Shown here one piece after another: positions 1-64,000 of a stretch of DNA of 64,000 nt. The translations under genes and the position numbers were made by a program. The notes beneath the pieces are model-generated. The model was not told the origin of the DNA, searched no databases, and worked only from the letters and a program-made list of their open reading frames with translations. Position 1 is the stretch's first letter. Each line of letters opens with the position of its first letter. The stretch is from Caenimonas sedimenti (GTDB lineage: Bacteria; Pseudomonadota; Gammaproteobacteria; Burkholderiales; Burkholderiaceae_C): contig NZ_VOBQ01000004.1 in the NCBI RefSeq assembly GCF_007833165.1, positions 513,112-577,111 on the forward strand. The letters are read 5' to 3'.

Positions 1-582
1 CACGCCCTTGGACTTGAGGAAGGCGCGCAGGATCTTGTTGGTGGTGCGGGGATACACGTAGTCGGTGCCCAGCAGCACGAAGCGCTTGGCGCCGCCGCCT
101 TCCTTGGACATCAGGTATTCGACGGCGGGGATGGCCTGCTGGTTGGGCGCGGCACCCGTGTAGAACACGTTCTTGGACAGCTCTTCACCTTCGTATTGCA
201 CGGGGTAGAACAGCAGGCCGTTCAGTTCCTCGACGACCGGCAGCACCGACTTGCGCGACACACTGGTCCAGCAGCCGAACATGACGGCGACCTTGTCCTG
301 CGTGAGCAGCTGCTTGGTCTTCTCGGCGAACAGCGGCCAGTTGGAGGCCGGATCGACCACCACGGGCTCGAGCTTCTTGCCCAGCACGCCGCCCTTGGCG
401 TTGATCTCTTCGATCGCCATGAGCACCGTGTCCTTGAGGACGGTCTCGGAAATGGCCATGGTGCCGGACAGGCTGTGCAGCACGCCGACCTTGATGGTGT
501 CGCCCGACTGGGCGAAGGAAACGCCCGCGCCGGCCAGTGCGACCGCGGCGGTGAGCGCCTTGAGGGTGAAACGACGTTGCAT
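1..582 (-). CDS. urtA: Urea ABC transporter substrate-binding protein UrtA (partial, 5' part only)
   Basis: The reverse strand reads open from an ATG at 582 through the left edge, so only about the first 194 residues are present. The N-terminus ([20 protein letters not shown]) is a typical signal peptide ending near SFA-QSG. The mature part has the Leu-Ile-Val-binding-protein-like features of Urt[15 protein letters not shown], then [30 protein letters not shown] and [15 protein letters not shown]. UrtA binds urea in the periplasm for the UrtBCDE importer, which would lie beyond the left edge. An upstream ATG at 588 is also possible, but AGGAG sits about 9 nt before 582 and only 3 nt before 588. 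The nearby urease operon supports a role in urea use. Confidence 0.93.
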
Positions 583-725
583 CTGCATTTGCTCCTGAAA
601 GCTGAAGGAAAACCCCGGAAAGAAACCTGAAACTCGCCTCACCTCGCCTCGAGGCTCGATGTGGACGGTTTGATTCTGGGATTCGGCTCAGCTTCCGGAA
701 ATACGTCGCATGGCGTACGGCCGGG

Positions 726-748
726 CGGGTCCGCCGTGCGCGGACCCG
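726..748 (-). terminator. GC-rich hairpin just downstream of the FAD oxidoreductase gene
   Basis: A perfect 9-bp inverted repeat (CGGGTCCGC and GCGGACCCG, 5-nt loop) starts 5 bases past the stop of the leftward gene at 753. No T-run follows, so an intrinsic terminator is uncertain. It could be a mRNA 3' end stabiliser. The rest of the 583-752 gap should carry the urtA promoter, but I see no clear -24/-12 or -35/-10 pair. Confidence 0.35.
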
Positions 749-752
749 CGTT

Positions 753-2189
753 TCAGCAGGCGGGCTCGGGCACCCGCTCCCTGGATTCGGGTCGGCAGGC
801 GGCCAGGAGGGCCGGCAGGCGCGGAGCGGCCGCCTTCACGGCGCGGACGTACCGCTCCATCACCTCCGGCGCCAGCTGGTGCCGCGCGCGCGTCGCGTAG
901 TCCAGGCGGCTGTTCTCCAGCCAATCCATCAGGCCCGGGTGGCGCGCCCAGGCCTGCCGGTTGGCCAGCGTGATCGCCTGCATCGTGACCCACCCCGCCT
1001 CGTCGCGCGGATGCGGCACCGGGCGGCACATCGCGTTCTTCTCCGCGGCACCGCCCGCCACCCGGGCTTCGACGGCGGCGATGAACGCAGCGCTGAAGGA
1101 CGGGCCGCACTGGCGCACGTACTGCAGGTGGATCGCCGCGTCATCCTCGAACACCGGGATCGGCGCCTGCAGCGGGATGCCGCAGGCCGTGCAGTCGATG
1201 AACAGCTCGCCGGGCAGCACATCGGCCTTTCCCTGGTCCAACGACAGCTGGCCCGGGGTGATGGAGCGCACGCGCCCCATCCGCAGGATGTTGCCGATCC
1301 GGCGGAGCTCCGCCAGTTCCTGCGTGGTGACGGTTGCGCAGCGGTACTTGGTGGGGCGGACGGAAGGGTCGAGACGCAGCAGCTGGCCCGCGCTTTCCAG
1401 CCGCATGAACAGGTCATCCAGCGACTCCGCTTCGGCCACGCATTCGAACTGCGCCGCCAGCGACCCGAAGAACCGGGGCAGATGCTCCGCGCCGGGCTGC
1501 ACGTTGGCACGGTCCAGGAACCAGGCGTCGTTCGGCATGACCCAGCGGATGCGCGACGGGTCGGTGCCGTTCTGCAGCAGCCACAGGCAGGCGTCGATGC
1601 CCGTCTTGCCCGACCCCACCACGGTGTAGCGCGCGTGAGGGCTGGCCAGGCGCGGCAGGGCATTGATCGGGACGCAATGGATGCCCGCGGCCACCTGGTA
1701 GCGTGGCGCATGCGTGGCCGGCACTTCGGTGCCGGTGTGCGTCGCATGCACGACCTTGCGGCGGACGGAAACGGCGATTTCCGCGCCGTCGAGAAGCGAG
1801 CGGAGGAGCTGCCGCCCTTGCCCGTCGATGCCCGCATGCTCCGTCATCGAAAGGAAGCGCACCCGGCCCGAAGCCAGCAGCTTCTGCCGCAGCAGCTGGT
1901 CGAAATGGTCCAGCACGGCCTGGCCGGAAGCCATCTCGTGCAGGCCGCGGTTGGTGCCCACCTCGTCCACCGCGCCGGTGGCAAGCTCGCGCGAGTTCAC
2001 GCCGTAGAACGCCGAGGGCTGGTGCAGCCGCACGAAGGAGTAGGCATCGTTCCAGTGGCCACCCGGGCGATGGCGGCGGTCCACCAGCGTGATGTGCGCG
2101 TCCGGGCGCTCGTCGAAGAGCGAGTCGGCGAAGGCCATGCCCATCGCGCCCGCGCCGATCACCAGGTAGTCCGTTTCGAAGTTTTCCAT
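753..2189 (-). CDS. FAD/NAD(P)-binding oxidoreductase, flavin monooxygenase-like
   Basis: 478 aa. The N-terminus has a Rossmann FAD motif, VIGAGAMG at about residues 10-17, followed by an acidic strand end (LVDRRHRPGGHW) as in flavin-containing monooxygenases. A second dinucleotide-binding motif, VVGSGKTG, lies near residues 190-197. Together these suggest an enzyme using both FAD and NAD(P)H; the substrate cannot be told. The frame stays open far upstream, but the ATG at 2189 directly precedes the FAD strand and has AAAGG and AAGAG upstream, so the longer frame is an artefact. The divergent neighbour is a hemerythrin-like protein, which might indicate an oxygen or redox link; this is inference. 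Confidence 0.75.
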   Translation of the reverse strand: MENFETDYLVIGAGAMGMAFADSLFDERPDAHITLVDRRHRPGGHWNDAYSFVRLHQPSAFYGVNSRELATGAVDEVGTNRGLHEMASGQAVLDHFDQLLRQKLLASGRVRFLSMTEHAGIDGQGRQLLRSLLDGAEIAVSVRRKVVHATHTGTEVPATHAPRYQVAAGIHCVPINALPRLASPHARYTVVGSGKTGIDACLWLLQNGTDPSRIRWVMPNDAWFLDRANVQPGAEHLPRFFGSLAAQFECVAEAESLDDLFMRLESAGQLLRLDPSVRPTKYRCATVTTQELAELRRIGNILRMGRVRSITPGQLSLDQGKADVLPGELFIDCTACGIPLQAPIPVFEDDAAIHLQYVRQCGPSFSAAFIAAVEARVAGGAAEKNAMCRPVPHPRDEAGWVTMQAITLANRQAWARHPGLMDWLENSRLDYATRARHQLAPEVMERYVRAVKAAAPRLPALLAACRPESRERVPEPAC

Positions 2190-2351
2190 GCTCTTGTGCC
2201 TTTCAGTCGAAGGAATTGTCGGAGCGCGAGGGGCGGGGGAACAGGGCCGCAAGTCGCCGCTTCTTGTCCGGATGTCCGGCGATGCCGTCCGACAGGGCCT
2301 GCCGCCGGTTCCGGCCCCAATGGAGGGACCCGCGAACCCCAGGAGCCCACC

Positions 2352-2960
2352 ATGACTTCCCTGCTGCACCAGCTCTCCCCTGGCATCACCAACATGATCC
2401 GGCTGGACCACAGCCATGTGCTCATGGCGTTCCACCAGTACGAGATGGACGCTTCGCCCCGGGTGAAGAAGGGCCTCGCGGACAATGTCTGCCTGGCCAT
2501 CGAGATCCACGCGCAGCTGGAAGAGGAGATCTTCTATCCGGCCCTGCGGCTCGTCGCCGACACCGAGGTGCTGCGCAAGAGCACGCCTGAGCACGACGAG
2601 ATGCGCGGGCTGATCGCCCGGCTGCGCAACACGCTGGTCACGGACCTGGAATTCGATGACGCATTCTTCACCCTGATGCGGCACGTCATGCACCACGTCG
2701 CCGATGAAGAGACGCTGTTGCTGCCTGCCGCGGAGCGGCTTTTGCCTCAGCAGCTGCCGGAGCTGGGCGCCCGGATGACGAGGCGCCGGCTGGAGCTGAC
2801 CGCGCCGCGTACGCCCGAACTGGCCAGCAGCATGGCGCGCTCCCTGAGCCTGGGGACGGCGGTAGCGGCCGGCACGGCGCTGATCAGCGGCGCCAGCCTG
2901 TTGGCGCGGCACCGGGGGCCGGGCGAGTCATGGTTGCGGCGCACGCCCGGCATCCGCTAG
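2352..2960 (+). CDS. Hemerythrin HHE cation-binding domain protein
   Basis: 202 aa. Residues 10-125 form a four-helix hemerythrin-type domain with candidate diiron ligands in order: H20/H22/H28, H53 with E57/E58, H81 (PEHDEM) and H111/H114/H115 with E119 (HVMHHVADEE). Such proteins bind O2, NO or iron. The C-terminus (about 165-185) carries a hydrophobic stretch, SLGTAVAAGTALISGASLL, which could anchor the protein to the membrane. AGGAGCCCACC precedes the ATG. It is divergent from the FAD oxidoreductase across a 162-bp intergenic region and ends 8 bp from the convergent response regulator. Family assignment is good; the ligand is unknown. Confidence 0.8.
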   Translation: MTSLLHQLSPGITNMIRLDHSHVLMAFHQYEMDASPRVKKGLADNVCLAIEIHAQLEEEIFYPALRLVADTEVLRKSTPEHDEMRGLIARLRNTLVTDLEFDDAFFTLMRHVMHHVADEETLLLPAAERLLPQQLPELGARMTRRRLELTAPRTPELASSMARSLSLGTAVAAGTALISGASLLARHRGPGESWLRRTPGIR

Positions 2961-2968
2961 CCAAAAGC

Positions 2969-3954
<986 letters not shown>

Positions 3955-3958
<4 letters not shown>

Positions 3959-6900
3959 CGGTCGGTTCCTTCCAGCGTGGGCATTGATGCGCGGGCCAGC
4001 TCGCGGCCGATCGCCTCGAACTGGAATTGCCGCGCCAGCTCGCGCATGGCGGCGGTGAATGCGCCGCACTCGGCTTGCGCATTGTCGATGGCGTCGAGCT
4101 GGTGCAGGATGCCGCGGTAGTAGCCCAGTTGCACGGCTTGCTGCAAAGGCGCCAGCAGGTCGGGACGCGGCCACACCCAGGCCGCCGGTTCGGATGGCGC
4201 CGGCAAGGGTGCCTCCTCCAGCCATTGCAGGCCGAGCTGCCGTTCCAGCCAATCCAGCAGTTCGCTATGGCGCACCGGCTTGAGGATGAAGTCTTCGGTG
4301 CGGATGCCGGCGTCGTTCTCCAGACCCTTGTCGAAGGCGTTGGCTGAAACCACGGCGATGCGAGCCTCCACGCCGTCCAGCCGGCGCACCCGGCGGATGG
4401 TCTCCCAGCCATCGATGCCGGGCATCGCGAGGTCCATCAGGATCGCGTCCGGTTGCAGGCCAGCCGCCAGGAGGTCCAGTGCATCGTGGCCGCTGGCCGC
4501 GGTGCGCAGCTCGAAGCCGAGGGGCTCCAACAGGTGCACCAGCAGCTCGCGGTCGGCTTCCTCGTTGTCGACCACCAGCACCTTGCGGCGCGCACCGGCA
4601 TAGGCGCGGCGCACAGGTTGCGCGCGCGCTTTGGGCACCGAAGCGGCGTGGACTTCGGGCAGGAACAGGTGGACCCGGAACACCGAGCCGCGGCCCGGCG
4701 TGCTGGTCGCGCTCAGCTGGCCGCCCATCAGGTCCGTGAGCATCTTGGCGATGGTGAGGCCCAGGCCGGCGCCGGGCGCCGAGTGGCTGGCCGTGTTGCC
4801 GCGCGCGAAGGGTTCGAAGATCTGGTCCAGTTCTTCCGTGGTCATGCCGGGGCCGGTGTCCTCGATGTCGATCAGCGCCATTTCGCGCGCATACCGGACG
4901 CGGAAGATCACCTGGCCCGCGGACGTGAACTTGATCGCGTTGCCGAGCAGGTTGATCAGGATCTGCCGCACGCGCTTTTCGTCCGCACGCACCACGTCCG
5001 GCACCGCGCCGCTGGCCTCGAAGCGAAAGGACAGGCCCTTGGCGGACGCCTGCAGCTCGAACAGGCTCGCCATCTCCTCCACGCAATCGGCAAAGCGCAT
5101 CGGCTTCACGTTCAACGTGAGCTTGCCGGATTCGATGCGGGCGATGTCCAGCGTGCCTTCGATCAGCGACAGCAGGTGTTCGCCGCCGCGCTTGATGACG
5201 TTGATGGCGTGCTTGCGGTGGCCCGGCATCGAGGCGTCTTCGCCCATCAGCTGCGCATAGCCCAGGATGCTGTTGAGCGGCGTGCGCAGCTCGTGGCTGA
5301 TGGCGCTGATGTAGCGGCTCTTGGCGTGGTTGGCCTGCTCCGCGGCCTGCTTGGCGGCCTCGGCCAGGATGCGCGCCTTCTGCAGCGCTTCGTCGGTCTG
5401 GCGGTGCGAATCGATCTCGCGCATCAGCAGGTGGGCCTGGCGGTTCGATTCCTCCTGCGCCACCTGCCGGCTCTTGTGCGCCAGCACCAGCCACCAGGCC
5501 ACGATGCCCGCCACCACCAGCAAGGCCATATAGGCCTTCAGGAACGTCGCCCGCAAGGCACTCTGGGTCATCGCCGCGAACTCGGGCAGCTGCGCCGCGC
5601 CCTGGGTCTCCTGGTGATACAGCAAGCCGATCAAGGCGCCGAGCAGCGGTGCCACCACCAGCATCAGCAGCAGGAAGTGGCCGAGGCCGGTGTCCAGGTA
5701 GGGCCAGATGCGCTTCGGCAACAACCAGCGCAGCGTGGCGGACCATTGCGCGGACAGGCTCGCCTCCGGTTTGCAGAGGTCGCCGCAGCGCGCATCGAGC
5801 GTGCAACAGAGGGAACAGATGGCGCCCTGGTAGGCCGGGCAATGGGCCATGTCCGGGCCCTCGTATTCGCGTTCGCAGATGACGCAGCGCTTCAGCGCGG
5901 TGGGGTGCACCGCCTCGTCCGGCTGACGCGCGATGTAGTAGCGGCCTTTGGTGGCCCACGCGATGGCCGGCGCGGCGACGAAGGCGACGCCCATGGCGAT
6001 GAGGGCCGAGAACGCTTGCGCCAGCGGACCGAACACCCCCAGGTAGGCCACGATCGAGAGCAGCGACGCCAGCGCCATCGCGCCGACGCCGACCGGATTG
6101 ATGTCGTACAGGTAGGCGCGCTTGAATTCGATGCCCTTGGGCGACAGGCCCAGCGGCTTGTTCACCACGAGGTCGGCCACGACGGCCATGATCCAGGCGA
6201 TGGCGATGTTGGAGTACAGGCCCAGCACCTCCCCGAGGGCCTGGAACACATTCATCTCCATCAGCATGAAGGCGATGAGCGTGTTGAACACGACCCAGAC
6301 CACCCGGCCCGGATGGCTGTGCGTGACGCGCGAGAAGAAGTTGGACCAGGCGAGCGAACCCGCATAGGCGTTGGTGACGTTGATCTTCAGCTGCGAGATC
6401 ACGACGAACAACGCGGTGGCCGCCACCGCCCACCCGTAGTTGGGGAACACGTACTCGTAGGCCGCCAGGTACATCTGGTTCGGGTCGACCGCGCGGTCGG
6501 TCGGCACCATGTGCTTGATGGCCAGGTAGGCCAGGCAGGCGCCGCCCAGCATCTTGATCACGCCCAGGACGACCCAGCCGGGGCCGCCGACCAGGACGCC
6601 CATCCACCAGGCGCGGCGGTTGTGCCGGGTCTGCGCCGGCATGAAGCGCAGGTAGTCGGCCTGTTCGCCCATCTGCGTGATCAGCGCGATGCCCACGGTC
6701 AAGGCTGCACCGAACAGGTGCAATTCAAAGCCGCCGCCCACCGACTTATCACCGGCATAGTGCGTGATTCCACTGAATGCACCAGGATCGCGCGCCAGCA
6801 CATAGGCAAAAGGCACCACGAGCATCACCAGCCAGATCGGCTGGGTCCAGGCCTGCAAGCGGCTGATGGCCGACACGCCGTGCGTCACGAGCGGGATCAC

Positions 6901-7455
6901 CGCCAGGGCGCAGATCAGGTAGCCCCAGCTCGGGGGGATGCCCAGCGCCAGTTCCAGCGCGTAGGCCATGACGGCCGCTTCCAGCGCGAAGAAGATGAAG
7001 GTGAACGACGCGTAGATCAGCGACGTCAACGTGGAGCCGATGTAGCCGAAGCCGGCGCCGCGCGTCAGCAGGTCCATGTCGACCCCGTAGCGGGCGGCGT
7101 AGATGCTGATCGGCAGGCCGGCCACGAAGATGATCAGCCCCGTGACGAGGATCGCCCAGAAGGCGTTCATGAAGCCGTACTGCACCAGCAGGGTGGCGCC
7201 GACGGCCTCCAGGATCAGGAACGAGGCGGCGCCGAAGGCGGTGTTGGCGACGCGGAACGGCGACCATTTGCGGAAGCGCTGCGGCGCGAAACGCAGCGCG
7301 TAGTCCTCCATCGTCTCGCTGGCGACCCAGTTGTTGTAATCCCGGCGCACCTTCACCACGCGCTGGGGCGCGCCTTCGGTGGGAATGGGCACGATCGGGA
7401 TGATTTGGCTCACCCCGGGAAATCGCAGGTTCCGTGCCACGGCCGGTTTGTCCAT
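3955..7455 (-). CDS. NCS1-type permease fused to hybrid sensor histidine kinase
   Basis: 1166 aa from the ATG at 7455. Residues about 35-515 look like a whole NCS1 (purine/cytosine/hydantoin family) permease: YNNWVASETMEDYALRF, then many membrane spans with GLPISIYAARYGVDMDLLTR and THGVSAISRLQAWTQP. A cysteine cluster follows (CVIC, then C539, C547, C550, C551, C557, C561), then two more membrane spans (about 590-660) and a coiled region. HisKA (SAISHELRTPLNS, H721), HATPase_c (NLLGNAIKF, DTGPGM, GAGLGL) and a C-terminal receiver (D1008 in ILMDLAMPG) complete it. The layout recalls CbrA-like transporter kinases but with another permease family. It overlaps the response regulator by ATGA and is divergent from ureA, suggesting sensing of urea or a related nitrogen compound. 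An ATG at 7488 is an alternative start, with no visible ribosome site. Confidence 0.85.
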
Positions 7456-7522
7456 CCGCCTTCTGGCGTATCGGGCGATGAAGGCCATGCACTAAGATGG
7501 CCCGTTACAAATCCGCCACGCC

Positions 7523-7825
7523 ATGGAACTCACGCCCCGCGAGAAAGACAAGCTGCTGCTGTTCACCGCCGCCCTGCTGGCGGAACGCCGCAAGGGCCGC
7601 GGGCTCAGGCTCAACTACCCGGAGGCGCTGGCGTTGATCTCCGCCGCCGTCATGGAAGGCGCGCGGGACGGCAAGACCGTGGCGCAGCTGATGAGCGAAG
7701 GGCGGTCCGTGCTGACTCGCGCCGACGTGATGGACGGGGTCGCCGAGATGATCCCCGAGATCCAGGTCGAGGCCACCTTCCCGGACGGGACCAAGCTGGT
7801 CACCGTGCACCAGCCGATCGTCTGA
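7523..7825 (+). CDS. ureA: Urease subunit gamma
   Basis: 100 aa, the usual UreA length. It starts [23 protein letters not shown] and contains [27 protein letters not shown] and ends VTVHQPIV, all typical of urease gamma. With UreB and UreC it forms the cytoplasmic nickel enzyme that hydrolyses urea to ammonia and carbamate. It is the first gene of the rightward urease operon. Its ATG lies only 67 bp (or 34 bp with the longer start) from the divergent sensor-kinase start, so the promoter must sit in that short gap or inside the kinase 5' end. Confidence 0.97.
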
Positions 7826-7844
7826 ACCTCCCGAGAAAGACTTC

Positions 7845-8018
7845 ATGTCACTCCGCAACCTGACCCTCGCCCTCTTCAGCGCGGCCACCGCGTCGGCGCA
7901 TGCCCACGGCGGCCACGGCGCCAGCACGGAGTGGCACTGGCACGCCACCGACACCTGGGGCTTCGTGATGGTCGCGGCGCTCGCGGCAGTGGCGATCTGG
8001 TTCTCGCGCGGGGACTGA
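7845..8018 (+). CDS. 57-aa His-rich single-span membrane microprotein in the urease operon
   Basis: A short frame between ureA and ureB, starting at ATG 7845 (GAGAAAG about 9 nt upstream) and stopping 3 bp before the ureB start. Residues 3-18 look like a short signal sequence ending ASAHA. A histidine-rich stretch follows with H19, H21, H24, H31 and H33 (HAHGGHG, EWHWHA), then one hydrophobic span (G39-F53) and a short polar tail. No other gene explains the 200 bp between ureA and ureB, and spacing on both sides is operon-like. I do not recognise a named family. The His pattern and context suggest a periplasm-facing nickel-binding helper; this is inference. Confidence 0.75.
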   Translation: MSLRNLTLALFSAATASAHAHGGHGASTEWHWHATDTWGFVMVAALAAVAIWFSRGD

Positions 8019-8021
8019 GCC

Positions 8022-8327
8022 GTGATCCCCGGAGAATTGCTTCCCGCGGCCGGTGACCACACGCTGAACCCCGGCCGCCGCACGGCGACGGTGGTGGTGC
8101 AGAACACCGCGGACCGGCCGATTCAGGTCGGCTCGCACTATCACTTCGCCGAGACCAACGGCGCATTGCAGTTCGATCGCACGGCGGCGCACGGCATGCG
8201 GCTGAACATCGCGTCGGGCACCGCCGTGCGGTTCGAACCGGGCCAGCAGCGCACGGTGGAACTGGTGGACTACGCCGGCGACCGCAAGATCTACGGCTTC
8301 CGCGGCCTGGTGCAAGGGAACATCTAG
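8022..8327 (+). CDS. ureB: Urease subunit beta
   Basis: 101 aa, standard for UreB. It reads [19 protein letters not shown], then [11 protein letters not shown] and ends with [12 protein letters not shown], matching urease beta throughout. The start codon is GTG, 3 bases after the stop of the 57-aa microprotein; the GGGGACTGA overlapping that stop may serve as ribosome site, so translation of the two is probably coupled. It forms part of the (UreABC)3 enzyme. ureC starts 3 bases after its stop. Confidence 0.97.
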
Positions 8328-8330
8328 AAC

Positions 8331-10049
8331 ATGGCCACGATCCCCCGCCGCGCCTATGCGGAAATGTTCGGTCCCACCAAGGGCGACCGCGTGCGGCTGG
8401 CCGACACCGAACTGGTGATCGAGGTCGAGGACGACTACACGCTGCGCGCGGGCGGGTACGGCGAGGAAGTGAAGTTCGGCGGCGGCAAGACGATCCGCGA
8501 CGGCATGGCGCAGTCGCAGCGCACGCGCGCCGAGGGCACTGTGGACACGGTGCTGACCAATGCGCTGATCGTGGACCACTGGGGCATCGTCAAGGCCGAC
8601 ATCGGCCTGAAGGACGGCCGCATCGCCGCCATCGGCAAGGCCGGCAACCCCGACACGCAACCCGGCGTGGACATCGTCATCGGCCCGGGCACCGAGATCA
8701 TCAGCTGCGAAGGCGCCATCGTCACCGCCGGCGGCATCGACAGCCACATCCACTTCATCTGCCCGCAGCAGATCGAGGAGGCGCTCGCCGCAGGCATCAC
8801 CACCATGCTCGGCGGCGGTACCGGCCCCGCCACCGGCACCTTCGCCACCACCTGCACGCCGGGGCCCTGGAACATCGAACGCATGCTGCAGGCAGCCGAC
8901 GCGTTCCCGATGAACCTGGGTTTCCTCGGCAAAGGCAACGCCAGCCTGCCGGCCGCGCTGCACGAACAGATCGACGCGGGTGTGATCGGCCTGAAGCTGC
9001 ACGAAGACTGGGGAACGACGCCCGCCGCCATCAGCAACTGCCTGGATGTGGCCGATGCGACCGACACGCAGGTCGCGATCCACTCCGACACGCTGAACGA
9101 ATCCGGCTTCGTCGAGAACACCATCGCCGCGACCAAGGGCCGTGGGCTCTGCGCGTTTCACACCGAGGGCGCGGGCGGCGGCCACGCCCCGGACATCCTG
9201 CGCGTGGTGGGGGAGGCGAACTTCCTGCCTTCGTCCACCAACCCAACGATGCCGTACACGGTGAACACGCTGGACGAGCACGTGGACATGCTGATGGTGT
9301 GCCACCACCTCGACCCGGCCATCCCGGAAGACCTGGCCTTCGCCGAAAGCCGCATCCGCAAGGAAACCATCGCGGCCGAAGACATCCTGCACGACCTGGG
9401 CGCGATCAGCATGATGTCCAGCGACTCGCAGGCCATGGGCCGCGTGGGCGAAGTGATCCTGCGCACTTGGCAGACCGCGCACAAGATGAAGGTGCAGCGC
9501 GGCGCGCTCCCTGAGGACGGCGCGCAGAACGACAACTTCCGCGCCAAGCGCTACATCGCCAAGTACACGATCAACCCCGCCATCGCGCACGGCATCTCGC
9601 ACGAAGTCGGCAGCATCGAAGCCGGCAAGTGGGCCGACCTGGTGATCTGGAAGCCGGCGTTCTTCGGCGTCAAGCCGGCGCTGATCCTGAAGGGCGGCTT
9701 CATCGCCATGGCGGCGATGGGGGACCCGAATGCCTCGATCCCCACGCCGCAACCGGTGCACTACCGCCCCATGTTCGGCAGCTACGGCGGCGCGCTGGCG
9801 CGCGGCTCGATCACCTTCGTGTCGCAGGCCGGGCTGACCGGTGGCTTGAAGGAGCGCTACGGCCTGGCCAAGACGGTGAGCGCCGTCAAGAACATCCGGC
9901 AAGTCCGCAAGCAGCACCTGATCCACAACAGCTACCTGCCGAAGATGGAGATCGACGCGCAGACCTATGCGGTGCGCGCGGACGGTGTCTTGCTCACCTG
10001 CGAGCCGGCCAAGGTGCTGCCGATGGCGCAGCGCTACTTCCTCTTCTAG
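8331..10049 (+). CDS. ureC: Urease subunit alpha (catalytic)
   Basis: 572 aa, full length. All nickel-centre residues are present: H139 and H141 ([11 protein letters not shown]), the lysine to be carbamylated K222 (GLKLHEDWG), H251, H277 and D365 ([11 protein letters not shown]), plus the catalytic flap histidine H325 (MVCHHLDPA). These sit at a constant offset of 5 from the well-known Klebsiella numbering. It hydrolyses urea in the cytoplasm once the accessory proteins load nickel. It follows ureB after 3 bases and precedes ureE after 9 bases, in one transcription unit. The enzyme appears intact and active. Confidence 0.99.
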
Positions 10050-10058
10050 GCCATCCTC

Positions 10059-10574
10059 ATGCTGCAGGTTTCCAAGCGCCTGCCTGCCGGGCAAGGACTG
10101 GCGCCGGTGCTGCTGAAGCGCGCGGCGACGGTCGAACTCGATTGGGACGTGCGGCAGAAGAGCCGCTTCGACGCCACCGATTCCCAAGGCCGCGCGCTCG
10201 GCGTGTTCCTGCCGCGCGGCACGGTGGTCCGTGGCGGCGATGTGCTGGTGGCGGAGGACGGCTCCGTGATCCGGGTGATCGCCGCGCCGCAGCCGGTGCT
10301 GGTGATCACGCATTGCGGCGAGCACGGCACGCCGTTCGACCTGCTGCGCGCCGCCTACCACCTGGGCAACCGCCATGTCGCGATCGAGCTGAAGCCTGAT
10401 CACCTGAAGATCGAGCCCGACCACGTGCTGGCGGAGATGCTGCGTGCGATGCACCTGATCGTGAACGAAGCGCAGGCGGCGTTCGAGCCGGAGGGCGGCG
10501 CGTACGCGTCGCACGACTCGCACGGGCACGCGCATGGCCATGGCGCCCATGGACACGCCCACCACGACCACTGA
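10059..10574 (+). CDS. ureE: Urease accessory protein UreE (nickel metallochaperone)
   Basis: 171 aa. The body is the UreE fold, with the central metal-binding histidine in [10 protein letters not shown] and the conserved [12 protein letters not shown]. The last 20 residues are a nickel-binding tail with 10 histidines among Gly and Ala. UreE delivers Ni(II) to the UreG-containing complex. The His tail is also the coding overlap with ureF, whose start lies inside it. Some bacterial UreE proteins lack such a tail, so this form may also store nickel. Confidence 0.96.
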
Positions 10575-11238
10575 CGCGGCGCTGCTGCAGCTGATCTGGC
10601 TGGCGTCGCCCGCCTTGCCGGTGGGTGGCTTCTCCTATTCCGAGGGCATCGAGGCGGCCGTCGAAGCCGGCCTGGTGCACGACGAAAACTCCGCCGCGAA
10701 CTGGATCGCCGACCAGCTGCACCTGGCGCTGGCCCGTGCCGACCTGCCCGTGCTCGCGCAGGCGGTGGAGGCTTGGCGCGCCGTGGACATGCCGACGCTG
10801 GCGGCGTTGGACGACTGGGTGCGCACCACCCGCGAGACCAGCGAGCTGCGCCAGCAGACGGAGCAGATGGGCCGCTCGCTCGTCGAGTGGGCGCGGGCTG
10901 TGCGGCCTGAACTCCTGGCCGGCATGGCCCGCGCGGACACCTTCACCTATCCCGTGGCTTTCGCCATGACTGCGGCCGCCTCCGGCGCGCCGGTGCGGCA
11001 CGTCTTGCTGGCCTTTGCCTTCGGGTGGGGCGAGAACATGATGCAATCCGCCATCAAGGCGGTGCCGCTGGGGCAGAGCGCCGGGCAACGCATCCTGGGC
11101 CGCCTGGCCGCCGAAGTGCCGCTGGCGGTCGACCACGCGCTGGCGCTGGGCATGGAAGAGCGCCAGGCCTTCACCCCGATGCTGGCCATCCTGTCGGCAC
11201 AGCACGAGACCCAATACTCCCGATTGTTCCGCTCATGA
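10549..11238 (+). CDS. ureF: Urease accessory protein UreF
   Basis: 229 aa from ATG 10549. Conserved UreF blocks are present: [19 protein letters not shown], then [10 protein letters not shown] and [20 protein letters not shown]. UreF links UreD to UreG in the urease activation complex and controls the GTPase. Three in-frame ATGs (10534, 10540, 10549) all lie inside the ureE His tail. I chose the last because it gives the normal UreF N-terminus; the overlap with ureE is 26 bp or more. It overlaps ureG by ATGA. Confidence 0.94.
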
Positions 11239-11882
11239 GCTCCACACTGCACCACATCGCCAACCGCACCAAGAGACTGCCGCCGCTGCGCGTGGGCATC
11301 GGCGGCCCGGTCGGCTCCGGCAAGACCACGCTGCTGGAGATGCTGTGCAAGGCGATGCGCGGTCGCTACGACCTGGTCGCCATCACCAACGACATCTACA
11401 CCAAGGAGGACCAGCGCATCCTGACGGTGAGCGGCGCCCTGCCGGCCGAGCGGATCCTGGGTGTGGAGACCGGCGGCTGCCCGCACACCGCCATCCGCGA
11501 GGACGCGTCGATCAACCTCGAAGCCATCGACCGCATGCTGGGTGAATTCCCGGACGCCGATGTGGTGTTCGTCGAATCCGGCGGCGACAACCTCGCGGCC
11601 ACCTTCAGCCCCGAGCTGAGCGACCTCACCATCTACGTGATCGACGTGGCGGCGGGCGAGAAGATCCCGCGCAAGGGCGGGCCAGGCATCACCAAGAGCG
11701 ACCTGTTCGTCATCAACAAGACCGATCTGGCGCCTTACGTCGGCGCGGACCTAGGCGTGATGGAAGCGGACACGAAGCGCATGCGCAAGGACAAGCCTTT
11801 CGTGATGACCAACCTGAAGACGAAGCAGGGGCTGGACGAAGTGGTGGCGTTCATCGAGCGCAAGGGGATGCTCGACGCCTGA
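11235..11882 (+). CDS. ureG: Urease accessory GTPase UreG
   Basis: 215 aa. SIMIBI-class GTPase with P-loop [10 protein letters not shown] (23-32), the switch segment [10 protein letters not shown], the metal-binding C82-P-H84 motif (ETGGCPH), [13 protein letters not shown] and the NKTD guanine-specificity motif. UreG hydrolyses GTP to drive nickel insertion into UreC. The start is fixed by an ATGA overlap with ureF. It is the last gene of the operon visible here; a tRNA-Ser gene on the other strand follows after 20 bp. ureD, the remaining accessory gene, is not adjacent. Confidence 0.97.
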
Positions 11883-11902
11883 ACGGCAAAGTCTGCGTCC
11901 CC

Positions 11903-11992
11903 TGGCGGAAGCGGTGAGATTCGAACTCACGGAGGCCGCGAAGCCTCGGCGGTTTTCAAGACCGCTGGATTAAACCACTCTCCCACGCTTCC
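11903..11992 (-). tRNA. tRNA-Ser (anticodon UGA)
   Basis: The reverse complement folds as a 90-nt class II tRNA. The acceptor strands GGAAGCG and CGCTTCC pair, followed by discriminator G and an encoded CCA. The anticodon loop TCTTGAAAA gives UGA (serine, UCA codons). A long variable arm (GGCTTCGCGGCC region) and the T arm GAGTTCGAATCTC are present. Confidence 0.95.
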
Positions 11993-12034
11993 GGAAGGTG
12001 TGGCGAATTCTACGTGTGCGCGGCACAATGCACG

Positions 12035-12517
12035 ATGGCTACCGATGCCGTGACCTTCCGCCTGGCTCGCGCTTCCGATGCGCCGGCCATGGCGGCCATG
12101 ACCCGGTCCCTCATCGAGGCGGGCCTGCCTCCGCGCTATACCGAGCACCGCATGGCCCGCCTGATCGCCTCGCGCGAGCACACGGCGCTGGCGGCGGTCG
12201 GCGCCGATGGGGTGCAGGGCTTCGCCATCATGCAGTTCGGTGACGAGCGTGCGCACCTCGTTCTGCTGGGCGTCAGCGCTCCACTGCAGCGCGGCGGCAT
12301 CGGGCGGGCGCTGGTCGAATGGCTCGTGGAGTCGGCCCAGGTCGCCGGCATCGCCTCCATCCACCTGGAACTGCGCGCGGACAACGTGGGGGCCAAGGCC
12401 TTCTACGAATCGCTGGGCTTCAGCGAGACGCTGGTCGTGCCGGGCTACTACGAAGGCCGGATCGCGGCCCGCCGCATGATCCGCGTCCTGCGCGTGCAGG
12501 CGGCATCGCCGGGCTGA
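12035..12517 (+). CDS. GNAT-family N-acetyltransferase
   Basis: 160 aa from ATG 12035; an in-frame GTG at 12014 would add seven residues. The fold is GNAT: an N-terminal strand (VTFRLARASDAPAMAAM), the acetyl-CoA pyrophosphate-binding loop LQRGGIGRALVEW (Q/RxxGxG/A), then LELRADNVGAKAFYESLGF, the typical motif B. RimI-like enzymes end similarly (YYEGRIAARRMIR). It would acetylate a primary amine of a protein or small molecule, but the substrate cannot be deduced. It stands alone, divergent from the tRNA gene. Confidence 0.85.
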   Translation: MATDAVTFRLARASDAPAMAAMTRSLIEAGLPPRYTEHRMARLIASREHTALAAVGADGVQGFAIMQFGDERAHLVLLGVSAPLQRGGIGRALVEWLVESAQVAGIASIHLELRADNVGAKAFYESLGFSETLVVPGYYEGRIAARRMIRVLRVQAASPG

Positions 12518-12662
12518 TCCCGGGGCCGGGCTCGGCCTGCGGTCGAGCTAACTTTCCTGTTACAGCGGTCGGGAAGAGTTTGCACAAGCTTTGCGGGTCT
12601 TGTCCCTCACTGCACCTTGCGGGCGCAGCATCCAATGGCATATAGCCTCAAAGGAGCTCGCC

Positions 12663-13079
12663 ATGAGAACTCAAGCCATTGCCTTCGCCATCGCCGCTGC
12701 CGCAGCGTCGCTCGCCGCCGTCCCGGCGTCGGGCCAGACCGATCCGGGCTCCGCCAACGGCGGCTCCGCCGAAAACCACACGGGCATCCAGATGTACCCG
12801 GGGTACGGCGCGCACCCGCCCGAGTCCGGCGCCCAGTTCAACGGCCAGATCGAGCAGCGTGCCAACCCGGGTGCCGAGCAGCGCTACCGCAACTACGGCG
12901 AGTGGCTGGGCCTGGGGTCGGTGGTGCCGCGTGAATACCGCTCGAACCGGTACGCGCAGGACTGGCGTGCACGCGGGCTGAACAACCCCGGCGCGAACCG
13001 CCAGTGGGTGCGGATCGGGTCGGACTACTACCTCGTTTCGCGTTCCGACGGGCGGGTGATCCGCCGCTGGGACCGCTGA
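12663..13079 (+). CDS. RcnB-like exported protein
   Basis: 138 aa. An N-terminal signal peptide (MRTQAIAFAIAAAAASLA, cleavage near PASGQ) is followed by a Gly/Asn/Gln-rich region and a C-terminal RcnB-type motif (QWVRIGSDYYLVSRSDGRVIRRW). RcnB-family proteins are periplasmic and in E. coli take part in nickel/cobalt homeostasis; many relatives are uncharacterised. A strong ribosome site (AAAGGAGCTCGCC) selects this ATG over the longer frame. Its position 0.8 kb after the nickel-dependent urease operon is suggestive but not proof of a nickel role. The 145-bp gap before it shows no clear promoter to me. Confidence 0.72.
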   Translation: MRTQAIAFAIAAAAASLAAVPASGQTDPGSANGGSAENHTGIQMYPGYGAHPPESGAQFNGQIEQRANPGAEQRYRNYGEWLGLGSVVPREYRSNRYAQDWRARGLNNPGANRQWVRIGSDYYLVSRSDGRVIRRWDR

Positions 13080-13083
13080 CCGG

Positions 13084-14280
13084 TCAGGCCGGCAGAAACA
13101 GCGCCTGCAGATCCGAGAGGAAGTCGAAACCCCTCTCGGTGGGCCTCACGCGCGCCAGGTCGCGCGTGAGGAGGCCCTTGGCCTCGGCCTCGCGCAGCGG
13201 CTGCTCGATCGCGTTCAGAGGCAGCCCAGTGCGGTGCAGGAAATCGTCCAGCGCGAACCCCTCGCGCAGCCGCAGCGCATTCAACATGAACTCGAAGGGG
13301 AGGTCCGCGCGCCGGACTTCATCTTCCTGCGCCAGCGGCTCCCCGGCCAGCGCCTTCTCCATGTACAGCTTCGGATCGCGGTAGCGCACTTGCCGGACCA
13401 CCCGGTGCGGAAAACTCAGCTTGCCGTGCGCACCGGCGCCGATGCCCAGGTAGTCGCCGAACTGCCAGTAGTTGAGGTTGTGCCAGCAGCGATGCCCGGT
13501 CTTGGCATAGGCGGACACTTCATAGCGCGCGAGGCCATGCACCGCCGTCATCTCGGTGATGCGGTCGAGCATCGCGTACGCCAGGTCGTCCGGTGGTGTG
13601 ACCGGCGGAAACTTGGCGAAGTACGTGTTGGGTTCGATGGTCAGGTGATAGATCGACAGGTGCGGCGGGGCCAGCGCGAGCGCCTGGGTCACGTCGGCCT
13701 CCAGCATCTCCAGCGTCTGCCCCGGCAGGGCGTACATCAGGTCGAGGTTGAAGGTGCCGAAGGCCAGCGCCGCCTCTTCCAGCGCGGCGATGGCCTGGCG
13801 GCTGTCGTGCACGCGGCCCAGCGCCTTCAGGTGGGCGTCATTGAAGCTCTGGACGCCGACCGACAGCCGCGTGACCCCGGCCGATCGGAACGCGCGGAAG
13901 CGCTCCTTCTCGAAGGTGCCGGGATTGGCTTCGAGCGTGATTTCGCAATCCGCGTCCAGCTTCAGCCGCGCGCGGATGTCCGACAGCAGGCGCTCGATCG
14001 CCTGTGGCGAGAACAAGCTGGGCGTGCCGCCGCCGATGAAGATGCTGTGGACCTGGCGGCCCCAGACCAGCGGCACGGCGGTTTCGAGGTCGGCGACGAG
14101 CGCGTCGAGGTAGCGCTGCTCCGGCAGCTCGCTCGATTTCATCTCATGCGAGTTGAAGTCGCAGTAGGGGCACTTGCGCAGGCACCACGGCAGGTGGACG
14201 TACAGCGACAAGGGCGGCAGCGCCGTGAGCTGCAGCGTGCCGGGCCGCAGGTGGTCGGTGACCGTCTTCGCAACCGTCAT
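13084..14280 (-). CDS. hemW: Heme chaperone HemW (radical SAM family)
   Basis: 398 aa. The radical-SAM cluster motif is C33-LRK-C37-PY-C40, then GGGTPSLF (SAM binding), EANPGTFE, RLSVGVQSFND and the HemW hallmark HNLNYWQFGDYLGIGAGAHG. HemW was once called oxygen-independent coproporphyrinogen oxidase-like but has the C-x3-C-x2-C pattern of the heme chaperone that delivers heme to respiratory proteins. It follows rdgB with 1 bp between genes, at the end of the leftward rph-rdgB-hemW run. Confidence 0.94.
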   Translation of the reverse strand: MTVAKTVTDHLRPGTLQLTALPPLSLYVHLPWCLRKCPYCDFNSHEMKSSELPEQRYLDALVADLETAVPLVWGRQVHSIFIGGGTPSLFSPQAIERLLSDIRARLKLDADCEITLEANPGTFEKERFRAFRSAGVTRLSVGVQSFNDAHLKALGRVHDSRQAIAALEEAALAFGTFNLDLMYALPGQTLEMLEADVTQALALAPPHLSIYHLTIEPNTYFAKFPPVTPPDDLAYAMLDRITEMTAVHGLARYEVSAYAKTGHRCWHNLNYWQFGDYLGIGAGAHGKLSFPHRVVRQVRYRDPKLYMEKALAGEPLAQEDEVRRADLPFEFMLNALRLREGFALDDFLHRTGLPLNAIEQPLREAEAKGLLTRDLARVRPTERGFDFLSDLQALFLPA

Positions 14281-14281
14281 G

Positions 14282-14884
14282 TCACCAGCGCTCGCGGATC
14301 AGCTCCAGCATCTGGCGCGCGGCCTGGCCCCGGTGGCTGTTGGCGTTCTTCACTTCGGGCGGCAACTGCGCGAAGGTCTGGCCGAAAGCCGGCAGGAACA
14401 TCACGGGGTCGAACCCGAACCCGTTGTTCCCGACCGGTTCGCGCGTGATCTCGCCGGCGACCCGTCCCACCGCGATGAGTGGCTCGGGATCCTCCGGCGC
14501 GCGCAGCGCCACCAGCGTGCTCACCAGCGCGGCGCGCCGGTTCGCCACGTTTCGCATTTGTTCGAGCAGCGCCGTCACGTTATGGTCGTCCCCCTTCGGG
14601 TAGCCGTACTGCATGGCATAGAACGCGGTGTCCACACCGGGCAAGCCGCCGAAGGCGTCCACGCACAGGCCGGCGTCGTCGGCGATGGCCGGCAGGCCGC
14701 TGTGCTGCGCGGCATTGCGGGCCTTGGCCAATGCGTTCTCGACGAAGGTGCGGTACGGCTCCTCGGCTTCCGGCACGCCCAGTTCGCCCTGCGGCACCAG
14801 CGCGATGCCGAGCGGCGCGAACATCGCCTGCAGTTCGGCGAGCTTGCCGCGGTTGTTGGAGGCCAGGACCAGGCGGTCGATCAT
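14282..14884 (-). CDS. rdgB: XTP/dITP diphosphatase (non-canonical purine NTP pyrophosphatase)
   Basis: 200 aa. Ham1/RdgB features: the N-terminal [46 protein letters not shown] and the C-terminal [12 protein letters not shown] and [11 protein letters not shown]. The enzyme removes XTP, ITP and dITP from the nucleotide pool. Its ATG overlaps the rph stop (ATGA), so it is cotranscribed with rph and hemW. Confidence 0.95.
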
Positions 14885-15606
14885 GCGCTGAGCGCCTGCT
14901 CCTGCATGGCGACCAGTTCAGCGATGCCCTTCTCCGCCAGCCGCAACAGTTCGTCCATCTCGGCGCGGGTGAAGGCCGCGCCTTCGGCGGTGCCCTGCAC
15001 TTCCACGAAGTGGCCAGCCCCGGTCATCACGACGTTCATGTCCGTGTCGCAGGCGACGTCCTCGATGTATTCCAGGTCCAGCAGCGGCGTGCCATTGACG
15101 ATGCCCACCGAAATGGCCGCCACCGGCCCCGTGATCGGCGTGGCCGCCAGCTTGCCCGTAGCGAGCAGCTTGTTCACGGCGTCACGGGCGGCCACATAGG
15201 CGCCGGTGATCGCCGCGGTGCGGGTGCCGCCATCGGCCTGCAGCACGTCGCAGTCCAGCACGATGGTGCGTTCGCCCAGCTTCTTCAGGTCGAACACCGC
15301 GCGCATGGAGCGGCCGATCAGCCGCTGGATCTCCTGCGTGCGGCCGCTCTGCTTGCCCTTGGCCGCTTCGCGGTCGCCGCGGGTGTGCGTGGCGCGCGGC
15401 AGCATGCCGTATTCGGCCGTCACCCAGCCCTCGCCGCTGCCGCGTTTGTGCGGCGGCACCTTGTCCTCCACGGAGGCGGTGCAGAGCACGCGGGTGCCAC
15501 CGAACTCGATCAGCACTGAGCCCTCGGCGTGGGCGGTGAAGCCGCGCGTGATCTTCACGGGGCGCAACTGGTCGGCGGCGCGGTTGCCGCTGCGTTGGAA
15601 GGTCAT
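14881..15606 (-). CDS. rph: Ribonuclease PH
   Basis: 241 aa from the ATG at 15606. It starts [19 protein letters not shown] and has the RNase PH phosphate and RNA-binding segments ([68 protein letters not shown]). It trims tRNA 3' ends phosphorolytically. The longer upstream frame is Arg/Ser-rich and not conserved-looking. It is the first gene of rph-rdgB-hemW; 58 bp separate it from the PP2C gene upstream. Confidence 0.95.
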
Positions 15607-15664
15607 ACCGGAATTGTCCCAGATCGAAGGACGGCACCGCGACAGCGGTGACGTTATCGTCCGT

Positions 15665-16570
15665 TTAACTCTTCTTCGTCGCTGCCGAGCGCTTGATCGC
15701 TTCGTTGATCTCGGCGATCGACCGCTCGATGGCGGCATCGTCGAGATCGTCGACCAGGGTGTCGAGCACACCGGCCTGGATGGTGGAAGCGAAGACGCCG
15801 TCCGAGATGCTGTCGGTCGAGATGCCGCTGTGCGACTCCTCGACGTCGGGCGTTTCCCACTCCATCGCGATCACCGTGACGTTGTCGGAGTGTTCACCGC
15901 CGTTGCGCAGCGCGTCCTCCACCAGGTCGGGCACCGCCTGGCCCACAGGCTTGGTGCTGAGGTGGCGCACGATGTCGCCGTCCGACAGGCTGCCCCAGAG
16001 GCCGTCCGAGCACAGCAGGATGCGGTCGCCCTGCTGCAGTTGCACCGGCCCCGTCACGTCGAACACGGGCTTGGTCGGCGAACCGAGGCAGGTGAACAGG
16101 ATGTTGCGGTTGATGCGGTCCATGCGGATCACACCGGCGCTCTGCTGCTCCAGGTACGAGTGGTCGCGTGTGCGGGTGAGCAGCTCACCATTGCGCACCA
16201 CGTACAGCCGCGAGTCGCCGCAATGCACCCAGGTCGCGTGGTTGCCCTGCACGATGCACGCCACCAGCGTGGTGCGGGGCGTGTCGAGCATGCCTTTTTC
16301 GCTGGCGTAGCGGATGATCTGGTGGTGCGCCGCCATCAGCGTGATCGAGAGGAACTCGGTCACGTCCCGCACGATCGGCCGCGCTTCCTTCTGGTACAGC
16401 GCACTGATCGTCTGCAGCGCCAGTTGCGCGGCGACCTCGCCCTCGGGGTGGCCGCCCATGCCGTCGGCCAGCAGGAAGATGCCGGACTCCCGCGTGTAGC
16501 AGTAGCCCATGCGGTCTTCGTTCTTTTCGCGGCCGCCCTTGCGGCTGACCTGGAAGACCGAGAATTTCAT
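15665..16570 (-). CDS. PP2C-family serine/threonine protein phosphatase
   Basis: 301 aa. The metal-binding PP2C motifs appear in order: [11 protein letters not shown] near residues 10-20, [13 protein letters not shown] (D36), [20 protein letters not shown] and [12 protein letters not shown]-terminal extension of about 60 acidic residues follows. It removes phosphate from Ser/Thr residues. It overlaps the kinase gene by ATGA, so the two form a kinase-phosphatase pair that presumably acts on the same targets. Confidence 0.92.
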
Positions 16571-17577
16571 TTCGCTTTGACCTGACCGAAGTTGGTGGCG
16601 CGCTTCACGCTCTTCTTGGTGTCCGTCACCATGTTGTCGAACTGCAGGCGCATCTTCTCGCCCACCGACAGCTTGGTGTAGCGGCGCTCGCCTTCGCGGC
16701 TCAGCTCCTTCTGCAGCGCGAACACCGATTGCGGCCGCGACAGCGGGTCGAGCGACATGCACCACTCGACCACTTCGATCAGGTTGTCCGAGTACACCCC
16801 GCGCAGCCGCGACAGCGCCAGCGCGAGGCGGTCTTTCTCGAGCCGCTGGGGCGCGTCGTTGGGCGGGTAGCCCTGCATGCAGGCGTAGATGCAGGCGCCG
16901 ATGGCGTAGATGTCGGTCCAGGGGCCCATCGACGAATCGCGCCGGTACATCTCGGGCGCGGCGAAGCCGGGCGTGTACATCGGGCGGATGAAGTTGCCTT
17001 CCTTGGACAGCACTTCGCGCGCCGCGCCGAAATCGATCATCACGGCACGGTTGTCATCGGTGATGAAGATGTTGGCCGGCTTGATGTCCAGGTGCAGCAT
17101 CTTGTGCTGGTGCACGATGCGAAGGCCGCGCAGGATCTCGTCGAACAGCGAGCGGATCGTCGACTCGCGGAAGACCTTCTGCTTTTTCAGTTCGCGTGCG
17201 GTGATGATGAAGTCCTGGAGCGTGGCGCCCTCCAGGTAGTTCATCACCATGTAGACGGTCTCGTTCTCGCGGAAGAAGTTGAGCACGCTCACCACGGAGC
17301 TGTGCGAGATCTGCGCGAGGGAGCGGCCTTCTTCGAAGAAGCTTTTCAGGCCGAGGCGGTAGAGCGAGAGTTTCTCGGCCTGCACCTGCGGCAGCAATTC
17401 GCCGGGGGCGCGGCTGGCCAGCGAGGAAGGGAGGTATTCCTTGATGGCGACCTGCTGGCCTTCGTTGTCGACGGCCAGATAGACGACGCCGAAACCGCCC
17501 GAAGACAGTTTGCGAACCACCCGATAGCCACCGATCACGGTGTCAGGCGGCAAAGGCGCCGGTTTGACCTTTGACAT
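16567..17577 (-). CDS. Serine/threonine protein kinase
   Basis: 336 aa. A complete Hanks-type kinase domain: Gly loop SSGGFGVVY (25-33), VAIK (K46), catalytic loop HLDIKPANI (D164, with Leu where HRD is usual), DFG (D182) and APEMYRRD. No membrane span or extracellular sensor domain follows, so it is cytoplasmic; the C-terminal 50 residues are basic. The HLD form of the catalytic loop suggests a non-RD kinase that need not be activated by loop phosphorylation. It precedes the PP2C gene (ATGA overlap) and is divergent from yicC across 78 bp. Confidence 0.92.
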   Translation of the reverse strand: MSKVKPAPLPPDTVIGGYRVVRKLSSGGFGVVYLAVDNEGQQVAIKEYLPSSLASRAPGELLPQVQAEKLSLYRLGLKSFFEEGRSLAQISHSSVVSVLNFFRENETVYMVMNYLEGATLQDFIITARELKKQKVFRESTIRSLFDEILRGLRIVHQHKMLHLDIKPANIFITDDNRAVMIDFGAAREVLSKEGNFIRPMYTPGFAAPEMYRRDSSMGPWTDIYAIGACIYACMQGYPPNDAPQRLEKDRLALALSRLRGVYSDNLIEVVEWCMSLDPLSRPQSVFALQKELSREGERRYTKLSVGEKMRLQFDNMVTDTKKSVKRATNFGQVKAK

Positions 17578-17655
17578 AATTTGAAGAATGTAAGGGGCCT
17601 GCCGGCCGCCCGGTTATTCTCGAAATCCCGCAACGAACCGCAAAGAGTCCTCTGG

Positions 17656-18576
17656 ATGGCAGTCTACAGCATGACCGGCTACGCGTCGGCGCAAAGCAGT
17701 CCGCCGGCCGGCGCGGCGGGTCACGAAGGCGCCAAAGCAACACCGTCGGGTCGCCTCGGGCTGGAAATCCGGTCGGTCAACAGCCGCTTCCTGGATCTGG
17801 CGTTTCGTCTCGGCGACGAGCTGCGCGCGTCCGAGCCCGCGCTGCGCGAATTGATCGCCGGCCGCCTCAAACGCGGCAAGGTCGAAGTGCGCGCGGCCAT
17901 CGAAGCCCCCGCTGGCGCCGATTTGCGGGAGCCAACGCCCCGCATGCTGCAGCGGCTGGGTGCCGTGCAGGACAACGTGCGTGGCTGGCTGCCCGATGCC
18001 CCGGCCCTCAGCGTGGCGGAAATCCTGCGCCTGGCATCGATGGACGGCGCGGTCGACGTCGATTGGGGCGAAGCCGTGCAGACCGTGGCGAAGCAGGCGC
18101 TGGCGGACTTGCTGGCGGCGCGCGAACGCGAAGGCGCCCGCCTGGCCACCATGCTCCTGGGCCACCTCGGCCAGTTGCGCGAACTGGCGCAGCAGGCCAG
18201 GCCGCTGGTGCCGCAGCTCGTGGAGCAGCAGCGCCAGCGCTTCCTGGAGCGCTGGAAGGAGGCCATGGGCCTGGCCGAAGGCTCCGCGACCCCCGAGGCC
18301 GCGCAGGACCGAGCGCTCACCGAAGCGACCGCCTATGCGATCCGCATCGACGTCGCCGAGGAATTGACGCGGCTGGCCGCCCACCTCGACGAGATCGAAC
18401 GGCTGATCAAGAAGGGCGGTGAGATCGGCAAGCGGCTGGACTTCCTGATCCAGGAACTGCACCGTGAAGCCAATACCCTGGGTTCCAAGTCCGCAGCCCT
18501 GGAACTCACGCGCATCTCGGTGGACATGAAGGTCCTCATCGAGCAGATGCGCGAGCAGGTGCAGAACATCGAGTGA
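17656..18576 (+). CDS. yicC: YicC family endoribonuclease
   Basis: 306 aa from ATG 17656 (MAVYSMTGYASAQ). The YicC N-terminus (SMTGYA, then LEIRSVNSRFLDL) and the C-terminal block (RLDFLIQELHREANTLGSKSA, KVLIEQMREQVQNIE) are clear. YicC proteins cut RNA; in E. coli one affects the sRNA RyhB. A second ATG at 17671 is possible. It sits between the kinase pair and gmk, a common placement near gmk-rpoZ-spoT. Confidence 0.92.
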   Translation: MAVYSMTGYASAQSSPPAGAAGHEGAKATPSGRLGLEIRSVNSRFLDLAFRLGDELRASEPALRELIAGRLKRGKVEVRAAIEAPAGADLREPTPRMLQRLGAVQDNVRGWLPDAPALSVAEILRLASMDGAVDVDWGEAVQTVAKQALADLLAAREREGARLATMLLGHLGQLRELAQQARPLVPQLVEQQRQRFLERWKEAMGLAEGSATPEAAQDRALTEATAYAIRIDVAEELTRLAAHLDEIERLIKKGGEIGKRLDFLIQELHREANTLGSKSAALELTRISVDMKVLIEQMREQVQNIE

Positions 18577-18589
18577 GCCTGGCCGCGTC

Positions 18590-19558
18590 TCAGCCGAAGC
18601 TTCGTGCATCGACGCGGTTCAGCAACGACAGCGCCTGCGGTCTCAGCCCGGCTTCGCCGGCTTGCAGCACTTCGTGGACCAGTTCCCGGGCTTCGGCCCA
18701 CAACTCGAGATTGGCCGTCTCTTCGGCCAGCGCCAGGGTCACGGCGTAGTCGATGCCTTCGCAGCGCGCGGCCTCCTCCACCGGCGCCGGCGCCGGCGGC
18801 GCGACCGGAAGTTCGAACTGGATCCCCAGGGTCTCCGGCTCGTACCGGGGCTCGGGCTCCGGTGCCGCCTGCAGCTTCTCCAGCAGCAAGGGCGCGGCCG
18901 GTGCTGGCGGCGGCGGTTCCGTGGTCAAGTCGAAGTCGATGGGACCGCCCGCCACGGCCAGTTCGAGCTCCGGCGGGGCGGCCGGGCACCAGGTGATGGC
19001 TTCCTCGATTTCGCGCAATGGCAGCCGCGCTTCCCGCTTTTCGGCCAATGACCTTCGCACCCGCACGACTTCATTGGCGGCGACCTCCGGGTCGAAGCCA
19101 GGCTCGACGATGCCCGGTTGCTGCGCGTCCTGCGGACCGGCGGGCTCGTCCAGGTCCCCCAAGACGGGCTCCGGCCCCGGATCGAAGGCGTCGCTCCACT
19201 CAGGTCCACTGACGCGGGTGCGCCCACGGCCCCACAAGCGCCACACCACCAGGCCGACAAGCAACGCGGTCGAGGCGCCGGCCAGCGCGGTTTCCGCGCC
19301 CAGGGCGGGCGCCAGCGCAGGCATCGTCGTCGGCCGCTCAGCCATCATGGCCGGCTGGGCGCCGGCTGACTCGCTCGCCCGCCATTTCTGGATCGAGCGC
19401 TGGGTGGCGAGCGCCTCCTGCAGGCTCGCGTGCACGTCGGCGCTGACGCGATCCACGGGGCTCGTGGCCAACTCTGCCTTCGCCGGCACGGGGGGCTGCG
19501 GCTCCGCGGAAGTACCAGTTGAAGATGGACGGTTGTCAGAAGCCACGCGGTAACACAT
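18590..19558 (-). CDS. Single-span membrane protein with FimV-like C-terminus
   Basis: 322 aa, unrecognised as a named protein. Residues 1-85 are polar, then one membrane span (about 90-108, [19 protein letters not shown]), then a long acidic, proline-rich cytoplasmic region. The last 45 residues ([47 protein letters not shown]) resemble the C-terminal helical repeat of FimV/TPR proteins, which work in polar localisation and pilus assembly. That similarity is my reading. It is convergent with yicC (13 bp apart) and divergent from gmk. Confidence 0.65.
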
Positions 19559-19670
19559 TCATACGTCTTACGAACTTCGTATTATCGCAGCATTCAGGGA
19601 AGAGCCCGAAGGCCGGCTGATAAGATGCCGGCCCCCGCCACCCGGCGAATCACATCCCTTAGCATCCCGC

Positions 19671-20291
19671 ATGGACTACCCCGGCAACCTGTTCGTGGTC
19701 GCCGCCCCCAGCGGGGCGGGCAAGTCGAGCCTGGTCAAGGCGCTGATGGAGCTCGATGCGCGGGTGCAGCCTTCGGTCTCGCACACCACCCGGCCGCCGC
19801 GCGGCCAGGAAAAGCACGGGCGCGAATACTTCTTCGTCTCGGCCCAGGAATTCGATGCGATGGTGCTGGCCGGCAGCTTCGTCGAGTGGGCGCACGTGCA
19901 TGGCCACCGCTACGGCACCTCCAAGAAGGCAATCGAAGAACGCATCGCGCATGGCCAGGACGTGATCCTGGAAATCGATTTCCAGGGCGCCCTGCAGATC
20001 AAGCGCATCTTCACGAACGCCGTGCTGATCTTCATCCTGCCGCCCAGCTGGGAAGAATTGCGCTCGCGGCTCGAGCGGCGCGGCGAGGACACGCCCGAAG
20101 TCATCGAACTGCGGATGGAGAACGCCGCCACCGAGATGTCCCAAGCCAGGGAGTTCGATTTCGTTATAATCAACGAGTTATTTGAACGAGCGCTTTTCGA
20201 CCTGAAAACCATCGTTCATGCCCAGCGGCTGAAGTTCTCGTCGCAGCGCCGCGCCCGCGCCGACACTTTCCAGGCCCTCGCCATCCTGTAG
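19671..20291 (+). CDS. gmk: Guanylate kinase
   Basis: 206 aa. P-loop [14 protein letters not shown], the GMP-binding segment [37 protein letters not shown] and [15 protein letters not shown] match guanylate kinase along its length. It phosphorylates GMP to GDP. It is followed by rpoZ after 28 bp and by spoT, the widespread gmk-rpoZ-spoT order linking GTP supply and (p)ppGpp signalling. A 112-bp promoter region separates it from the divergent FimV-like gene. Confidence 0.97.
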
Positions 20292-20319
20292 CCCCACGTT
20301 TTTCGGAGTTCACCCCTTC

Positions 20320-20523
20320 ATGGCCCGCATCACCGTCGAAGACTGCCTGCAGCAGATCCCCAACCGTTTCCAGCTAGTGCTCGCCGCGACCTACCGCGCC
20401 CGCATGCTGAGCCAGGGCCACGCGCCCAAGATCGAGAGCAAGAACAAGCCGGGCGTGACCGCCCTGCGCGAAATCGCCGAAGGCAAGATCGGCCTGGAGA
20501 TGCTGAAGAAAGTGCCCGGCTGA
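20320..20523 (+). CDS. rpoZ: RNA polymerase omega subunit
   Basis: 67 aa, the usual RpoZ length. It starts [20 protein letters not shown] and has the invariant ATYRARML, then [17 protein letters not shown]. Omega stabilises the beta' subunit and forms part of one ppGpp site on RNA polymerase. TTCGGAG lies about 10 nt before the ATG. A strong intrinsic terminator follows the stop by 20 bp. Confidence 0.97.
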
Positions 20524-20542
20524 GGCCTCGCCCCCCCCCCTG

Positions 20543-20570
20543 AAAAGCACCGCCCGCGCGGTGCTTTTTT
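20543..20570 (+). terminator. Intrinsic terminator after rpoZ
   Basis: A hairpin with stem AAGCACCGC / GCGGTGCTT and loop CCGC is followed directly by a run of T. It lies 20 bp after the rpoZ stop and 46 bp before the spoT start, so spoT probably has its own promoter or depends on read-through. Confidence 0.88.
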
Positions 20571-20615
20571 GTTTCCGTGCCTTGCATTCCGGAGGCGCGC
20601 GCTACATTAGGGGAA

Positions 20616-22880
20616 ATGAGCGCGGTGCTCCACCCGGGCAAGGGCCAGCGGCCCAGCAGCCCCATCCTCCCCAGCCCGGCGGCCGCCAACGCGGCGGCGG
20701 CGAGCTTTGCCGCGCTCACGGCCCGGTTGGACTACCTCGACGCAGCTGAAATCGACCTCGTCCGCAAGGCGTACCGCTTCGCGGACGAAGCGCACCTGGG
20801 CCAGATCCGCGCCAGCGGCGAGCCCTACATCACCCACCCCATCGCCGTGGCCGCGCAATGCGCGGAGTGGAAGCTCGACGCCCAGGCGCTGATGGCCGCG
20901 CTGCTGCACGACGCCATCGAAGACTGCGGCGTCACCAAGCCCGAGCTGATCGAGCGCTTCGGCGCCCCGGTGGCCGAGCTCGTGGACGGGCTGACCAAGC
21001 TCGACAAGCTGCACTTCAACACGCGCGAAGAGAACCAGGCCGAGTCGTTCCGCAAGATGCTGCTGGCGATGGCGCGCGACGTGCGCGTGATCCTGATCAA
21101 GCTGGCTGACCGCACGCACAACATGCGGACGCTGGAAGACGTGCCCCGCGAGAAATGGGCCCGCATCTCGGCCGAGACGCTGGAAATCTACGCGCCGATC
21201 GCCCACCGCCTGGGCCTGAACCAGACCTACCGCGAACTGCAGGAGCTGTCGTTCCGCTACATGCGTCCCTGGCGCTACTCGGTCCTGAGCAAGGGCGTGG
21301 CGCGGGCGCGCAGCCGGCGCCGGGACCTGATCCAGAAGGTGCAGAAGGACGTCGACGCGGCTTTCGAGACGGCGGGCATGGCAGTGCGCATCTTCGGGCG
21401 CGAGAAGACGCTGTTCTCCATCTACAAGAAGATGGACGAGAAGCACCTGAGCTTCGCCCAGGTGACCGACATCTACGGCCTGCGCGTGATCGTGCCGACC
21501 GTGACCGACTGCTACACCGCGCTGGGCCTGCTGCACCAGATGTACAAGCCGGTGCCGGGCAAGTTCAAGGACCACATCGCCATCCCGAAGATCAACGGCT
21601 ACCAGTCGCTGCACACCACGCTGGTGGGGCCGTCGGGGGTGAACGTCGAATTCCAGCTGCGCACCGAGGCCATGCACCTGGTCGCGGAATCCGGCGTGGC
21701 CGCGCACTGGTTGTACAAGGCCAGCGTGCCGCAGGACGAATCGACCGAGCGCCTGGGCACCAAGTGGCTGCAGTCGCTGCTGGACATCCAGAACGAGACG
21801 CGCGACGCCGCCGAGTTCTGGGATCACGTCAAGATCGACCTGTTTCCCGACGCGGTCTACGTCTTCACGCCCAAGAGCCAGATCCTCGCGCTGCCGCGCG
21901 GCGCCACGGTGGTGGACTTCGCCTATGCGATCCACAGCGACGTCGGCGACCACACGGTGGCAGCACGCATCAATGGCGCCCAGGTGCCGCTGCGCACCGA
22001 GCTGAAAAACGGCGACGTGGTCGAAGTCGTCACCGCACCGGTGTCCACGCCGAACCCCGCCTGGCTGGGGTTCGTGCGCACGGGCCGGGCCCGCTCGAAG
22101 ATCCGGCATCACCTGAAGACGCTGGCGCAGGCCGAGTCGCAACAGCTCGGCGAGAAGCTGCTGGCCCAGGCCCTGCGGGCCGAAGGCCTGGAGAAGCTGC
22201 CACCGGACAACGACGAATACCATGGCGTGTGGGACCGCCTGCTGCGCTTCACCGGCAACCGCAGCCGCACCGAACTGCTCACCGACCTGGGTTTGGGCAA
22301 GCGCATCGCCAGCATCGTGGCCAAGCGGCTGATGACGCTGCTGGCCGAGCGCGGCGAGAGGCCGAATGCCTTGCTGATCAGCCGGGAGCGCTTCACCGCG
22401 CACGAGAACGTGTCGCAAGGCGGCATCACGCTGGACGGCAGCGAGAACGCCTCGGTGCAGTTCGCCACGTGCTGCCGCCCCGTCCCCGGCGATGTCATCA
22501 CCGGCTACCTGGGCCGCGGCGAAGGCCTGGTGGTGCACACGGAAGATTGCCCGGTGGGCCGCCGCCTGCAGCACAAGGACGCGGAACGTTTCATCGGCGT
22601 CGAGTGGTCCGACGAACCGGTGCGGCCATTCGAGACCGGCGTGCTGGTCACGGTCACCAACGGCAAGGGCGCGCTGGCCCGCGTGGCCGCGGCGCTGGCC
22701 AGTGCCGAAGCGGACATCACGCACGTGGACATGGACGACGAACGCGCGCAGGACGCCACCGACCTGCGGTTCGTGATCGCGGTGCGCGACCGCCCGCACC
22801 TCGAATCCGTGCTGCGGAACCTGAAGCGCACGTCTTCCGTGATGAACGCGCAGCGGATCAAGCCCGGCATCGCGCAGTAG
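20616..22880 (+). CDS. spoT: Bifunctional (p)ppGpp synthetase/hydrolase
   Basis: 754 aa. The hydrolase HD domain keeps its metal ligands (H60, H74, H98-D99 in LLHDAIEDCG), so this is the bifunctional Rel/SpoT type. The synthetase domain follows (RIFGREKTLFSIYKKM, FKDHIAIPKINGYQSLHTT, NVEFQLRTEAMH), then TGS (YVFTPKSQILALPRGATVVDFAYAIH), a helical part with the conserved CCRPVPGD zinc-finger-like segment, and a C-terminal ACT domain (VLVTVTNGKGALARVAAAL). It sets alarmone levels in the stringent response. The ATG at 20616 was chosen; an upstream frame adds 13 residues without support. Confidence 0.95.
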   Translation: MSAVLHPGKGQRPSSPILPSPAAANAAAASFAALTARLDYLDAAEIDLVRKAYRFADEAHLGQIRASGEPYITHPIAVAAQCAEWKLDAQALMAALLHDAIEDCGVTKPELIERFGAPVAELVDGLTKLDKLHFNTREENQAESFRKMLLAMARDVRVILIKLADRTHNMRTLEDVPREKWARISAETLEIYAPIAHRLGLNQTYRELQELSFRYMRPWRYSVLSKGVARARSRRRDLIQKVQKDVDAAFETAGMAVRIFGREKTLFSIYKKMDEKHLSFAQVTDIYGLRVIVPTVTDCYTALGLLHQMYKPVPGKFKDHIAIPKINGYQSLHTTLVGPSGVNVEFQLRTEAMHLVAESGVAAHWLYKASVPQDESTERLGTKWLQSLLDIQNETRDAAEFWDHVKIDLFPDAVYVFTPKSQILALPRGATVVDFAYAIHSDVGDHTVAARINGAQVPLRTELKNGDVVEVVTAPVSTPNPAWLGFVRTGRARSKIRHHLKTLAQAESQQLGEKLLAQALRAEGLEKLPPDNDEYHGVWDRLLRFTGNRSRTELLTDLGLGKRIASIVAKRLMTLLAERGERPNALLISRERFTAHENVSQGGITLDGSENASVQFATCCRPVPGDVITGYLGRGEGLVVHTEDCPVGRRLQHKDAERFIGVEWSDEPVRPFETGVLVTVTNGKGALARVAAALASAEADITHVDMDDERAQDATDLRFVIAVRDRPHLESVLRNLKRTSSVMNAQRIKPGIAQ

Positions 22881-22976
22881 GTTGACGCGGGCGCAAGGGC
22901 GGACACACCGCCGCCGTCCTGGTGGTCGCTTCCCCGGTCGGACCGCTTTGCCCGTTGGGGCAGAATCATCCGACTC

Positions 22977-25109
22977 ATGACATTGCGCCCAGCAGCAAGC
23001 TCTCAAAGCTCCAGAGCATTCGCGACCGAACACTTTCGGTTTCAAGGCGGGGCGGGATTTCGTTTCGTCTCGCCACAAGGCAGCTCCGTCATCGATGATC
23101 TTGAACTCGCCTATTCCACGTGCAGGCTGTTCAATCTCCGCTCGCCGCTGCGGGCCGGACGGCAGGTCCACCTGGACCGGGTGGACGGCCTCGCGCCCGA
23201 GGACGAAATCGTCCTGGCGTTTCATCCTTACGGTGGCGCCTCCACGCCGACGTTCCAGTTGGCCTGCCGGGTCGTCGACGTCGGGTTGACGTCGATCTCG
23301 ATCGACCGCGACATCCCCCCGCACCTGGTGCGGTACTCCAGTGGATGCGTGGTGTTCCAGCGTTCGGCCGTGCTGCCGGCAACATCCGTCGGCGACGCCT
23401 GGCTGCAACCGACGGCTCAGGGGGCCATCGCGGGCTACCGCGTTTGCACGGCGCATTTCCGGATCGACATCGAAGTGCGCATGCAGCAGGCAAGCCCGCA
23501 CGTGGACGTGCGGACCAGGACCACCTTCCTGCAACCTTGCCGCTTGTTCAACCTGTCGCTGCTGGTGCGCAGTCCGCTGGCGATCGCAGAGGTCTATCTC
23601 AAGAACCGGACTTTGCGCGATGTCCGCCGGGAACAGCCTGCGCACGACATCTGGTTGTGGAAGGAAGGCGTGCGGGCTGGTGACTCGTCGAACGGCTGGA
23701 TGATCCTTGGCAACCCTTCGCTGGCCTCCGTGGAGTTGCTCACGCGCGGCCGCGGAGCGATCTTGAAGACCGCTCCATGCGAGACCCGTCCCACGCTCGC
23801 GCTCAACTTGCTGCATTGCAGTGCCCAGCACTTCCGCCGCCACGTGGAAAACTTGACGGCCGACTATTCGCATTCGGCGTTCGAGGACATGTCGCTGCCG
23901 GCATTCGAGCGAGGCGCCGAGGTCACGCATGATTTTCGCGTGCACCTGGGCGGGCGCCTTGGGCCTGCGCCGCGGCTTGCGTTGGTGCCTCATGGATTCC
24001 GCGCAGCCCATGTCTGGACGGAGCATGCGGACAAGACCACCCTCGCATCGCATCGCGCCGCGTATTTCGGGCACGAGGACATCGAGAAGGTGGAAGGTGC
24101 GGTGGGGGGGTTTGCGAAGTTCGGCCATGTCGTGACCAAGAGCGTGTTCCACGACAATCCTCGCGCGTACCTCAACCGCGTCAAACGCAGCGATGCGCAG
24201 ACATCCGCCGGCGAGATGCTGGCCTATGGCCGCAGCCCCGAATTCGCGGCCTTGCTGGATCAATTGGACGCGCAAGGCCATGAGATCTGCCTGCATGCCA
24301 TCGCACCGGACGACGCCGCTCCACCGGAACGCGACGGCCAGGCGCTCGCGATGTTCCACTCCCGCTTCGGCAGCCGCACGTGGATCGATCACGGCATCCA
24401 GGATGTCCGGATGTCCATCGGATGGCAGGGGCTGTTGCCCTGGTCGCACTTTGCCGTGCAGGAAACTCTCGCCAAAGCGGGCGTGCGCTACTTCTGGACG
24501 TGGTCGTCCACCGATTTCATGGCGCGTGACAAGCGGATCATCAACCTCCTGCACACGACCAAGGGCGAGCACCTGCCGACGCCGCTCTGGTGGCGCCATC
24601 CGTTTCTGCCTGCCGGCCTGGTGTGGGCCTCGCACGAGGCGCATCTGGAGGCTTTCACGGACGCCGCGCTGGATGCACTGATCCAGGAGCGGGGCATCTC
24701 GGTGCACCAGCACTACTACCCCTTCCTGGTGGATGACCAGCACCAGTTCGGCTTCATCGAACAGGACGGCGATGGAAAGTATGTGGCGACCGCCCGCTTC
24801 AACTCCGTGCTGCGGTCCGTGGCGGAACGGCGAGCCTCGGGCGAACTGTTGCAGACGACATTGGGAGAATTGGCGAGCTATTGGAGCGACTGCGAGCAGG
24901 TGAGCATCGAAATGCAGCCCCGCGGCTTCACCTTGCACAGTGGATGTGCGAACACGATCGAAGGCTGCGCCGTCATCCTCCGCGCGCGTGCGGTGACTTC
25001 GGCGGGAGCCAGGGTTCGCTCACGCGCCCTCGACGATGGCGATCTCCTGGTCTGGATGGACCTGCCGCCGAATGGACGGATTCAATGCGATGTGGAGGAG
25101 CACCCATGA
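22977..25109 (+). CDS. Large protein with a NodB/polysaccharide-deacetylase-like region
   Basis: 710 aa, no confident family. The N-terminal 320 residues look like beta-rich binding modules (repeated FRIDIEVR, CRLFNLSLLVRSPLAI). From about residue 335, segments resemble a carbohydrate esterase 4 barrel: LVPHGFRAAHVWTEHAD (possible metal Asp), FGHVVTKSVFHDN, QLDAQGHEICLHAIAPDD (like the GHEIGxHxxxH motif), YFWTWSSTDF and VHQHYYPFL. No signal peptide is evident. It overlaps the sulfotransferase gene by ATGA and heads the sulfation island, so it probably edits or binds a glycan that becomes sulfated. The deacetylase reading is inference from motifs. The ribosome site before ATG 22977 is weak. 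Confidence 0.62.
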   Translation: MTLRPAASSQSSRAFATEHFRFQGGAGFRFVSPQGSSVIDDLELAYSTCRLFNLRSPLRAGRQVHLDRVDGLAPEDEIVLAFHPYGGASTPTFQLACRVVDVGLTSISIDRDIPPHLVRYSSGCVVFQRSAVLPATSVGDAWLQPTAQGAIAGYRVCTAHFRIDIEVRMQQASPHVDVRTRTTFLQPCRLFNLSLLVRSPLAIAEVYLKNRTLRDVRREQPAHDIWLWKEGVRAGDSSNGWMILGNPSLASVELLTRGRGAILKTAPCETRPTLALNLLHCSAQHFRRHVENLTADYSHSAFEDMSLPAFERGAEVTHDFRVHLGGRLGPAPRLALVPHGFRAAHVWTEHADKTTLASHRAAYFGHEDIEKVEGAVGGFAKFGHVVTKSVFHDNPRAYLNRVKRSDAQTSAGEMLAYGRSPEFAALLDQLDAQGHEICLHAIAPDDAAPPERDGQALAMFHSRFGSRTWIDHGIQDVRMSIGWQGLLPWSHFAVQETLAKAGVRYFWTWSSTDFMARDKRIINLLHTTKGEHLPTPLWWRHPFLPAGLVWASHEAHLEAFTDAALDALIQERGISVHQHYYPFLVDDQHQFGFIEQDGDGKYVATARFNSVLRSVAERRASGELLQTTLGELASYWSDCEQVSIEMQPRGFTLHSGCANTIEGCAVILRARAVTSAGARVRSRALDDGDLLVWMDLPPNGRIQCDVEEHP

Positions 25110-25918
25110 GTGAAGCAATTGCCGCCGGCCTGAACGCCGCGGCTCCGGGCGCGGCCCAGTCCGTGGGCGACGTCGACTGGCTCCTCGACCAGGAGCGGGG
25201 CTTTGTCATGTTCTTCCGTCCACGCTGCGGCAGCACGACGCTCACTCGCTGGTTCTTCGAGAACCTGGGCGTGAAGTTCGGCGGCTTTTCGATTGCCGCC
25301 TACCGCAACGAGTGGCTGGAGCCGAGGCTGGAGCAACTACGGGCCGACTTGCACAGCCGGTACGCGGAACTGCACAAGTTCGTGGTCGTGCGCGATCCGT
25401 TTGAACGCGCGGTCAGCAGCTATCTGCACGTGGTGAACAACCCCAAGGACACCCAGTGGGAGGTGGTCAAGCCCGACGTGCCCCAGGGACTCGAAAAACA
25501 GGAATTCACATTCCGGCAGTGGGTGGACTATCTCGAGCGGATCGACCTCGATGCCACGCACATCATCTGGCGCCGCCAGTCGGCGCTTTCATGCTGGGAC
25601 AGGGGCGTCAACGACGTCGTGCGCCTTGAATCCATGAACGATTACCTGCTCGAGATGAACAGCCGGTTCGGGGTCGCGACGAAGCCGACCTTCAATTCGG
25701 TGACCGTCCCCGTCAAGGAGAAGCGCCACCCCCGGACCTGGTGGTGGCGCCCGAAGTTCTATGGGGACACCCCATTTCGTGAACTGCTCCAGTTCAAAGG
25801 CAAGGCCGCGTTCCAGGATTTCCCGGACTATTCGCATTTCTATGACCGCGGCTTGCGAAGCCGGATCTCCAGGGTCTATGGCGCCGACGTGGAAATCTTC
25901 GCCAACGCCAATCGCTGA
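25106..25918 (+). CDS. Sulfotransferase family 2-like protein
   Basis: 270 aa. It has the two PAPS-binding signatures of carbohydrate sulfotransferases: the 5'-phosphosulfate loop FFRPRCGSTTL (36-46) and the 3'-phosphate motif VVVRDPFERAVSSYLH (93-108). The rest is compatible with the HNK1/chondroitin-type sulfotransferase family. It would move sulfate from PAPS to a hydroxyl of a glycan or other acceptor. The start is set by GGAGGAG 5 nt upstream and the ATGA overlap with the previous gene. The PAPS-making genes lie directly downstream, which strongly supports the role; the acceptor is unknown. Confidence 0.85.
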   Translation: MSEAIAAGLNAAAPGAAQSVGDVDWLLDQERGFVMFFRPRCGSTTLTRWFFENLGVKFGGFSIAAYRNEWLEPRLEQLRADLHSRYAELHKFVVVRDPFERAVSSYLHVVNNPKDTQWEVVKPDVPQGLEKQEFTFRQWVDYLERIDLDATHIIWRRQSALSCWDRGVNDVVRLESMNDYLLEMNSRFGVATKPTFNSVTVPVKEKRHPRTWWWRPKFYGDTPFRELLQFKGKAAFQDFPDYSHFYDRGLRSRISRVYGADVEIFANANR

Positions 25919-25958
25919 GTCTTGATTTGCAGGTTCGAATGAATTCTCATGAATTTCT

Positions 25959-25979
25959 GATAGGATTTCCCATCCTATC
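25959..25979. promoter_or_regulatory. 8-bp inverted repeat in an AT-rich leader before cysD
   Basis: GATAGGAT and ATCCTATC, a perfect palindrome with a 5-nt spacer, lie 18 bp before the cysD-like frame. The 79-bp gap is much more AT-rich than its surroundings and also holds GAATTC at 25941 and 25984. With no T-run it looks more like an operator than a terminator. Confidence 0.45.
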
Positions 25980-25997
25980 GCACGAATTCCAACTAAA

Positions 25998-27428
25998 TTG
26001 CAAACTGCGACAAAAGATGGATTGGAGGACTCGCGCGTTTGGGACGTCCAGGCAGTGTTCGAGCATCTTCAACGGCTGGGACAAGCGAACACCAAGCGGA
26101 CCGCTGAACGCCGCCTGCATGAGCTCGGCCTGGCCGTTCCACCCTTGCGAGCGGAAGACCTTTCCGACGAGCTTGGCCGGCCACTGAACCAGCTCGTCCT
26201 GCGCTGGGCGCTGGAACGCGCAAGGGCCAGGCGCACGCTGGTTCTGTTTGCGCAGCTGGGTACGTTGCCTGGCGGTGCATCGTGCCTGCACGCGAATGAC
26301 GCGCGGGGTGGCCGGATGTGGCTGCCCTTGGCGAGAGACCCGGACGCCGCCAGCATCCGCGATGCCCTGGTGTCTTTCCGCCAGCACGCCGGCAAGGACA
26401 TCACGGTCTTTGGCACCGGCCCCCTGGCTCGCTGGTTGCGGGCGCAGGACACCATCGAAGGGGTCGGCCTGGTGCCGCAGGTGTATCCGCCTGTGCTGGA
26501 CCTCCAGGTGCCTGCGCGCGCGGACTGCGCGCTTCCGGCGCATTTGCGGCGGCTGGAATCCGAAAGCATCCACATCCTGCGCGAAGCCGTGGCCGAAGCC
26601 AGCAATCCGGTCATGCTGTATTCGATCGGCAAGGACAGCGGCGTCATGCTGCACCTGGCGCGCAAGGCGTTTCATCCCTCGCCACTGCCGTTTCCCCTGC
26701 TCCACGTCGACACGCGCTGGAAGTTCCAGGAGATGTATCTGTTCCGGCAGCATGTCGCCTCACAGCCCGGCGTGGACTTGCGGGTCCACATCAATCCGGC
26801 CGCCATCGAAAGAGACATCAACCCTTTCGATCACGGCTCCGCGATGCACACGGACATCACCAAGACCGAAGGCCTCAAGCAGGCGCTCGACCAGCAGGGG
26901 TACGACGTCATCTTCGGCGGCGCGCGCCGGGACGAAGAAAAGTCGCGCGCCAAGGAACGCATCTTCTCGTTTCGCACGGCGACGCACCGGTGGGACCCCA
27001 AGCGCCAGCGTCCGGAGCTCTGGCATCTTTACAACGCGCGGACGGGGCCGGGCGAAAGCACGCGTGTGTTTCCCTTGTCGAACTGGACGGAAATCGACAT
27101 CTGGGAGTACATCCATCACCAGGGGCTGCCGGTGGTGCCCTTGTATCTGGCGAAGCCGCGCGCGGTGGTGATGCGCGACGACATGATCCTGATGGTGGAC
27201 GACGACCGGTGCCGCCTGCTCCCCGGCGAAGAGATCCAGATCCGGAAGGTGCGCTTCCGGACGCTGGGCTGCTATCCGTTGAGCGGAGCCATCGAATCGG
27301 AGGCGGCGACGGTGGGTGACATCCTGGCGGAACTGCAGCAAGCCCGGCAGTCGGAACGGCAGGGCCGCAGGATCGACACGGACAGTGCCGGCAGTATGGA
27401 AAAGAAGAAGCAGGAGGGCTACTTCTGA
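25998..27428 (+). CDS. cysD: Sulfate adenylyltransferase subunit 2 (CysD/NodP) with long N-terminal extension
   Basis: 476 aa. Residues about 181-476 are a complete Cys[17 protein letters not shown], the PP-loop [67 protein letters not shown] and the C-terminal KKKQEGYF. With CysN it makes APS from ATP and sulfate. CysD is normally about 300 aa; residues 1-180 are extra, with a helical start and a Rossmann-like strand ([14 protein letters not shown]). I do not recognise that domain. The frame begins with TTG and lacks a clear ribosome site; TTG 26022 and GTG 26055 are alternatives. Its stop overlaps the cysNC start by one base. Confidence 0.88.
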
Positions 27429-29254
27429 TGGGAACAGCCGGACTGCTGCGATTCATCACCTGCGGAAGCGTCGACGATGGCAAGAGCACGCTGATCGGGC
27501 GCCTGCTGTGGGAAACCCGCCACGTGCTGGATGACCAGTTGGTGGCGCTGCAGGCCGACTCGCGCCGCCACGGCACGCAGGGCGATGCGGTGGATCTCGC
27601 CTTGCTCGTCGACGGCCTGGCGGCGGAACGCGAGCAGGGGATCACGATCGACGTGGCCTACCGGTACTTCGGGACGGCCCGGCGGCGGTTCATCGTCGCC
27701 GACACGCCCGGGCACGAGCAGTACACGCGCAACATGGTGACAGGCGCGTCGACGGCCGACGCCGCCATTCTGCTGGTGGACGCGCGCCAGGGCCTGACCA
27801 CGCAGACCCGCCGCCATGCCTACCTGGCTTCGCTGATGGGCGTCCGGCAGGTTGCGTTGGCCGTGAACAAGATGGACCTGGTGGGATTCGACCGGACCGT
27901 TTTCGAGCGGCTCCGCGACGATTTCGCCGCCTATGCGCAAGCACTGCAATGCGAACAGGCGGTCGCCATCCCGATTTGCGCGCTGCGCGGCGACAACATT
28001 GCCGCGCGTTCTCCGCAAACGGCCTGGTACACGGGGCCTACTTTGCTGGCCTATCTGGAAACCGTCACGCCAGAACCTGCCCAGAGAGACAGGTTCGTGT
28101 TTCCCGTGCAGTGGGTGAACCGTCCGCATGCCGACTTCCGGGGCCTCGCGGGCACCGTCGCGCATGGCGGCGTGCGCGTTGGCGACCGGATTCGCGTGAC
28201 AGCTTCGGGCCAGACCGCTGCCGTCGCCCGGATCGTCACGATGGACGCGGAGCTCGACGCGGCGGCGGCTGGCGACGCCGTGACGCTGGTGCTCGATGAG
28301 GACATCGACGCATCGCGCGGCGACGTGCTGTCCGCCGCGGGGGCGCCGGTCGAGGCCAGCGATCAGTTCGAGGCGACGATCGTCTGGATGAGCGATGAAC
28401 CAGGACTGGCCGGCCGCAGCTACCGGATCAAGCTCGCGACCCAGTGGGGCATGGCGTCGATCACCGCGATCAAGCACCGGGTGGACGTCAACACCCTGGC
28501 GCACGAAGCAGGGCGGCAGCTCCAGCTCAACGAAGTCGGTGTCTGCAACATCGCCGTGGACCGGCCGCTCGCGTTCGATGCGTATGAGGCCTCACGCGTG
28601 CTTGGCGGGTTCATCCTGGTGGACCGGTACAGCAACGCCACGGTCGCCGCCGGAATGATCCGGCACAGTTTGCGCCGGGCCCAGAACGTCCACCGCCAGG
28701 TGCTGTCGATCGGCCGCGCGGGCCGGGAGGCGCTCAGTGGCCATCGAAGCAGGATCATCTGGCTGACCGGGCTCTCGGGCTCGGGCAAGTCCACCCTGGC
28801 CAACGCGCTCGAAGTGGCGCTGCATGCGCAGGGAAAGCGGACCTACATCCTCGACGGCGACAACATCCGCCAGGGCCTCAGCAAAGACCTGGGTTTCACC
28901 GATGCGGACCGGGTGGAGAACATCAGGCGGGTCGCGGAGGTGGCGAAGCTGATGCTCGACGCCGGCCTGATCGTCATCACCGCGTTCATTTCGCCCTTCC
29001 GGCAGGAGCGTGAAATGGCCAGGGAACTGATCGGCCCGGATGACTTCCTCGAAGTTCACGTGGATACGCCTCTGGCGGTGTGCGAACAACGGGACCCCAA
29101 GGGCCTGTACCGCAAGGCCCGCGCGGGACAACTACCCAACATGACAGGGCTCACCAGTCCCTACGAACCGCCGGAAAACCCCGCGCTGGTGTGCGACGGG
29201 ACCGCGCCCCTGGAGGGCGTCGTCGAATCGCTCCTGGCCGCCGTCCTCCGTTGA
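27428..29254 (+). CDS. cysNC: Sulfate adenylyltransferase subunit 1 fused to APS kinase (CysN-CysC, NodQ type)
   Basis: 608 aa. Residues 1-430 are CysN, an EF-Tu-like GTPase: GSVDDGKST (13-21), [13 protein letters not shown] and two beta-barrels. Residues 440-608 are APS kinase: P-loop GLSGSGKST (448-456), [29 protein letters not shown] and the typical [10 protein letters not shown]. Together with CysD it makes APS and then PAPS, the sulfate donor for the sulfotransferase upstream. The fused form is the one seen in NodQ. It ends 51 bp from the convergent greB. Confidence 0.95.
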
Positions 29255-29305
29255 GCGCGCAGACGCATTCTTCGATGATGAAGGCGCAGCGCCTCCAGCC
29301 GGCAA

Positions 29306-29872
29306 TCAGGAACCAGGCGCCGGGTAGGTCACTTCGAGGATCTCCACCTCCTGCGCGCCGGCTGGCGTGACGAGCCGCACCACGTCGCCTTCGCGCCCCT
29401 TCAGCAGCGCCCGCGCGATCGGCGAGATCCAGCTCACCTGGCCCTGCGCGCTGTCGGCCTCGTCGATGCCGAGGATGGTGACGGTGCGCTCCTGCCCCGA
29501 GGACTCCGCATAGGTGACCGTGGCGCCGAAGAACACCTGGTCGCGGCCGTGGTGCACCGCCGGGTCGGTCACTTCGGCGATCTCCAGCCGCTTGGTCAGA
29601 AAGCGGATGCGGCGGTCGATCTCGCGCAACCGCTTCTTGCCGTAGATGTAGTCGCCGTTCTCGGAACGGTCGCCGTTCTTGGCGGCCCAGTGCACCGCCT
29701 CGACCACCTTCGGGCGCTCGTCGTCCATCAGTTGCAGCAGTTCGGCGCGCAGCCGGGCGTAGCCGGCTGGGGTGATGTAATTCTTGCCGCCGGCAGGCAG
29801 CGGCGGCAATGCGGCGCCATCGTCCTGGTCGTCGCTGTCGTTGTCGGTCTCGCGGGTGAACGCCTTGCTCAT
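29306..29872 (-). CDS. greB: Transcript cleavage factor GreB
   Basis: 188 aa. After a 25-residue acidic leader it has the GreA/B coiled coil (ITPAGYARLRAELLQL, ENGDYIYGKKRLREIDRRIRFLTKRLE) with the GreB-type GDRSENGDYIYGKKR tip, then the FKBP-like C-terminal domain (GQVSWISPIARALLKGREGD). It rescues backtracked RNA polymerase. I associate greB with the position just after spoT in related bacteria; here 6.4 kb separates them. Confidence 0.94.
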   Translation of the reverse strand: MSKAFTRETDNDSDDQDDGAALPPLPAGGKNYITPAGYARLRAELLQLMDDERPKVVEAVHWAAKNGDRSENGDYIYGKKRLREIDRRIRFLTKRLEIAEVTDPAVHHGRDQVFFGATVTYAESSGQERTVTILGIDEADSAQGQVSWISPIARALLKGREGDVVRLVTPAGAQEVEILEVTYPAPGS

Positions 29873-29970
29873 GGTGCCAAGGATAGGGGAGGACGGCGGT
29901 TTACGGCTCGTCCCCTATCGCTGTGACCCGCGGGCGGCAAGAAGCAGGCGGTGTCAATCGCTGCTCATCG

Positions 29971-30819
29971 TCAAGCCTTGAACTTCACCACTTCCTGCCG
30001 CTGCTCACCGAGCCCCTCGATGCCCAGCGTCATCACGTCGCCCTTCTTCAGGTAGAGCGGCGGCTTCATGCCAAGCCCCACGCCCGGTGGCGTGCCGGTG
30101 GTGATGATGTCGCCCGGCAGTAGCGTCATGAAATGGCTGACGTAGCTCACCAGCTTGGCGACGTTGAAGATCATGGTCTTCGTGTTGCCGGTCTGCATGC
30201 GCTTGCCGTTCAGGTCGAGCCACATGTCGAGCTTCTGCACGTTGGTGATCTCGTCGCTGGTCACCAGCCACGGGCCCACCGGACCGAACGTGTCGCAGCC
30301 CTTGCCCTTGTCCCATTGCGGGCCGCGCTCCAGCTGGTATTCGCGTTCGCTCACGTCGTTGCAGACGGCGTAGCCGGCCACGTACGCCAGCGCATCCCGG
30401 GCGCCGACATAGCGCGCGCGCGTGCCGATGATCACCGCCAGTTCGACTTCCCAGTCGGTCTTGACCGAGCCCTTGGGCAGCATCACGTCGTCGTTCGGCC
30501 CCTGCAGGCAGCTCGTCGCCTTCATGAAGACGATCGGCTCCTTGGGGATGGGCGCGCCGGATTCGGCCGCGTGGTCCGCGTAGTTCAGGCCGATGGCGAT
30601 GAACTTGCCGACGCCGTTGACCGGGCAGCCGAAGCGCGGCGTGCCACGCACCAGGGGCAGCTTGGCCGGGTTGGCCTTGCGGATGCGCGTGAGGCCGGGC
30701 TGGCCCAGTTGCGCGGGGCCGATGTCGGGGACGACGCTGCTCAGGTCGCGCAGCTTGCCGTCGAGGTCGATCAGGCCCGGCTTTTCCTTGCCGGGGTTGC
30801 CATAGCGGACGAGTTTCAT
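29971..30819 (-). CDS. Fumarylacetoacetate hydrolase family protein, probable 2,4-diketo-3-deoxy-acid hydrolase
   Basis: 282 aa. FAH-fold C-terminal domain with metal ligands in DWEVELAVIIG, and EREYQLERGPQWDKGKGCDTFGPVGPWLVT and GDIITTGTPPGVGLGMKPP, as in the group containing ureidoglycolate lyase-like and 2,4-diketo-3-deoxy-L-fuconate hydrolases. Such an enzyme would cleave the diketo acid to pyruvate plus a hydroxy acid. It follows the SDR pair by 20 bp in the leftward half of a sugar-acid locus, which favours the fuconate/rhamnonate-type reaction. The exact substrate is inferred. Confidence 0.82.
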   Translation of the reverse strand: MKLVRYGNPGKEKPGLIDLDGKLRDLSSVVPDIGPAQLGQPGLTRIRKANPAKLPLVRGTPRFGCPVNGVGKFIAIGLNYADHAAESGAPIPKEPIVFMKATSCLQGPNDDVMLPKGSVKTDWEVELAVIIGTRARYVGARDALAYVAGYAVCNDVSEREYQLERGPQWDKGKGCDTFGPVGPWLVTSDEITNVQKLDMWLDLNGKRMQTGNTKTMIFNVAKLVSYVSHFMTLLPGDIITTGTPPGVGLGMKPPLYLKKGDVMTLGIEGLGEQRQEVVKFKA

Positions 30820-30839
30820 CGTTGTTGCCTTTCTTGGTT

Positions 30840-31586
30840 CTAGTAGGTGGAACGTCCACCGGACAAGTCAAACACGGCGCCGGTGGAAAACGAGCAATCC
30901 TCCGTGCACAGCCAGCCGACCAGCGAGGCGACTTCCTCCGGCGTGCCGAAGCGGCCCATCGGGATCTTCGACAGCATGAACTGGATGTGCTGCTCGGTCA
31001 TCTGGTCGAAGATCGCCGTCTTCACCGCGGCCGGGGTGACGCAGTTGACGCGCACGCCGGTAGCGGCCAGTTCCTTGCCCAGCGACTTGGTGAGCGCCAT
31101 CACGGCGGCCTTGCTGGCGCTGTAGGCGCTGGCGTTCGGGTTGCCGTCCTTGCCGGCCACGGAGGCGATGTTGACGATGCGGCCGTAGTTGGCTTCGCGC
31201 ATGGCCGGCACCACTTCGCGGCAGCAATAGAACACGCCGTTCAGGTTGACGTCCATCACCTGCTTCCAGGCGTCCACGGGATAGTCCCAGACGGTGGTGT
31301 TGGGGCCGGTGATGCCGGCGCTGTTGACCAGCGCGTCGATGCGCCTGGATGCTTGCAGGGTCGATTGCACGCCCTGCCGCACGGACGCGACGTCGCTCAC
31401 ATCGACCGCGGCGAAACCGGCTTTCGCGCCGAGTTCTTTGGCCGCGCGTGCCGCGGCAGCCTCGTCCCGGTCCCACAAGGTCACGCTGCCGCCGGAGGCG
31501 ATCAGCCGTTGCGCGATGGCATAGCCCAGCCCGGTGGCGCCGCCGGTGATGACGGCATGCCGTCCCTGGAAATCGAGCTGGTTCAT
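30840..31586 (-). CDS. SDR-family dehydrogenase (first pathway SDR)
   Basis: 248 aa. Classical short-chain dehydrogenase: TGGATGLG nucleotide loop (15-22), LVNSAG (NAG-type), catalytic S in NIASVAG, YSASK and the C-terminal GAVFDLSGGRSTY. It oxidises a sugar or keto-acid hydroxyl with NAD(P)+. It overlaps the upstream SDR gene by ATGA and precedes the FAH-family gene. In L-fucose-type pathways one SDR oxidises the free sugar and a second the 3-deoxy-keto acid; which one this is cannot be fixed from sequence alone. Confidence 0.85.
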   Translation of the reverse strand: MNQLDFQGRHAVITGGATGLGYAIAQRLIASGGSVTLWDRDEAAAARAAKELGAKAGFAAVDVSDVASVRQGVQSTLQASRRIDALVNSAGITGPNTTVWDYPVDAWKQVMDVNLNGVFYCCREVVPAMREANYGRIVNIASVAGKDGNPNASAYSASKAAVMALTKSLGKELAATGVRVNCVTPAAVKTAIFDQMTEQHIQFMLSKIPMGRFGTPEEVASLVGWLCTEDCSFSTGAVFDLSGGRSTY

Positions 31587-32329
31587 ATCGTCATGCCGCC
31601 GTCGTTCGCATAGGCCTGGCCGGTGACGAACACCGATTCGTCGCTGGCGAGGAACACGACCAGGGGCGCCATCTCTTCCGGCTGCGCCAGGCGCCCCATC
31701 GGCTGGCGCGCGATGAAGGCCTTGCGCGCGGCGACCGGATCGGCGTTCGCGTTGATGCGGTCGTGCAGCGACGGCGTGTCCACGGTGCCGGGGCAGATCG
31801 CGTTGCAACGGATGCCGTTGGCAACGTAGTCGGCGGCCACGCTCTTGGTGAGGCCGATGACCGCCGCCTTGCTGGTGCCGTAGATGAAACGGTTGGGCAG
31901 GCCCTTGATGCTGCCGCAGACGCTGGCCATGTTGATGATGCTGCCGGCACCCTTGCCGTCCGCGTTCGCCAGCATGCGGGGCAGCGCGGCCTGGATGGCC
32001 CAGAACTGCGAGCGCACGTTGAGGTTCAGCGCGAAGTTCCATTCCTCGTCGGTGGCCTGCAGGATGGTGCCGCTGTGCACATAACCCGCGCAGTTGAACA
32101 GCACGTCGATGGCCGGCATGGCCGCGACCACGCGCTGGATCGCGTCGCGGTCCATCACGTCGAGCGCCACGCTGCGGATCCCGTCGATGCCGTCGAAGCC
32201 ATCCAGCAGCTTGGCGTTGACATCGGTCGCCCACACCTGGGCGCCCTCCGCCGCCATGGCGAGCGCGCACGCCCGCCCCATGCCCTGACCTGCCGCGGTC
32301 ACCAGGGCGGTCTTGCCTTTCAATCGCAT
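31583..32329 (-). CDS. SDR-family dehydrogenase, probable 2-keto-3-deoxy-L-fuconate dehydrogenase
   Basis: 248 aa. It starts MRLKGKTALVTAAGQGMGRA with the SDR glycine motif, continues with DVLFNCAGYVHSG, NMASVCGSIKG, YGTSKAAVIGLTKSVAADY and CPGTVDTPSLHDR, and ends ANDGGMTI. This pattern is close to the BDH2/2-keto-3-deoxy-L-fuconate dehydrogenase group as I recall it. AAGGAG lies about 9 nt before the ATG. It is the first leftward gene and diverges from the GntR regulator; the shared 126-bp gap holds an inverted repeat. Confidence 0.84.
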   Translation of the reverse strand: MRLKGKTALVTAAGQGMGRACALAMAAEGAQVWATDVNAKLLDGFDGIDGIRSVALDVMDRDAIQRVVAAMPAIDVLFNCAGYVHSGTILQATDEEWNFALNLNVRSQFWAIQAALPRMLANADGKGAGSIINMASVCGSIKGLPNRFIYGTSKAAVIGLTKSVAADYVANGIRCNAICPGTVDTPSLHDRINANADPVAARKAFIARQPMGRLAQPEEMAPLVVFLASDESVFVTGQAYANDGGMTI

Positions 32330-32398
32330 GTGATTTTTCTCCTTCGGCGTCCGCTCCAGGGTTTTGCCGGATGCGCGGGGGGACCGTGGAGCCGATAT

Positions 32399-32425
32399 TA
32401 ATTGGCCTGACCACTTGGCCAATTA
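32399..32425. promoter_or_regulatory. Probable operator of the GntR/FadR-type regulator
   Basis: TAATTGGCC and GGCCAATTA form a perfect 9-bp inverted repeat with a 9-nt spacer (TGACCACTT). It lies in the 126-bp gap between the divergent SDR and GntR genes, 31 bp before the regulator start. An AT-containing palindrome in such GC-rich DNA at a regulator's own promoter is a strong operator candidate that would control both directions. Confidence 0.7.
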
Positions 32426-32455
32426 GCGGCAACCCTAGCCTCTTCTTTCGTTCTC

Positions 32456-33217
32456 ATGCCCCTGCAAGCCGTCGAACCGCAACGCCTCTACCGCCAGATC
32501 GCGGAACAGGTGCGTTCGCTCATCTGCGGCGGCGAGTTCCCCGCAGGCAGCCGCCTGCCGGCGGAGCGCGACCTGGCCAAGCAGATGGGCGTGAGCCGGC
32601 CGTCGGTGCGCGAGGCGCTCATCGCCCTCGAAGTCGAAGGCTGGGTCGAGGTCCGCACCGGCTCCGGCGTCTATGTCCTTGAGCGCCCCTCACAGCTGAA
32701 CGGGCACGCGGTGCAGGTGCCGCCCTCCGAGTGGGGCCCCCTGGAGCTGATCCGCGCGCGCCGCGTGATCGAGGGGGAGATCGCCTCGATGGCCGCCACC
32801 GACGCCAAGCGCAAGCAGGTCGATGCCATCGGAGCCGCCATCGCTTCCATGCACCGCGACGCCGACAACGGCGTCCAGCCGCGTGCCGGCGACCGGGCCT
32901 TTCACCTGGCGGTCGCGCAGGCGGGCGGCAACGTCGTGCTGCTGGAAACCGTGCAGACCTTCTGGGACGCGCGGCGAGGCCCGCTGTTCGAGAAGCTCGG
33001 CGACCACTTCGAAAGCGTGCCGTCGTGGCGCAAGGCCATCACCGAACACGAACATGTCTATGAGGCCATCCGGGCCCATGACGGCGCCGCCGCGCGCGCC
33101 GCCATGCAGGACCACCTGGACAAGGCCCATGCCCGATTCAGCGCGAGCTGGCGCCGCGCGAACAGTTCCGCTTCCCCCGCCCAGCAAGACCCCCCCGTTA
33201 CCAGGAGACAAGCATGA
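32456..33217 (+). CDS. FadR/GntR-family transcriptional regulator
   Basis: 253 aa. N-terminal GntR winged helix (LYRQIAEQVRSLI, LPAERDLAKQMGVSRPSVREALIALE, VEVRTGSGVYV) followed by an FCD-type helical effector domain (RARRVIEGEIASMAA, FHLAVAQAGGN, EHEHVYEAIRAHDGAAARAAM). FCD regulators usually repress sugar-acid catabolism and are released by the substrate or an intermediate. It overlaps dctP by ATGA, so it is cotranscribed with the transporter it likely controls, and it adjoins the inverted repeat at 32399-32425. Confidence 0.92.
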   Translation: MPLQAVEPQRLYRQIAEQVRSLICGGEFPAGSRLPAERDLAKQMGVSRPSVREALIALEVEGWVEVRTGSGVYVLERPSQLNGHAVQVPPSEWGPLELIRARRVIEGEIASMAATDAKRKQVDAIGAAIASMHRDADNGVQPRAGDRAFHLAVAQAGGNVVLLETVQTFWDARRGPLFEKLGDHFESVPSWRKAITEHEHVYEAIRAHDGAAARAAMQDHLDKAHARFSASWRRANSSASPAQQDPPVTRRQA

Positions 33218-34200
33218 CCAAGCGTTTCACTCTCAAACTCGCCGCCGCCTGCGTGCTGGCGGCCACGGCCGCCGTGCCCTTCGGCATCGCCCATGCCCAG
33301 ACCAAGCTGAAATGGGCCCACGTCTACGAGACGTCCGAGCCGTACCACAAGTGGTCGGTGTGGGCCGGCGAGGAATTCAAGAAGCGCACCAACGGCAAGT
33401 TCGAGATCCAGGTCTTCCCCGCTTCCAGCCTCGGCAAGGAAAGCGACATCAACCAGGGTCTGCAACTCGGCACGGTCGACATCATCCTCACCGGCGCCTC
33501 CTTCGCCTCCAATTCCTATCCGCGGCTGGCCGTCAGCTACTACCCGTTCACCTTCCGCGATGCCGACCACGTCATCGCCTACGGCAAGAGCGACGTGTTC
33601 CGTGAACTGACCGCCGGCTACAAGCAGGCCACGGGCAACACCGTGACCGCGCTCACCTACTACGGCGCGCGCCACGCGACCAGCAACAAGCTGTTCACCA
33701 ACTGCGACCAGATGAAGGGCATCAAGATGCGGGTGCCCGATTCGCCGGCCTACACGGCGCTGCCGCGGGCCTGCGGCGCGAACCCCACGCCGATCGCCTT
33801 CGCCGAGGTCTACCTGGCGCTGCAGAACGGCACCGTGGACGCGCAGGAAAACCCGTTGCCAACCATCGAAGCCAAGAAATTCTTCGAAGTGCAGAAGAAC
33901 ATCATCCTGACGGGCCACATCTCGGACGCGCTGCTGACGGTGGTGTCGCCCAGCACGATGTCGAAGCTGTCGCCGGCCGAACAGACGCTTCTGACCAGCA
34001 TCACGCAGGAAGCCGCCGTGAACGCGACCAACGAAATCCGCAAGCGCGAAGGCGAGCTGGTGGACGAGTTCAAGAAGAAGGGCATCAACGTGGTGACCGT
34101 CGACCGCAACGACTTCCAGCAGCGCGTGCTGAAGGCCATCACCTTCGAATCGATGAAGCTCGACAAGAAGGACTGGGACCGCATCGTGAATCTGAAGTAA
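33214..34200 (+). CDS. TRAP transporter substrate-binding protein (DctP type)
   Basis: 328 aa. Signal peptide MTKRFTLKLAAACVLAATAA ending near IAHA-QT, then the DctP fold (LKWAHVYETSEPYHKW, INQGLQLGTVDIILTG, GIKMRVPDSPAYTALPRACGANPTPIAF, LQNGTVDAQENPLP). The Arg in KMRVP is the usual carboxylate-binding residue, so an organic or sugar acid is bound in the periplasm. Companion DctQ and DctM genes follow. The catabolic neighbours suggest a sugar acid. Confidence 0.93.
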   Translation: MTKRFTLKLAAACVLAATAAVPFGIAHAQTKLKWAHVYETSEPYHKWSVWAGEEFKKRTNGKFEIQVFPASSLGKESDINQGLQLGTVDIILTGASFASNSYPRLAVSYYPFTFRDADHVIAYGKSDVFRELTAGYKQATGNTVTALTYYGARHATSNKLFTNCDQMKGIKMRVPDSPAYTALPRACGANPTPIAFAEVYLALQNGTVDAQENPLPTIEAKKFFEVQKNIILTGHISDALLTVVSPSTMSKLSPAEQTLLTSITQEAAVNATNEIRKREGELVDEFKKKGINVVTVDRNDFQQRVLKAITFESMKLDKKDWDRIVNLK

Positions 34201-34210
34201 CCGGGCCACC

Positions 34211-34783
34211 ATGAGCCACTCGATCGACGACATGCCCAAGGTGATGGGCGATGACGGGGAGTTCCACGCGCAGGACGAAGCGGTGGATCTCTCCGGCACC
34301 AAGCCGGAGGCCTGGGTCGCCCTGGGCTTTTTCTGGATCCTGGGGCTCACGGTCTTCTACCAGTTCTTCACGCGTTACGTGCTGAACAACTCCGCCGCCT
34401 GGACGGAGGAGATCGCCCGTTACCTGCTGATCGCGGTGGTGTTCACGGGCGCGACGATCGGCGTGGTCAAGAACAACCACATCCAGGTCGATTTCTTCTA
34501 CAAGTTCATGCCCAAGGCGGTGGGACGCGTGATGTCCACGGCGGTGGACCTGCTGCGCATCGGCTTCTTCATTGCCGCCACGGTGCTCACCGTGATGATG
34601 ATGCTGAAGCTGGGCAGCAACTCGCGCATGACCATGGTCGACCTGCCGATGAACTGGGTGTATGGCGTCTGCCTCCTCGGCTTCGCCGCCATGGCCTTCC
34701 GGTCGGTGCAGATTGCGCTGTTCCATCGCAAGCGCGGCTATTCCGTTCTGGAGCGGCCCGAGAGCTCGATGGACGACCGCTGA
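34211..34783 (+). CDS. TRAP transporter small permease (DctQ type)
   Basis: 190 aa. Four membrane spans (about 37-55, 70-88, 110-130, 150-170) with the DctQ pattern FFTRYVLNNSAAWTEEIARYLL and VKNNHIQVDFFYKFMP. The N-terminal 30 residues are polar and acidic. It joins the large subunit DctM and the binding protein for sodium-driven uptake. It lies 10 bp after dctP. Confidence 0.9.
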   Translation: MSHSIDDMPKVMGDDGEFHAQDEAVDLSGTKPEAWVALGFFWILGLTVFYQFFTRYVLNNSAAWTEEIARYLLIAVVFTGATIGVVKNNHIQVDFFYKFMPKAVGRVMSTAVDLLRIGFFIAATVLTVMMMLKLGSNSRMTMVDLPMNWVYGVCLLGFAAMAFRSVQIALFHRKRGYSVLERPESSMDDR

Positions 34784-34816
34784 TTCCAACGAAGACCAGA
34801 ACGACAAGAAGCACGA

Positions 34817-36211
34817 ATGCTGAAGATCATTTTCCTGGTACTGATGGCCGGCGGGATTCCCGTGGCCATCGCCATGGCCGGCTCTGCACTCATCTACATC
34901 TGGGCGACGGGCAACCTGCCCCCTTTCGTCGTGATCCACCGCATGGTGAGCGGCATCGACAGCTTCCCGCTGCTCGCCGTGCCGTTCTTCATCCTGGCCG
35001 GCAACCTGATGAACAACGCGGGCATCACCAACCGCATCTACAACTACGCACTCGCGTTGGTGGGCTGGTTGAAGGGCGGCCTGGGCCACGTGAACGTGGT
35101 CGGCTCGGTGGTGTTCGCCGGCATGAGCGGCACGGCGATCGCCGATGCCGCCGGCCTCGGCACGATCGAGATCAAGGCCATGACGGAGCATGGCTACAGC
35201 AAGGAATTCGCGGTGGGCGTGACGGCGGCCTCCGCCACGCTGGGGCCGATCATCCCGCCCAGCCTGCCGTTCGTGATCTACGGGATGATGGCCAACGTGA
35301 GCGTGGGGGCGCTGTTCCTGGCGGGCATCCTGCCGGGCATCCTGATGGCGATCCTCATGATGCTCACGGTGGCGTACTTCGCGCACAAGAACGGTTGGGG
35401 CGCCGACATCAAGTTCGAATGGCCGCGCGTGATCAAGGCCCTCGCCGAGACGCTGGTCGTCGCCGGTTGGCCGGTGCTGCTCTGGGTGTTGATCACCAAG
35501 CTGGGCTTCCCCGCGCAGATCACCGTGTTCGGGGGCCTGGTCGCCCTGTTCGCCGCTGACAAATTCTTCAAGTTCCAGGCGGTGCTGCCCATCATGACGC
35601 CGGTGCTGCTGATCGGCGGCATGACCACCGGCATCTTCACACCCACCGAAGGCGCGATCGCGGCGTGCCTGTGGGCGATGGTGCTGGGCTTCGCCTGGTA
35701 TCGCACGCTCAACTGGAAAATGTTCGTCCGCGTCTGCCTCGACACCGTGGAAACCACGGCCACCGTGCTGTTCATCGTGGCCGCCGCCAGCATCTTCGGC
35801 TGGATGCTCACCGCGACGGGCGTCACGTCCGCCATCGCTTCGTGGGTGCTCGGTTTCACCAAGGAAGCCTGGGTCTTTCTGCTGCTCGCCAACCTGCTGA
35901 TGCTGTTTGTGGGATGCTTCCTGGAGCCGACCGCCGCCATCACCATCCTGGTGCCGATCCTGGTGCCGATCTGCCAGCAACTGGGCATCGACCTCGTGCA
36001 CTTCGGTCTCGTGATGGTGCTGAACCTGATGATCGGCCTGCTGCATCCGCCCATGGGCATGGTGCTGTTCGTGCTGGCGCGGGTGGCCAAGCTGTCGGTC
36101 GAACGGACCACGGTGGCCATCCTGCCCTGGCTGTTCCCGTTGCTGGGGTCGCTGCTGGTCATCACCTACTTCCCGAAGCTGGTGCTCTGGCTCCCGAAAA
36201 TGTTTTACTAA
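34817..36211 (+). CDS. TRAP transporter large permease (DctM type)
   Basis: 464 aa, slightly longer than the usual 430. Multi-span DctM with FPLLAVPFFILAGNLMNNAGITNRI, GSVVFAGMSGTAIADAAGLGTIE, SATLGPIIPPSLPFVIYGM, TPTEGAIAA and EPTAAITILVPI. It is the sodium-coupled channel of the transporter. Third gene of the dctP-Q-M set, 33 bp after dctQ and 43 bp before the dehydratase gene. Confidence 0.94.
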   Translation: MLKIIFLVLMAGGIPVAIAMAGSALIYIWATGNLPPFVVIHRMVSGIDSFPLLAVPFFILAGNLMNNAGITNRIYNYALALVGWLKGGLGHVNVVGSVVFAGMSGTAIADAAGLGTIEIKAMTEHGYSKEFAVGVTAASATLGPIIPPSLPFVIYGMMANVSVGALFLAGILPGILMAILMMLTVAYFAHKNGWGADIKFEWPRVIKALAETLVVAGWPVLLWVLITKLGFPAQITVFGGLVALFAADKFFKFQAVLPIMTPVLLIGGMTTGIFTPTEGAIAACLWAMVLGFAWYRTLNWKMFVRVCLDTVETTATVLFIVAAASIFGWMLTATGVTSAIASWVLGFTKEAWVFLLLANLLMLFVGCFLEPTAAITILVPILVPICQQLGIDLVHFGLVMVLNLMIGLLHPPMGMVLFVLARVAKLSVERTTVAILPWLFPLLGSLLVITYFPKLVLWLPKMFY

Positions 36212-36254
36212 TACTTGCGGGACAGATCTTCAGCTCTGTCCCCAACTGATCAAG

Positions 36255-37781
36255 ATGACGCCTTTCATCCGACTCCACCCCGCCGACGACGTCCTGATCG
36301 CGCGCTCCCAGCTCGTGGGCGGCACCCAGGCCGAGAACGTCACCATCAAGGGCCTGATCCCGCCTGGCCACAAGGTCGCCACGCGGGCCATCGCGGCGGG
36401 CGAGCCCGTGCGCCGCTACAACCAGATCATCGGCTTCGCCAGCAAGCCCATCGCACCCGGCGAGCACGTGCACACGCACAATCTCGACATGGGGCCGGAC
36501 AAGGGCGATTTCGCGCGGGACTATGCGTTCGGTGCCGACGTGAAACCCGAACCGCCGAAGAAGGAAGCCACCTTCCTCGGCATCAAGCGCGAGGACGGCC
36601 GCGTCGCCACGCGCAACTACATCGGCATCCTCTCCAGCGTGAACTGCTCCGCGACCGCGGCCCGTGCGATCGCGGACCACTTCTCACGCCAGACCAACCC
36701 GGCGGCGCTGGCGGATTTCCCGATGATCGACGGGGTGGTCGCGCTGACCCACGGCACCGGCTGCGGCATGGCCACCGAAGGCATGGGCATGCAGATCCTC
36801 GAACGCACGCTGGCGGGCTATGCGACCCATGCGAACTTCTGGGGCGTGCTGGTCGTGGGCCTGGGCTGCGAGGCCAACCAGATCAACGCCTGGCTGGCGC
36901 ACAGCAGCCTGCGCGAGGGCGACACGCTCAAGGTGTTCAACATCCAGGACACGGGCGGCACCCGCAAGACGGTCGAGAAGGGCATCGCACTCATCAAGGA
37001 AATGTTGCCCAAGGCGAACGCGGTGAAGCGCGAGCCTTGCAGCGCGGCGCACATCACCATCGGCCTGCAATGCGGCGGCTCCGACGGCTACTCGGGCATC
37101 AGCGCCAACCCGGCCCTTGGCGCGGCGGTCGACCTGCTGGTGGCCCACGGCGGCACGGCCATCCTGTCGGAGACGCCCGAAATCTACGGCGCCGAGCACC
37201 TGCTGACGCGGCGCGCCGTGAAGCGTGAAGTCGGCGAGAAGCTGGTCTCGAGGATCAAGTGGTGGGAGCATTACACCGAGATCAACGAAGGCGAGATGAA
37301 CAACAACCCGTCCCCCGGCAACAAAGCGGGCGGCCTCACCACCATCCTGGAGAAGTCGCTGGGTGCGGTCGCCAAGGGCGGCACCACCAACCTGGAGGCG
37401 GTGTACGAATACGCCGAACCGGTGACGGCGCACGGCTTCGTCTACATGGACACGCCGGGCTACGACCCCGTGAGTGCCACGGGCCAGGTCGCCGGCGGCG
37501 CCAACATGATCTGCTTCACCACCGGCCGCGGCTCCGCCTACGGCTGCGCGCCCTCGCCTTCGCTCAAGCTCGCCACCAACTCCGCGCTGTGGAAGAAGCA
37601 GGAGGAGGACATGGACATCAACTGCGGCGAGATCATCGACGGCCAGGCCTCGGTGCAGGAGATGGGCGAAAGGATCTTCCGGCTGGTGCTGGCGACGGCG
37701 TCGGGCGAATTGAGCAAGAGCGAACAGCACGGCTATGGGCAGAACGAGTTCGTGCCCTGGCAAGTCGGCGCGGTGATGTGA
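36255..37781 (+). CDS. UxaA-family sugar-acid dehydratase (altronate/galactarate dehydratase-like)
   Basis: 508 aa. An N-terminal SAF domain (MTPFIRLHPADDVLIARSQL, IKGLIPPGHKVATRAIAAGE) is joined to the long UxaA domain (FLGIKREDGRVATRNYIGIL, THGTGCGM, VVGLGCEANQI, LQCGGSDGYSGISANPALG, SETPEIYGAEHLL, SATGQVAGGANMICFTTGRGS). Members remove water from aldonic or aldaric acids to give 2-keto-3-deoxy acids and use iron; the conserved Cys residues fit. It would supply the substrate for the SDR and FAH-family enzymes on the other strand. Whether it acts on L-fuconate, galactonate, altronate or galactarate is not visible. Confidence 0.88.
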   Translation: MTPFIRLHPADDVLIARSQLVGGTQAENVTIKGLIPPGHKVATRAIAAGEPVRRYNQIIGFASKPIAPGEHVHTHNLDMGPDKGDFARDYAFGADVKPEPPKKEATFLGIKREDGRVATRNYIGILSSVNCSATAARAIADHFSRQTNPAALADFPMIDGVVALTHGTGCGMATEGMGMQILERTLAGYATHANFWGVLVVGLGCEANQINAWLAHSSLREGDTLKVFNIQDTGGTRKTVEKGIALIKEMLPKANAVKREPCSAAHITIGLQCGGSDGYSGISANPALGAAVDLLVAHGGTAILSETPEIYGAEHLLTRRAVKREVGEKLVSRIKWWEHYTEINEGEMNNNPSPGNKAGGLTTILEKSLGAVAKGGTTNLEAVYEYAEPVTAHGFVYMDTPGYDPVSATGQVAGGANMICFTTGRGSAYGCAPSPSLKLATNSALWKKQEEDMDINCGEIIDGQASVQEMGERIFRLVLATASGELSKSEQHGYGQNEFVPWQVGAVM

Positions 37782-37796
37782 GGTGAAGGCGAAGCC

Positions 37797-38861
37797 ATGA
37801 CCAAGACCTTTTCGGCGGCGCACCTGCGGCAGGCGGTCTCGCGCATCATCCAGGCGGCCGGCAGCAGCGCGGAGGAAAGCCGCACGGTGGCCGACAACCT
37901 GGTGCTGGCCAACCTCAGCGGGCACGACTCGCACGGCGTGGGCATGGTGCCACGCTATGTCGACGCGGTGCTGGAAAAAGGGCTCACGCCGAACGCAGCA
38001 GCCAGAGTCGTGCTCGATGCGGCCACGCTGCTGTCGCTGGACGGCCAGCGTGGCTACGGACAGATCGTCGGCGAGCAGGCGATGGTGCTCGCCATGGCGC
38101 GCGCGAAGGAACTGGGCAGCTGCGTGATGGCCTTGGCCAACGCGCACCACCTGGGCCGCATCGGCCACTTCGCCGAGATGGCCGTGGCCCAGGGCCTGGT
38201 GTCCATCCACTTCGTCAACGTGCTGTCGCGCCCGGTCGTGGCGCCCTGGGGCGGCGGCGACGGCCGCTATGGCACCAACCCGTTCTGCGCCGGCATCCCG
38301 CTGGCGGGGCGCGAACCCTTCGTGCTCGACTTCGCCACCAGCCGGGTGGCGCAGGGCAAGATGCGCGTCGCGCACAACGAAGGCCGCCGCGTCGATGCGG
38401 GGTACCTGATCGACGAGCGGGGCCAGCCGACGACGGACCCCGGCGTGGTGGTCGTGCCGCAGGCCAACGGCTTCTTCGGGGCGCTGATGCCCTTCGGCGA
38501 ACACAAGGGCTTCGGCATGGCGGTCGCCTGCGAACTGTTGGGCGGCGCGCTCACTGGCAGCGGCACCTGGCACCGGCCGGCCGACACCGCGCGCGCGGTC
38601 GTCAACGGCATGCTGACGATCCTGGTCGATCCGGCGCGCCTCGGCACGCGGGCCAGCTTCGAGCAGGAGGCGCTGGCCTTCGTCGATTGGCTGAAGCAGA
38701 GCCCGGCCGGCGGCGAAGCGCCGGGCGTCCGCCTCGCGGGCGAGCCCGAACGCCAGGCCCGGCGCGAGCGCGAACAGGCCGGCATCGCCATCGATGACCA
38801 GACCTGGATCGAGATCGAAGCCTCGGCCGCGAAAGTAGGCGCCACCGTAGGCGCCGTCTAG
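37797..38861 (+). CDS. Malate/L-lactate dehydrogenase-family (LDH2) oxidoreductase
   Basis: 354 aa. LDH2 signature: ANLSGHDSHGVGMVPRYVDAV near residues 40-60, GYGQIVGEQAM, ANAHHLGRIGHFAEMA, RYGTNPFCAGIP, DFATSRVAQGKMRVA and GEHKGFGMAVACELLGGAL. The family reduces or oxidises 2-keto/2-hydroxy acids with NAD(P)H. In a pathway that splits a diketo acid into pyruvate and L-lactate or glycolate it could oxidise the hydroxy acid. It lies 15 bp after the dehydratase and ends 4 bp from a convergent gene. Confidence 0.88.
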   Translation: MTKTFSAAHLRQAVSRIIQAAGSSAEESRTVADNLVLANLSGHDSHGVGMVPRYVDAVLEKGLTPNAAARVVLDAATLLSLDGQRGYGQIVGEQAMVLAMARAKELGSCVMALANAHHLGRIGHFAEMAVAQGLVSIHFVNVLSRPVVAPWGGGDGRYGTNPFCAGIPLAGREPFVLDFATSRVAQGKMRVAHNEGRRVDAGYLIDERGQPTTDPGVVVVPQANGFFGALMPFGEHKGFGMAVACELLGGALTGSGTWHRPADTARAVVNGMLTILVDPARLGTRASFEQEALAFVDWLKQSPAGGEAPGVRLAGEPERQARREREQAGIAIDDQTWIEIEASAAKVGATVGAV

Positions 38862-38865
38862 CGCT

Positions 38866-39195
38866 CTACTTCAGGGAACGCCAGCGCTGGAAGTTCGAGT
38901 CGGCTTCGACGTTCGGCGGCACGTTGACCCAGTAGGTCGTGACCGTCGTCGTGCTGTTCGGGCCGGCGCCCAGCACCTGCGTGCTGCTGCCCGGGCTCAT
39001 GACGGCGCCCGGGACCAGCGGCTGCGGGGAGATCGGCACGCCGGGCGTCACGAGGATGCCATTGGCCGAACTGACCGGGATGCCGGTGGACGATTGCACG
39101 CTCGTGGTGGTGGTGACGGAGGCCGTCTGCGCCATCGCGGGGGCGGCCAGCGCCGCCACCGCGGCGAGTGCCCAAGCTGCTCGGATCGATTTCAT
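38866..39195 (-). CDS. Small exported Ser/Thr/Val-rich protein
   Basis: 109 aa, no recognised family. It has a signal peptide (MKSIRAAWALAAVAALAAPA, cleavage near MAQ-TAS) followed by a low-complexity region rich in Thr, Ser, Val and Pro (TASVTTTTSVQSSTG, NSTTTVTTYWVNVPP). AGGAAGGA sits 6 nt before the ATG, so translation is credible. It is probably periplasmic or outer surface. The 118 bp upstream show no distinct signal, and the frame continues upstream only without a start of its own. Confidence 0.68.
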   Translation of the reverse strand: MKSIRAAWALAAVAALAAPAMAQTASVTTTTSVQSSTGIPVSSANGILVTPGVPISPQPLVPGAVMSPGSSTQVLGAGPNSTTTVTTYWVNVPPNVEADSNFQRWRSLK

Positions 39196-39313
39196 GTGGA
39201 TTCCTTCCTGGGGTGCGGCACCGGAGGCGCCATGCCCCATTGCACGGCGAAAGCGGCTGCCGGGGCGCCAGCGGCCCTTGACGGCGACTGTAGGGACCCG
39301 CCCTACCCGGGCA

Positions 39314-40000
39314 TTACGGCACAGGCAGCACCGGCAGCGCGCGCACCACCTCGCCCGCGATGGGGAAGATGCGGTCGCCGGCACGCGGCTCGATCCGGTG
39401 CATGCCGGTGAAGCTGCCGAACGCCGGCAGGATGCCGACCGCCTGCAGCGGCAGCTGGCCGCTGTCATCGCCGAGCCAGAAGCACGGCAGGCGCAGCCGT
39501 TCGAAGGCCCGCCCGGCCACGCTGATGCACGGATGCCAGTGGCCTGCCAGCACATAGCGGCCGGCGGCCGGCTGCGGGTGGTGGCACAAGGCGAAGGGCC
39601 CGAGCGCGAAAGGCTCGTCCACCACCGTGAACCGCAGGCCCGCCGGCGGGTCGCCGGCCCGGTCGTCGTGGTTGCCGCGCACCAGGACCAGCTCCAGCAC
39701 GGCATGGCGTTCGCGCCAGGCCGCCAGCTGCGCCTGGGTGCCGGCGGCATGGGACCGCCGCGAATGCAGGAAGTCGCCCAGGAAGACGACGCGGTGCGCG
39801 CCCGTGTCGGCGAGCGCACGCTCCAGGCGGTCGAGGTTCGCCAGCGTGGTGCCATGCGGCACCGGCACGCCCAGCTTGCGGAAACTCACGGCCTTGCCGA
39901 AGTGCGCGTCGGCCACCAGCAGGGTGGATTCCGCGGTCAGGAACAGGGCGCCGGAGGGATGCAGCAGCGCATCCTGGCCGGCCAGGCGGATCCTCAGCAT
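39314..40000 (-). CDS. pdeM: Ligase-associated DNA damage response endonuclease PdeM-like phosphoesterase
   Basis: 228 aa. A calcineurin-like metallophosphoesterase with all metal motifs: VADAHFGKA (D-x-H), VVFLGDFLHSR, LVRGNHDD and AGHWHP. Length and the early LLVADAHFGKAVSFRKLGVPVPHGTT match the PdeM family, which usually travels with an Lhr-type helicase and an ATP-dependent ligase in a DNA-repair cluster. Neither partner is within the window. It lies 4 bp after slmA. Confidence 0.82.
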   Translation of the reverse strand: MLRIRLAGQDALLHPSGALFLTAESTLLVADAHFGKAVSFRKLGVPVPHGTTLANLDRLERALADTGAHRVVFLGDFLHSRRSHAAGTQAQLAAWRERHAVLELVLVRGNHDDRAGDPPAGLRFTVVDEPFALGPFALCHHPQPAAGRYVLAGHWHPCISVAGRAFERLRLPCFWLGDDSGQLPLQAVGILPAFGSFTGMHRIEPRAGDRIFPIAGEVVRALPVLPVP

Positions 40001-40004
40001 GCCT

Positions 40005-40643
40005 TCAGAGGATGCGCGCGAGGCTCGCTTCGAGGTGTTCGGACGGGACGCGCTTGAATCCGGAGCGGGCGAAGCGTTGCAGGCGCCCGACGATGAACGC
40101 GGTGAGCACCGAAGCCTGCACCTGCGCGTCGACCGTCGGCGTCGCCGTCTCACCGGCCGCCGTGGCGCGCAGGCACTGCTTGAGGGAAGCCTCGACCTTG
40201 TCGAAGAACTGGTTCATGCGCTGCTGCAGGCGCTCGTTTTCGAACACCAGGGCGTCGCCCACCATCACGCGCGTCATGCCCGGGTTCTTTTCGGCGAACT
40301 GGATGAGCATGGTGACGATGCGCCCGGCCTGGGCCTGGCCCGCCGGGTCGCGTTCGGCGATCTGGTTGATGAGCGTGAAGACGCTCTGTTCGATGAATTC
40401 GATCAGGCCCTCGAACATCTGGGCCTTGCTGGCGAAGTGGCGGTACAGCGCGGCCTCGCTCACCTCCAGCCGGGCCGCCAAGGCAGCCGTGGTGATGCGT
40501 TCGGCGCCGGGCTGCTCGAGCATGGTCGCGAGCGCCTGCAGGATCTGCACCCGCCGCTCGCCGGGCTTGGGCCGCTTGCGCGGCGCGGCCGCCGGCTCAC
40601 CACCGGAAGGGGGTTCGGGAGAGTCGAGCTCGGCGTGGGACAT
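40005..40643 (-). CDS. slmA: Nucleoid occlusion factor SlmA (TetR family)
   Basis: 212 aa. After a 25-residue polar leader comes a TetR helix-turn-helix (RRVQILQALATMLEQ, ITTAALAARLEVSEAALYRHFASKAQMFEGLI), a block nearly diagnostic of SlmA, then the dimerisation domain (NPGMTRVMVGDALVFENERLQQRMNQFFDKVE). SlmA blocks FtsZ ring formation over DNA. Its placement near argB is one I associate with betaproteobacteria. Confidence 0.92.
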   Translation of the reverse strand: MSHAELDSPEPPSGGEPAAAPRKRPKPGERRVQILQALATMLEQPGAERITTAALAARLEVSEAALYRHFASKAQMFEGLIEFIEQSVFTLINQIAERDPAGQAQAGRIVTMLIQFAEKNPGMTRVMVGDALVFENERLQQRMNQFFDKVEASLKQCLRATAAGETATPTVDAQVQASVLTAFIVGRLQRFARSGFKRVPSEHLEASLARIL

Positions 40644-40698
40644 GGTTTGCAAGAACTGTGTGCAATTGATTCTCGCACACCCGGCCGTCCTGGTATTC

Positions 40699-40724
40699 CG
40701 CAGTTGTGCTGCACCGCAACTGCG
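40699..40724. terminator. 8-bp inverted repeat between slmA and the sensor kinase
   Basis: CGCAGTTG and CAACTGCG form a perfect stem with a 10-nt loop, 39 bp after the leftward kinase stop and 56 bp before the slmA start. No T-run follows. It could be a weak terminator of the argB-tctD-tctE run or an operator for slmA. Confidence 0.3.
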
Positions 40725-40762
40725 TCTGCGGCCAAGTACGCGCTTACCCCGAATCCGCCCGC

Positions 40763-42178
40763 CTAGCTGGTGAATGCGAGGCTGACCCGCAGGCCGCGCC
40801 CGCCGGCGCCCGGCTGTAGCTGCAGATGCCCATGATGCACGCGCGCGATCTCCTCGGCAATGGCCAGCCCGAGGCCGTTCCCTTCGCCCGGGGAGCCCTG
40901 CACCCGATAGAAGCGCTCGAGGATCCGCGGCAACTCGGCAGCGGGGACGCCGGGTCCGTCGTCCTCGACCTCGAGGAAGGCGTGGCCGTCCCGCCGGCCG
41001 CAGCGAATGGTGACGACGCCGCCCTCCGCCCCGTACTTCACGGCGTTGTCGGCCAGGTTGGACAGCATCTCCCGCAGCAGCCATTCGTGGCCCATCACCT
41101 GCGCCGGTTCAGCCTCCAGGCCCAGGTCGATGTGGCGGGCCGTGGCGGCATCCAGGTGGGATTCCAGGATGGCCTCGCAAAGCGCCTTCAGGTCGACCCG
41201 GTGCATGGGCTGCGCGTGCATGCCGCGGGCGTCCGCGCGGGACAAAGCCAGCAGCTGATTGGCGAGCTGCGAGGTGCGCCGCGTCGCGCTGCGCAGCTTG
41301 TGCACCTGCTCGGTCGGCAGTTCGATCCTGGCCTGGCCCGGTTGGGCGCTCGCCGCCTGGCCCCAGGCTTCCACCTGGGCCTGCAGGCCGGCCAGCGGCG
41401 TGCGCAGCTGGTGCGCCGCGTCGGCAACGAAGCGGCGTTGGCTTTCGGCCTGCGCGTTGACAAGGCCGAACAGCCTGTTGAGGGATTGCACGAGGGGCCG
41501 CACCTCCTCCGGCGAGGCGCCTTCGTCCAGCGCGCTCAAGTCGCGCGGCGACCGGCGTTCCACGGCGTCGCGCACGAGCAACAGCGGTTTGAGGGCGCGC
41601 TCCACGCCCCAGCGGACCGCGAAAGCCGCCGCCGCGATCAGCACCAGGTTCGGCAGCAGGACCTTGAACAGGATGGCCTCGGCCCAGCGCTGGCGGGGGT
41701 CCGATCCGTCGGCCAGCACCACGATCAGCTCGCCGCCGACCGCCGGCTGGCGTTGCCGCACGATCCGCCAGGTGACGCCGTTGTGCTCCTCGCTGTGGAA
41801 CTCGGGCTCGTTGCCGGGCGGCGGCAACGCCGCCAGCCATTCCTTGCCGTGCAGCAGGCGGCCGTCGGGGTCGAGGATGGCGAATTCCGCCGAGCCCGGC
41901 CGGTCGGTGAGGAACTCCTCCAGCAAGGGCGCCAGCAGCAGCAGGAGCGGCTCGCCGCGGCCGATCACGGAATCCGCCCCCAGCGGAACCAGGGCGAGCA
42001 GGCGCTGGTCCTGCTGGAGCGCCACGTTGTCCGCCGAGCGGTAGTCGACCCAGGCGTTCAGCACCGCCAGCAGGATCAGCGGCGCGATCAGCATGACCAG
42101 CAGCCGCCGCCGCAGCCCGGAGGTCATGCCCAGGACTTCGCCCGCCCGGCGCCGCGCGCCGAACCAGCCGCGCCGCAT
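40763..42178 (-). CDS. Sensor histidine kinase, TctE-like
   Basis: 471 aa. Membrane spans at about 22-44 and 175-195 enclose a periplasmic sensor of about 130 residues resembling the 2CSK_N domain (FAILDPDGRLLHGKEWL). Then a HAMP-like linker, HisKA with H256 (ADAAHQLRTPLAG), and HATPase_c (MLSNLADNAVKYG, EDDGPGVP, GNGLGLAIAEEI). Such kinases often sense tricarboxylates or other acids. Its ATG shares one base with the stop of the response-regulator gene. MTSGLRRRLL at residue 18 is an alternative start. Confidence 0.88.
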   Translation of the reverse strand: MRRGWFGARRRAGEVLGMTSGLRRRLLVMLIAPLILLAVLNAWVDYRSADNVALQQDQRLLALVPLGADSVIGRGEPLLLLLAPLLEEFLTDRPGSAEFAILDPDGRLLHGKEWLAALPPPGNEPEFHSEEHNGVTWRIVRQRQPAVGGELIVVLADGSDPRQRWAEAILFKVLLPNLVLIAAAAFAVRWGVERALKPLLLVRDAVERRSPRDLSALDEGASPEEVRPLVQSLNRLFGLVNAQAESQRRFVADAAHQLRTPLAGLQAQVEAWGQAASAQPGQARIELPTEQVHKLRSATRRTSQLANQLLALSRADARGMHAQPMHRVDLKALCEAILESHLDAATARHIDLGLEAEPAQVMGHEWLLREMLSNLADNAVKYGAEGGVVTIRCGRRDGHAFLEVEDDGPGVPAAELPRILERFYRVQGSPGEGNGLGLAIAEEIARVHHGHLQLQPGAGGRGLRVSLAFTS

Positions 42179-42894
42179 CACCCGCCCGGCTCGGGCTCTG
42201 GGGCGGCCCCGCGCAGTTCCAGCCGGTAGCCGAAGCCCCGGATCGAACGCAGGGCGACGCCGTAGGGCTCCAGCTTGCCGCGCAGGCGCGAGATGTAGAC
42301 CTCCACCGCGTTCGGCGTGATCTCCTTGTCCCAGCCGGTCAGGGCCTGCAACAGCTTTTCCTTGCTGGCGGGCTTGGGCGCGTTGATCAGCAGGTACTCC
42401 ATCACCGTCCACTCGCGCGGGCCCAGCTCGAGCGGCTGGCTGACACCGCCCTTGGTGGCGCTGGCGCGCCGGTTCGCGGTGTCCAGCTCGATCGGCCCGA
42501 AGCTGAGGACCGCCGAAGTCGCGGCCTGTGAGCGGCGCAGCAGGGCGCGCAGCCGGGCGAGCAGTTCGGGCAGCTCGAAAGGCTTGACCATGTAGTCGTC
42601 CGCGCCCAGGTCGAGGCCCTGCACGCGGTCATGCAGCGCATCGCGCGCGGTGAGGATGAGCACCGGCAGGTTCTGGCTCGCCATCTCGGGGCGGCGCAGG
42701 CGGCGCGTCAACTCCAGGCCGTCCATCTGCGGCAGGCCGATGTCGATGATGGCGGCGTCGAACACCTCGGTGCGCAGGACTTCCTCGGCCCGCTCGCCGC
42801 TCCCCACCCAATCGACCGCATAGCCGGCGTTGGACAGCCCCAGCTTGATGCCGCTGGCCACCATCACGTCGTCTTCGACCAGTAAGAGCCGCAT
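42178..42894 (-). CDS. OmpR-family response regulator, TctD-like
   Basis: 238 aa. Receiver domain (LLVEDD, phospho-acceptor D51 in IIDIGLPQMDG, K in DDYMVKPFEL) and C-terminal winged helix (LGPREWTVMEYLLINAP, NAVEVYISRLRGKLEP, IRGFGYRLE). It pairs with the kinase downstream. No transporter gene of the tct type is adjacent, so its target is unknown. It starts 2 bp after the argB stop. Confidence 0.92.
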   Translation of the reverse strand: MRLLLVEDDVMVASGIKLGLSNAGYAVDWVGSGERAEEVLRTEVFDAAIIDIGLPQMDGLELTRRLRRPEMASQNLPVLILTARDALHDRVQGLDLGADDYMVKPFELPELLARLRALLRRSQAATSAVLSFGPIELDTANRRASATKGGVSQPLELGPREWTVMEYLLINAPKPASKEKLLQALTGWDKEITPNAVEVYISRLRGKLEPYGVALRSIRGFGYRLELRGAAPEPEPGG

Positions 42895-42896
42895 GG

Positions 42897-43811
<915 letters not shown>

Positions 43812-43855
43812 TCAAATTGTGCCGCAAAGGGTCGCCGCAGCGATTTCCAGGCGAA

Positions 43856-44959
43856 CTACCGTCGGAACCAGCGCTGCAGCTTGAACCGGACGATGCTGAA
43901 GTAGGCCCAGAGGTACGTGACGATGAAGATCACGATGAACGCGATCAGCATCGGCGTGTTGCTCCAGAACAGCACGGCGGGGGTCACGGTGAGCACGCTG
44001 AAGCTCCAGAGGTAGGGCGAGGTGCGGTTGTTGCGCATGAGCATGCGGCGCGCCTCGTCGTCATGGAACACCCCGCGCACGATGCGGCGGAACACCAGCT
44101 GGTGGAAATGCAGGGCGTCGGCGACGCCCGGCGACTGGCCGCGGGCCGCCTTGCGGTAGATCGAGAAAATGGTTTCCTGCACCGGGTAGATCAGCAGCAG
44201 CATCGGGAACCAGGGCGAGACCAGCGGATGACGCAGCACCAGCAGCACGCTGGCAATGGAGATCACCGTCCCCCAGAGGTAGGCGCCGCCGTCCCCGGCG
44301 AAGATGAGCCCCCGTGGATAGTTCCAGACCAGGAATCCTGCCGTGGCGCCCGCGAGCGTGAGCACGATGGCGGCCAGCTGCCGGTCACCGACCTGCAGCG
44401 CCACATAGGCCAGCGCGAAGCAGCAGATGATGGCCACGATGCCAGCCAGCCCGTTGTAGCCGTCGATCAGGTTGAAGGCATGCGGCAGGCCCGTGATGCC
44501 CAGCACCGCCAGGCCGAGGCCCAGCCACGCGTATTCGCGCCAGAAGCCGTCGATCCAGGGCAATCCCAGCCGCGGCACCGTCAGCTGCAGGGCATACACC
44601 GCCATGGCGGCCGAAGCCACGGTCAGCAGGAGCCGCCAGCGCGCCGGCAGGCGCTGCGTGAGGTCTTCGAACACACCGCCCGCCACCGGCAGCAGCGTGA
44701 CCACCCAGAGCGACAGGCCGACCCATTCGTCCATGCGGATCTGGTTGGGCACGTTGAGCCAGTCGGACGCGACCATCCAGAGCCAGCCGACGGTGCAGCC
44801 CAGCAGCATGGCGGCGCCGCCCAGCCGGGGAACGTGGCCGACGTGGAAGCGCTGCGGGACCTCCGCCGAATAGCTCTGCGCGTGGTCCCGGGCGTAGCGC
44901 ACCAGGTACGCCGTGGCCAGGAAGGCGCTGCCCGCGCAGAGGATGAGCAGAAACAGCAT
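43856..44959 (-). CDS. WecA/MraY-family undecaprenyl-phosphate glycosyl-1-phosphate transferase
   Basis: 367 aa, about 11 membrane spans. Active-site loops of the polyprenyl-phosphate transferases are visible: VPRLGGAAML, VFEDLTQRLPARWRLL (DD-like segment, here ED), HAFNLIDGYNGLAG, FAGDGGAYLWG and the HFHQLVFRR His loop. It would load a sugar phosphate on undecaprenyl phosphate to start O-antigen or another surface glycan. It follows the GT2 gene by 6 bp and heads the glycan cluster. WecA (GlcNAc) and WbpL-type (FucNAc/QuiNAc) cannot be told apart here. Confidence 0.87.
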   Translation of the reverse strand: MLFLLILCAGSAFLATAYLVRYARDHAQSYSAEVPQRFHVGHVPRLGGAAMLLGCTVGWLWMVASDWLNVPNQIRMDEWVGLSLWVVTLLPVAGGVFEDLTQRLPARWRLLLTVASAAMAVYALQLTVPRLGLPWIDGFWREYAWLGLGLAVLGITGLPHAFNLIDGYNGLAGIVAIICCFALAYVALQVGDRQLAAIVLTLAGATAGFLVWNYPRGLIFAGDGGAYLWGTVISIASVLLVLRHPLVSPWFPMLLLIYPVQETIFSIYRKAARGQSPGVADALHFHQLVFRRIVRGVFHDDEARRMLMRNNRTSPYLWSFSVLTVTPAVLFWSNTPMLIAFIVIFIVTYLWAYFSIVRFKLQRWFRR

Positions 44960-44965
44960 GGGGCG

Positions 44966-45745
44966 CTATTGTCGCGCTTTCAAGTAGCGGCGAAAGGCGG
45001 GGGTCGTCCACAGACGCAGCAGACTTCGGACGTGCCAGGCCATGTGGCGCCCGGGACGGCGGCTGCCCCAGGCCGCGGCATGCATGGTCCGCGCATCGGC
45101 ACGTGCCAGGCGCCAACCCGCGAGCTGGAGCCGCAGGCAGAAATCGGTGTCCTCGCAATACATGAAGTAGCCCTCGTCGAAGCCGCCCAATGCGCGCCAC
45201 ACGTCGGCACGCACCAGCAGGAAGGCGCCGCTCGCCCAGTCGACACGCCTCGCCGTGCGCCGCAGCACGTGGCGCCGCAGCAGTGCCCAGGGTGTCATCA
45301 CTTCACGTTCGTTCTGTTGCCGGCTGCCGTCCGGGTTGTAAAGCTCGGGGTAGGCACAGCCGGTACCCGGTTGCCGTGCGCACTCCAGCACCGCTCGCAT
45401 CGTCGCCGCTTCAGTGATCTCGATGTCCGGGTTCAAGACGCAGAAGAACGCACTCTGGCAATGACCGAAGGCGCGGTTGTGGTTGGCGCCGAAACCCACC
45501 GGCCGCTCGTTGAACACCTCGGTGAAGCGGAAGGGCCAGCCTCCTTCGGGCGTCGGCAGCGGGGCGGCAGGGAGGTTGTGCGTGAGCACGACGTGTCCGA
45601 CCACCCCGGCCGCCTGCACGCCCAGTTGCGCCAGCAGCCGCTTCACGTGTTCCCCATGGCCGTGGCTCACGACCGAGACGGAAATCGGGCGTTCCTGCCC
45701 CGGCAATGGGGTGGGAAAGGGAGCACTTACAATCGAGGCGGTCAA
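44966..45745 (-). CDS. Family 2 glycosyltransferase (rhamnosyltransferase-like)
   Basis: 259 aa. GT-A fold elements: ISVSVVSHGHGEHVKRLLAQL, FNERPVGFGANHNRAF, the acidic FCVLNPDIEI, and VDWASGAFLLVRADVWRALGGFDEGYFMYCEDTDFCLRL. This pattern is typical of WbbL-like rhamnosyltransferases. The only plausible start ahead of the first strand is a TTG at 45745 with no clear ribosome site, so the N-terminus is uncertain. It diverges from rmlB with only 26 bp between starts. Confidence 0.83.
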   Translation of the reverse strand: MTASIVSAPFPTPLPGQERPISVSVVSHGHGEHVKRLLAQLGVQAAGVVGHVVLTHNLPAAPLPTPEGGWPFRFTEVFNERPVGFGANHNRAFGHCQSAFFCVLNPDIEITEAATMRAVLECARQPGTGCAYPELYNPDGSRQQNEREVMTPWALLRRHVLRRTARRVDWASGAFLLVRADVWRALGGFDEGYFMYCEDTDFCLRLQLAGWRLARADARTMHAAAWGSRRPGRHMAWHVRSLLRLWTTPAFRRYLKARQ

Positions 45746-45771
45746 GAAGACGGAAGAAAAACGGATTCATC

Positions 45772-46854
45772 ATGATTCTAGTGACGGGCGGATGCGGCTT
45801 CATCGGATCCGCTTTCATCCTCCAGTGGCTCGCCCGCACGGACGAGCCCGTCGTGAACCTCGACCTGCTCACGTATGCCGGCCACCCCGGCAACCTGGCC
45901 GAGGTGGAAAGCCACCCGCGCTACGTGTTTTGCCGCGGCGACATCGGCGACACCGCCACCGTGGCGCAGCTGCTGGCGACGCACCAGCCGCGTGCCGTGC
46001 TGAACTTCGCCGCCGAGAGCCACGTCGACCGGTCCATCTCCGGCCCCCTCGCCTTCGCCCAGACGAATGTGGTCGGCACCCTGCAGCTGCTGCAGGCCGT
46101 GCTGGAGCACTGGCGCCAGCTCGATGCCCAGTCGCAGCAGGCCTTCCGCTTCCTGCACGTCTCGACCGACGAGGTGTTCGGCACGCTCGCCGCGGACGCG
46201 CCCGCATTCAGCGAGACGCACCGCTACGAGCCGAACAGCCCCTATTCCGCCTCCAAGGCCGCGTCCGACCATTTCGTGCGCGCCTACCAGCACACCTTCG
46301 GCCTGCCCACGCTCACCACCAACTGCTCCAACAACTACGGCCCGCGCCAGTTCCCGGAGAAGCTGATTCCGCTGATGATCCACAACGCCCTGCAAGGCAA
46401 AGCGCTCCCGGTGTACGGCGACGGCCGGCAGGTGCGCGACTGGCTGCACGTGGACGACCACTGCAGCGCCCTGCGCCAGGTGCTCGAAGCCGGGCGCCCC
46501 GGCGAGACCTACAACATCGGCGGCCGTTCGGAGCGCACCAACCTGGAAGTGGTGCACACGATCTGCCGCGCGCTCGACCAGTTGCGTCCCCGCGCCGGCG
46601 GCGAGTCGCACACCGCGCTGATCACGCACGTCAAGGACCGGCCCGGCCATGACCGCCGCTACGCCATCGACGACAGCAAGATCGCCCGGGAACTCCAGTG
46701 GAAGCCGGAGGTCGGATTCGATGCAGGCATCGCCCAGACCATCCAGTGGTACCTGGACAACGACGCCTGGGTCCAGTCCGTCACCAGCGGCAGCTACCGG
46801 CAATGGATGGACAAGCACTACGGAGCGCAACCGGCCGCCGCCGACGCGCACTGA
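45772..46854 (+). CDS. rmlB: dTDP-glucose 4,6-dehydratase
   Basis: 360 aa. Extended SDR: NAD loop VTGGCGFIGSAF, NFAAESHVDRSI, catalytic HVSTDEVFGTL (T-D-E), YSASKAASDHFVRAY, NCSNNYGPRQFPEKLIPL, and GRQVRDWLHVDDHC. It makes dTDP-4-keto-6-deoxyglucose for rhamnose or amino-deoxy sugars. The partners rmlA, rmlC and rmlD are absent here, so the product must be completed by genes elsewhere. It starts the rightward glycan run and precedes the large fusion gene by 45 bp. Confidence 0.94.
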   Translation: MILVTGGCGFIGSAFILQWLARTDEPVVNLDLLTYAGHPGNLAEVESHPRYVFCRGDIGDTATVAQLLATHQPRAVLNFAAESHVDRSISGPLAFAQTNVVGTLQLLQAVLEHWRQLDAQSQQAFRFLHVSTDEVFGTLAADAPAFSETHRYEPNSPYSASKAASDHFVRAYQHTFGLPTLTTNCSNNYGPRQFPEKLIPLMIHNALQGKALPVYGDGRQVRDWLHVDDHCSALRQVLEAGRPGETYNIGGRSERTNLEVVHTICRALDQLRPRAGGESHTALITHVKDRPGHDRRYAIDDSKIARELQWKPEVGFDAGIAQTIQWYLDNDAWVQSVTSGSYRQWMDKHYGAQPAAADAH

Positions 46855-46899
46855 GCCGGCGCCGGCAGCCCGGCGCGCGCCAAGCCCACAGCGATCACC

Positions 46900-49800
46900 A
46901 TGACAGAGCCTCACGGCAGCCACGTCTACCGCCGCCAGATCACGCCGGACGAGCGCACGTCCCTCTCCGTGCTCGCCGGCCATGTCACGCCCGGCAGCCG
47001 CGTGCTCGACCTCGGCACCGGCAGCGGCTCGCTCGGCGCCTTCCTGAGCGCCGGGAAAGGCTGCACTTGCGACGGCGTCACGCTGAGCGCGGAGGAAGCC
47101 GAGCTCGCGAAATCCGGCTACCGCCACCTGGAAGTGGCCAACCTGGAGCAGTCCGGATGGGCCGCGAAGTTCGCCGGCGAGCACTACGACTTCATCGTCT
47201 GCGCCGACGTGCTGGAGCACCTCACGCGGCCTGAGCAGACCCTCGCGCTGGCGCGCGAACTGCTGGCCCCCGGTGGGGCTTTGCTGGTGTCGATCCCGAA
47301 CGCGAGCTACTGCGGCATGGTCGCCGAGCTGATGCAGGGCGGCTTCCAGTACGGCGAGGAAGGTTTGCTGGACCGCACCCACCTGCGCTTCTTCACGCGG
47401 CGCTCCGCCCGCGACTTCCTGGCCGACAACGGATGGGCCGTCGAGGGCATCGAGACCATCGAAAAGCCGCTGCAGGATTCCGAGTTCCGGGTGCAATTCG
47501 ACAACCTCCCCCCGGCGGTGTCGCGCTACCTGCTGGCCCTGCCGGACGCGGCCGCCTACCAGTTGATCCTGGTCGCGCGGCCGGGCGACGCCCAAGTACA
47601 AGCGGACCTGGCGCCGTCCGCGCCCGCCGAAGCGATGTTCAGCGCGCAGCTGTACTGGGCCGCCGACGCCGGCTACTCGGAGGAAACCAAGCTCACCACC
47701 GCGGGCGTGATCGGTCGCGATCGCCAGGTGCTGCGCTTCCCCTTGCCCGGCACGGCCCGCCGCCTGCGCCTGGACCCGGCGGACCGCCCCGGCTTCCTGC
47801 ACCTGTTCGCCCTGCGCCTGCGCTCGGGCGGCGAAACCGTCTGGGCGTGGACGTGCCAGGAGCAGGGGCTGGCCGCGCTGGAGACGGCGCCGCGCCAGCA
47901 GATGCTGCTGCGTTCGCCCCTGGCGCTGGGTGGGGCCCTCATCCTGCTGCATGGCGACGACCCCTGGATCGAGCTGCCGATCCCGCAGGACGTGGTGGCC
48001 CGGGCCGCCGGCAACGACGGCGTTCTCGAGGTGGAGCTCGGCTGGCCGATGTCGGCCGACTACCTGGCGCTGGCCGACAGCGTGCGGCCGCTCGCCGACG
48101 AAGTGGCCCGGCGGCAGGGCGAAGTGGCACAGGCGTTTTCCACCCTGGACGCCGCCCGGGCCGCCTTCGAGGCCCGCCAGCACGATCTCGAAGCACAAGT
48201 GCGCTCTGGTGGCGAGCAAGTGGCGGCCACGCAAGCCGAATTGCGCGCGGCCCAGGACGAATTGCGCGCCGCGCACGGGGATCTGGGCGATGCCCGCGCG
48301 AGGTTGCAGGACGCCGAGCGGCTGGGCCAGGCCCTGCTGGCCCAGGTGCAGGAAGCCGAACACGCACGGCTCGCGCAGGAGGAAGAGCTGCGCCAGCGCA
48401 CGGCGCGCGAACAGACCCTGCAGGCGGCCCTGAACGACACCCGGCTCGAGGCACGGCGCCTGACGCAGCAGAAGTTCGGCACCCAGCGCGAGCTGCAGGA
48501 TTTGCAGCAACGCTTCGACCAATTGGCGCAGCACCTGCGCTGGATCGAACAGTCGACCGTGTTCCGCGCCACGCGTCCGCTGGTGCACGCCAAGATGGCG
48601 GTCGACCGGTGGCTGGGCCGCGGCGCCCCGGCGGCGCCCGCGGTGGCGGAGCCACCCAAGGTCCCCGAGCCGATCGCGCGCACGGTCGACGTGATCGTCC
48701 CGGTGTACCGCGGCCTGGAGGACACGCGTTGCTGCATCGAGTCCGTGCTGGCCAGCCGCTGCGAGACGCCGGTGCGCCTGGTCGTGCTGAACGACGCCAG
48801 CCCGGAGCCCGAAGTGACGGCGTGGCTGCGCGAGGCCGCCGACCGCGACAGCCGGATCACGCTGCTCGAAAACGAACAGAACCTCGGCTTCGTCGGCACC
48901 GTCAACCGGGGCATGGCGCTGAACGACACCAACGACGTCGTCCTCCTGAACAGCGACGCCGAAGTCGCCAACGACTGGCTGGATCGCCTGCGCCGCGCGG
49001 CCTATGCCGACAGCCGCGTCGGCACCGTGACGCCGTTCTCGAACAACGCGACCATCTGCAGCTACCCGCGCTTTTGCGAAGCCAACCCGCTGCCCGAGGG
49101 CTGGGACACGGCGCGGCTCGACCGGGTGTTTGCCGAGGCCAACGCCGGCGAGGCGGTCGACATCCCCACCGGCGTCGGTTTCTGCATGTACATCCGGCGT
49201 GACTGCCTGCGCGAGGTCGGCTTGTTCGACGTCGAGGAGTTCGGCAAGGGCTACGGCGAGGAGAACGACTTCTGCTGCCGTGCCGACGAGGCCGGCTGGC
49301 GCAACCTGCACGCCCTGGACACGTTCGTGCGGCACGCCGGCGGCGTGAGCTTCGGCGAAAGCAAGAGCCAGCGCGAACTGGACGCCATGGACAAGCTGCG
49401 GCGCCTGCACCCCACCTACGAAACGCGGGTCCACCAGTACCTGGCCGTCGATCCGGCGCGCGAGGCGCGCATGCGGGCGGACCTGGGCCGCGTCGCGGCG
49501 AGCGGCCTGCCCTGCGTGCTGGCGATCCAGCACAACCGGGGCGGCGGCACCAAGCGCCATGTGGAGGAGCTGGCGGCCCACCTGCGCGGGCAGGCGGTGT
49601 TCTTCTCGCTGTCGCCGGCGCCGGGCGAATGCGTGCGGCTCGAGCTGCTCGAGCCCGGATCGGGCTTTCATCTCGAATACAAGGTGCCGGACCAATGGGA
49701 GGCGCTGCTGGCCGTGCTGCGTTCGGTCGGGGTGGCGCACGTGCACTACCACCACCTCATCGGTCACCACGACCTGGTGTTCTCGCTGGCGCAGCAGCTC

Positions 49801-50871
49801 GGCGTGAGTTCGGACTTCACGACGCACGACTATTTCCCGATGTGCGCCAACATTTCCCTGACCGGCCGCGACGACCGCTTTTGCGGCGAACAGGGGCGTG
49901 GCGAATGCGGACGCTGCCTGTCAACGCCCACCGCCGCCAATCTGAACGAGATGGCGGCCTGGCGGCAGCGGTATGGCCAACTGCTGCTGCAAACGCGCGC
50001 CGTGCTGGCGCCCAGCCATGACGTCGCGGCGCGCTTCCTGCGCATGTGGCCGGGCATCCCGGCCAAGGTGGCGCCGCACACGGACATCGCCCCCGGTGAG
50101 ACCTTGCCGGCGCCGCAGGTGACGCCTGTCGCGGCGGCCGCGCCGATCAGGATCGCCGTGCTCGGCGGCCTGAGCCGCATCAAGGGCGCCGACGTGCTCG
50201 AAGACGTGGCGGTGCTCGCCGCGCGCGAAGGCGCGAAGCTGGAGTTCCACCTCGTCGGCCATGCCTACCGCAACCTGAAGACGCTGCCGCAGGCCGCCTT
50301 GATCGTGCACGGCAAGTACCAGGAGCAGGACCTGCCCGCGTTGCTGGCCGGGCTGAGGCCGGACCTGGTCTGGTTCCCGGCGCTCTGGCCGGAGACCTAC
50401 AGCTACACGTTGAGCGCCTGCCTGCAGGCCGGCCTGCCCATCGTCGCGCCCGACCTCGGCGCCTTCGGCGAACGCCTGGAAGGGCGGCCCTGGTCGTGGG
50501 TGGAGCCGTGGGACCGGCCGGCGGCCGACTGGCTCGCGTTCTTCCAGCGCATCCGCGTGGATCACTTCCTGACGGGCCGTTCCCCGGACGCACCGGAACA
50601 GCCGGTGCCGGCCGAGCCGCGCGCGGGCGCCTGGACGCACAGCGAGGACTACACGCGCGGCTTCCAGGCGCAGGCCGGCGGTGAGCTGCCCGACGACATC
50701 CTGCTGCAGGGCCGTCCAGGCGACGCCCATGCGCTGGCGAGCGGCAAGGGCGTGAAGCGGCTGGCCCTGGCTTCGCTGGTGCGCCTGCGCTCCGCCACCG
50801 GCCTGCGGCAGGTGGCGCGTGCGATCCCGGCGCGCTGGCAGCGGCGGGTCAAGAACTGGCTGGTCGCCTGA
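46900..50871 (+). CDS. Multidomain SAM methyltransferase - coiled coil - GT2 - GT4 protein
   Basis: 1323 aa. Residues 30-220: class I methyltransferase (RVLDLGTGSGSLGAF, YDFIVCADVLEHL, LLVSIPNASYCG). Residues 225-390: beta-rich region. Residues about 398-553: long Ala/Gln/Glu-rich coiled coil. Residues 596-860: GT2 (VDVIVPVYRGLEDT, VVLLNSDAEV as the DxD-like site, FGKGYGEENDFCCRA). Residues 868-1230: GT4-like (AIQHNRGGGTKRHVEELAAHL, VLGGLSRIKGADVLEDVA, WPETYSYTLSACLQAGLPIVAP). The order recalls length-control and chain-capping O-antigen proteins such as WbdD, in which a methyltransferase is joined to a coiled coil, but with two glycosyltransferases added. It probably builds and may terminate a surface polymer. 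Confidence 0.88.
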   Translation: MTEPHGSHVYRRQITPDERTSLSVLAGHVTPGSRVLDLGTGSGSLGAFLSAGKGCTCDGVTLSAEEAELAKSGYRHLEVANLEQSGWAAKFAGEHYDFIVCADVLEHLTRPEQTLALARELLAPGGALLVSIPNASYCGMVAELMQGGFQYGEEGLLDRTHLRFFTRRSARDFLADNGWAVEGIETIEKPLQDSEFRVQFDNLPPAVSRYLLALPDAAAYQLILVARPGDAQVQADLAPSAPAEAMFSAQLYWAADAGYSEETKLTTAGVIGRDRQVLRFPLPGTARRLRLDPADRPGFLHLFALRLRSGGETVWAWTCQEQGLAALETAPRQQMLLRSPLALGGALILLHGDDPWIELPIPQDVVARAAGNDGVLEVELGWPMSADYLALADSVRPLADEVARRQGEVAQAFSTLDAARAAFEARQHDLEAQVRSGGEQVAATQAELRAAQDELRAAHGDLGDARARLQDAERLGQALLAQVQEAEHARLAQEEELRQRTAREQTLQAALNDTRLEARRLTQQKFGTQRELQDLQQRFDQLAQHLRWIEQSTVFRATRPLVHAKMAVDRWLGRGAPAAPAVAEPPKVPEPIARTVDVIVPVYRGLEDTRCCIESVLASRCETPVRLVVLNDASPEPEVTAWLREAADRDSRITLLENEQNLGFVGTVNRGMALNDTNDVVLLNSDAEVANDWLDRLRRAAYADSRVGTVTPFSNNATICSYPRFCEANPLPEGWDTARLDRVFAEANAGEAVDIPTGVGFCMYIRRDCLREVGLFDVEEFGKGYGEENDFCCRADEAGWRNLHALDTFVRHAGGVSFGESKSQRELDAMDKLRRLHPTYETRVHQYLAVDPAREARMRADLGRVAASGLPCVLAIQHNRGGGTKRHVEELAAHLRGQAVFFSLSPAPGECVRLELLEPGSGFHLEYKVPDQWEALLAVLRSVGVAHVHYHHLIGHHDLVFSLAQQLGVSSDFTTHDYFPMCANISLTGRDDRFCGEQGRGECGRCLSTPTAANLNEMAAWRQRYGQLLLQTRAVLAPSHDVAARFLRMWPGIPAKVAPHTDIAPGETLPAPQVTPVAAAAPIRIAVLGGLSRIKGADVLEDVAVLAAREGAKLEFHLVGHAYRNLKTLPQAALIVHGKYQEQDLPALLAGLRPDLVWFPALWPETYSYTLSACLQAGLPIVAPDLGAFGERLEGRPWSWVEPWDRPAADWLAFFQRIRVDHFLTGRSPDAPEQPVPAEPRAGAWTHSEDYTRGFQAQAGGELPDDILLQGRPGDAHALASGKGVKRLALASLVRLRSATGLRQVARAIPARWQRRVKNWLVA

Positions 50872-50879
50872 GCGGCGCG

Positions 50880-53177
50880 ATGATCACGCCCGCCGCGGCT
50901 GATCCGGACCTGCAGCGGGCGATGGCCTTGCATCGCCAGGGCCAGCTGGCCCAGGCGGTGGGTTTCTATCGCAGCGCGCTGGTGCGCCAACCGGGCCATC
51001 TCGATGCCCTGCAGATGCTGGGGCTGGCGCTCAATGGCCTGGGCCAGCCCGAGGCCGCACTCCAGCAATTCGAACTCGCCCTGCGCGTCGCGCCCGGTCA
51101 TGCGGGAGTCCAGTTCAACCGCGGACTGGTGCTGTTGCAGCTGCAGCGCACGCCTGCGGCGCTGGAGGCATTCGACGGCGTCCTGCGGGCCGATCCGCGC
51201 CACGCCAAGGCGCATTGGATGCGCGCCACGGCGCTGCGCGGACTGGATCGCCTCGACGATGCGCTGTCGTCGCTGGCAACCGCAGCCACGCTGTGGCCGC
51301 AGCCGGAGGCCTTGTGGGTGGAACGGGGCGCCTGGCTGTACCAGGCCGGGCGCTTCGCCGAGGCCCTGGAGGCCTTCGAGCAAGTGCTGCAGAAGCAACC
51401 CGCGCAGCTGGATGCCCTGATCAACGCCGGCAGCACCCTGATCCGGCTCGGCCGCCCGGAAGAGGCCGCCCGCGTGCTGGAGCGCGCCGTCGCCGCGCAT
51501 CCGCAGGCGGCCGACGCGCACTACAACCTGGGGCTGGCGCTTGCCCGCGCGGGACGCGGCACCGAGGCCATCCGTCGCTATGACGAGGCTTTGCGCCTCG
51601 CCCCCGGCCTCGCCGAAGCGTGGCTCAATCGCGGCGTGGCGCGGCAACAGCAGAATGATGCCGCCGCCGCGATCGCCGATTTCCGGCAGGTGCTCGCACT
51701 GCAACCGGGCCATGCGGACGCGATGTCCAACCTCGCCAGCGCGCTTGCCGATGCAGGCGAGCTGGCGGAAGCCGATCTGCTGTACCAGCAGTTGCTGCAG
51801 GCCAGCCCCACGCGTGAGCTCACGGTCGACGCCCTCTTGCACACGCGGATGCGGCACTGCGACTGGACCGATTTCACGCTGCTGCGCGAGCGGGTGGAAC
51901 GGGCCGTGGCGTCCGGTGTCCTGGTGACGCCGGCGCGCCTGTTCCCGGCATCGGGCGACCCGCAGCTGCAGAAGGCTTGCGCCGAGCGCTACGCGCAGGC
52001 GAAATTTCCGCCACGGCGGGAGGTCCCCGCCTTCGCCGCGGCGAGAGCGGGCGAGCGCATCCGCGTTGGCTACTTCTCCTCCGATTTCCACGGCCACGCG
52101 ACCGCCTTCCTGATGGCGCGGCTCTTCGAACTCCACGACCGCGGGCGGTTCGAAGTCACTGCCTTCTGTTTGGGGGCGCCGCCGGAAGACGCCATGCGCC
52201 GGCGCCTGCGCGCCGCCTTCGAGCACTTCGTCGACCTGGCTGGGCTCGCCGACCAGGCCGCGGTGGAGGCCGCGCGCGCTCGGCGCCTGGACATCGCGAT
52301 CGACCTGAAGGGGCTGTCGCAGGGCGCGCGGCCCCAGCTGTTCGCGGAGCGGGTCGCCCCGGTGCAGATCGGGTACCTGGGCTACCCGAATACCATGGGC
52401 TCGCCCGCCTTCGACTACCTGGTGGCGGATGCGACACTGGTGCCGCCCGGCCACCGCGCGCACTACAGCGAAAGGATCCTGGCCCTGCCGCACAGCTACC
52501 AGGCGAACGACGACACCCGCGCCCTGATGCCGCCCATGGGCGGCCGTGAAGACGCGGGCCTGCCCGCGGGGGGCTTCGTGTTCTGCAGCTTCAACAACCC
52601 CTACAAGATCACGCCGGAAGTCTTCGACGTCTGGATGCGCCTGCTTGCGCGCGTGCCCGGCAGCGTGCTCTGGCAGTTCGCCGGCCATGCGGGTGCCATG
52701 CGCAACCTGCACGAGGCGGCACGCTCACGCGGCGTGGACCCGGCGCGCCTGGTCTTCGCGCGGCCGGTGAAGCCCGACGATCATCTCGCCCGGCATGCCC
52801 TGGCGGATCTGTTCCTGGACACCGCGCCCTGCAACGCGCACACGACGGCGAGCGACGCACTGTGGGCCGGCCTGCCCTTGCTCACCCTGCAGGGCGAGAC
52901 CTTCGCGGGCCGCGTGGCGGCGAGCCTGCTGCACGCGGTCGGCCTGCCGGAACTGGTGACCCATTCGCTCCCCGCGTATGAGGCCAAGGCGTTCGAGCTC
53001 GCCACGCGGCCCGGCGAATTGCAGGCACTGCGCGAGCGGCTCGCCGTGTCCCGTGGCACGCAGCCGCTCTTCGACAGCCAGCGCTTCACCCGGGGCTTCG
53101 AGCGCGGCCTCCGGCTGGTGCATGAACGCCGCCTCGCCGGCCTGCCTCCGGACCATGTCGATGTCCCAGCCCACTGA
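50880..53177 (+). CDS. TPR protein with GT41 (O-GlcNAc transferase/SPINDLY-like) domain
   Basis: 765 aa. About eight TPR units fill residues 1-305 (ALHRQGQLAQAVGFYRSALV, YNLGLALARAGRGTEAIRRYDEAL). The C-terminal 400 residues match bacterial GT41: GYFSSDFHGHATAFLMARLFE, DIAIDLKGLSQGARPQLFAERVAPVQ as adjoining strands, GYLGYPNTMGSPAFDYLVAD, FNNPYKITPEVFDVWMRLL and NAHTTASDALWAGLPLLTL. Such enzymes move a sugar from a UDP donor to protein or lipid-linked targets. It begins 8 bp after the large fusion gene and overlaps the next gene, so it belongs to the same operon. Confidence 0.9.
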   Translation: MITPAAADPDLQRAMALHRQGQLAQAVGFYRSALVRQPGHLDALQMLGLALNGLGQPEAALQQFELALRVAPGHAGVQFNRGLVLLQLQRTPAALEAFDGVLRADPRHAKAHWMRATALRGLDRLDDALSSLATAATLWPQPEALWVERGAWLYQAGRFAEALEAFEQVLQKQPAQLDALINAGSTLIRLGRPEEAARVLERAVAAHPQAADAHYNLGLALARAGRGTEAIRRYDEALRLAPGLAEAWLNRGVARQQQNDAAAAIADFRQVLALQPGHADAMSNLASALADAGELAEADLLYQQLLQASPTRELTVDALLHTRMRHCDWTDFTLLRERVERAVASGVLVTPARLFPASGDPQLQKACAERYAQAKFPPRREVPAFAAARAGERIRVGYFSSDFHGHATAFLMARLFELHDRGRFEVTAFCLGAPPEDAMRRRLRAAFEHFVDLAGLADQAAVEAARARRLDIAIDLKGLSQGARPQLFAERVAPVQIGYLGYPNTMGSPAFDYLVADATLVPPGHRAHYSERILALPHSYQANDDTRALMPPMGGREDAGLPAGGFVFCSFNNPYKITPEVFDVWMRLLARVPGSVLWQFAGHAGAMRNLHEAARSRGVDPARLVFARPVKPDDHLARHALADLFLDTAPCNAHTTASDALWAGLPLLTLQGETFAGRVAASLLHAVGLPELVTHSLPAYEAKAFELATRPGELQALRERLAVSRGTQPLFDSQRFTRGFERGLRLVHERRLAGLPPDHVDVPAH

Positions 53178-54300
53178 CGCCGTCGGCCCCGCGGTGGTCG
53201 CCAACGATTCGCCGGTGCGCGCGTCGTCGGCGCGCTGGCCGGCCCTGGACGGCATGCGCGGGCTGATGACCATCGGCGTGTTCCTGGCCCACATCTCCTA
53301 TCAGTGGGTGCCGGGCGCGATCCTCTTCATGGATTCGTTCTTCATGATGAGCAGCTTCTTCATCACGCGCCTGCTGCTGAAGGACTGGCAGCGCCACGGC
53401 CGCATTCATTTCGCCGCGTTCTACGTGCGCCGCCTGAAGCGCTTGTACCCGGCCCTGCTGGCGATGGTGGTGCCGGTCGCGCTGTTTGCGGTGTTCTATC
53501 TCGGGCACGGGCCCGACCGCCTGGGCAACGTCTGGGGCACGATCTTCTACTACGGCAATTGGCTGCGGGCGCTCGAGATCCCGCACGAGAAGTACCTCGG
53601 GCACACCTGGTCGCTGTCCATCGAGGAGCAGTACTACCTGGTCTGGCCGGCCCTGTTCGCACTGGGCCTCGCGCTCAGCACCCGCTGGGGCAGGGCCTCG
53701 GGCCCGCGCGAGGTCAACCTGCTCTTCTGGTCGATCGTGCTTGGAGCGGTGGTGGTCGCCTGCATGGCCTGGCGCAGCTGGCTCGCGCTGCACGGCGCCT
53801 CCTGGGAGCGCACCTACAACGGCACGGACATGCGGCTCGACAGCCTGGCGCTCGGGGCGCTGCTGGCCCTGGTGTTCGACCGCCGCCCGGTGCAGTGGGC
53901 CTGCGAGCAGCTGGCGCGGCCGTGGCTGGTGTGGGCCATGATCGCCGTGATGGTGGCCGGCGCGATGCGGGTGAACGTGACGGTCATGCAGTGGTACGCG
54001 TGGCAGCAGCCGCTGTTCGTCCTGCTGTCGCTGCTGTTGATCATGTCGTTCCTGAAGACGCCCACGGGTTGGGGCCTGCGGTTCGCGTTCCAGAACCCGG
54101 TGTCGCTGTACCTTGGCGCCATCTGCTACGGCCTCTACCTGTGGCATTACCCGCTGATCTGGACCTGCTATGCGGTGTTCGACCTGGCGGTGTGGCCCAC
54201 GTTCCTGATCTGCGCGCCGCTGTCGCTGGCGCTGGCGAGCGCTTCGTACTTCCTGCTCGAATTGCCGGCGCTCAACGGCAACCGTGGGACCGCCAAGTAA
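53155..54300 (+). CDS. Acyltransferase 3 family membrane protein (OafA/YrhL type)
   Basis: 381 aa from ATG 53155; ATG 53161 is equally possible. About ten membrane spans with the family pattern: WPALDGMRGLMTIGVFLAH (N-terminal Arg and His), MSSFFITRLLLKDW, FYVRRLKRLYPALL, HTWSLSIEEQYYLVWPALF and LGAICYGLYLWHYPLIW. Members acetylate sugar hydroxyls of O-antigen or exopolysaccharide. It overlaps the end of the GT41 gene by about 20 bp, supporting coupled translation, and ends 1 bp from the convergent acyltransferase. Confidence 0.9.
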   Translation: MSMSQPTDAVGPAVVANDSPVRASSARWPALDGMRGLMTIGVFLAHISYQWVPGAILFMDSFFMMSSFFITRLLLKDWQRHGRIHFAAFYVRRLKRLYPALLAMVVPVALFAVFYLGHGPDRLGNVWGTIFYYGNWLRALEIPHEKYLGHTWSLSIEEQYYLVWPALFALGLALSTRWGRASGPREVNLLFWSIVLGAVVVACMAWRSWLALHGASWERTYNGTDMRLDSLALGALLALVFDRRPVQWACEQLARPWLVWAMIAVMVAGAMRVNVTVMQWYAWQQPLFVLLSLLLIMSFLKTPTGWGLRFAFQNPVSLYLGAICYGLYLWHYPLIWTCYAVFDLAVWPTFLICAPLSLALASASYFLLELPALNGNRGTAK

Positions 54301-54301
54301 G

Positions 54302-55183
54302 TCATTCCCGGAAGTAGCGTTCCGCCTCGCTCCAGAAGTGCCAGGAAGGCGGATCCTCCCGGATCAGCGCATCGAGTTCGCCCGCGATCGCGTTGGCCAG
54401 CGCCGCGACTTCCGTCGGCACACCCAGCGGGCGGATGCGCAGGAAGCGCCGTCCGCTGTCGAGGCGGAATCCGGTCGTGTAGAGATAGACCGGAATCCCG
54501 CGTTCGACGGCCAGGCGCAGCAAGGCGGTCGGCAGCCGCGCCGGCAGATCGAGGATCCGGACCGGCACGCTGGTGCTCACCTGGTCCGGCGGGACGTCGA
54601 TCACCGCCAGCACGGGTTCGCTGCGGCCGAGCGCGCGCAGCACTTCACGGAAGCCGGCGGACACGTCGATGAAGGGGCGGCGCAAGGCCAGCGCCACGGA
54701 GCGCGTGCGCGCCACGATGTAGCGATGCAGGATGGCGCGGCCGCGGAAATGCTCGCCGTTCACCGGAGCCACCAGGGCGTTGACCTGCAGGCCCGAGGCG
54801 CCGGCATGCCGGAGCCCCCACATGCCGGCGCCCCAATGGAACGTGAGGAGGAAAGACGCTTGCCCCGGCGGTGGCCATGCGCCTTCCACGTCCAGATGGC
54901 GCGCCATCCATGCGTCGCTGCGCGTGCGTGCGAGATAGTGGTCGGTGTGGTCCACGGCGCTGGTCAGGTTGCGCCGCAGCAGCCAGCCGGCCGGATCGCC
55001 CACCCAGCCGAGACGCTGCGCTTCGGACAGCGCGCGCCGGTTGGGCTCACCGTAGAACCAGGTGTGCGCCGCCACCCGCCGCAACACGCGGAAACCGACG
55101 CGCCATGGCAGGAGCGCGGCCAGCGCGGGCAGCAGCACGACCTCGAACAGGTCGCGCAGTTCGGCTCGCAGCCGTGCGCTCAC
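54302..55183 (-). CDS. LpxL/HtrB-like lipid A acyltransferase-family protein
   Basis: 293 aa. The lauroyl/myristoyl acyltransferase family is suggested by FEVVLLPALAALLPWRVGF, LRRNLTSAVDHTDHYL, LLTFHWGAGMWGLRHAG, VAPVNGEHFRGR and VPPDQVSTSVPVRILDLPARLPTALLRLA. In the family a catalytic H-x4-D/E motif is expected; here H is followed by WGAG and then Met, so the acid is missing. It may use another residue or have a changed role. The start is a GTG in a GTGA overlap with the ABC ATPase gene, which places it in the export operon rather than with lipid A genes. Confidence 0.72.
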   Translation of the reverse strand: MSARLRAELRDLFEVVLLPALAALLPWRVGFRVLRRVAAHTWFYGEPNRRALSEAQRLGWVGDPAGWLLRRNLTSAVDHTDHYLARTRSDAWMARHLDVEGAWPPPGQASFLLTFHWGAGMWGLRHAGASGLQVNALVAPVNGEHFRGRAILHRYIVARTRSVALALRRPFIDVSAGFREVLRALGRSEPVLAVIDVPPDQVSTSVPVRILDLPARLPTALLRLAVERGIPVYLYTTGFRLDSGRRFLRIRPLGVPTEVAALANAIAGELDALIREDPPSWHFWSEAERYFRE

Positions 55184-56451
55184 GACCAGCTGTGCGGCAG
55201 CCGCACCAGGCCCGGCGTCGGCGTCGGATAGTCGAACAGGAAGTGGCGGTACTGGTACCACTGGTCGTACACGACCAGGCCCTTCGAGTCGAACAGGTAG
55301 GCGCTCACGACGTACTGGCCCGAATGCAGCGGCAGCTGCGGGAACGTCAGCGTGGAGCGCCAGAGCCCGTTGCCCAGGCTGACCGGCGCCGCGCCGTCGA
55401 CGTGGGTCGCCACGGAGGTGATGCCGACGCCGTGCGATTGCTCCAGCATCACCCCGATGTGGGGCTGCTCGCCTTCGAGAACGCTGGCGTCGACGGTCAC
55501 CTTCAGGTCGCGTGAGCGCAGCATGGGCGGGTCGCCTTCGCCGAGGTCGGCGATGCTCACCGCCACGATGGCGCCACGCGAACCTTGGGGCGGCGGCGGT
55601 GGCGTGTCGGCGGACTGCAGTGCGCCCAGACCAGCAAGCTGCCCCGGCACCTGGGATCCGGCATCCGCGGCCGCGCTGGCCTGGTCCTGCGATCGCACGT
55701 GCGCTTCGTATGCGCTCAGCACGCCGTCGGTGGCACCCATGGCGCGGATGCGTCCGCCGTCCAGCCACAGGGCCACGTTGCAGAGCTGGCGGATGTGGTA
55801 CTGGCTGTGCGAGCAGAAGAGGATGGTGCAGCCGTTCTCGCGGAACTGGGTGATGCGCTCCACGCACTTCTTCTGGAAGTGCTGGTCGCCCACGGCCAGC
55901 GCTTCGTCGATGATGAGGACGTCAGGTTCCACCGCAGTCACCAGGGCGAAGGCGAGCCGGACGACCATGCCCGAGGAATAGGTCTTCACCGGGCGGTCGA
56001 TGGCGGCGCCCAGTTCCGAGAACGCGATGATCTCGTCTTCCAGCCGGGCCATGCCGTCGGCATCGATGCCGATCAGGCTGCCGCCGAAGCGCAGGTTGTC
56101 GCGGCCGCTGAAGTCGGGGTGGAAGCCCGCACCGAGCTCGAGGATCGCGGTCACGCGCCCGATGCGGTCCACCACCCCGGTCGTCGGCTGCAGTGTGCCG
56201 GCGATCAGCTTCAGCAGCGAACTCTTGCCGGCGCCGTTGTCGCCCACCAGGCCCATGCACTGGCCGCGATGCAGTTCGAAATTGACGTCGCGCAAAGCCC
56301 AATGGCTGCGGTGGTGCGCACCGCCCGTGAGCAGTGATTTGAGGCGCTGCCGCGGCGAATCGTAGAGCCGGTATTCCTTGCCCAGCCCGCTGACGGCGAG
56401 CACCGCGCCAGGAGCAGGCGCCAGGGCGCGCGGGGGGACAGGCGCGTTCAC
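55180..56451 (-). CDS. wzt: ABC transporter ATP-binding protein, Wzt type
   Basis: 423 aa. The N-terminal ABC domain has Walker A GLVGDNGAGKSSLL, the signature TYSSGMVVRLAFAL and Walker B VLIIDEALAVGD, in the polysaccharide/teichoic-acid export subfamily. The C-terminal 150 residues (from about 275) form a Wzt-type beta domain that binds the polymer end in O-antigen exporters. The start is GTG in a GTGA overlap with the permease gene. With that permease it exports a lipid-linked polysaccharide across the inner membrane. Confidence 0.92.
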   Translation of the reverse strand: MNAPVPPRALAPAPGAVLAVSGLGKEYRLYDSPRQRLKSLLTGGAHHRSHWALRDVNFELHRGQCMGLVGDNGAGKSSLLKLIAGTLQPTTGVVDRIGRVTAILELGAGFHPDFSGRDNLRFGGSLIGIDADGMARLEDEIIAFSELGAAIDRPVKTYSSGMVVRLAFALVTAVEPDVLIIDEALAVGDQHFQKKCVERITQFRENGCTILFCSHSQYHIRQLCNVALWLDGGRIRAMGATDGVLSAYEAHVRSQDQASAAADAGSQVPGQLAGLGALQSADTPPPPPQGSRGAIVAVSIADLGEGDPPMLRSRDLKVTVDASVLEGEQPHIGVMLEQSHGVGITSVATHVDGAAPVSLGNGLWRSTLTFPQLPLHSGQYVVSAYLFDSKGLVVYDQWYQYRHFLFDYPTPTPGLVRLPHSWS

Positions 56452-57251
56452 AGCCAGTCGACCAGTTGTTCGCGGCTGCGCGCCAGCACGAGGTTGAGCA
56501 ATGCGGCACTGACGGCGATCCACGCCAGCGGGGCCAGCCAGACGGCGGCGACTGGCCATTGGCTGTCGAGAAGGATGCCCTGGTAGCCGAGCACGAAGGG
56601 GGTCATCGGATTGAGCCAGAGGACCCAGCGCCAGCCCTCGGGGAACATGCTGATCGGGAACAGCACGGGCGACAGGAAGATGCCGACCGACAGCATGAAA
56701 GTCACGACCTGCGTGGTGTCGCGCAGCGCGGCGGCGAACACGGCCAGCAGGTAACCGAGCGTGGCGCAGAGCACCAGCTGCAACGCCAGGAGCGGCACCA
56801 GAGCCAGCAGGGGGAGCGTGATGCCGTGGCTGGGGGCGTACGCGATCGCCAGCGCCAGGATCAAGGGGGCATGCACGATGCTGCTCGCCAGCACGGCGCG
56901 CACCGGGAACAGCACGGGCGGCAGGGCGTTCTTCTGCAGCAGCCCGCCGGATTCCAGCAGGCTGTACATGCCGCGGCTCACGGCGTCCGAGAAGGCCATC
57001 CACGGCAGCGCGCCGACGATCAGGAACTGGCCCGCCGGACGGCTCTTGAGGGCCCCGTCACCCACCCGCATGGAGAACACCACGTCGAACAGCAGGTAGT
57101 ACGCGGCGACCATCAGCAAGGGCTGGACGTAGGCCCAGATGATGCCGCCGGCCGCGGCCGCATGGCGCGTGGCCAGGTCGCGGCGCGCAAGCAGCCACAC
57201 CAGGGAGCGGCTGCGCCAGAGCGCGGCCAGCTCCTGGGCCAGGGTGCGCAT
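56448..57251 (-). CDS. wzm: ABC transporter permease, Wzm/TagG type
   Basis: 267 aa. Six membrane spans of the ABC-2 type: WLLARRDLATRHAAAAGGIIWAYVQP near the N-terminus, then PWMAFSDAVSRGMYSLLESGGLLQKNALP, VTFMLSVGIFLSPVLFPISMFPEGWRWVLWLNPMTPFVLGYQ. This matches polysaccharide exporters. It pairs with Wzt, which overlaps it, so the cluster makes an ABC-dependent surface polymer rather than a Wzy-dependent one. It lies 14 bp after the parvulin gene. Confidence 0.92.
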   Translation of the reverse strand: MRTLAQELAALWRSRSLVWLLARRDLATRHAAAAGGIIWAYVQPLLMVAAYYLLFDVVFSMRVGDGALKSRPAGQFLIVGALPWMAFSDAVSRGMYSLLESGGLLQKNALPPVLFPVRAVLASSIVHAPLILALAIAYAPSHGITLPLLALVPLLALQLVLCATLGYLLAVFAAALRDTTQVVTFMLSVGIFLSPVLFPISMFPEGWRWVLWLNPMTPFVLGYQGILLDSQWPVAAVWLAPLAWIAVSAALLNLVLARSREQLVDWL

Positions 57252-57265
57252 GCGCGGAGTTCCGC

Positions 57266-58153
57266 TTACTTCTTGTGCAGGGCCGAGAAGGCTTCGATGG
57301 CGGGCCGGTCGACCTTCATGGTGCCCGCGATGCGCGTCGCTTCCTTCAGGCGGACGTCGCTTTGCAGCTGGTTCGCGACCACCTGCCGCAACTCGTCCTT
57401 CACCTCGTCATAGGTGCGGATGCCTCCGTCCCGGCGGGCGTCGAGGCGGATGATGTGCCAGCCGAACTGGGACTGCACGAGACCCGTCATGTCGCCCGGC
57501 TTCTTCAACGTGGCAACGGCGTCATCGAATTCGGGCACCATGCGGCCGGGACTGAACCAGCCGAGGTCGCCGCCCTTCTGGCCGCTGCCGACGTCGGCGG
57601 ACTTCTCGCGTGCGATCGCCGCGAAGTCGCCTCCGGCCTTGACCTGGGCCAGCACCTGTTCGGCCAGGGCCTTGGCCTTGTCGGTGTTGCCCGCGATCAG
57701 GATGTGGCTGACCCGCGCCTGGGCGGTCGTCCGGAACTTGGATGGGTCCGCGTTGTACTGCGCGAGGGCGGATTTTTCGATGGCCTCCGCGGACGGGCGG
57801 TTGGCATCGTCGATCTTGGCGAGCCGCGCGTCGGAGAGGACGCGCTCGCGCGCCAGCTGCAACGTGGCGGCGATCATCGGGTCCTTGTCCAGGCCATCGC
57901 GCACGGCTTCGGCGGCCAGGACGCGGCGGATGTAGATGTTCTGGGAGGCCTGTTGCACCGCGTCAGGCTGGCCGAGCGCGACATGGCGGCTCGTGGCGGG
58001 GATGCGCTGCGCATCCGCGTTCAGGTCGTCGTAGGTGATCTTCAGGCCGTTCGGGCCTTCGGCCACGACGGGGCCGGCGGCGGAAAGGGTGAGGCAAAGG
58101 GACGTGGCCAGGGCGGCCAGCGTCATGCTGCGGAAAAAGGATTGAGCGTTCAT
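57266..58153 (-). CDS. Exported parvulin-type peptidyl-prolyl isomerase
   Basis: 295 aa from ATG 58153. A signal peptide (about 1-30) is followed by a SurA/PpiD-like helical N-domain and a parvulin domain at residues 140-245 (ARVSHILIAGNTDKAKALAEQVL, DFAAIAREKSADVGSGQKGGDLGWFSPGRMVPEFDDAV, FGWHIIRLDARRDGG). It assists folding of exported proteins in the periplasm. Position between a large secreted protein and the glycan exporter suggests the secreted protein as client; this is inference. Confidence 0.88.
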   Translation of the reverse strand: MNAQSFFRSMTLAALATSLCLTLSAAGPVVAEGPNGLKITYDDLNADAQRIPATSRHVALGQPDAVQQASQNIYIRRVLAAEAVRDGLDKDPMIAATLQLARERVLSDARLAKIDDANRPSAEAIEKSALAQYNADPSKFRTTAQARVSHILIAGNTDKAKALAEQVLAQVKAGGDFAAIAREKSADVGSGQKGGDLGWFSPGRMVPEFDDAVATLKKPGDMTGLVQSQFGWHIIRLDARRDGGIRTYDEVKDELRQVVANQLQSDVRLKEATRIAGTMKVDRPAIEAFSALHKK

Positions 58154-58171
58154 TTCTCGAAAACCAAAAGG

Positions 58172-58196
58172 AAAAGGCGGGATCAACCCGCCTTTT
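58172..58196 (-). terminator. Intrinsic terminator after the large secreted protein gene
   Basis: AAAAGGCGGG and CCCGCCTTTT form a perfect 10-bp stem with a 5-nt loop. On the reverse strand it is followed by CCTTTT, giving a U-rich tail 21 bp after the stop at 58218. It should end transcription of the secreted-protein gene and isolate the parvulin gene. Confidence 0.85.
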
Positions 58197-58217
58197 CTAC
58201 CACAAGAGTGGAACCGA

Positions 58218-59849
58218 TTAACGCGTGAAGCGGTGCTCGGAGCTCACGCCGTAGGTGCCGGACTGGCCAGCAGCCACTTGCGGGTTGGTCGCCTTGATGA
58301 ACGAACCGCCCATCACCGGCAGACCCAGGTTGGTCGCGCCGCTGCGCACGTTGACCACGCCCCAGCCGTTCGTGAAGGCCGACGAGCTGGTGTCCTGGCG
58401 AGCGACGGTGCCGCCCAGCACGGAGACGCCGGAGTCAGCGAAGCTCAGGACGCTGGTTTCGCCGCAGAACGTCGTGATGCTGATGTTGCCCGGGGAGAAG
58501 ACGGCGCCCGAAGACTTCGTCTGCTCTTCACGGTCATAGAACGTCTGAGCCGTGGCGTCCACGCAGATCTGCTGAGCGTTGCCCGTGTTGATGCGGGTGT
58601 TGCTGTCGTGGAAGAACGGCAGGTTCAGCGTCGGGTCCAGCGTCTGGCTGTACAGACGGCGGGACGTGGCCGGCGAGTAGTCCATCGCCACGCTGTAACG
58701 GCGGGTGGGCATGGAGAACACCCAGTCCGTCTTGGCGGAGATGATCGCGTCCGTCGCGTATTCGTTCACCACGGTCTGGACAGCCAGGGCGGCGGTCAGC
58801 GTACCAGCCTGGATCAGCGGGGTGGCTGCGCCGGCGTACGGCGTGGACATGTCGGGCAGGTCGAAGAACGCGGCCGGGATGGCGGGCAGGCCGGCGGCGG
58901 CGGTGCAGACGTTGGCGGCGGTCAGGCTCGTGCAGACGTTGGCGGTGCGCAGCACCGGGTCAGCCGTCACGTTGTTGATCACGCCAGGGTACTGCGTGGC
59001 GCTCTGCGGGAACACCACGAAGTTGCCACGGCCGTCGACGTTGCCGGCGGTCAGCGCGCGCACGGCGACCATGCTACCGGAGTAGGTGGTCGTCTGCGGC
59101 ACGTTGATGATCGTCCAGTTGCCGAACAGGCCGGTCGTGGGCGTGGCCAGGCCGCGGTTGGCCGCAGTGGCCTCGGCGGTGTGGTTCGTGTCCAGGATGG
59201 CCGTGTTGATGGCGGTGGACGTGCAGGGCGGGGTGCCAGCAACGTGCTTGATCGCCGTGTACAGGTTGGATTGCTTGGCGACAGCCGAACCGTCGTACAG
59301 CGACTGGGTCGACGGGATGTCGGCCATGTTGAAGATCTCGATGTAACCTTCACGCGTGTTGTTCGGGATGTCGTTGCCGGACTTGCTGGTCAGGCGGGCG
59401 GTCACGAACTGTTGCGGCACGCCGGCTGCCAGCTGGGGCAGCGTGCAGGTCTTGTCGCTGGTGACGATCTGCGCGGGCGCAGTGGTCGTCGGGGCCGTCA
59501 CGGTGGCGTTCCACACGTCGCCGGGGGACATCAGGACCGTGAAGTCCAAAATGTCGTCGGAGTTGCTGGCGCCGCGGAAGCGCACCTTCATCACTTTACC
59601 GTTCACCGTGTCGGTGTTGGTCACGCTGATGATGGTGGCGTTGCCGTTTTGGGCGTTGAAATAGGGGGTGATCAGCTGGTGGCCGATGCCGCCAGCGGCC
59701 AGCACGAGCTGGGTCGCCGTGGTGGCACCCAGGACCGCGCTGGTCGGCGCCGCGCCGGTACCGACGATGACGTCCGCGGAAGCCGCGCCGACAAAACCCA
59801 TGCCACCCACCAGGGTGGCAATACTCATTGCGAGAGCATTCTTTCTCAT
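58218..59849 (-). CDS. Large secreted Thr/Ser/Asn-rich surface protein, unknown family
   Basis: 543 aa. The signal peptide (MRKNALAMSIATLVGGMGFV, cleavage near ASA-DVIVG) is clear. The mature part is rich in Thr, Ser, Ala and Asn, looks beta-stranded (NATIISVTNTDTVNGKVMKV) and has six cysteines that could form three disulfides. No membrane anchor is visible. TGGAG lies 7 nt before the ATG; a TTG three bases upstream is not needed. It has its own terminator and a 178-bp AT-rich upstream region, so it is probably strongly expressed. Next to type II secretion genes it is a plausible secreted substrate or surface-layer component; I do not recognise the family. Confidence 0.75.
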   Translation of the reverse strand: MRKNALAMSIATLVGGMGFVGAASADVIVGTGAAPTSAVLGATTATQLVLAAGGIGHQLITPYFNAQNGNATIISVTNTDTVNGKVMKVRFRGASNSDDILDFTVLMSPGDVWNATVTAPTTTAPAQIVTSDKTCTLPQLAAGVPQQFVTARLTSKSGNDIPNNTREGYIEIFNMADIPSTQSLYDGSAVAKQSNLYTAIKHVAGTPPCTSTAINTAILDTNHTAEATAANRGLATPTTGLFGNWTIINVPQTTTYSGSMVAVRALTAGNVDGRGNFVVFPQSATQYPGVINNVTADPVLRTANVCTSLTAANVCTAAAGLPAIPAAFFDLPDMSTPYAGAATPLIQAGTLTAALAVQTVVNEYATDAIISAKTDWVFSMPTRRYSVAMDYSPATSRRLYSQTLDPTLNLPFFHDSNTRINTGNAQQICVDATAQTFYDREEQTKSSGAVFSPGNISITTFCGETSVLSFADSGVSVLGGTVARQDTSSSAFTNGWGVVNVRSGATNLGLPVMGGSFIKATNPQVAAGQSGTYGVSSEHRFTR

Positions 59850-59870
59850 CAAGAACTCCAGTTAAAAAGT

Positions 59871-59934
59871 TTGGTAAGCGTGACTACCAAGAAAAACGCC
59901 GGGGAATGGTAGCACAGTGCAATTTTTGGTAGCA
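59871..59934 (-). promoter_or_regulatory. Cluster of four TGGTA elements upstream of the secreted protein gene
   Basis: TTGGTA (59871) and TACCAA (59885) form an inverted repeat with 8-nt spacer. TGGTAGCA occurs twice more at 59907 and 59927, exactly 20 bp apart. On the coding strand the outer copies read TTGCTA and TACCAT about 18 bp apart, so part of the set may be a -35/-10 pair. The remainder of 59853-60030 is AT-rich with no gene. Confidence 0.55.
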
Positions 59935-60030
59935 AGGCAACAAGCCCGAGGGTCGCGTCGCATGTTGCTTGAAAGAAACACACCTGAAGACCTCAATCGA
60001 TAGGCACGTCTCCCCTTCTAGAAATGAACT

Positions 60031-60453
60031 TTACAAGGCCTGATGCAGCCACCAATTGCCGTCTTCCAGCAACCAGGTTTCCTCGAACTGCACGGTGATC
60101 GTATCGTTAAACCTACCGGCGATCAAAGGCTTTACGCTGACCTTCAAGCCGACCGTGCAACGCTGTTCCGTGCAGGCAACGGCGGCGACCTCGGCTTTCT
60201 CCCAGGCCGCACCTGATCCCAGGGCCCGGCGGTAGGCGTCCAGATCGCGCGCCTTGCGATAGCTGGGCGTCAACAACGCGTATGCGCCCGCATAGTCGGC
60301 CTTCGCGAAGGCATTCGCCCGTTGGGCGGCCCTGGCGCGCACGACGTCTTCCTTGCTGGCCGCGCCGGGCATGGCCGCACAACCCGCCAGGGCTGCGGCG
60401 AAGACCAGCGCCAGGAAGCGCGCGCCGGGTGTTGTTGTTTTGCGACTCGTCAT
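60031..60453 (-). CDS. Putative lipoprotein with NTF2-like C-terminal region
   Basis: 140 aa. A lipoprotein signal with lipobox LAGC at C25 follows a basic, hydrophobic leader. The mature part has a helical start (RARAAQRANAFAKADYAGAYALLTPSYRKARD) and a strand-rich end (GRFNDTITVQFEETWLLEDGNWWLHQAL), an arrangement like small NTF2/SnoaL-type domains. AAGGAG precedes the ATG by 10 nt. It follows gspD by 67 bp on the same strand, so it may belong to the secretion operon, but it is not a standard pilotin that I can name. Confidence 0.72.
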   Translation of the reverse strand: MTSRKTTTPGARFLALVFAAALAGCAAMPGAASKEDVVRARAAQRANAFAKADYAGAYALLTPSYRKARDLDAYRRALGSGAAWEKAEVAAVACTEQRCTVGLKVSVKPLIAGRFNDTITVQFEETWLLEDGNWWLHQAL

Positions 60454-60520
60454 GGGATCCGGATCTCCTTCTGGATGGAACGTGATGGAAATGGGGCTTG
60501 CGCCCCGGGGCAGTTTTGAA

Positions 60521-62692
60521 TTAGGGCTTCCGCAGCATGTCGCGGCCCTCGAAACTTTTCATGCGTTCGCGCAGCTCGGCGCCGACGTCGCGGGCGTCGA
60601 GGTCGGAACGGACCACGCGCGGCGTGATGACCACCAGCAGCTCGGTGCGGGAGACGTTGCGTGACTGCGCGCCGAACAGCCCCCCCACCACCGGGATCTC
60701 CGACAGCACGGGAAGGCCGCGGTTGCCCGACCCGTCGTTGTCGCGGATCAGGCCGCCGAGCACCAGTGTCTCGCCGGAGCGGACCGCGACCTTGCTGATG
60801 ATCTGGCGCTGCAGGAAGCTGCGCTGGCCGGTCGCCGCGGTGTCGGGCGGACCGACGTCGGTGACGGACTGGTTGATCGCCATCGTCACCACGTTCTCCG
60901 CGCTCACCGAGGGGGTCACCTGCAGGTTCACGCCGGTGTCCTTGTAGGTGATGCTCTGGGTGATGTTGCCGCCGCTGGTGACCGTTTCCGACGAGCGGAT
61001 CGGCGTCTGGTTGCCCACGGCGATGCCGGCCGTATGGTTGTCCAGCACCATGACGGAGGGGCTGGAGATGACCTTGACGAGCGACTTCTCGGCCAGGGCG
61101 TTCAGCACCGCCTGGACGGCTCCCAGGGAATTGCGCAGCGTGTACGAGAAGCCCGCCGTCTGGGCCACCGTGGGCGAGATGTTCCCGAGGACGCTGCTGG
61201 CCGTCTGGCTGATGGCACCAGTGCCGCTGAGCCCGCTCCGGGCCTTGTCCGTGAAGTACCACTGCAGCCCGTACTGCAGGTCGTCCCCGAGGGTCACTTC
61301 GACGATGCTGGCCTCGATCAGCACCTGCACCGGCGATACGTCCAGGCGGCGCAATGCCGCCTCGATCTTCGCGTACTCGCCGGCCAGCGCGTAGATCAGG
61401 ATGGCGTTGTTCAGTTCGTCGGCGATGACGCGCGCGCCCTGTGCCGTCGTGGTCACCGAGCCGACCCGGGACTGCGCGTTCGGCTGCGCGTTCGCGCCCG
61501 CCCCGGCGAGCGAGTTGATCGCTCCGGCGCCGCCGGTCCCGCCGGTGGTGGCGGAGAGGCCCGGCGCCACGCTGGGGGTGGTGGTGGTCGTCGTCGTCCT
61601 GTCACCACCGAAGACGCCACTGAGCACTTCGGCCAGGTGCTTCGCCGAGCCGTTCCTGACCGGGTAGATATAAAGCTGCGGCTCCAGGGCGCTGCTGCCC
61701 GGGCGGTCCAGGCGTTCGATCCAGGCCCGCGCCTCCTCCAGGTAGGCGGCGCGCGGCGAGACCAGCAGCAGGCTGTTGATCCGTTCGATCGGCAACACGC
61801 GAATGGCGCCGAACAGCGAACTCGCCTCGGCGGCCTGCTGCGCCTGCGCGGCGGCCGCCGCGGCGCTGGCTGCCGTCGCGCCGCCTGGGCCGGCGGGCCG
61901 CAAGGTGGTCGTCGGAGGCGCCGCGGCCGGCAAGCCGCCCGCCATCGAGCGCAGCGCGGCGTCGACTTCGCGCACCGACGCATATTTCAAGGGCACGATG
62001 GCCACCGACATGCCCTTCAGCAGGTCGACGTCGAAGGTGCTGACGATGTCCAGCCAGCCCTCGGCCTGGCTGCGGCTGCCGGCCAGCACCAGCAGGTTGC
62101 GCAGGGGGTCCACCCGCACCAGTGCCGTTGGCGGCAGCAGCGGCCGCAGGATCGCGGCCATCTCGCCGGCGCCGATGTATTGCAGCGGAATGATGACGGT
62201 GCCCGTGCCGGGCGGCAGCACGCCGTTGGCGGCGATCCGGGGGGCCGCGACGATGCCCACCAGCGCCTCGGGCCGGCCGATGTGGTAGACGCCGCGGGCA
62301 TCGCGCGCCATGGCGATGCCGTTGGCCTGCAGCGCGGTTTCGAGCATGTAAACCGCCTGGTCGGCGGGCACGTCGCCGCGCGTGGCGAGGGTGATGTTGC
62401 CCGCCAGCTGCGTGTGCACGACGTAGTCGGCGCGCAGGATGTCGCGCATGATCACATGCACCACATCCGACATCGGCGCATCCTCGAACCGGAACGAGTT
62501 GGCCGTGCCCTCGGGGATGGGCCCCTGGCGCGGGTTGGCGACGACCCGGTCGTTGCCCCGGATGTAGGCGCCTCCGGGCGTCGCGGCGGCGGGCGCCGGC
62601 GCCGCAGGTGACGGCACCGCCGGCGCCTGGGCCAGCGCGGAACCGCCCATGGCGAGCGCGAGCGCGAGGAGGGCGAAACGGGGTGCGGGCAT
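60521..62692 (-). CDS. gspD: Type II secretion system secretin GspD
   Basis: 723 aa. Signal peptide 1-22, then N0/N1-N3 domains (FRFEDAPMSDVVHVIMRDIL, IPLQYIGAGEMAAILRPLL, VPLKYASVREVDAALRSM, YPVRNGSAKHLAEVL) broken by Ala/Thr/Gly-rich linkers, and the secretin core (VLIEASIVEVTLGDDLQYG, VKVISSPSVMVLDNHTAGIAVGNQTPI, GETLVLGGLIRDND, LSEIPVVGGLFGAQS, ELLVVITPRVV). It forms the outer-membrane channel. The order GspM, GspC-like, GspD, all leftward, marks a T2SS locus continuing beyond the right edge. Confidence 0.94.
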   Translation of the reverse strand: MPAPRFALLALALAMGGSALAQAPAVPSPAAPAPAAATPGGAYIRGNDRVVANPRQGPIPEGTANSFRFEDAPMSDVVHVIMRDILRADYVVHTQLAGNITLATRGDVPADQAVYMLETALQANGIAMARDARGVYHIGRPEALVGIVAAPRIAANGVLPPGTGTVIIPLQYIGAGEMAAILRPLLPPTALVRVDPLRNLLVLAGSRSQAEGWLDIVSTFDVDLLKGMSVAIVPLKYASVREVDAALRSMAGGLPAAAPPTTTLRPAGPGGATAASAAAAAAQAQQAAEASSLFGAIRVLPIERINSLLLVSPRAAYLEEARAWIERLDRPGSSALEPQLYIYPVRNGSAKHLAEVLSGVFGGDRTTTTTTTPSVAPGLSATTGGTGGAGAINSLAGAGANAQPNAQSRVGSVTTTAQGARVIADELNNAILIYALAGEYAKIEAALRRLDVSPVQVLIEASIVEVTLGDDLQYGLQWYFTDKARSGLSGTGAISQTASSVLGNISPTVAQTAGFSYTLRNSLGAVQAVLNALAEKSLVKVISSPSVMVLDNHTAGIAVGNQTPIRSSETVTSGGNITQSITYKDTGVNLQVTPSVSAENVVTMAINQSVTDVGPPDTAATGQRSFLQRQIISKVAVRSGETLVLGGLIRDNDGSGNRGLPVLSEIPVVGGLFGAQSRNVSRTELLVVITPRVVRSDLDARDVGAELRERMKSFEGRDMLRKP

Positions 62693-62714
62693 GGGCGATC
62701 GCTCTCTGTGGTCG

Positions 62715-63362
62715 TTATCTTTGATTGACGGGGGGCAGGCCATTGCGGATGTTCATCTCGTTGATGTAGCGCAGGCGGGCCCGCTCTTCTTCCTGGGCGC
62801 GCTGGGCGCCGGTCATCTGAGTCGGCGCGGGCGGCGGGGTTCCGGCGGCCGGCGGGTTGGCGGGCGGCTTCACATGGATGGCGCCCGGCGCCGTCCGCGC
62901 GGCCGCGAGGGAAAAGACGCGGTTTTCCGTGCCGCGGGTGAAGGTCACGTCGCGGCCTTCGATCCTGGACAGCGTCCAGTCCCCGAAACGCTCGTTCACC
63001 GCGGCGCGGCGGACGCGCCCGTCCGCGCGCGCGACCACCCCGGCGCCATTGGCCCCGTTGAACACACCCAGGATCTGCAGGCTCGCCAGCGCGTCAGGTG
63101 CCGGTGGCGGCGCCGGCGGCGGGGGCGGCCGGCGGGTGGGCGAGAACAGCGGGCGGTCCGACATGGCGACCAGCTGCCCGACTTCATCGCTGCGCGCGCG
63201 GGACAAGCCCGCGAGCGGCCCCGAGAAATCGGGCTTGATCGCGCGCGGCGGCTCCCAGTGGGTGTTGCGCAGCTGGCCGTCCTTGCCGATCCACAGCCAG
63301 GCCAGCAGCACGGCCAGGGCGAGGTTGGGCGCGAGGAGGAAAGGCAAGAGGCTCTTCCTCAT
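62715..63362 (-). CDS. GspC-like type II secretion protein
   Basis: 215 aa. One N-terminal membrane span (about 6-25), a linker with SDRPLFSPTRR followed by a proline run, then a small beta domain (LASLQILGVFNGANGAGVVA, WTLSRIEGRDVTFTRG) like the HR domain of GspC or PilP/GspN-type proteins. The PDZ domain of full GspC is missing; the C-terminus is polar. It should link the inner-membrane platform to GspD. The start is set by an ATGA overlap with gspM; gspD follows after 22 bp. Automatic tools may call it GspN. Confidence 0.78.
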   Translation of the reverse strand: MRKSLLPFLLAPNLALAVLLAWLWIGKDGQLRNTHWEPPRAIKPDFSGPLAGLSRARSDEVGQLVAMSDRPLFSPTRRPPPPPAPPPAPDALASLQILGVFNGANGAGVVARADGRVRRAAVNERFGDWTLSRIEGRDVTFTRGTENRVFSLAAARTAPGAIHVKPPANPPAAGTPPPAPTQMTGAQRAQEEERARLRYINEMNIRNGLPPVNQR

Positions 63363-63910
63363 GACCTCTTCCTCAGGACGAACAGCTTGAACTGGATGCC
63401 CAGCCGGGCCGGCACCTCGGCCCGCACGGCGCCAATGGTCTGCAGGCTCATGCTCTCGAAATGGATGGCGGGCTTCTCGGAGGCCAGGACCACGAGCACG
63501 GCCTGGAGAGCCCCCATGTCGCCCTCGAGCTGGACCGTGATCGGGATGCGGTCGAAGGCGCCTTCGGCCTTGGCCGGCAGCACCTGGCTGCTCACGAGGG
63601 TGAGGCCGGCCACCGTCGCCACGTTGCGCACGCGCTGCTGCGCATCGGCGCCGGTCTGGCTGACGTCCTGGCCGGCCGGGTAGGCGAAGCGGGCGAGGTG
63701 GGCCTGGACGGCGCGCTGGGCCTGCGTCAGCTCGGCCTGGCTTGCCTCCAGCCCCAGCAGGCGCGCATAACGCGGCTCGACTTCGGCCAGCCGGCCGTTG
63801 GCCCACTGGTGCTTGCTCCACAGGTAAAACGCCGTGCCCAGCACGGGCAACAGCAGCAGCAGGACCAGCACGGCCATCGCCGCGCGTTCGCGCATGACCA
63901 CGGCCCTCAT
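63359..63910 (-). CDS. gspM: Type II secretion system protein GspM
   Basis: 183 aa. One N-terminal membrane span (about 11-31), a coiled segment (LAEVEPRYARLLGLEASQAEL) and a ferredoxin-like periplasmic domain (ITVQLEGDMGALQAVLVVLASEKPAIHFESMSLQ), the usual GspM/PulM layout. It is part of the inner-membrane platform with GspL, F and E. Its ATG overlaps the preceding gene by ATGA and its stop overlaps the GspC-like gene in the same way. Confidence 0.85.
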   Translation of the reverse strand: MRAVVMRERAAMAVLVLLLLLPVLGTAFYLWSKHQWANGRLAEVEPRYARLLGLEASQAELTQAQRAVQAHLARFAYPAGQDVSQTGADAQQRVRNVATVAGLTLVSSQVLPAKAEGAFDRIPITVQLEGDMGALQAVLVVLASEKPAIHFESMSLQTIGAVRAEVPARLGIQFKLFVLRKRS

Positions 63911-64000
63911 GGCGCAGGCCTCGCCGGCGCGCCGAAAGTGGCACCGCCAAAACTGGCGCCGCCGCCGCGCGCCGGGGCGGCCGCGGGCGGCGCCGCGGCT
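63907..64000 (-). CDS. 3' end of a gene upstream of gspM (probably gspL), partial
   Basis: Thirty codons plus stop are present, rich in Ala, Pro and Gly (RGGGASFGGATFGAPARPAP at the end). Its TGA overlaps the gspM ATG. The tail has no diagnostic motif. GspL is the usual partner before gspM, so this is a positional guess. Confidence 0.5.
   Translation of the reverse strand, partial: AAAPPAAAPARGGGASFGGATFGAPARPAP

Follow-up and report, generated by a model that had tools for sequence, protein, structure and literature searches.

A permease-kinase gene between urea uptake and urease genes

The window, meaning the whole 64-kb stretch of DNA that was analysed, opens with the 5' part of urtA on the reverse strand (1..579, start at about 579), assigned by tblastn typing of this locus (L260) and by its start position; the rest of urtABCDE directly adjoins the window on its left. 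Urease genes follow on the forward strand: ureA (urease gamma, 7523..7825), ureB (urease beta, 8022..8327), ureC (urease alpha, 8331..10049), ureE (10059..10574), ureF (10534..11238) and ureG (11025..11882, the longest ORF, whose true start is probably further in), all recognized by domain search. Between the urea transporter genes and the urease genes are placed a fusion gene of 1177 aa (3955..7488, reverse strand), delimited by its ORF, Pfam and orthologue alignment, and a NarL/LuxR-type response regulator of 329 aa with REC and GerE domains in Pfam (2969..3958, reverse strand). The ATG of the regulator at 3958 overlaps the kinase stop codon as ATGA. The interval between regulator and urtA also holds a hemerythrin-domain gene (about 2270-2960, forward strand) and a Rossmann-type gene (753-2190, reverse strand), and an RcnB-type (nickel/cobalt regulator) domain protein is encoded at 12591-13079, downstream of the urease genes.

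An earlier note on this DNA had placed the fusion gene at 3955..7455, overlapping its own response regulator and diverging from ureA by 34-67 bp. The overlap and the stop end stand, but the ORF extends to 7488 and ATG 7455 is an internal start, from which the product would count 1166 aa. Since the alignment of most close orthologues to the fusion protein begins only at residue 12-18, the true start may be ATG 7455 or GTG 7440. With ureA starting at 7523, the gap is 34 bp from 7488 or 67 bp from 7455, as the note had it.

Pfam identified, on the reverse strand, a HisKA domain (residues 722-788, 5125..5325) with phospho-acceptor H732 (5293-5295), a HATPase_c domain (residues 836-943, 4660..4983) and a receiver domain (residues 970-1080, 4249..4581) with phospho-acceptor D1019 (4432-4434). 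Residues were counted over 125 aligned proteins, after removal of 7 of 131 loci that read short or broken. H732 is conserved in 125/125 and D1019 in 121/125, the other four having a gap at that site; the fusion is a hybrid histidine kinase by its HisKA, HATPase and receiver domains and conserved His and Asp.

The permease domain (about residues 48-520, 5929..7347, reverse strand) was delimited by a structure model, fold matches and hhalign. The top fold matches of the predicted N-terminal domain were CodB and Mhp1 (NCS1/LeuT-type fold), with 12-18% identity in fold alignments. In hhalign the domain matched a CodB pair (96.4%, E 1.2e-9) and three stand-alone relatives, L256, L257 and L258 (99.9%). 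Among the latter, PF02133 matched L256 with 36.4 bits (cutoff 23.5) and L258 below the cutoff, and gave no match in L257. Because no direct PF02133 match was found, at E up to 1, in the window protein or in eight aligned members, we call the domain NCS1-like and do not file it as a member of that family. The predicted NCS1 relationship of the N-terminal half is nonetheless supported by fold and profile comparison. The stand-alone permease of L256 (5956-7446) shares about 30% identity with the fused domain and is a possible relative of that domain's donor.

Mean identity to the window protein among aligned fusion proteins was 67% for the permease, 65% for HisKA, 58% for HATPase and 52% for REC. 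The permease is conserved no less than the kinase, and a constant ligand would fit this. Near-invariant residues are abundant in 143-170, 272-284 and 366-402, stretches that by analogy may be taken as TM3, TM6 and TM8.

Residues 525-720, between permease and kinase, gave no Pfam match; an eight-cysteine domain and two helices occupy this stretch. The cysteine cluster (residues 535-572, 5773..5886, reverse strand) was defined by alignment invariance, a model and a weak cross-brace zinc-finger resemblance. Its cysteines at 535, 538, 550, 558, 561, 562, 568 and 572 (C-x2-C-x11-C-x7-C-x2-CC-x5-C-x3-C) are all invariant in 125/125 aligned proteins; in L121 (533 aa), among the seven loci removed, the cluster is degenerate and several of the eight are missing. 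A separate model of the permease-kinase linker (pLDDT 88) showed short strands with one helix, followed by long hydrophobic helices. For the cysteine part, the top fold matches, cross-brace two-zinc domains (RING, FYVE, ZZ, PHD), are too weak to rely on, and a two-zinc domain is putative. The two long hydrophobic helices (residues about 592-632 and 635-663, 5500..5715, reverse strand), found by model and sequence, are likely membrane spans.

The domain composition that the earlier note had read from the letters is thus largely borne out. HisKA, HATPase and receiver were all found by Pfam, the eight cysteines are invariant and two likely extra spans appear in the model; its complete NCS1-like permease at about residues 35-515 is recovered by fold search and hhalign, whereas Pfam sees none.

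Distribution and gene company

A protein search with the fusion gave at least 7999 relatives, and HisKA was present in all 120 among the matches listed, which argues that the fusion is not due to chance. Samples were drawn from the order Burkholderiales and the phylum Pseudomonadota, as taken from the names of named GTDB loci. The N-terminal 580 residues were matched in 65 of 399 genomes of the order sample (E 1e-20) and in 55 of 398 of the phylum sample (E 1e-8), three of these 55 being a fragment or distant stand-alone permease only. Most matches sit in open reading frames that are about 1100-1400 aa long.

At our own locus and at 21/21 close-relative loci (identity at least 75%), ureA diverges from the fusion. 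Four loci at about 45-52% identity carried no urease in the fetched DNA; three of them have urt genes, two of these together with genes for formamidase FmdA and aliphatic amidase (NCBIfam, above cutoff), and the remaining one, L023, is a contig of 3.8 kb. When the order sample was typed by tblastn, our own locus excluded, 54 of 67 loci had ure, urt, fmdA or amiE in the fetched DNA (21 loci ure, 42 urt, 34 fmdA or amiE). Outside the order, 39 of 41 phylum-sample loci were linked (6 ure, 37 urt, 29 fmdA or amiE), and the two unlinked ones both lie at contig ends. Among loci with 6 kb or more of DNA upstream, 49/58 in the order and 39/39 outside it were linked. An fmdA-type gene was the only partner at four linked loci (L118, L120, L249, L251). 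Named GTDB loci were linked in 64 of 80 cases, several of the 16 misses being truncated at contig ends; these loci were picked by similarity to the window and are therefore biased toward the urease type, and the close-relative and named sets may count the same or sister species twice. A homologue of the regulator was present in the fetched DNA of 58/67 order loci and 36/41 loci outside the order. For comparison, we estimate the chance proximity of ureC within 10 kb at about 0.5%, assuming about one ureC per 4-Mb genome, and that of any of the counted partner genes, on the same estimate, at a few percent at most.

The earlier note would have been refuted if most homologues stood at a distance from genes for urease or urea transport. 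They do not, as 54/67 and 39/41 are linked; to its further question, whether the fusion always adjoins urt or ure genes, the answer is no, because there is no linked partner at 13 of the 67 order loci (L062, L064, L065, L067, L070, L075, L080, L087, L088, L089, L115, L119, L121). L080, unlinked by the strict test, has ureE and ureG, and L115, L119 and L121 are divergent members. Nine core-family order loci keep the fusion unlinked; eight of their genomes have a UrtA-like protein elsewhere, in two of these no more than about 30 kb away on the contig of the fusion.

In a 120-genome subset taken as G000 and G037-G155, urease alpha gave strong matches in 21 of 23 genomes with the fusion and in 27 of 97 without it (p 2e-8, a value that ignores relatedness). 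Left out of the count were G055, G091, G129 and G135, which had weak PF00449 matches only and none of which is a fusion genome. The two fusion genomes without urease alpha are those of L115 and L119.

The neighbours of some unlinked fusions were of other kinds. In L088, the gene directly upstream of the fusion and divergent from it (220-3534) encodes Cas13b (NCBIfam VI_Cas13b, 654.8 bits, cutoff 150). In L064, nifHDK-type nitrogenase genes (3846-7927) lie upstream, and L065 has ORFs that match those of L064 in size and order. The divergent neighbour in L089 (8159-8887) is a CbiM-like gene by a weak NCBIfam match (42 bits, cutoff 219).

A candidate operator before urtA

About 120 bp before urtA lies an operator-like palindrome, TACGTCGCATGGCGTA (702..717), found by pattern and matrix scan and the sole strict-pattern copy in the genome. 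The dyad TACG-N8-CGTA occurs in 40 of 48 non-redundant gaps between a fusion and a divergent urtA, against 6-9 for the best dyads in five shuffles, and ATACG(T/C)N6(A/G)CGTA is the consensus of the candidate operator. Palindrome density was 3.3 per kb in fusion-urtA gaps versus 0.022 per kb elsewhere (3.7 Mb of loci scanned). The exact palindrome is missing from 8 of 55 divergent fusion-urtA gaps, all eight outside the order; 55/55 exceed the 95% shuffle level with a matrix that was built from this same set. When all urtA genes were considered, linked or not, 105 of 127 had the palindrome, mostly 60-180 bp from the start. After removal of redundancy it was found at 57/64 standard-type and 37/51 amide-operon-type urtA genes, and four control palindromes occurred there 0-2 times.

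The palindrome follows the presence of the fusion. In fusion-free genomes it was absent from 17/17 standard-type and 11/11 amide-operon-type urtA genes; this set comes from a search of 80 of the 97 fusion-free genomes, in which loci were obtained for 30 of 39 UrtA-like matches. In fusion genomes whose urtA is unlinked, it was present at 4/6 standard urtA genes and at 0/4 others (amide-type). With a matrix from other genomes only, positions 702 and 7455 ranked highest in the window, in that order, with scores of 19.0 and 11.6, followed by a third position with 6.5. Across the 5.9-Mb genome, the strict pattern TACGYC-N4-GRCGTA has a single copy, the one at 702, and a reversed control pattern has three; the number is therefore not above chance, and only the place is telling.

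The second-best matrix match, at 7455..7470, is a weaker operator-like palindrome in the gap between fusion and ureA. The exact palindrome occurs in 0/79 such gaps, whose median matrix score equals that of shuffles, and the window holds six one-mismatch matches to the plain pattern versus 6.3 expected, so that control of ureABC through the palindrome is weakly supported. The 95% shuffle level was passed by 23/79 of these gaps, with about four expected; their top dyad was CGCC-N4-GGCG (14/74 versus at most 8 shuffled). Because the palindrome sits mainly before urtA, the urea ABC transporter urt, rather than urease, is the best-supported target.

Proposed urea or amide sensing and its alternatives

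Since a transporter-like domain and a kinase sit here between urease and urea-uptake genes, and have company of this kind in many distant relatives, sensing of urea or a small amide is likely. We consider it probable that the fusion acts as receptor for urea or for short amides and would activate urtABCDE, and possibly ureABC, through the NarL-type regulator at TACG-N8-CGTA. We infer every step from ligand to activation: the NCS1-like pocket would bind urea or a short amide, instead of or besides transporting it; binding would shift the cysteine domain together with the two added helices, thereby changing kinase activity; H732 would hand its phosphate, perhaps by way of D1019, to the regulator, which would then bind the palindrome and activate urt, perhaps also ure. 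A transceptor is the most economical reading. The known NCS1 substrates hydantoin, allantoin, cytosine and uracil have an amide or ureide group in common, and urea is the smallest ureide, which would make urea a chemically natural fit. Extended to a receptor family across Pseudomonadota, in which an NCS1 permease, a novel two-metal cysteine domain and a hybrid kinase, acting through a dedicated operator code (TACG-N8-CGTA), would make urea uptake responsive to urea itself and not only to general nitrogen control, the proposal is in our view evenly balanced.

A tentative but serious alternative is that the permease domain is a working urea or amide transporter that also signals, a true CbrA-like transceptor, and not a transport-dead receptor. 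The NCS1-like core is complete in the model, the three stretches above are rich in near-invariant residues, and the SLC5 domain of CbrA is a functional histidine transporter in the accessible part of its description (PMC13022988); a dedicated ABC transporter is, however, already among the neighbours, and Ks-Amt5 is described in the available text as a fused transporter that has lost transport (PMC5764959). It is unlikely that the eight-cysteine domain, by binding Zn, Ni or Fe-S, signals metal or redox status on behalf of urease, a nickel enzyme, with the permease a mere anchor. Invariance of the cysteines and the adjoining nickel enzyme in the window would suit such a role, but around many members the fetched DNA has urt, fmdA and amiE and lacks urease, the permease ranks second in conservation among the parts, more than an anchor would require, and the cysteine model is only weakly like structural two-zinc folds.

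The earlier note had left room for a urea-like or a purine-derived substrate. The NCS1 relationship would also agree with sensing of allantoin, hydantoin or uracil, the breakdown of which gives urea, but purine or hydantoin catabolic genes were absent among neighbours typed by selected queries. Because formamidase and aliphatic amidase recur as partners, urea and short amides would fit better, and we regard this other ligand class as rather improbable; the urea side of the note's proposal agrees with the gene company. That the gene company and the palindrome are passengers kept by inheritance, the system regulating something else and urt being under general nitrogen regulators, is very improbable: the nine unlinked core-family loci show that such copies exist, but several gene orders are seen, and the palindrome is absent at 17/17 fusion-free urtA genes and present at 4/6 unlinked standard ones.

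By analogy, CrbS/R and CbrA/B are the nearest known systems in working, and these SLC5/STAC kinases have in common with the fusion a permease fused to a kinase and a paired response regulator; CbrB is of another type than the NarL/LuxR-type regulator of the window. CrbS/CrbR, responding to acetate, likewise has a permease joined to a hybrid kinase, a regulator of the LuxR family and an imperfect inverted repeat upstream of targets, according to the accessible part of PMC5715377. It differs in its SLC5 permease and STAC linker, where the fusion has an NCS1-like permease and an eight-cysteine domain, and in its acetate rather than urea/amide gene company. CbrA/CbrB (histidine) shares the transceptor logic of permease and kinase in one chain, but CbrA has SLC5, STAC and PAS domains and, unlike the fusion, no receiver mentioned in the available text (PMC13022988). 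Ks-Amt5 also uses a nitrogen-compound transporter fold as receptor for a fused kinase, and differs in its Amt fold, its trimer and its kinase, for which the part of PMC5764959 at hand describes no subdomains besides DHp and CA. CodB and Mhp1, unlike the fused domain, are stand-alone transporters.

In the literature searched, no description was found of an NCS1-kinase fusion or of a two-component urea/amide sensor of such type. Near a second urtABCDE of Ectopseudomonas guguanensis G3, a hybrid sensor 'HK' and a LuxR-family regulator are drawn, with no permease domain or function mentioned in the accessible portion of the paper (PMC13296017, 2026); this 'HK' is possibly a member of the fusion family. 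If the proposed receptor is real, SLC5 and Amt would be joined by one more transporter superfamily in the receptor role; as a candidate operator, target promoters and named host species are at hand, transporter-fold signalling could then be tested directly on two related classes of ligand. Urea itself is of major importance as a fertiliser and as a source of nitrogen in soil.

Variants of the fusion were also observed. L118 (6623-10716), L249 and L251 encode shorter fusions (870-948 aa) without a receiver and have only an fmdA-type gene nearby. L115 (8980-13167) and L119 (8860-13104) encode divergent longer fusions, in genomes without a urease match and with no linked partner; the L115 fusion has PAS and Hpt domains, and that of L119 is flanked by nadA and an NMN adenylyltransferase gene. 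The ligand of these two fusions may be different. Since the gene next to the L118 fusion encodes a receiver and an EAL domain, the output there may involve cyclic di-GMP.
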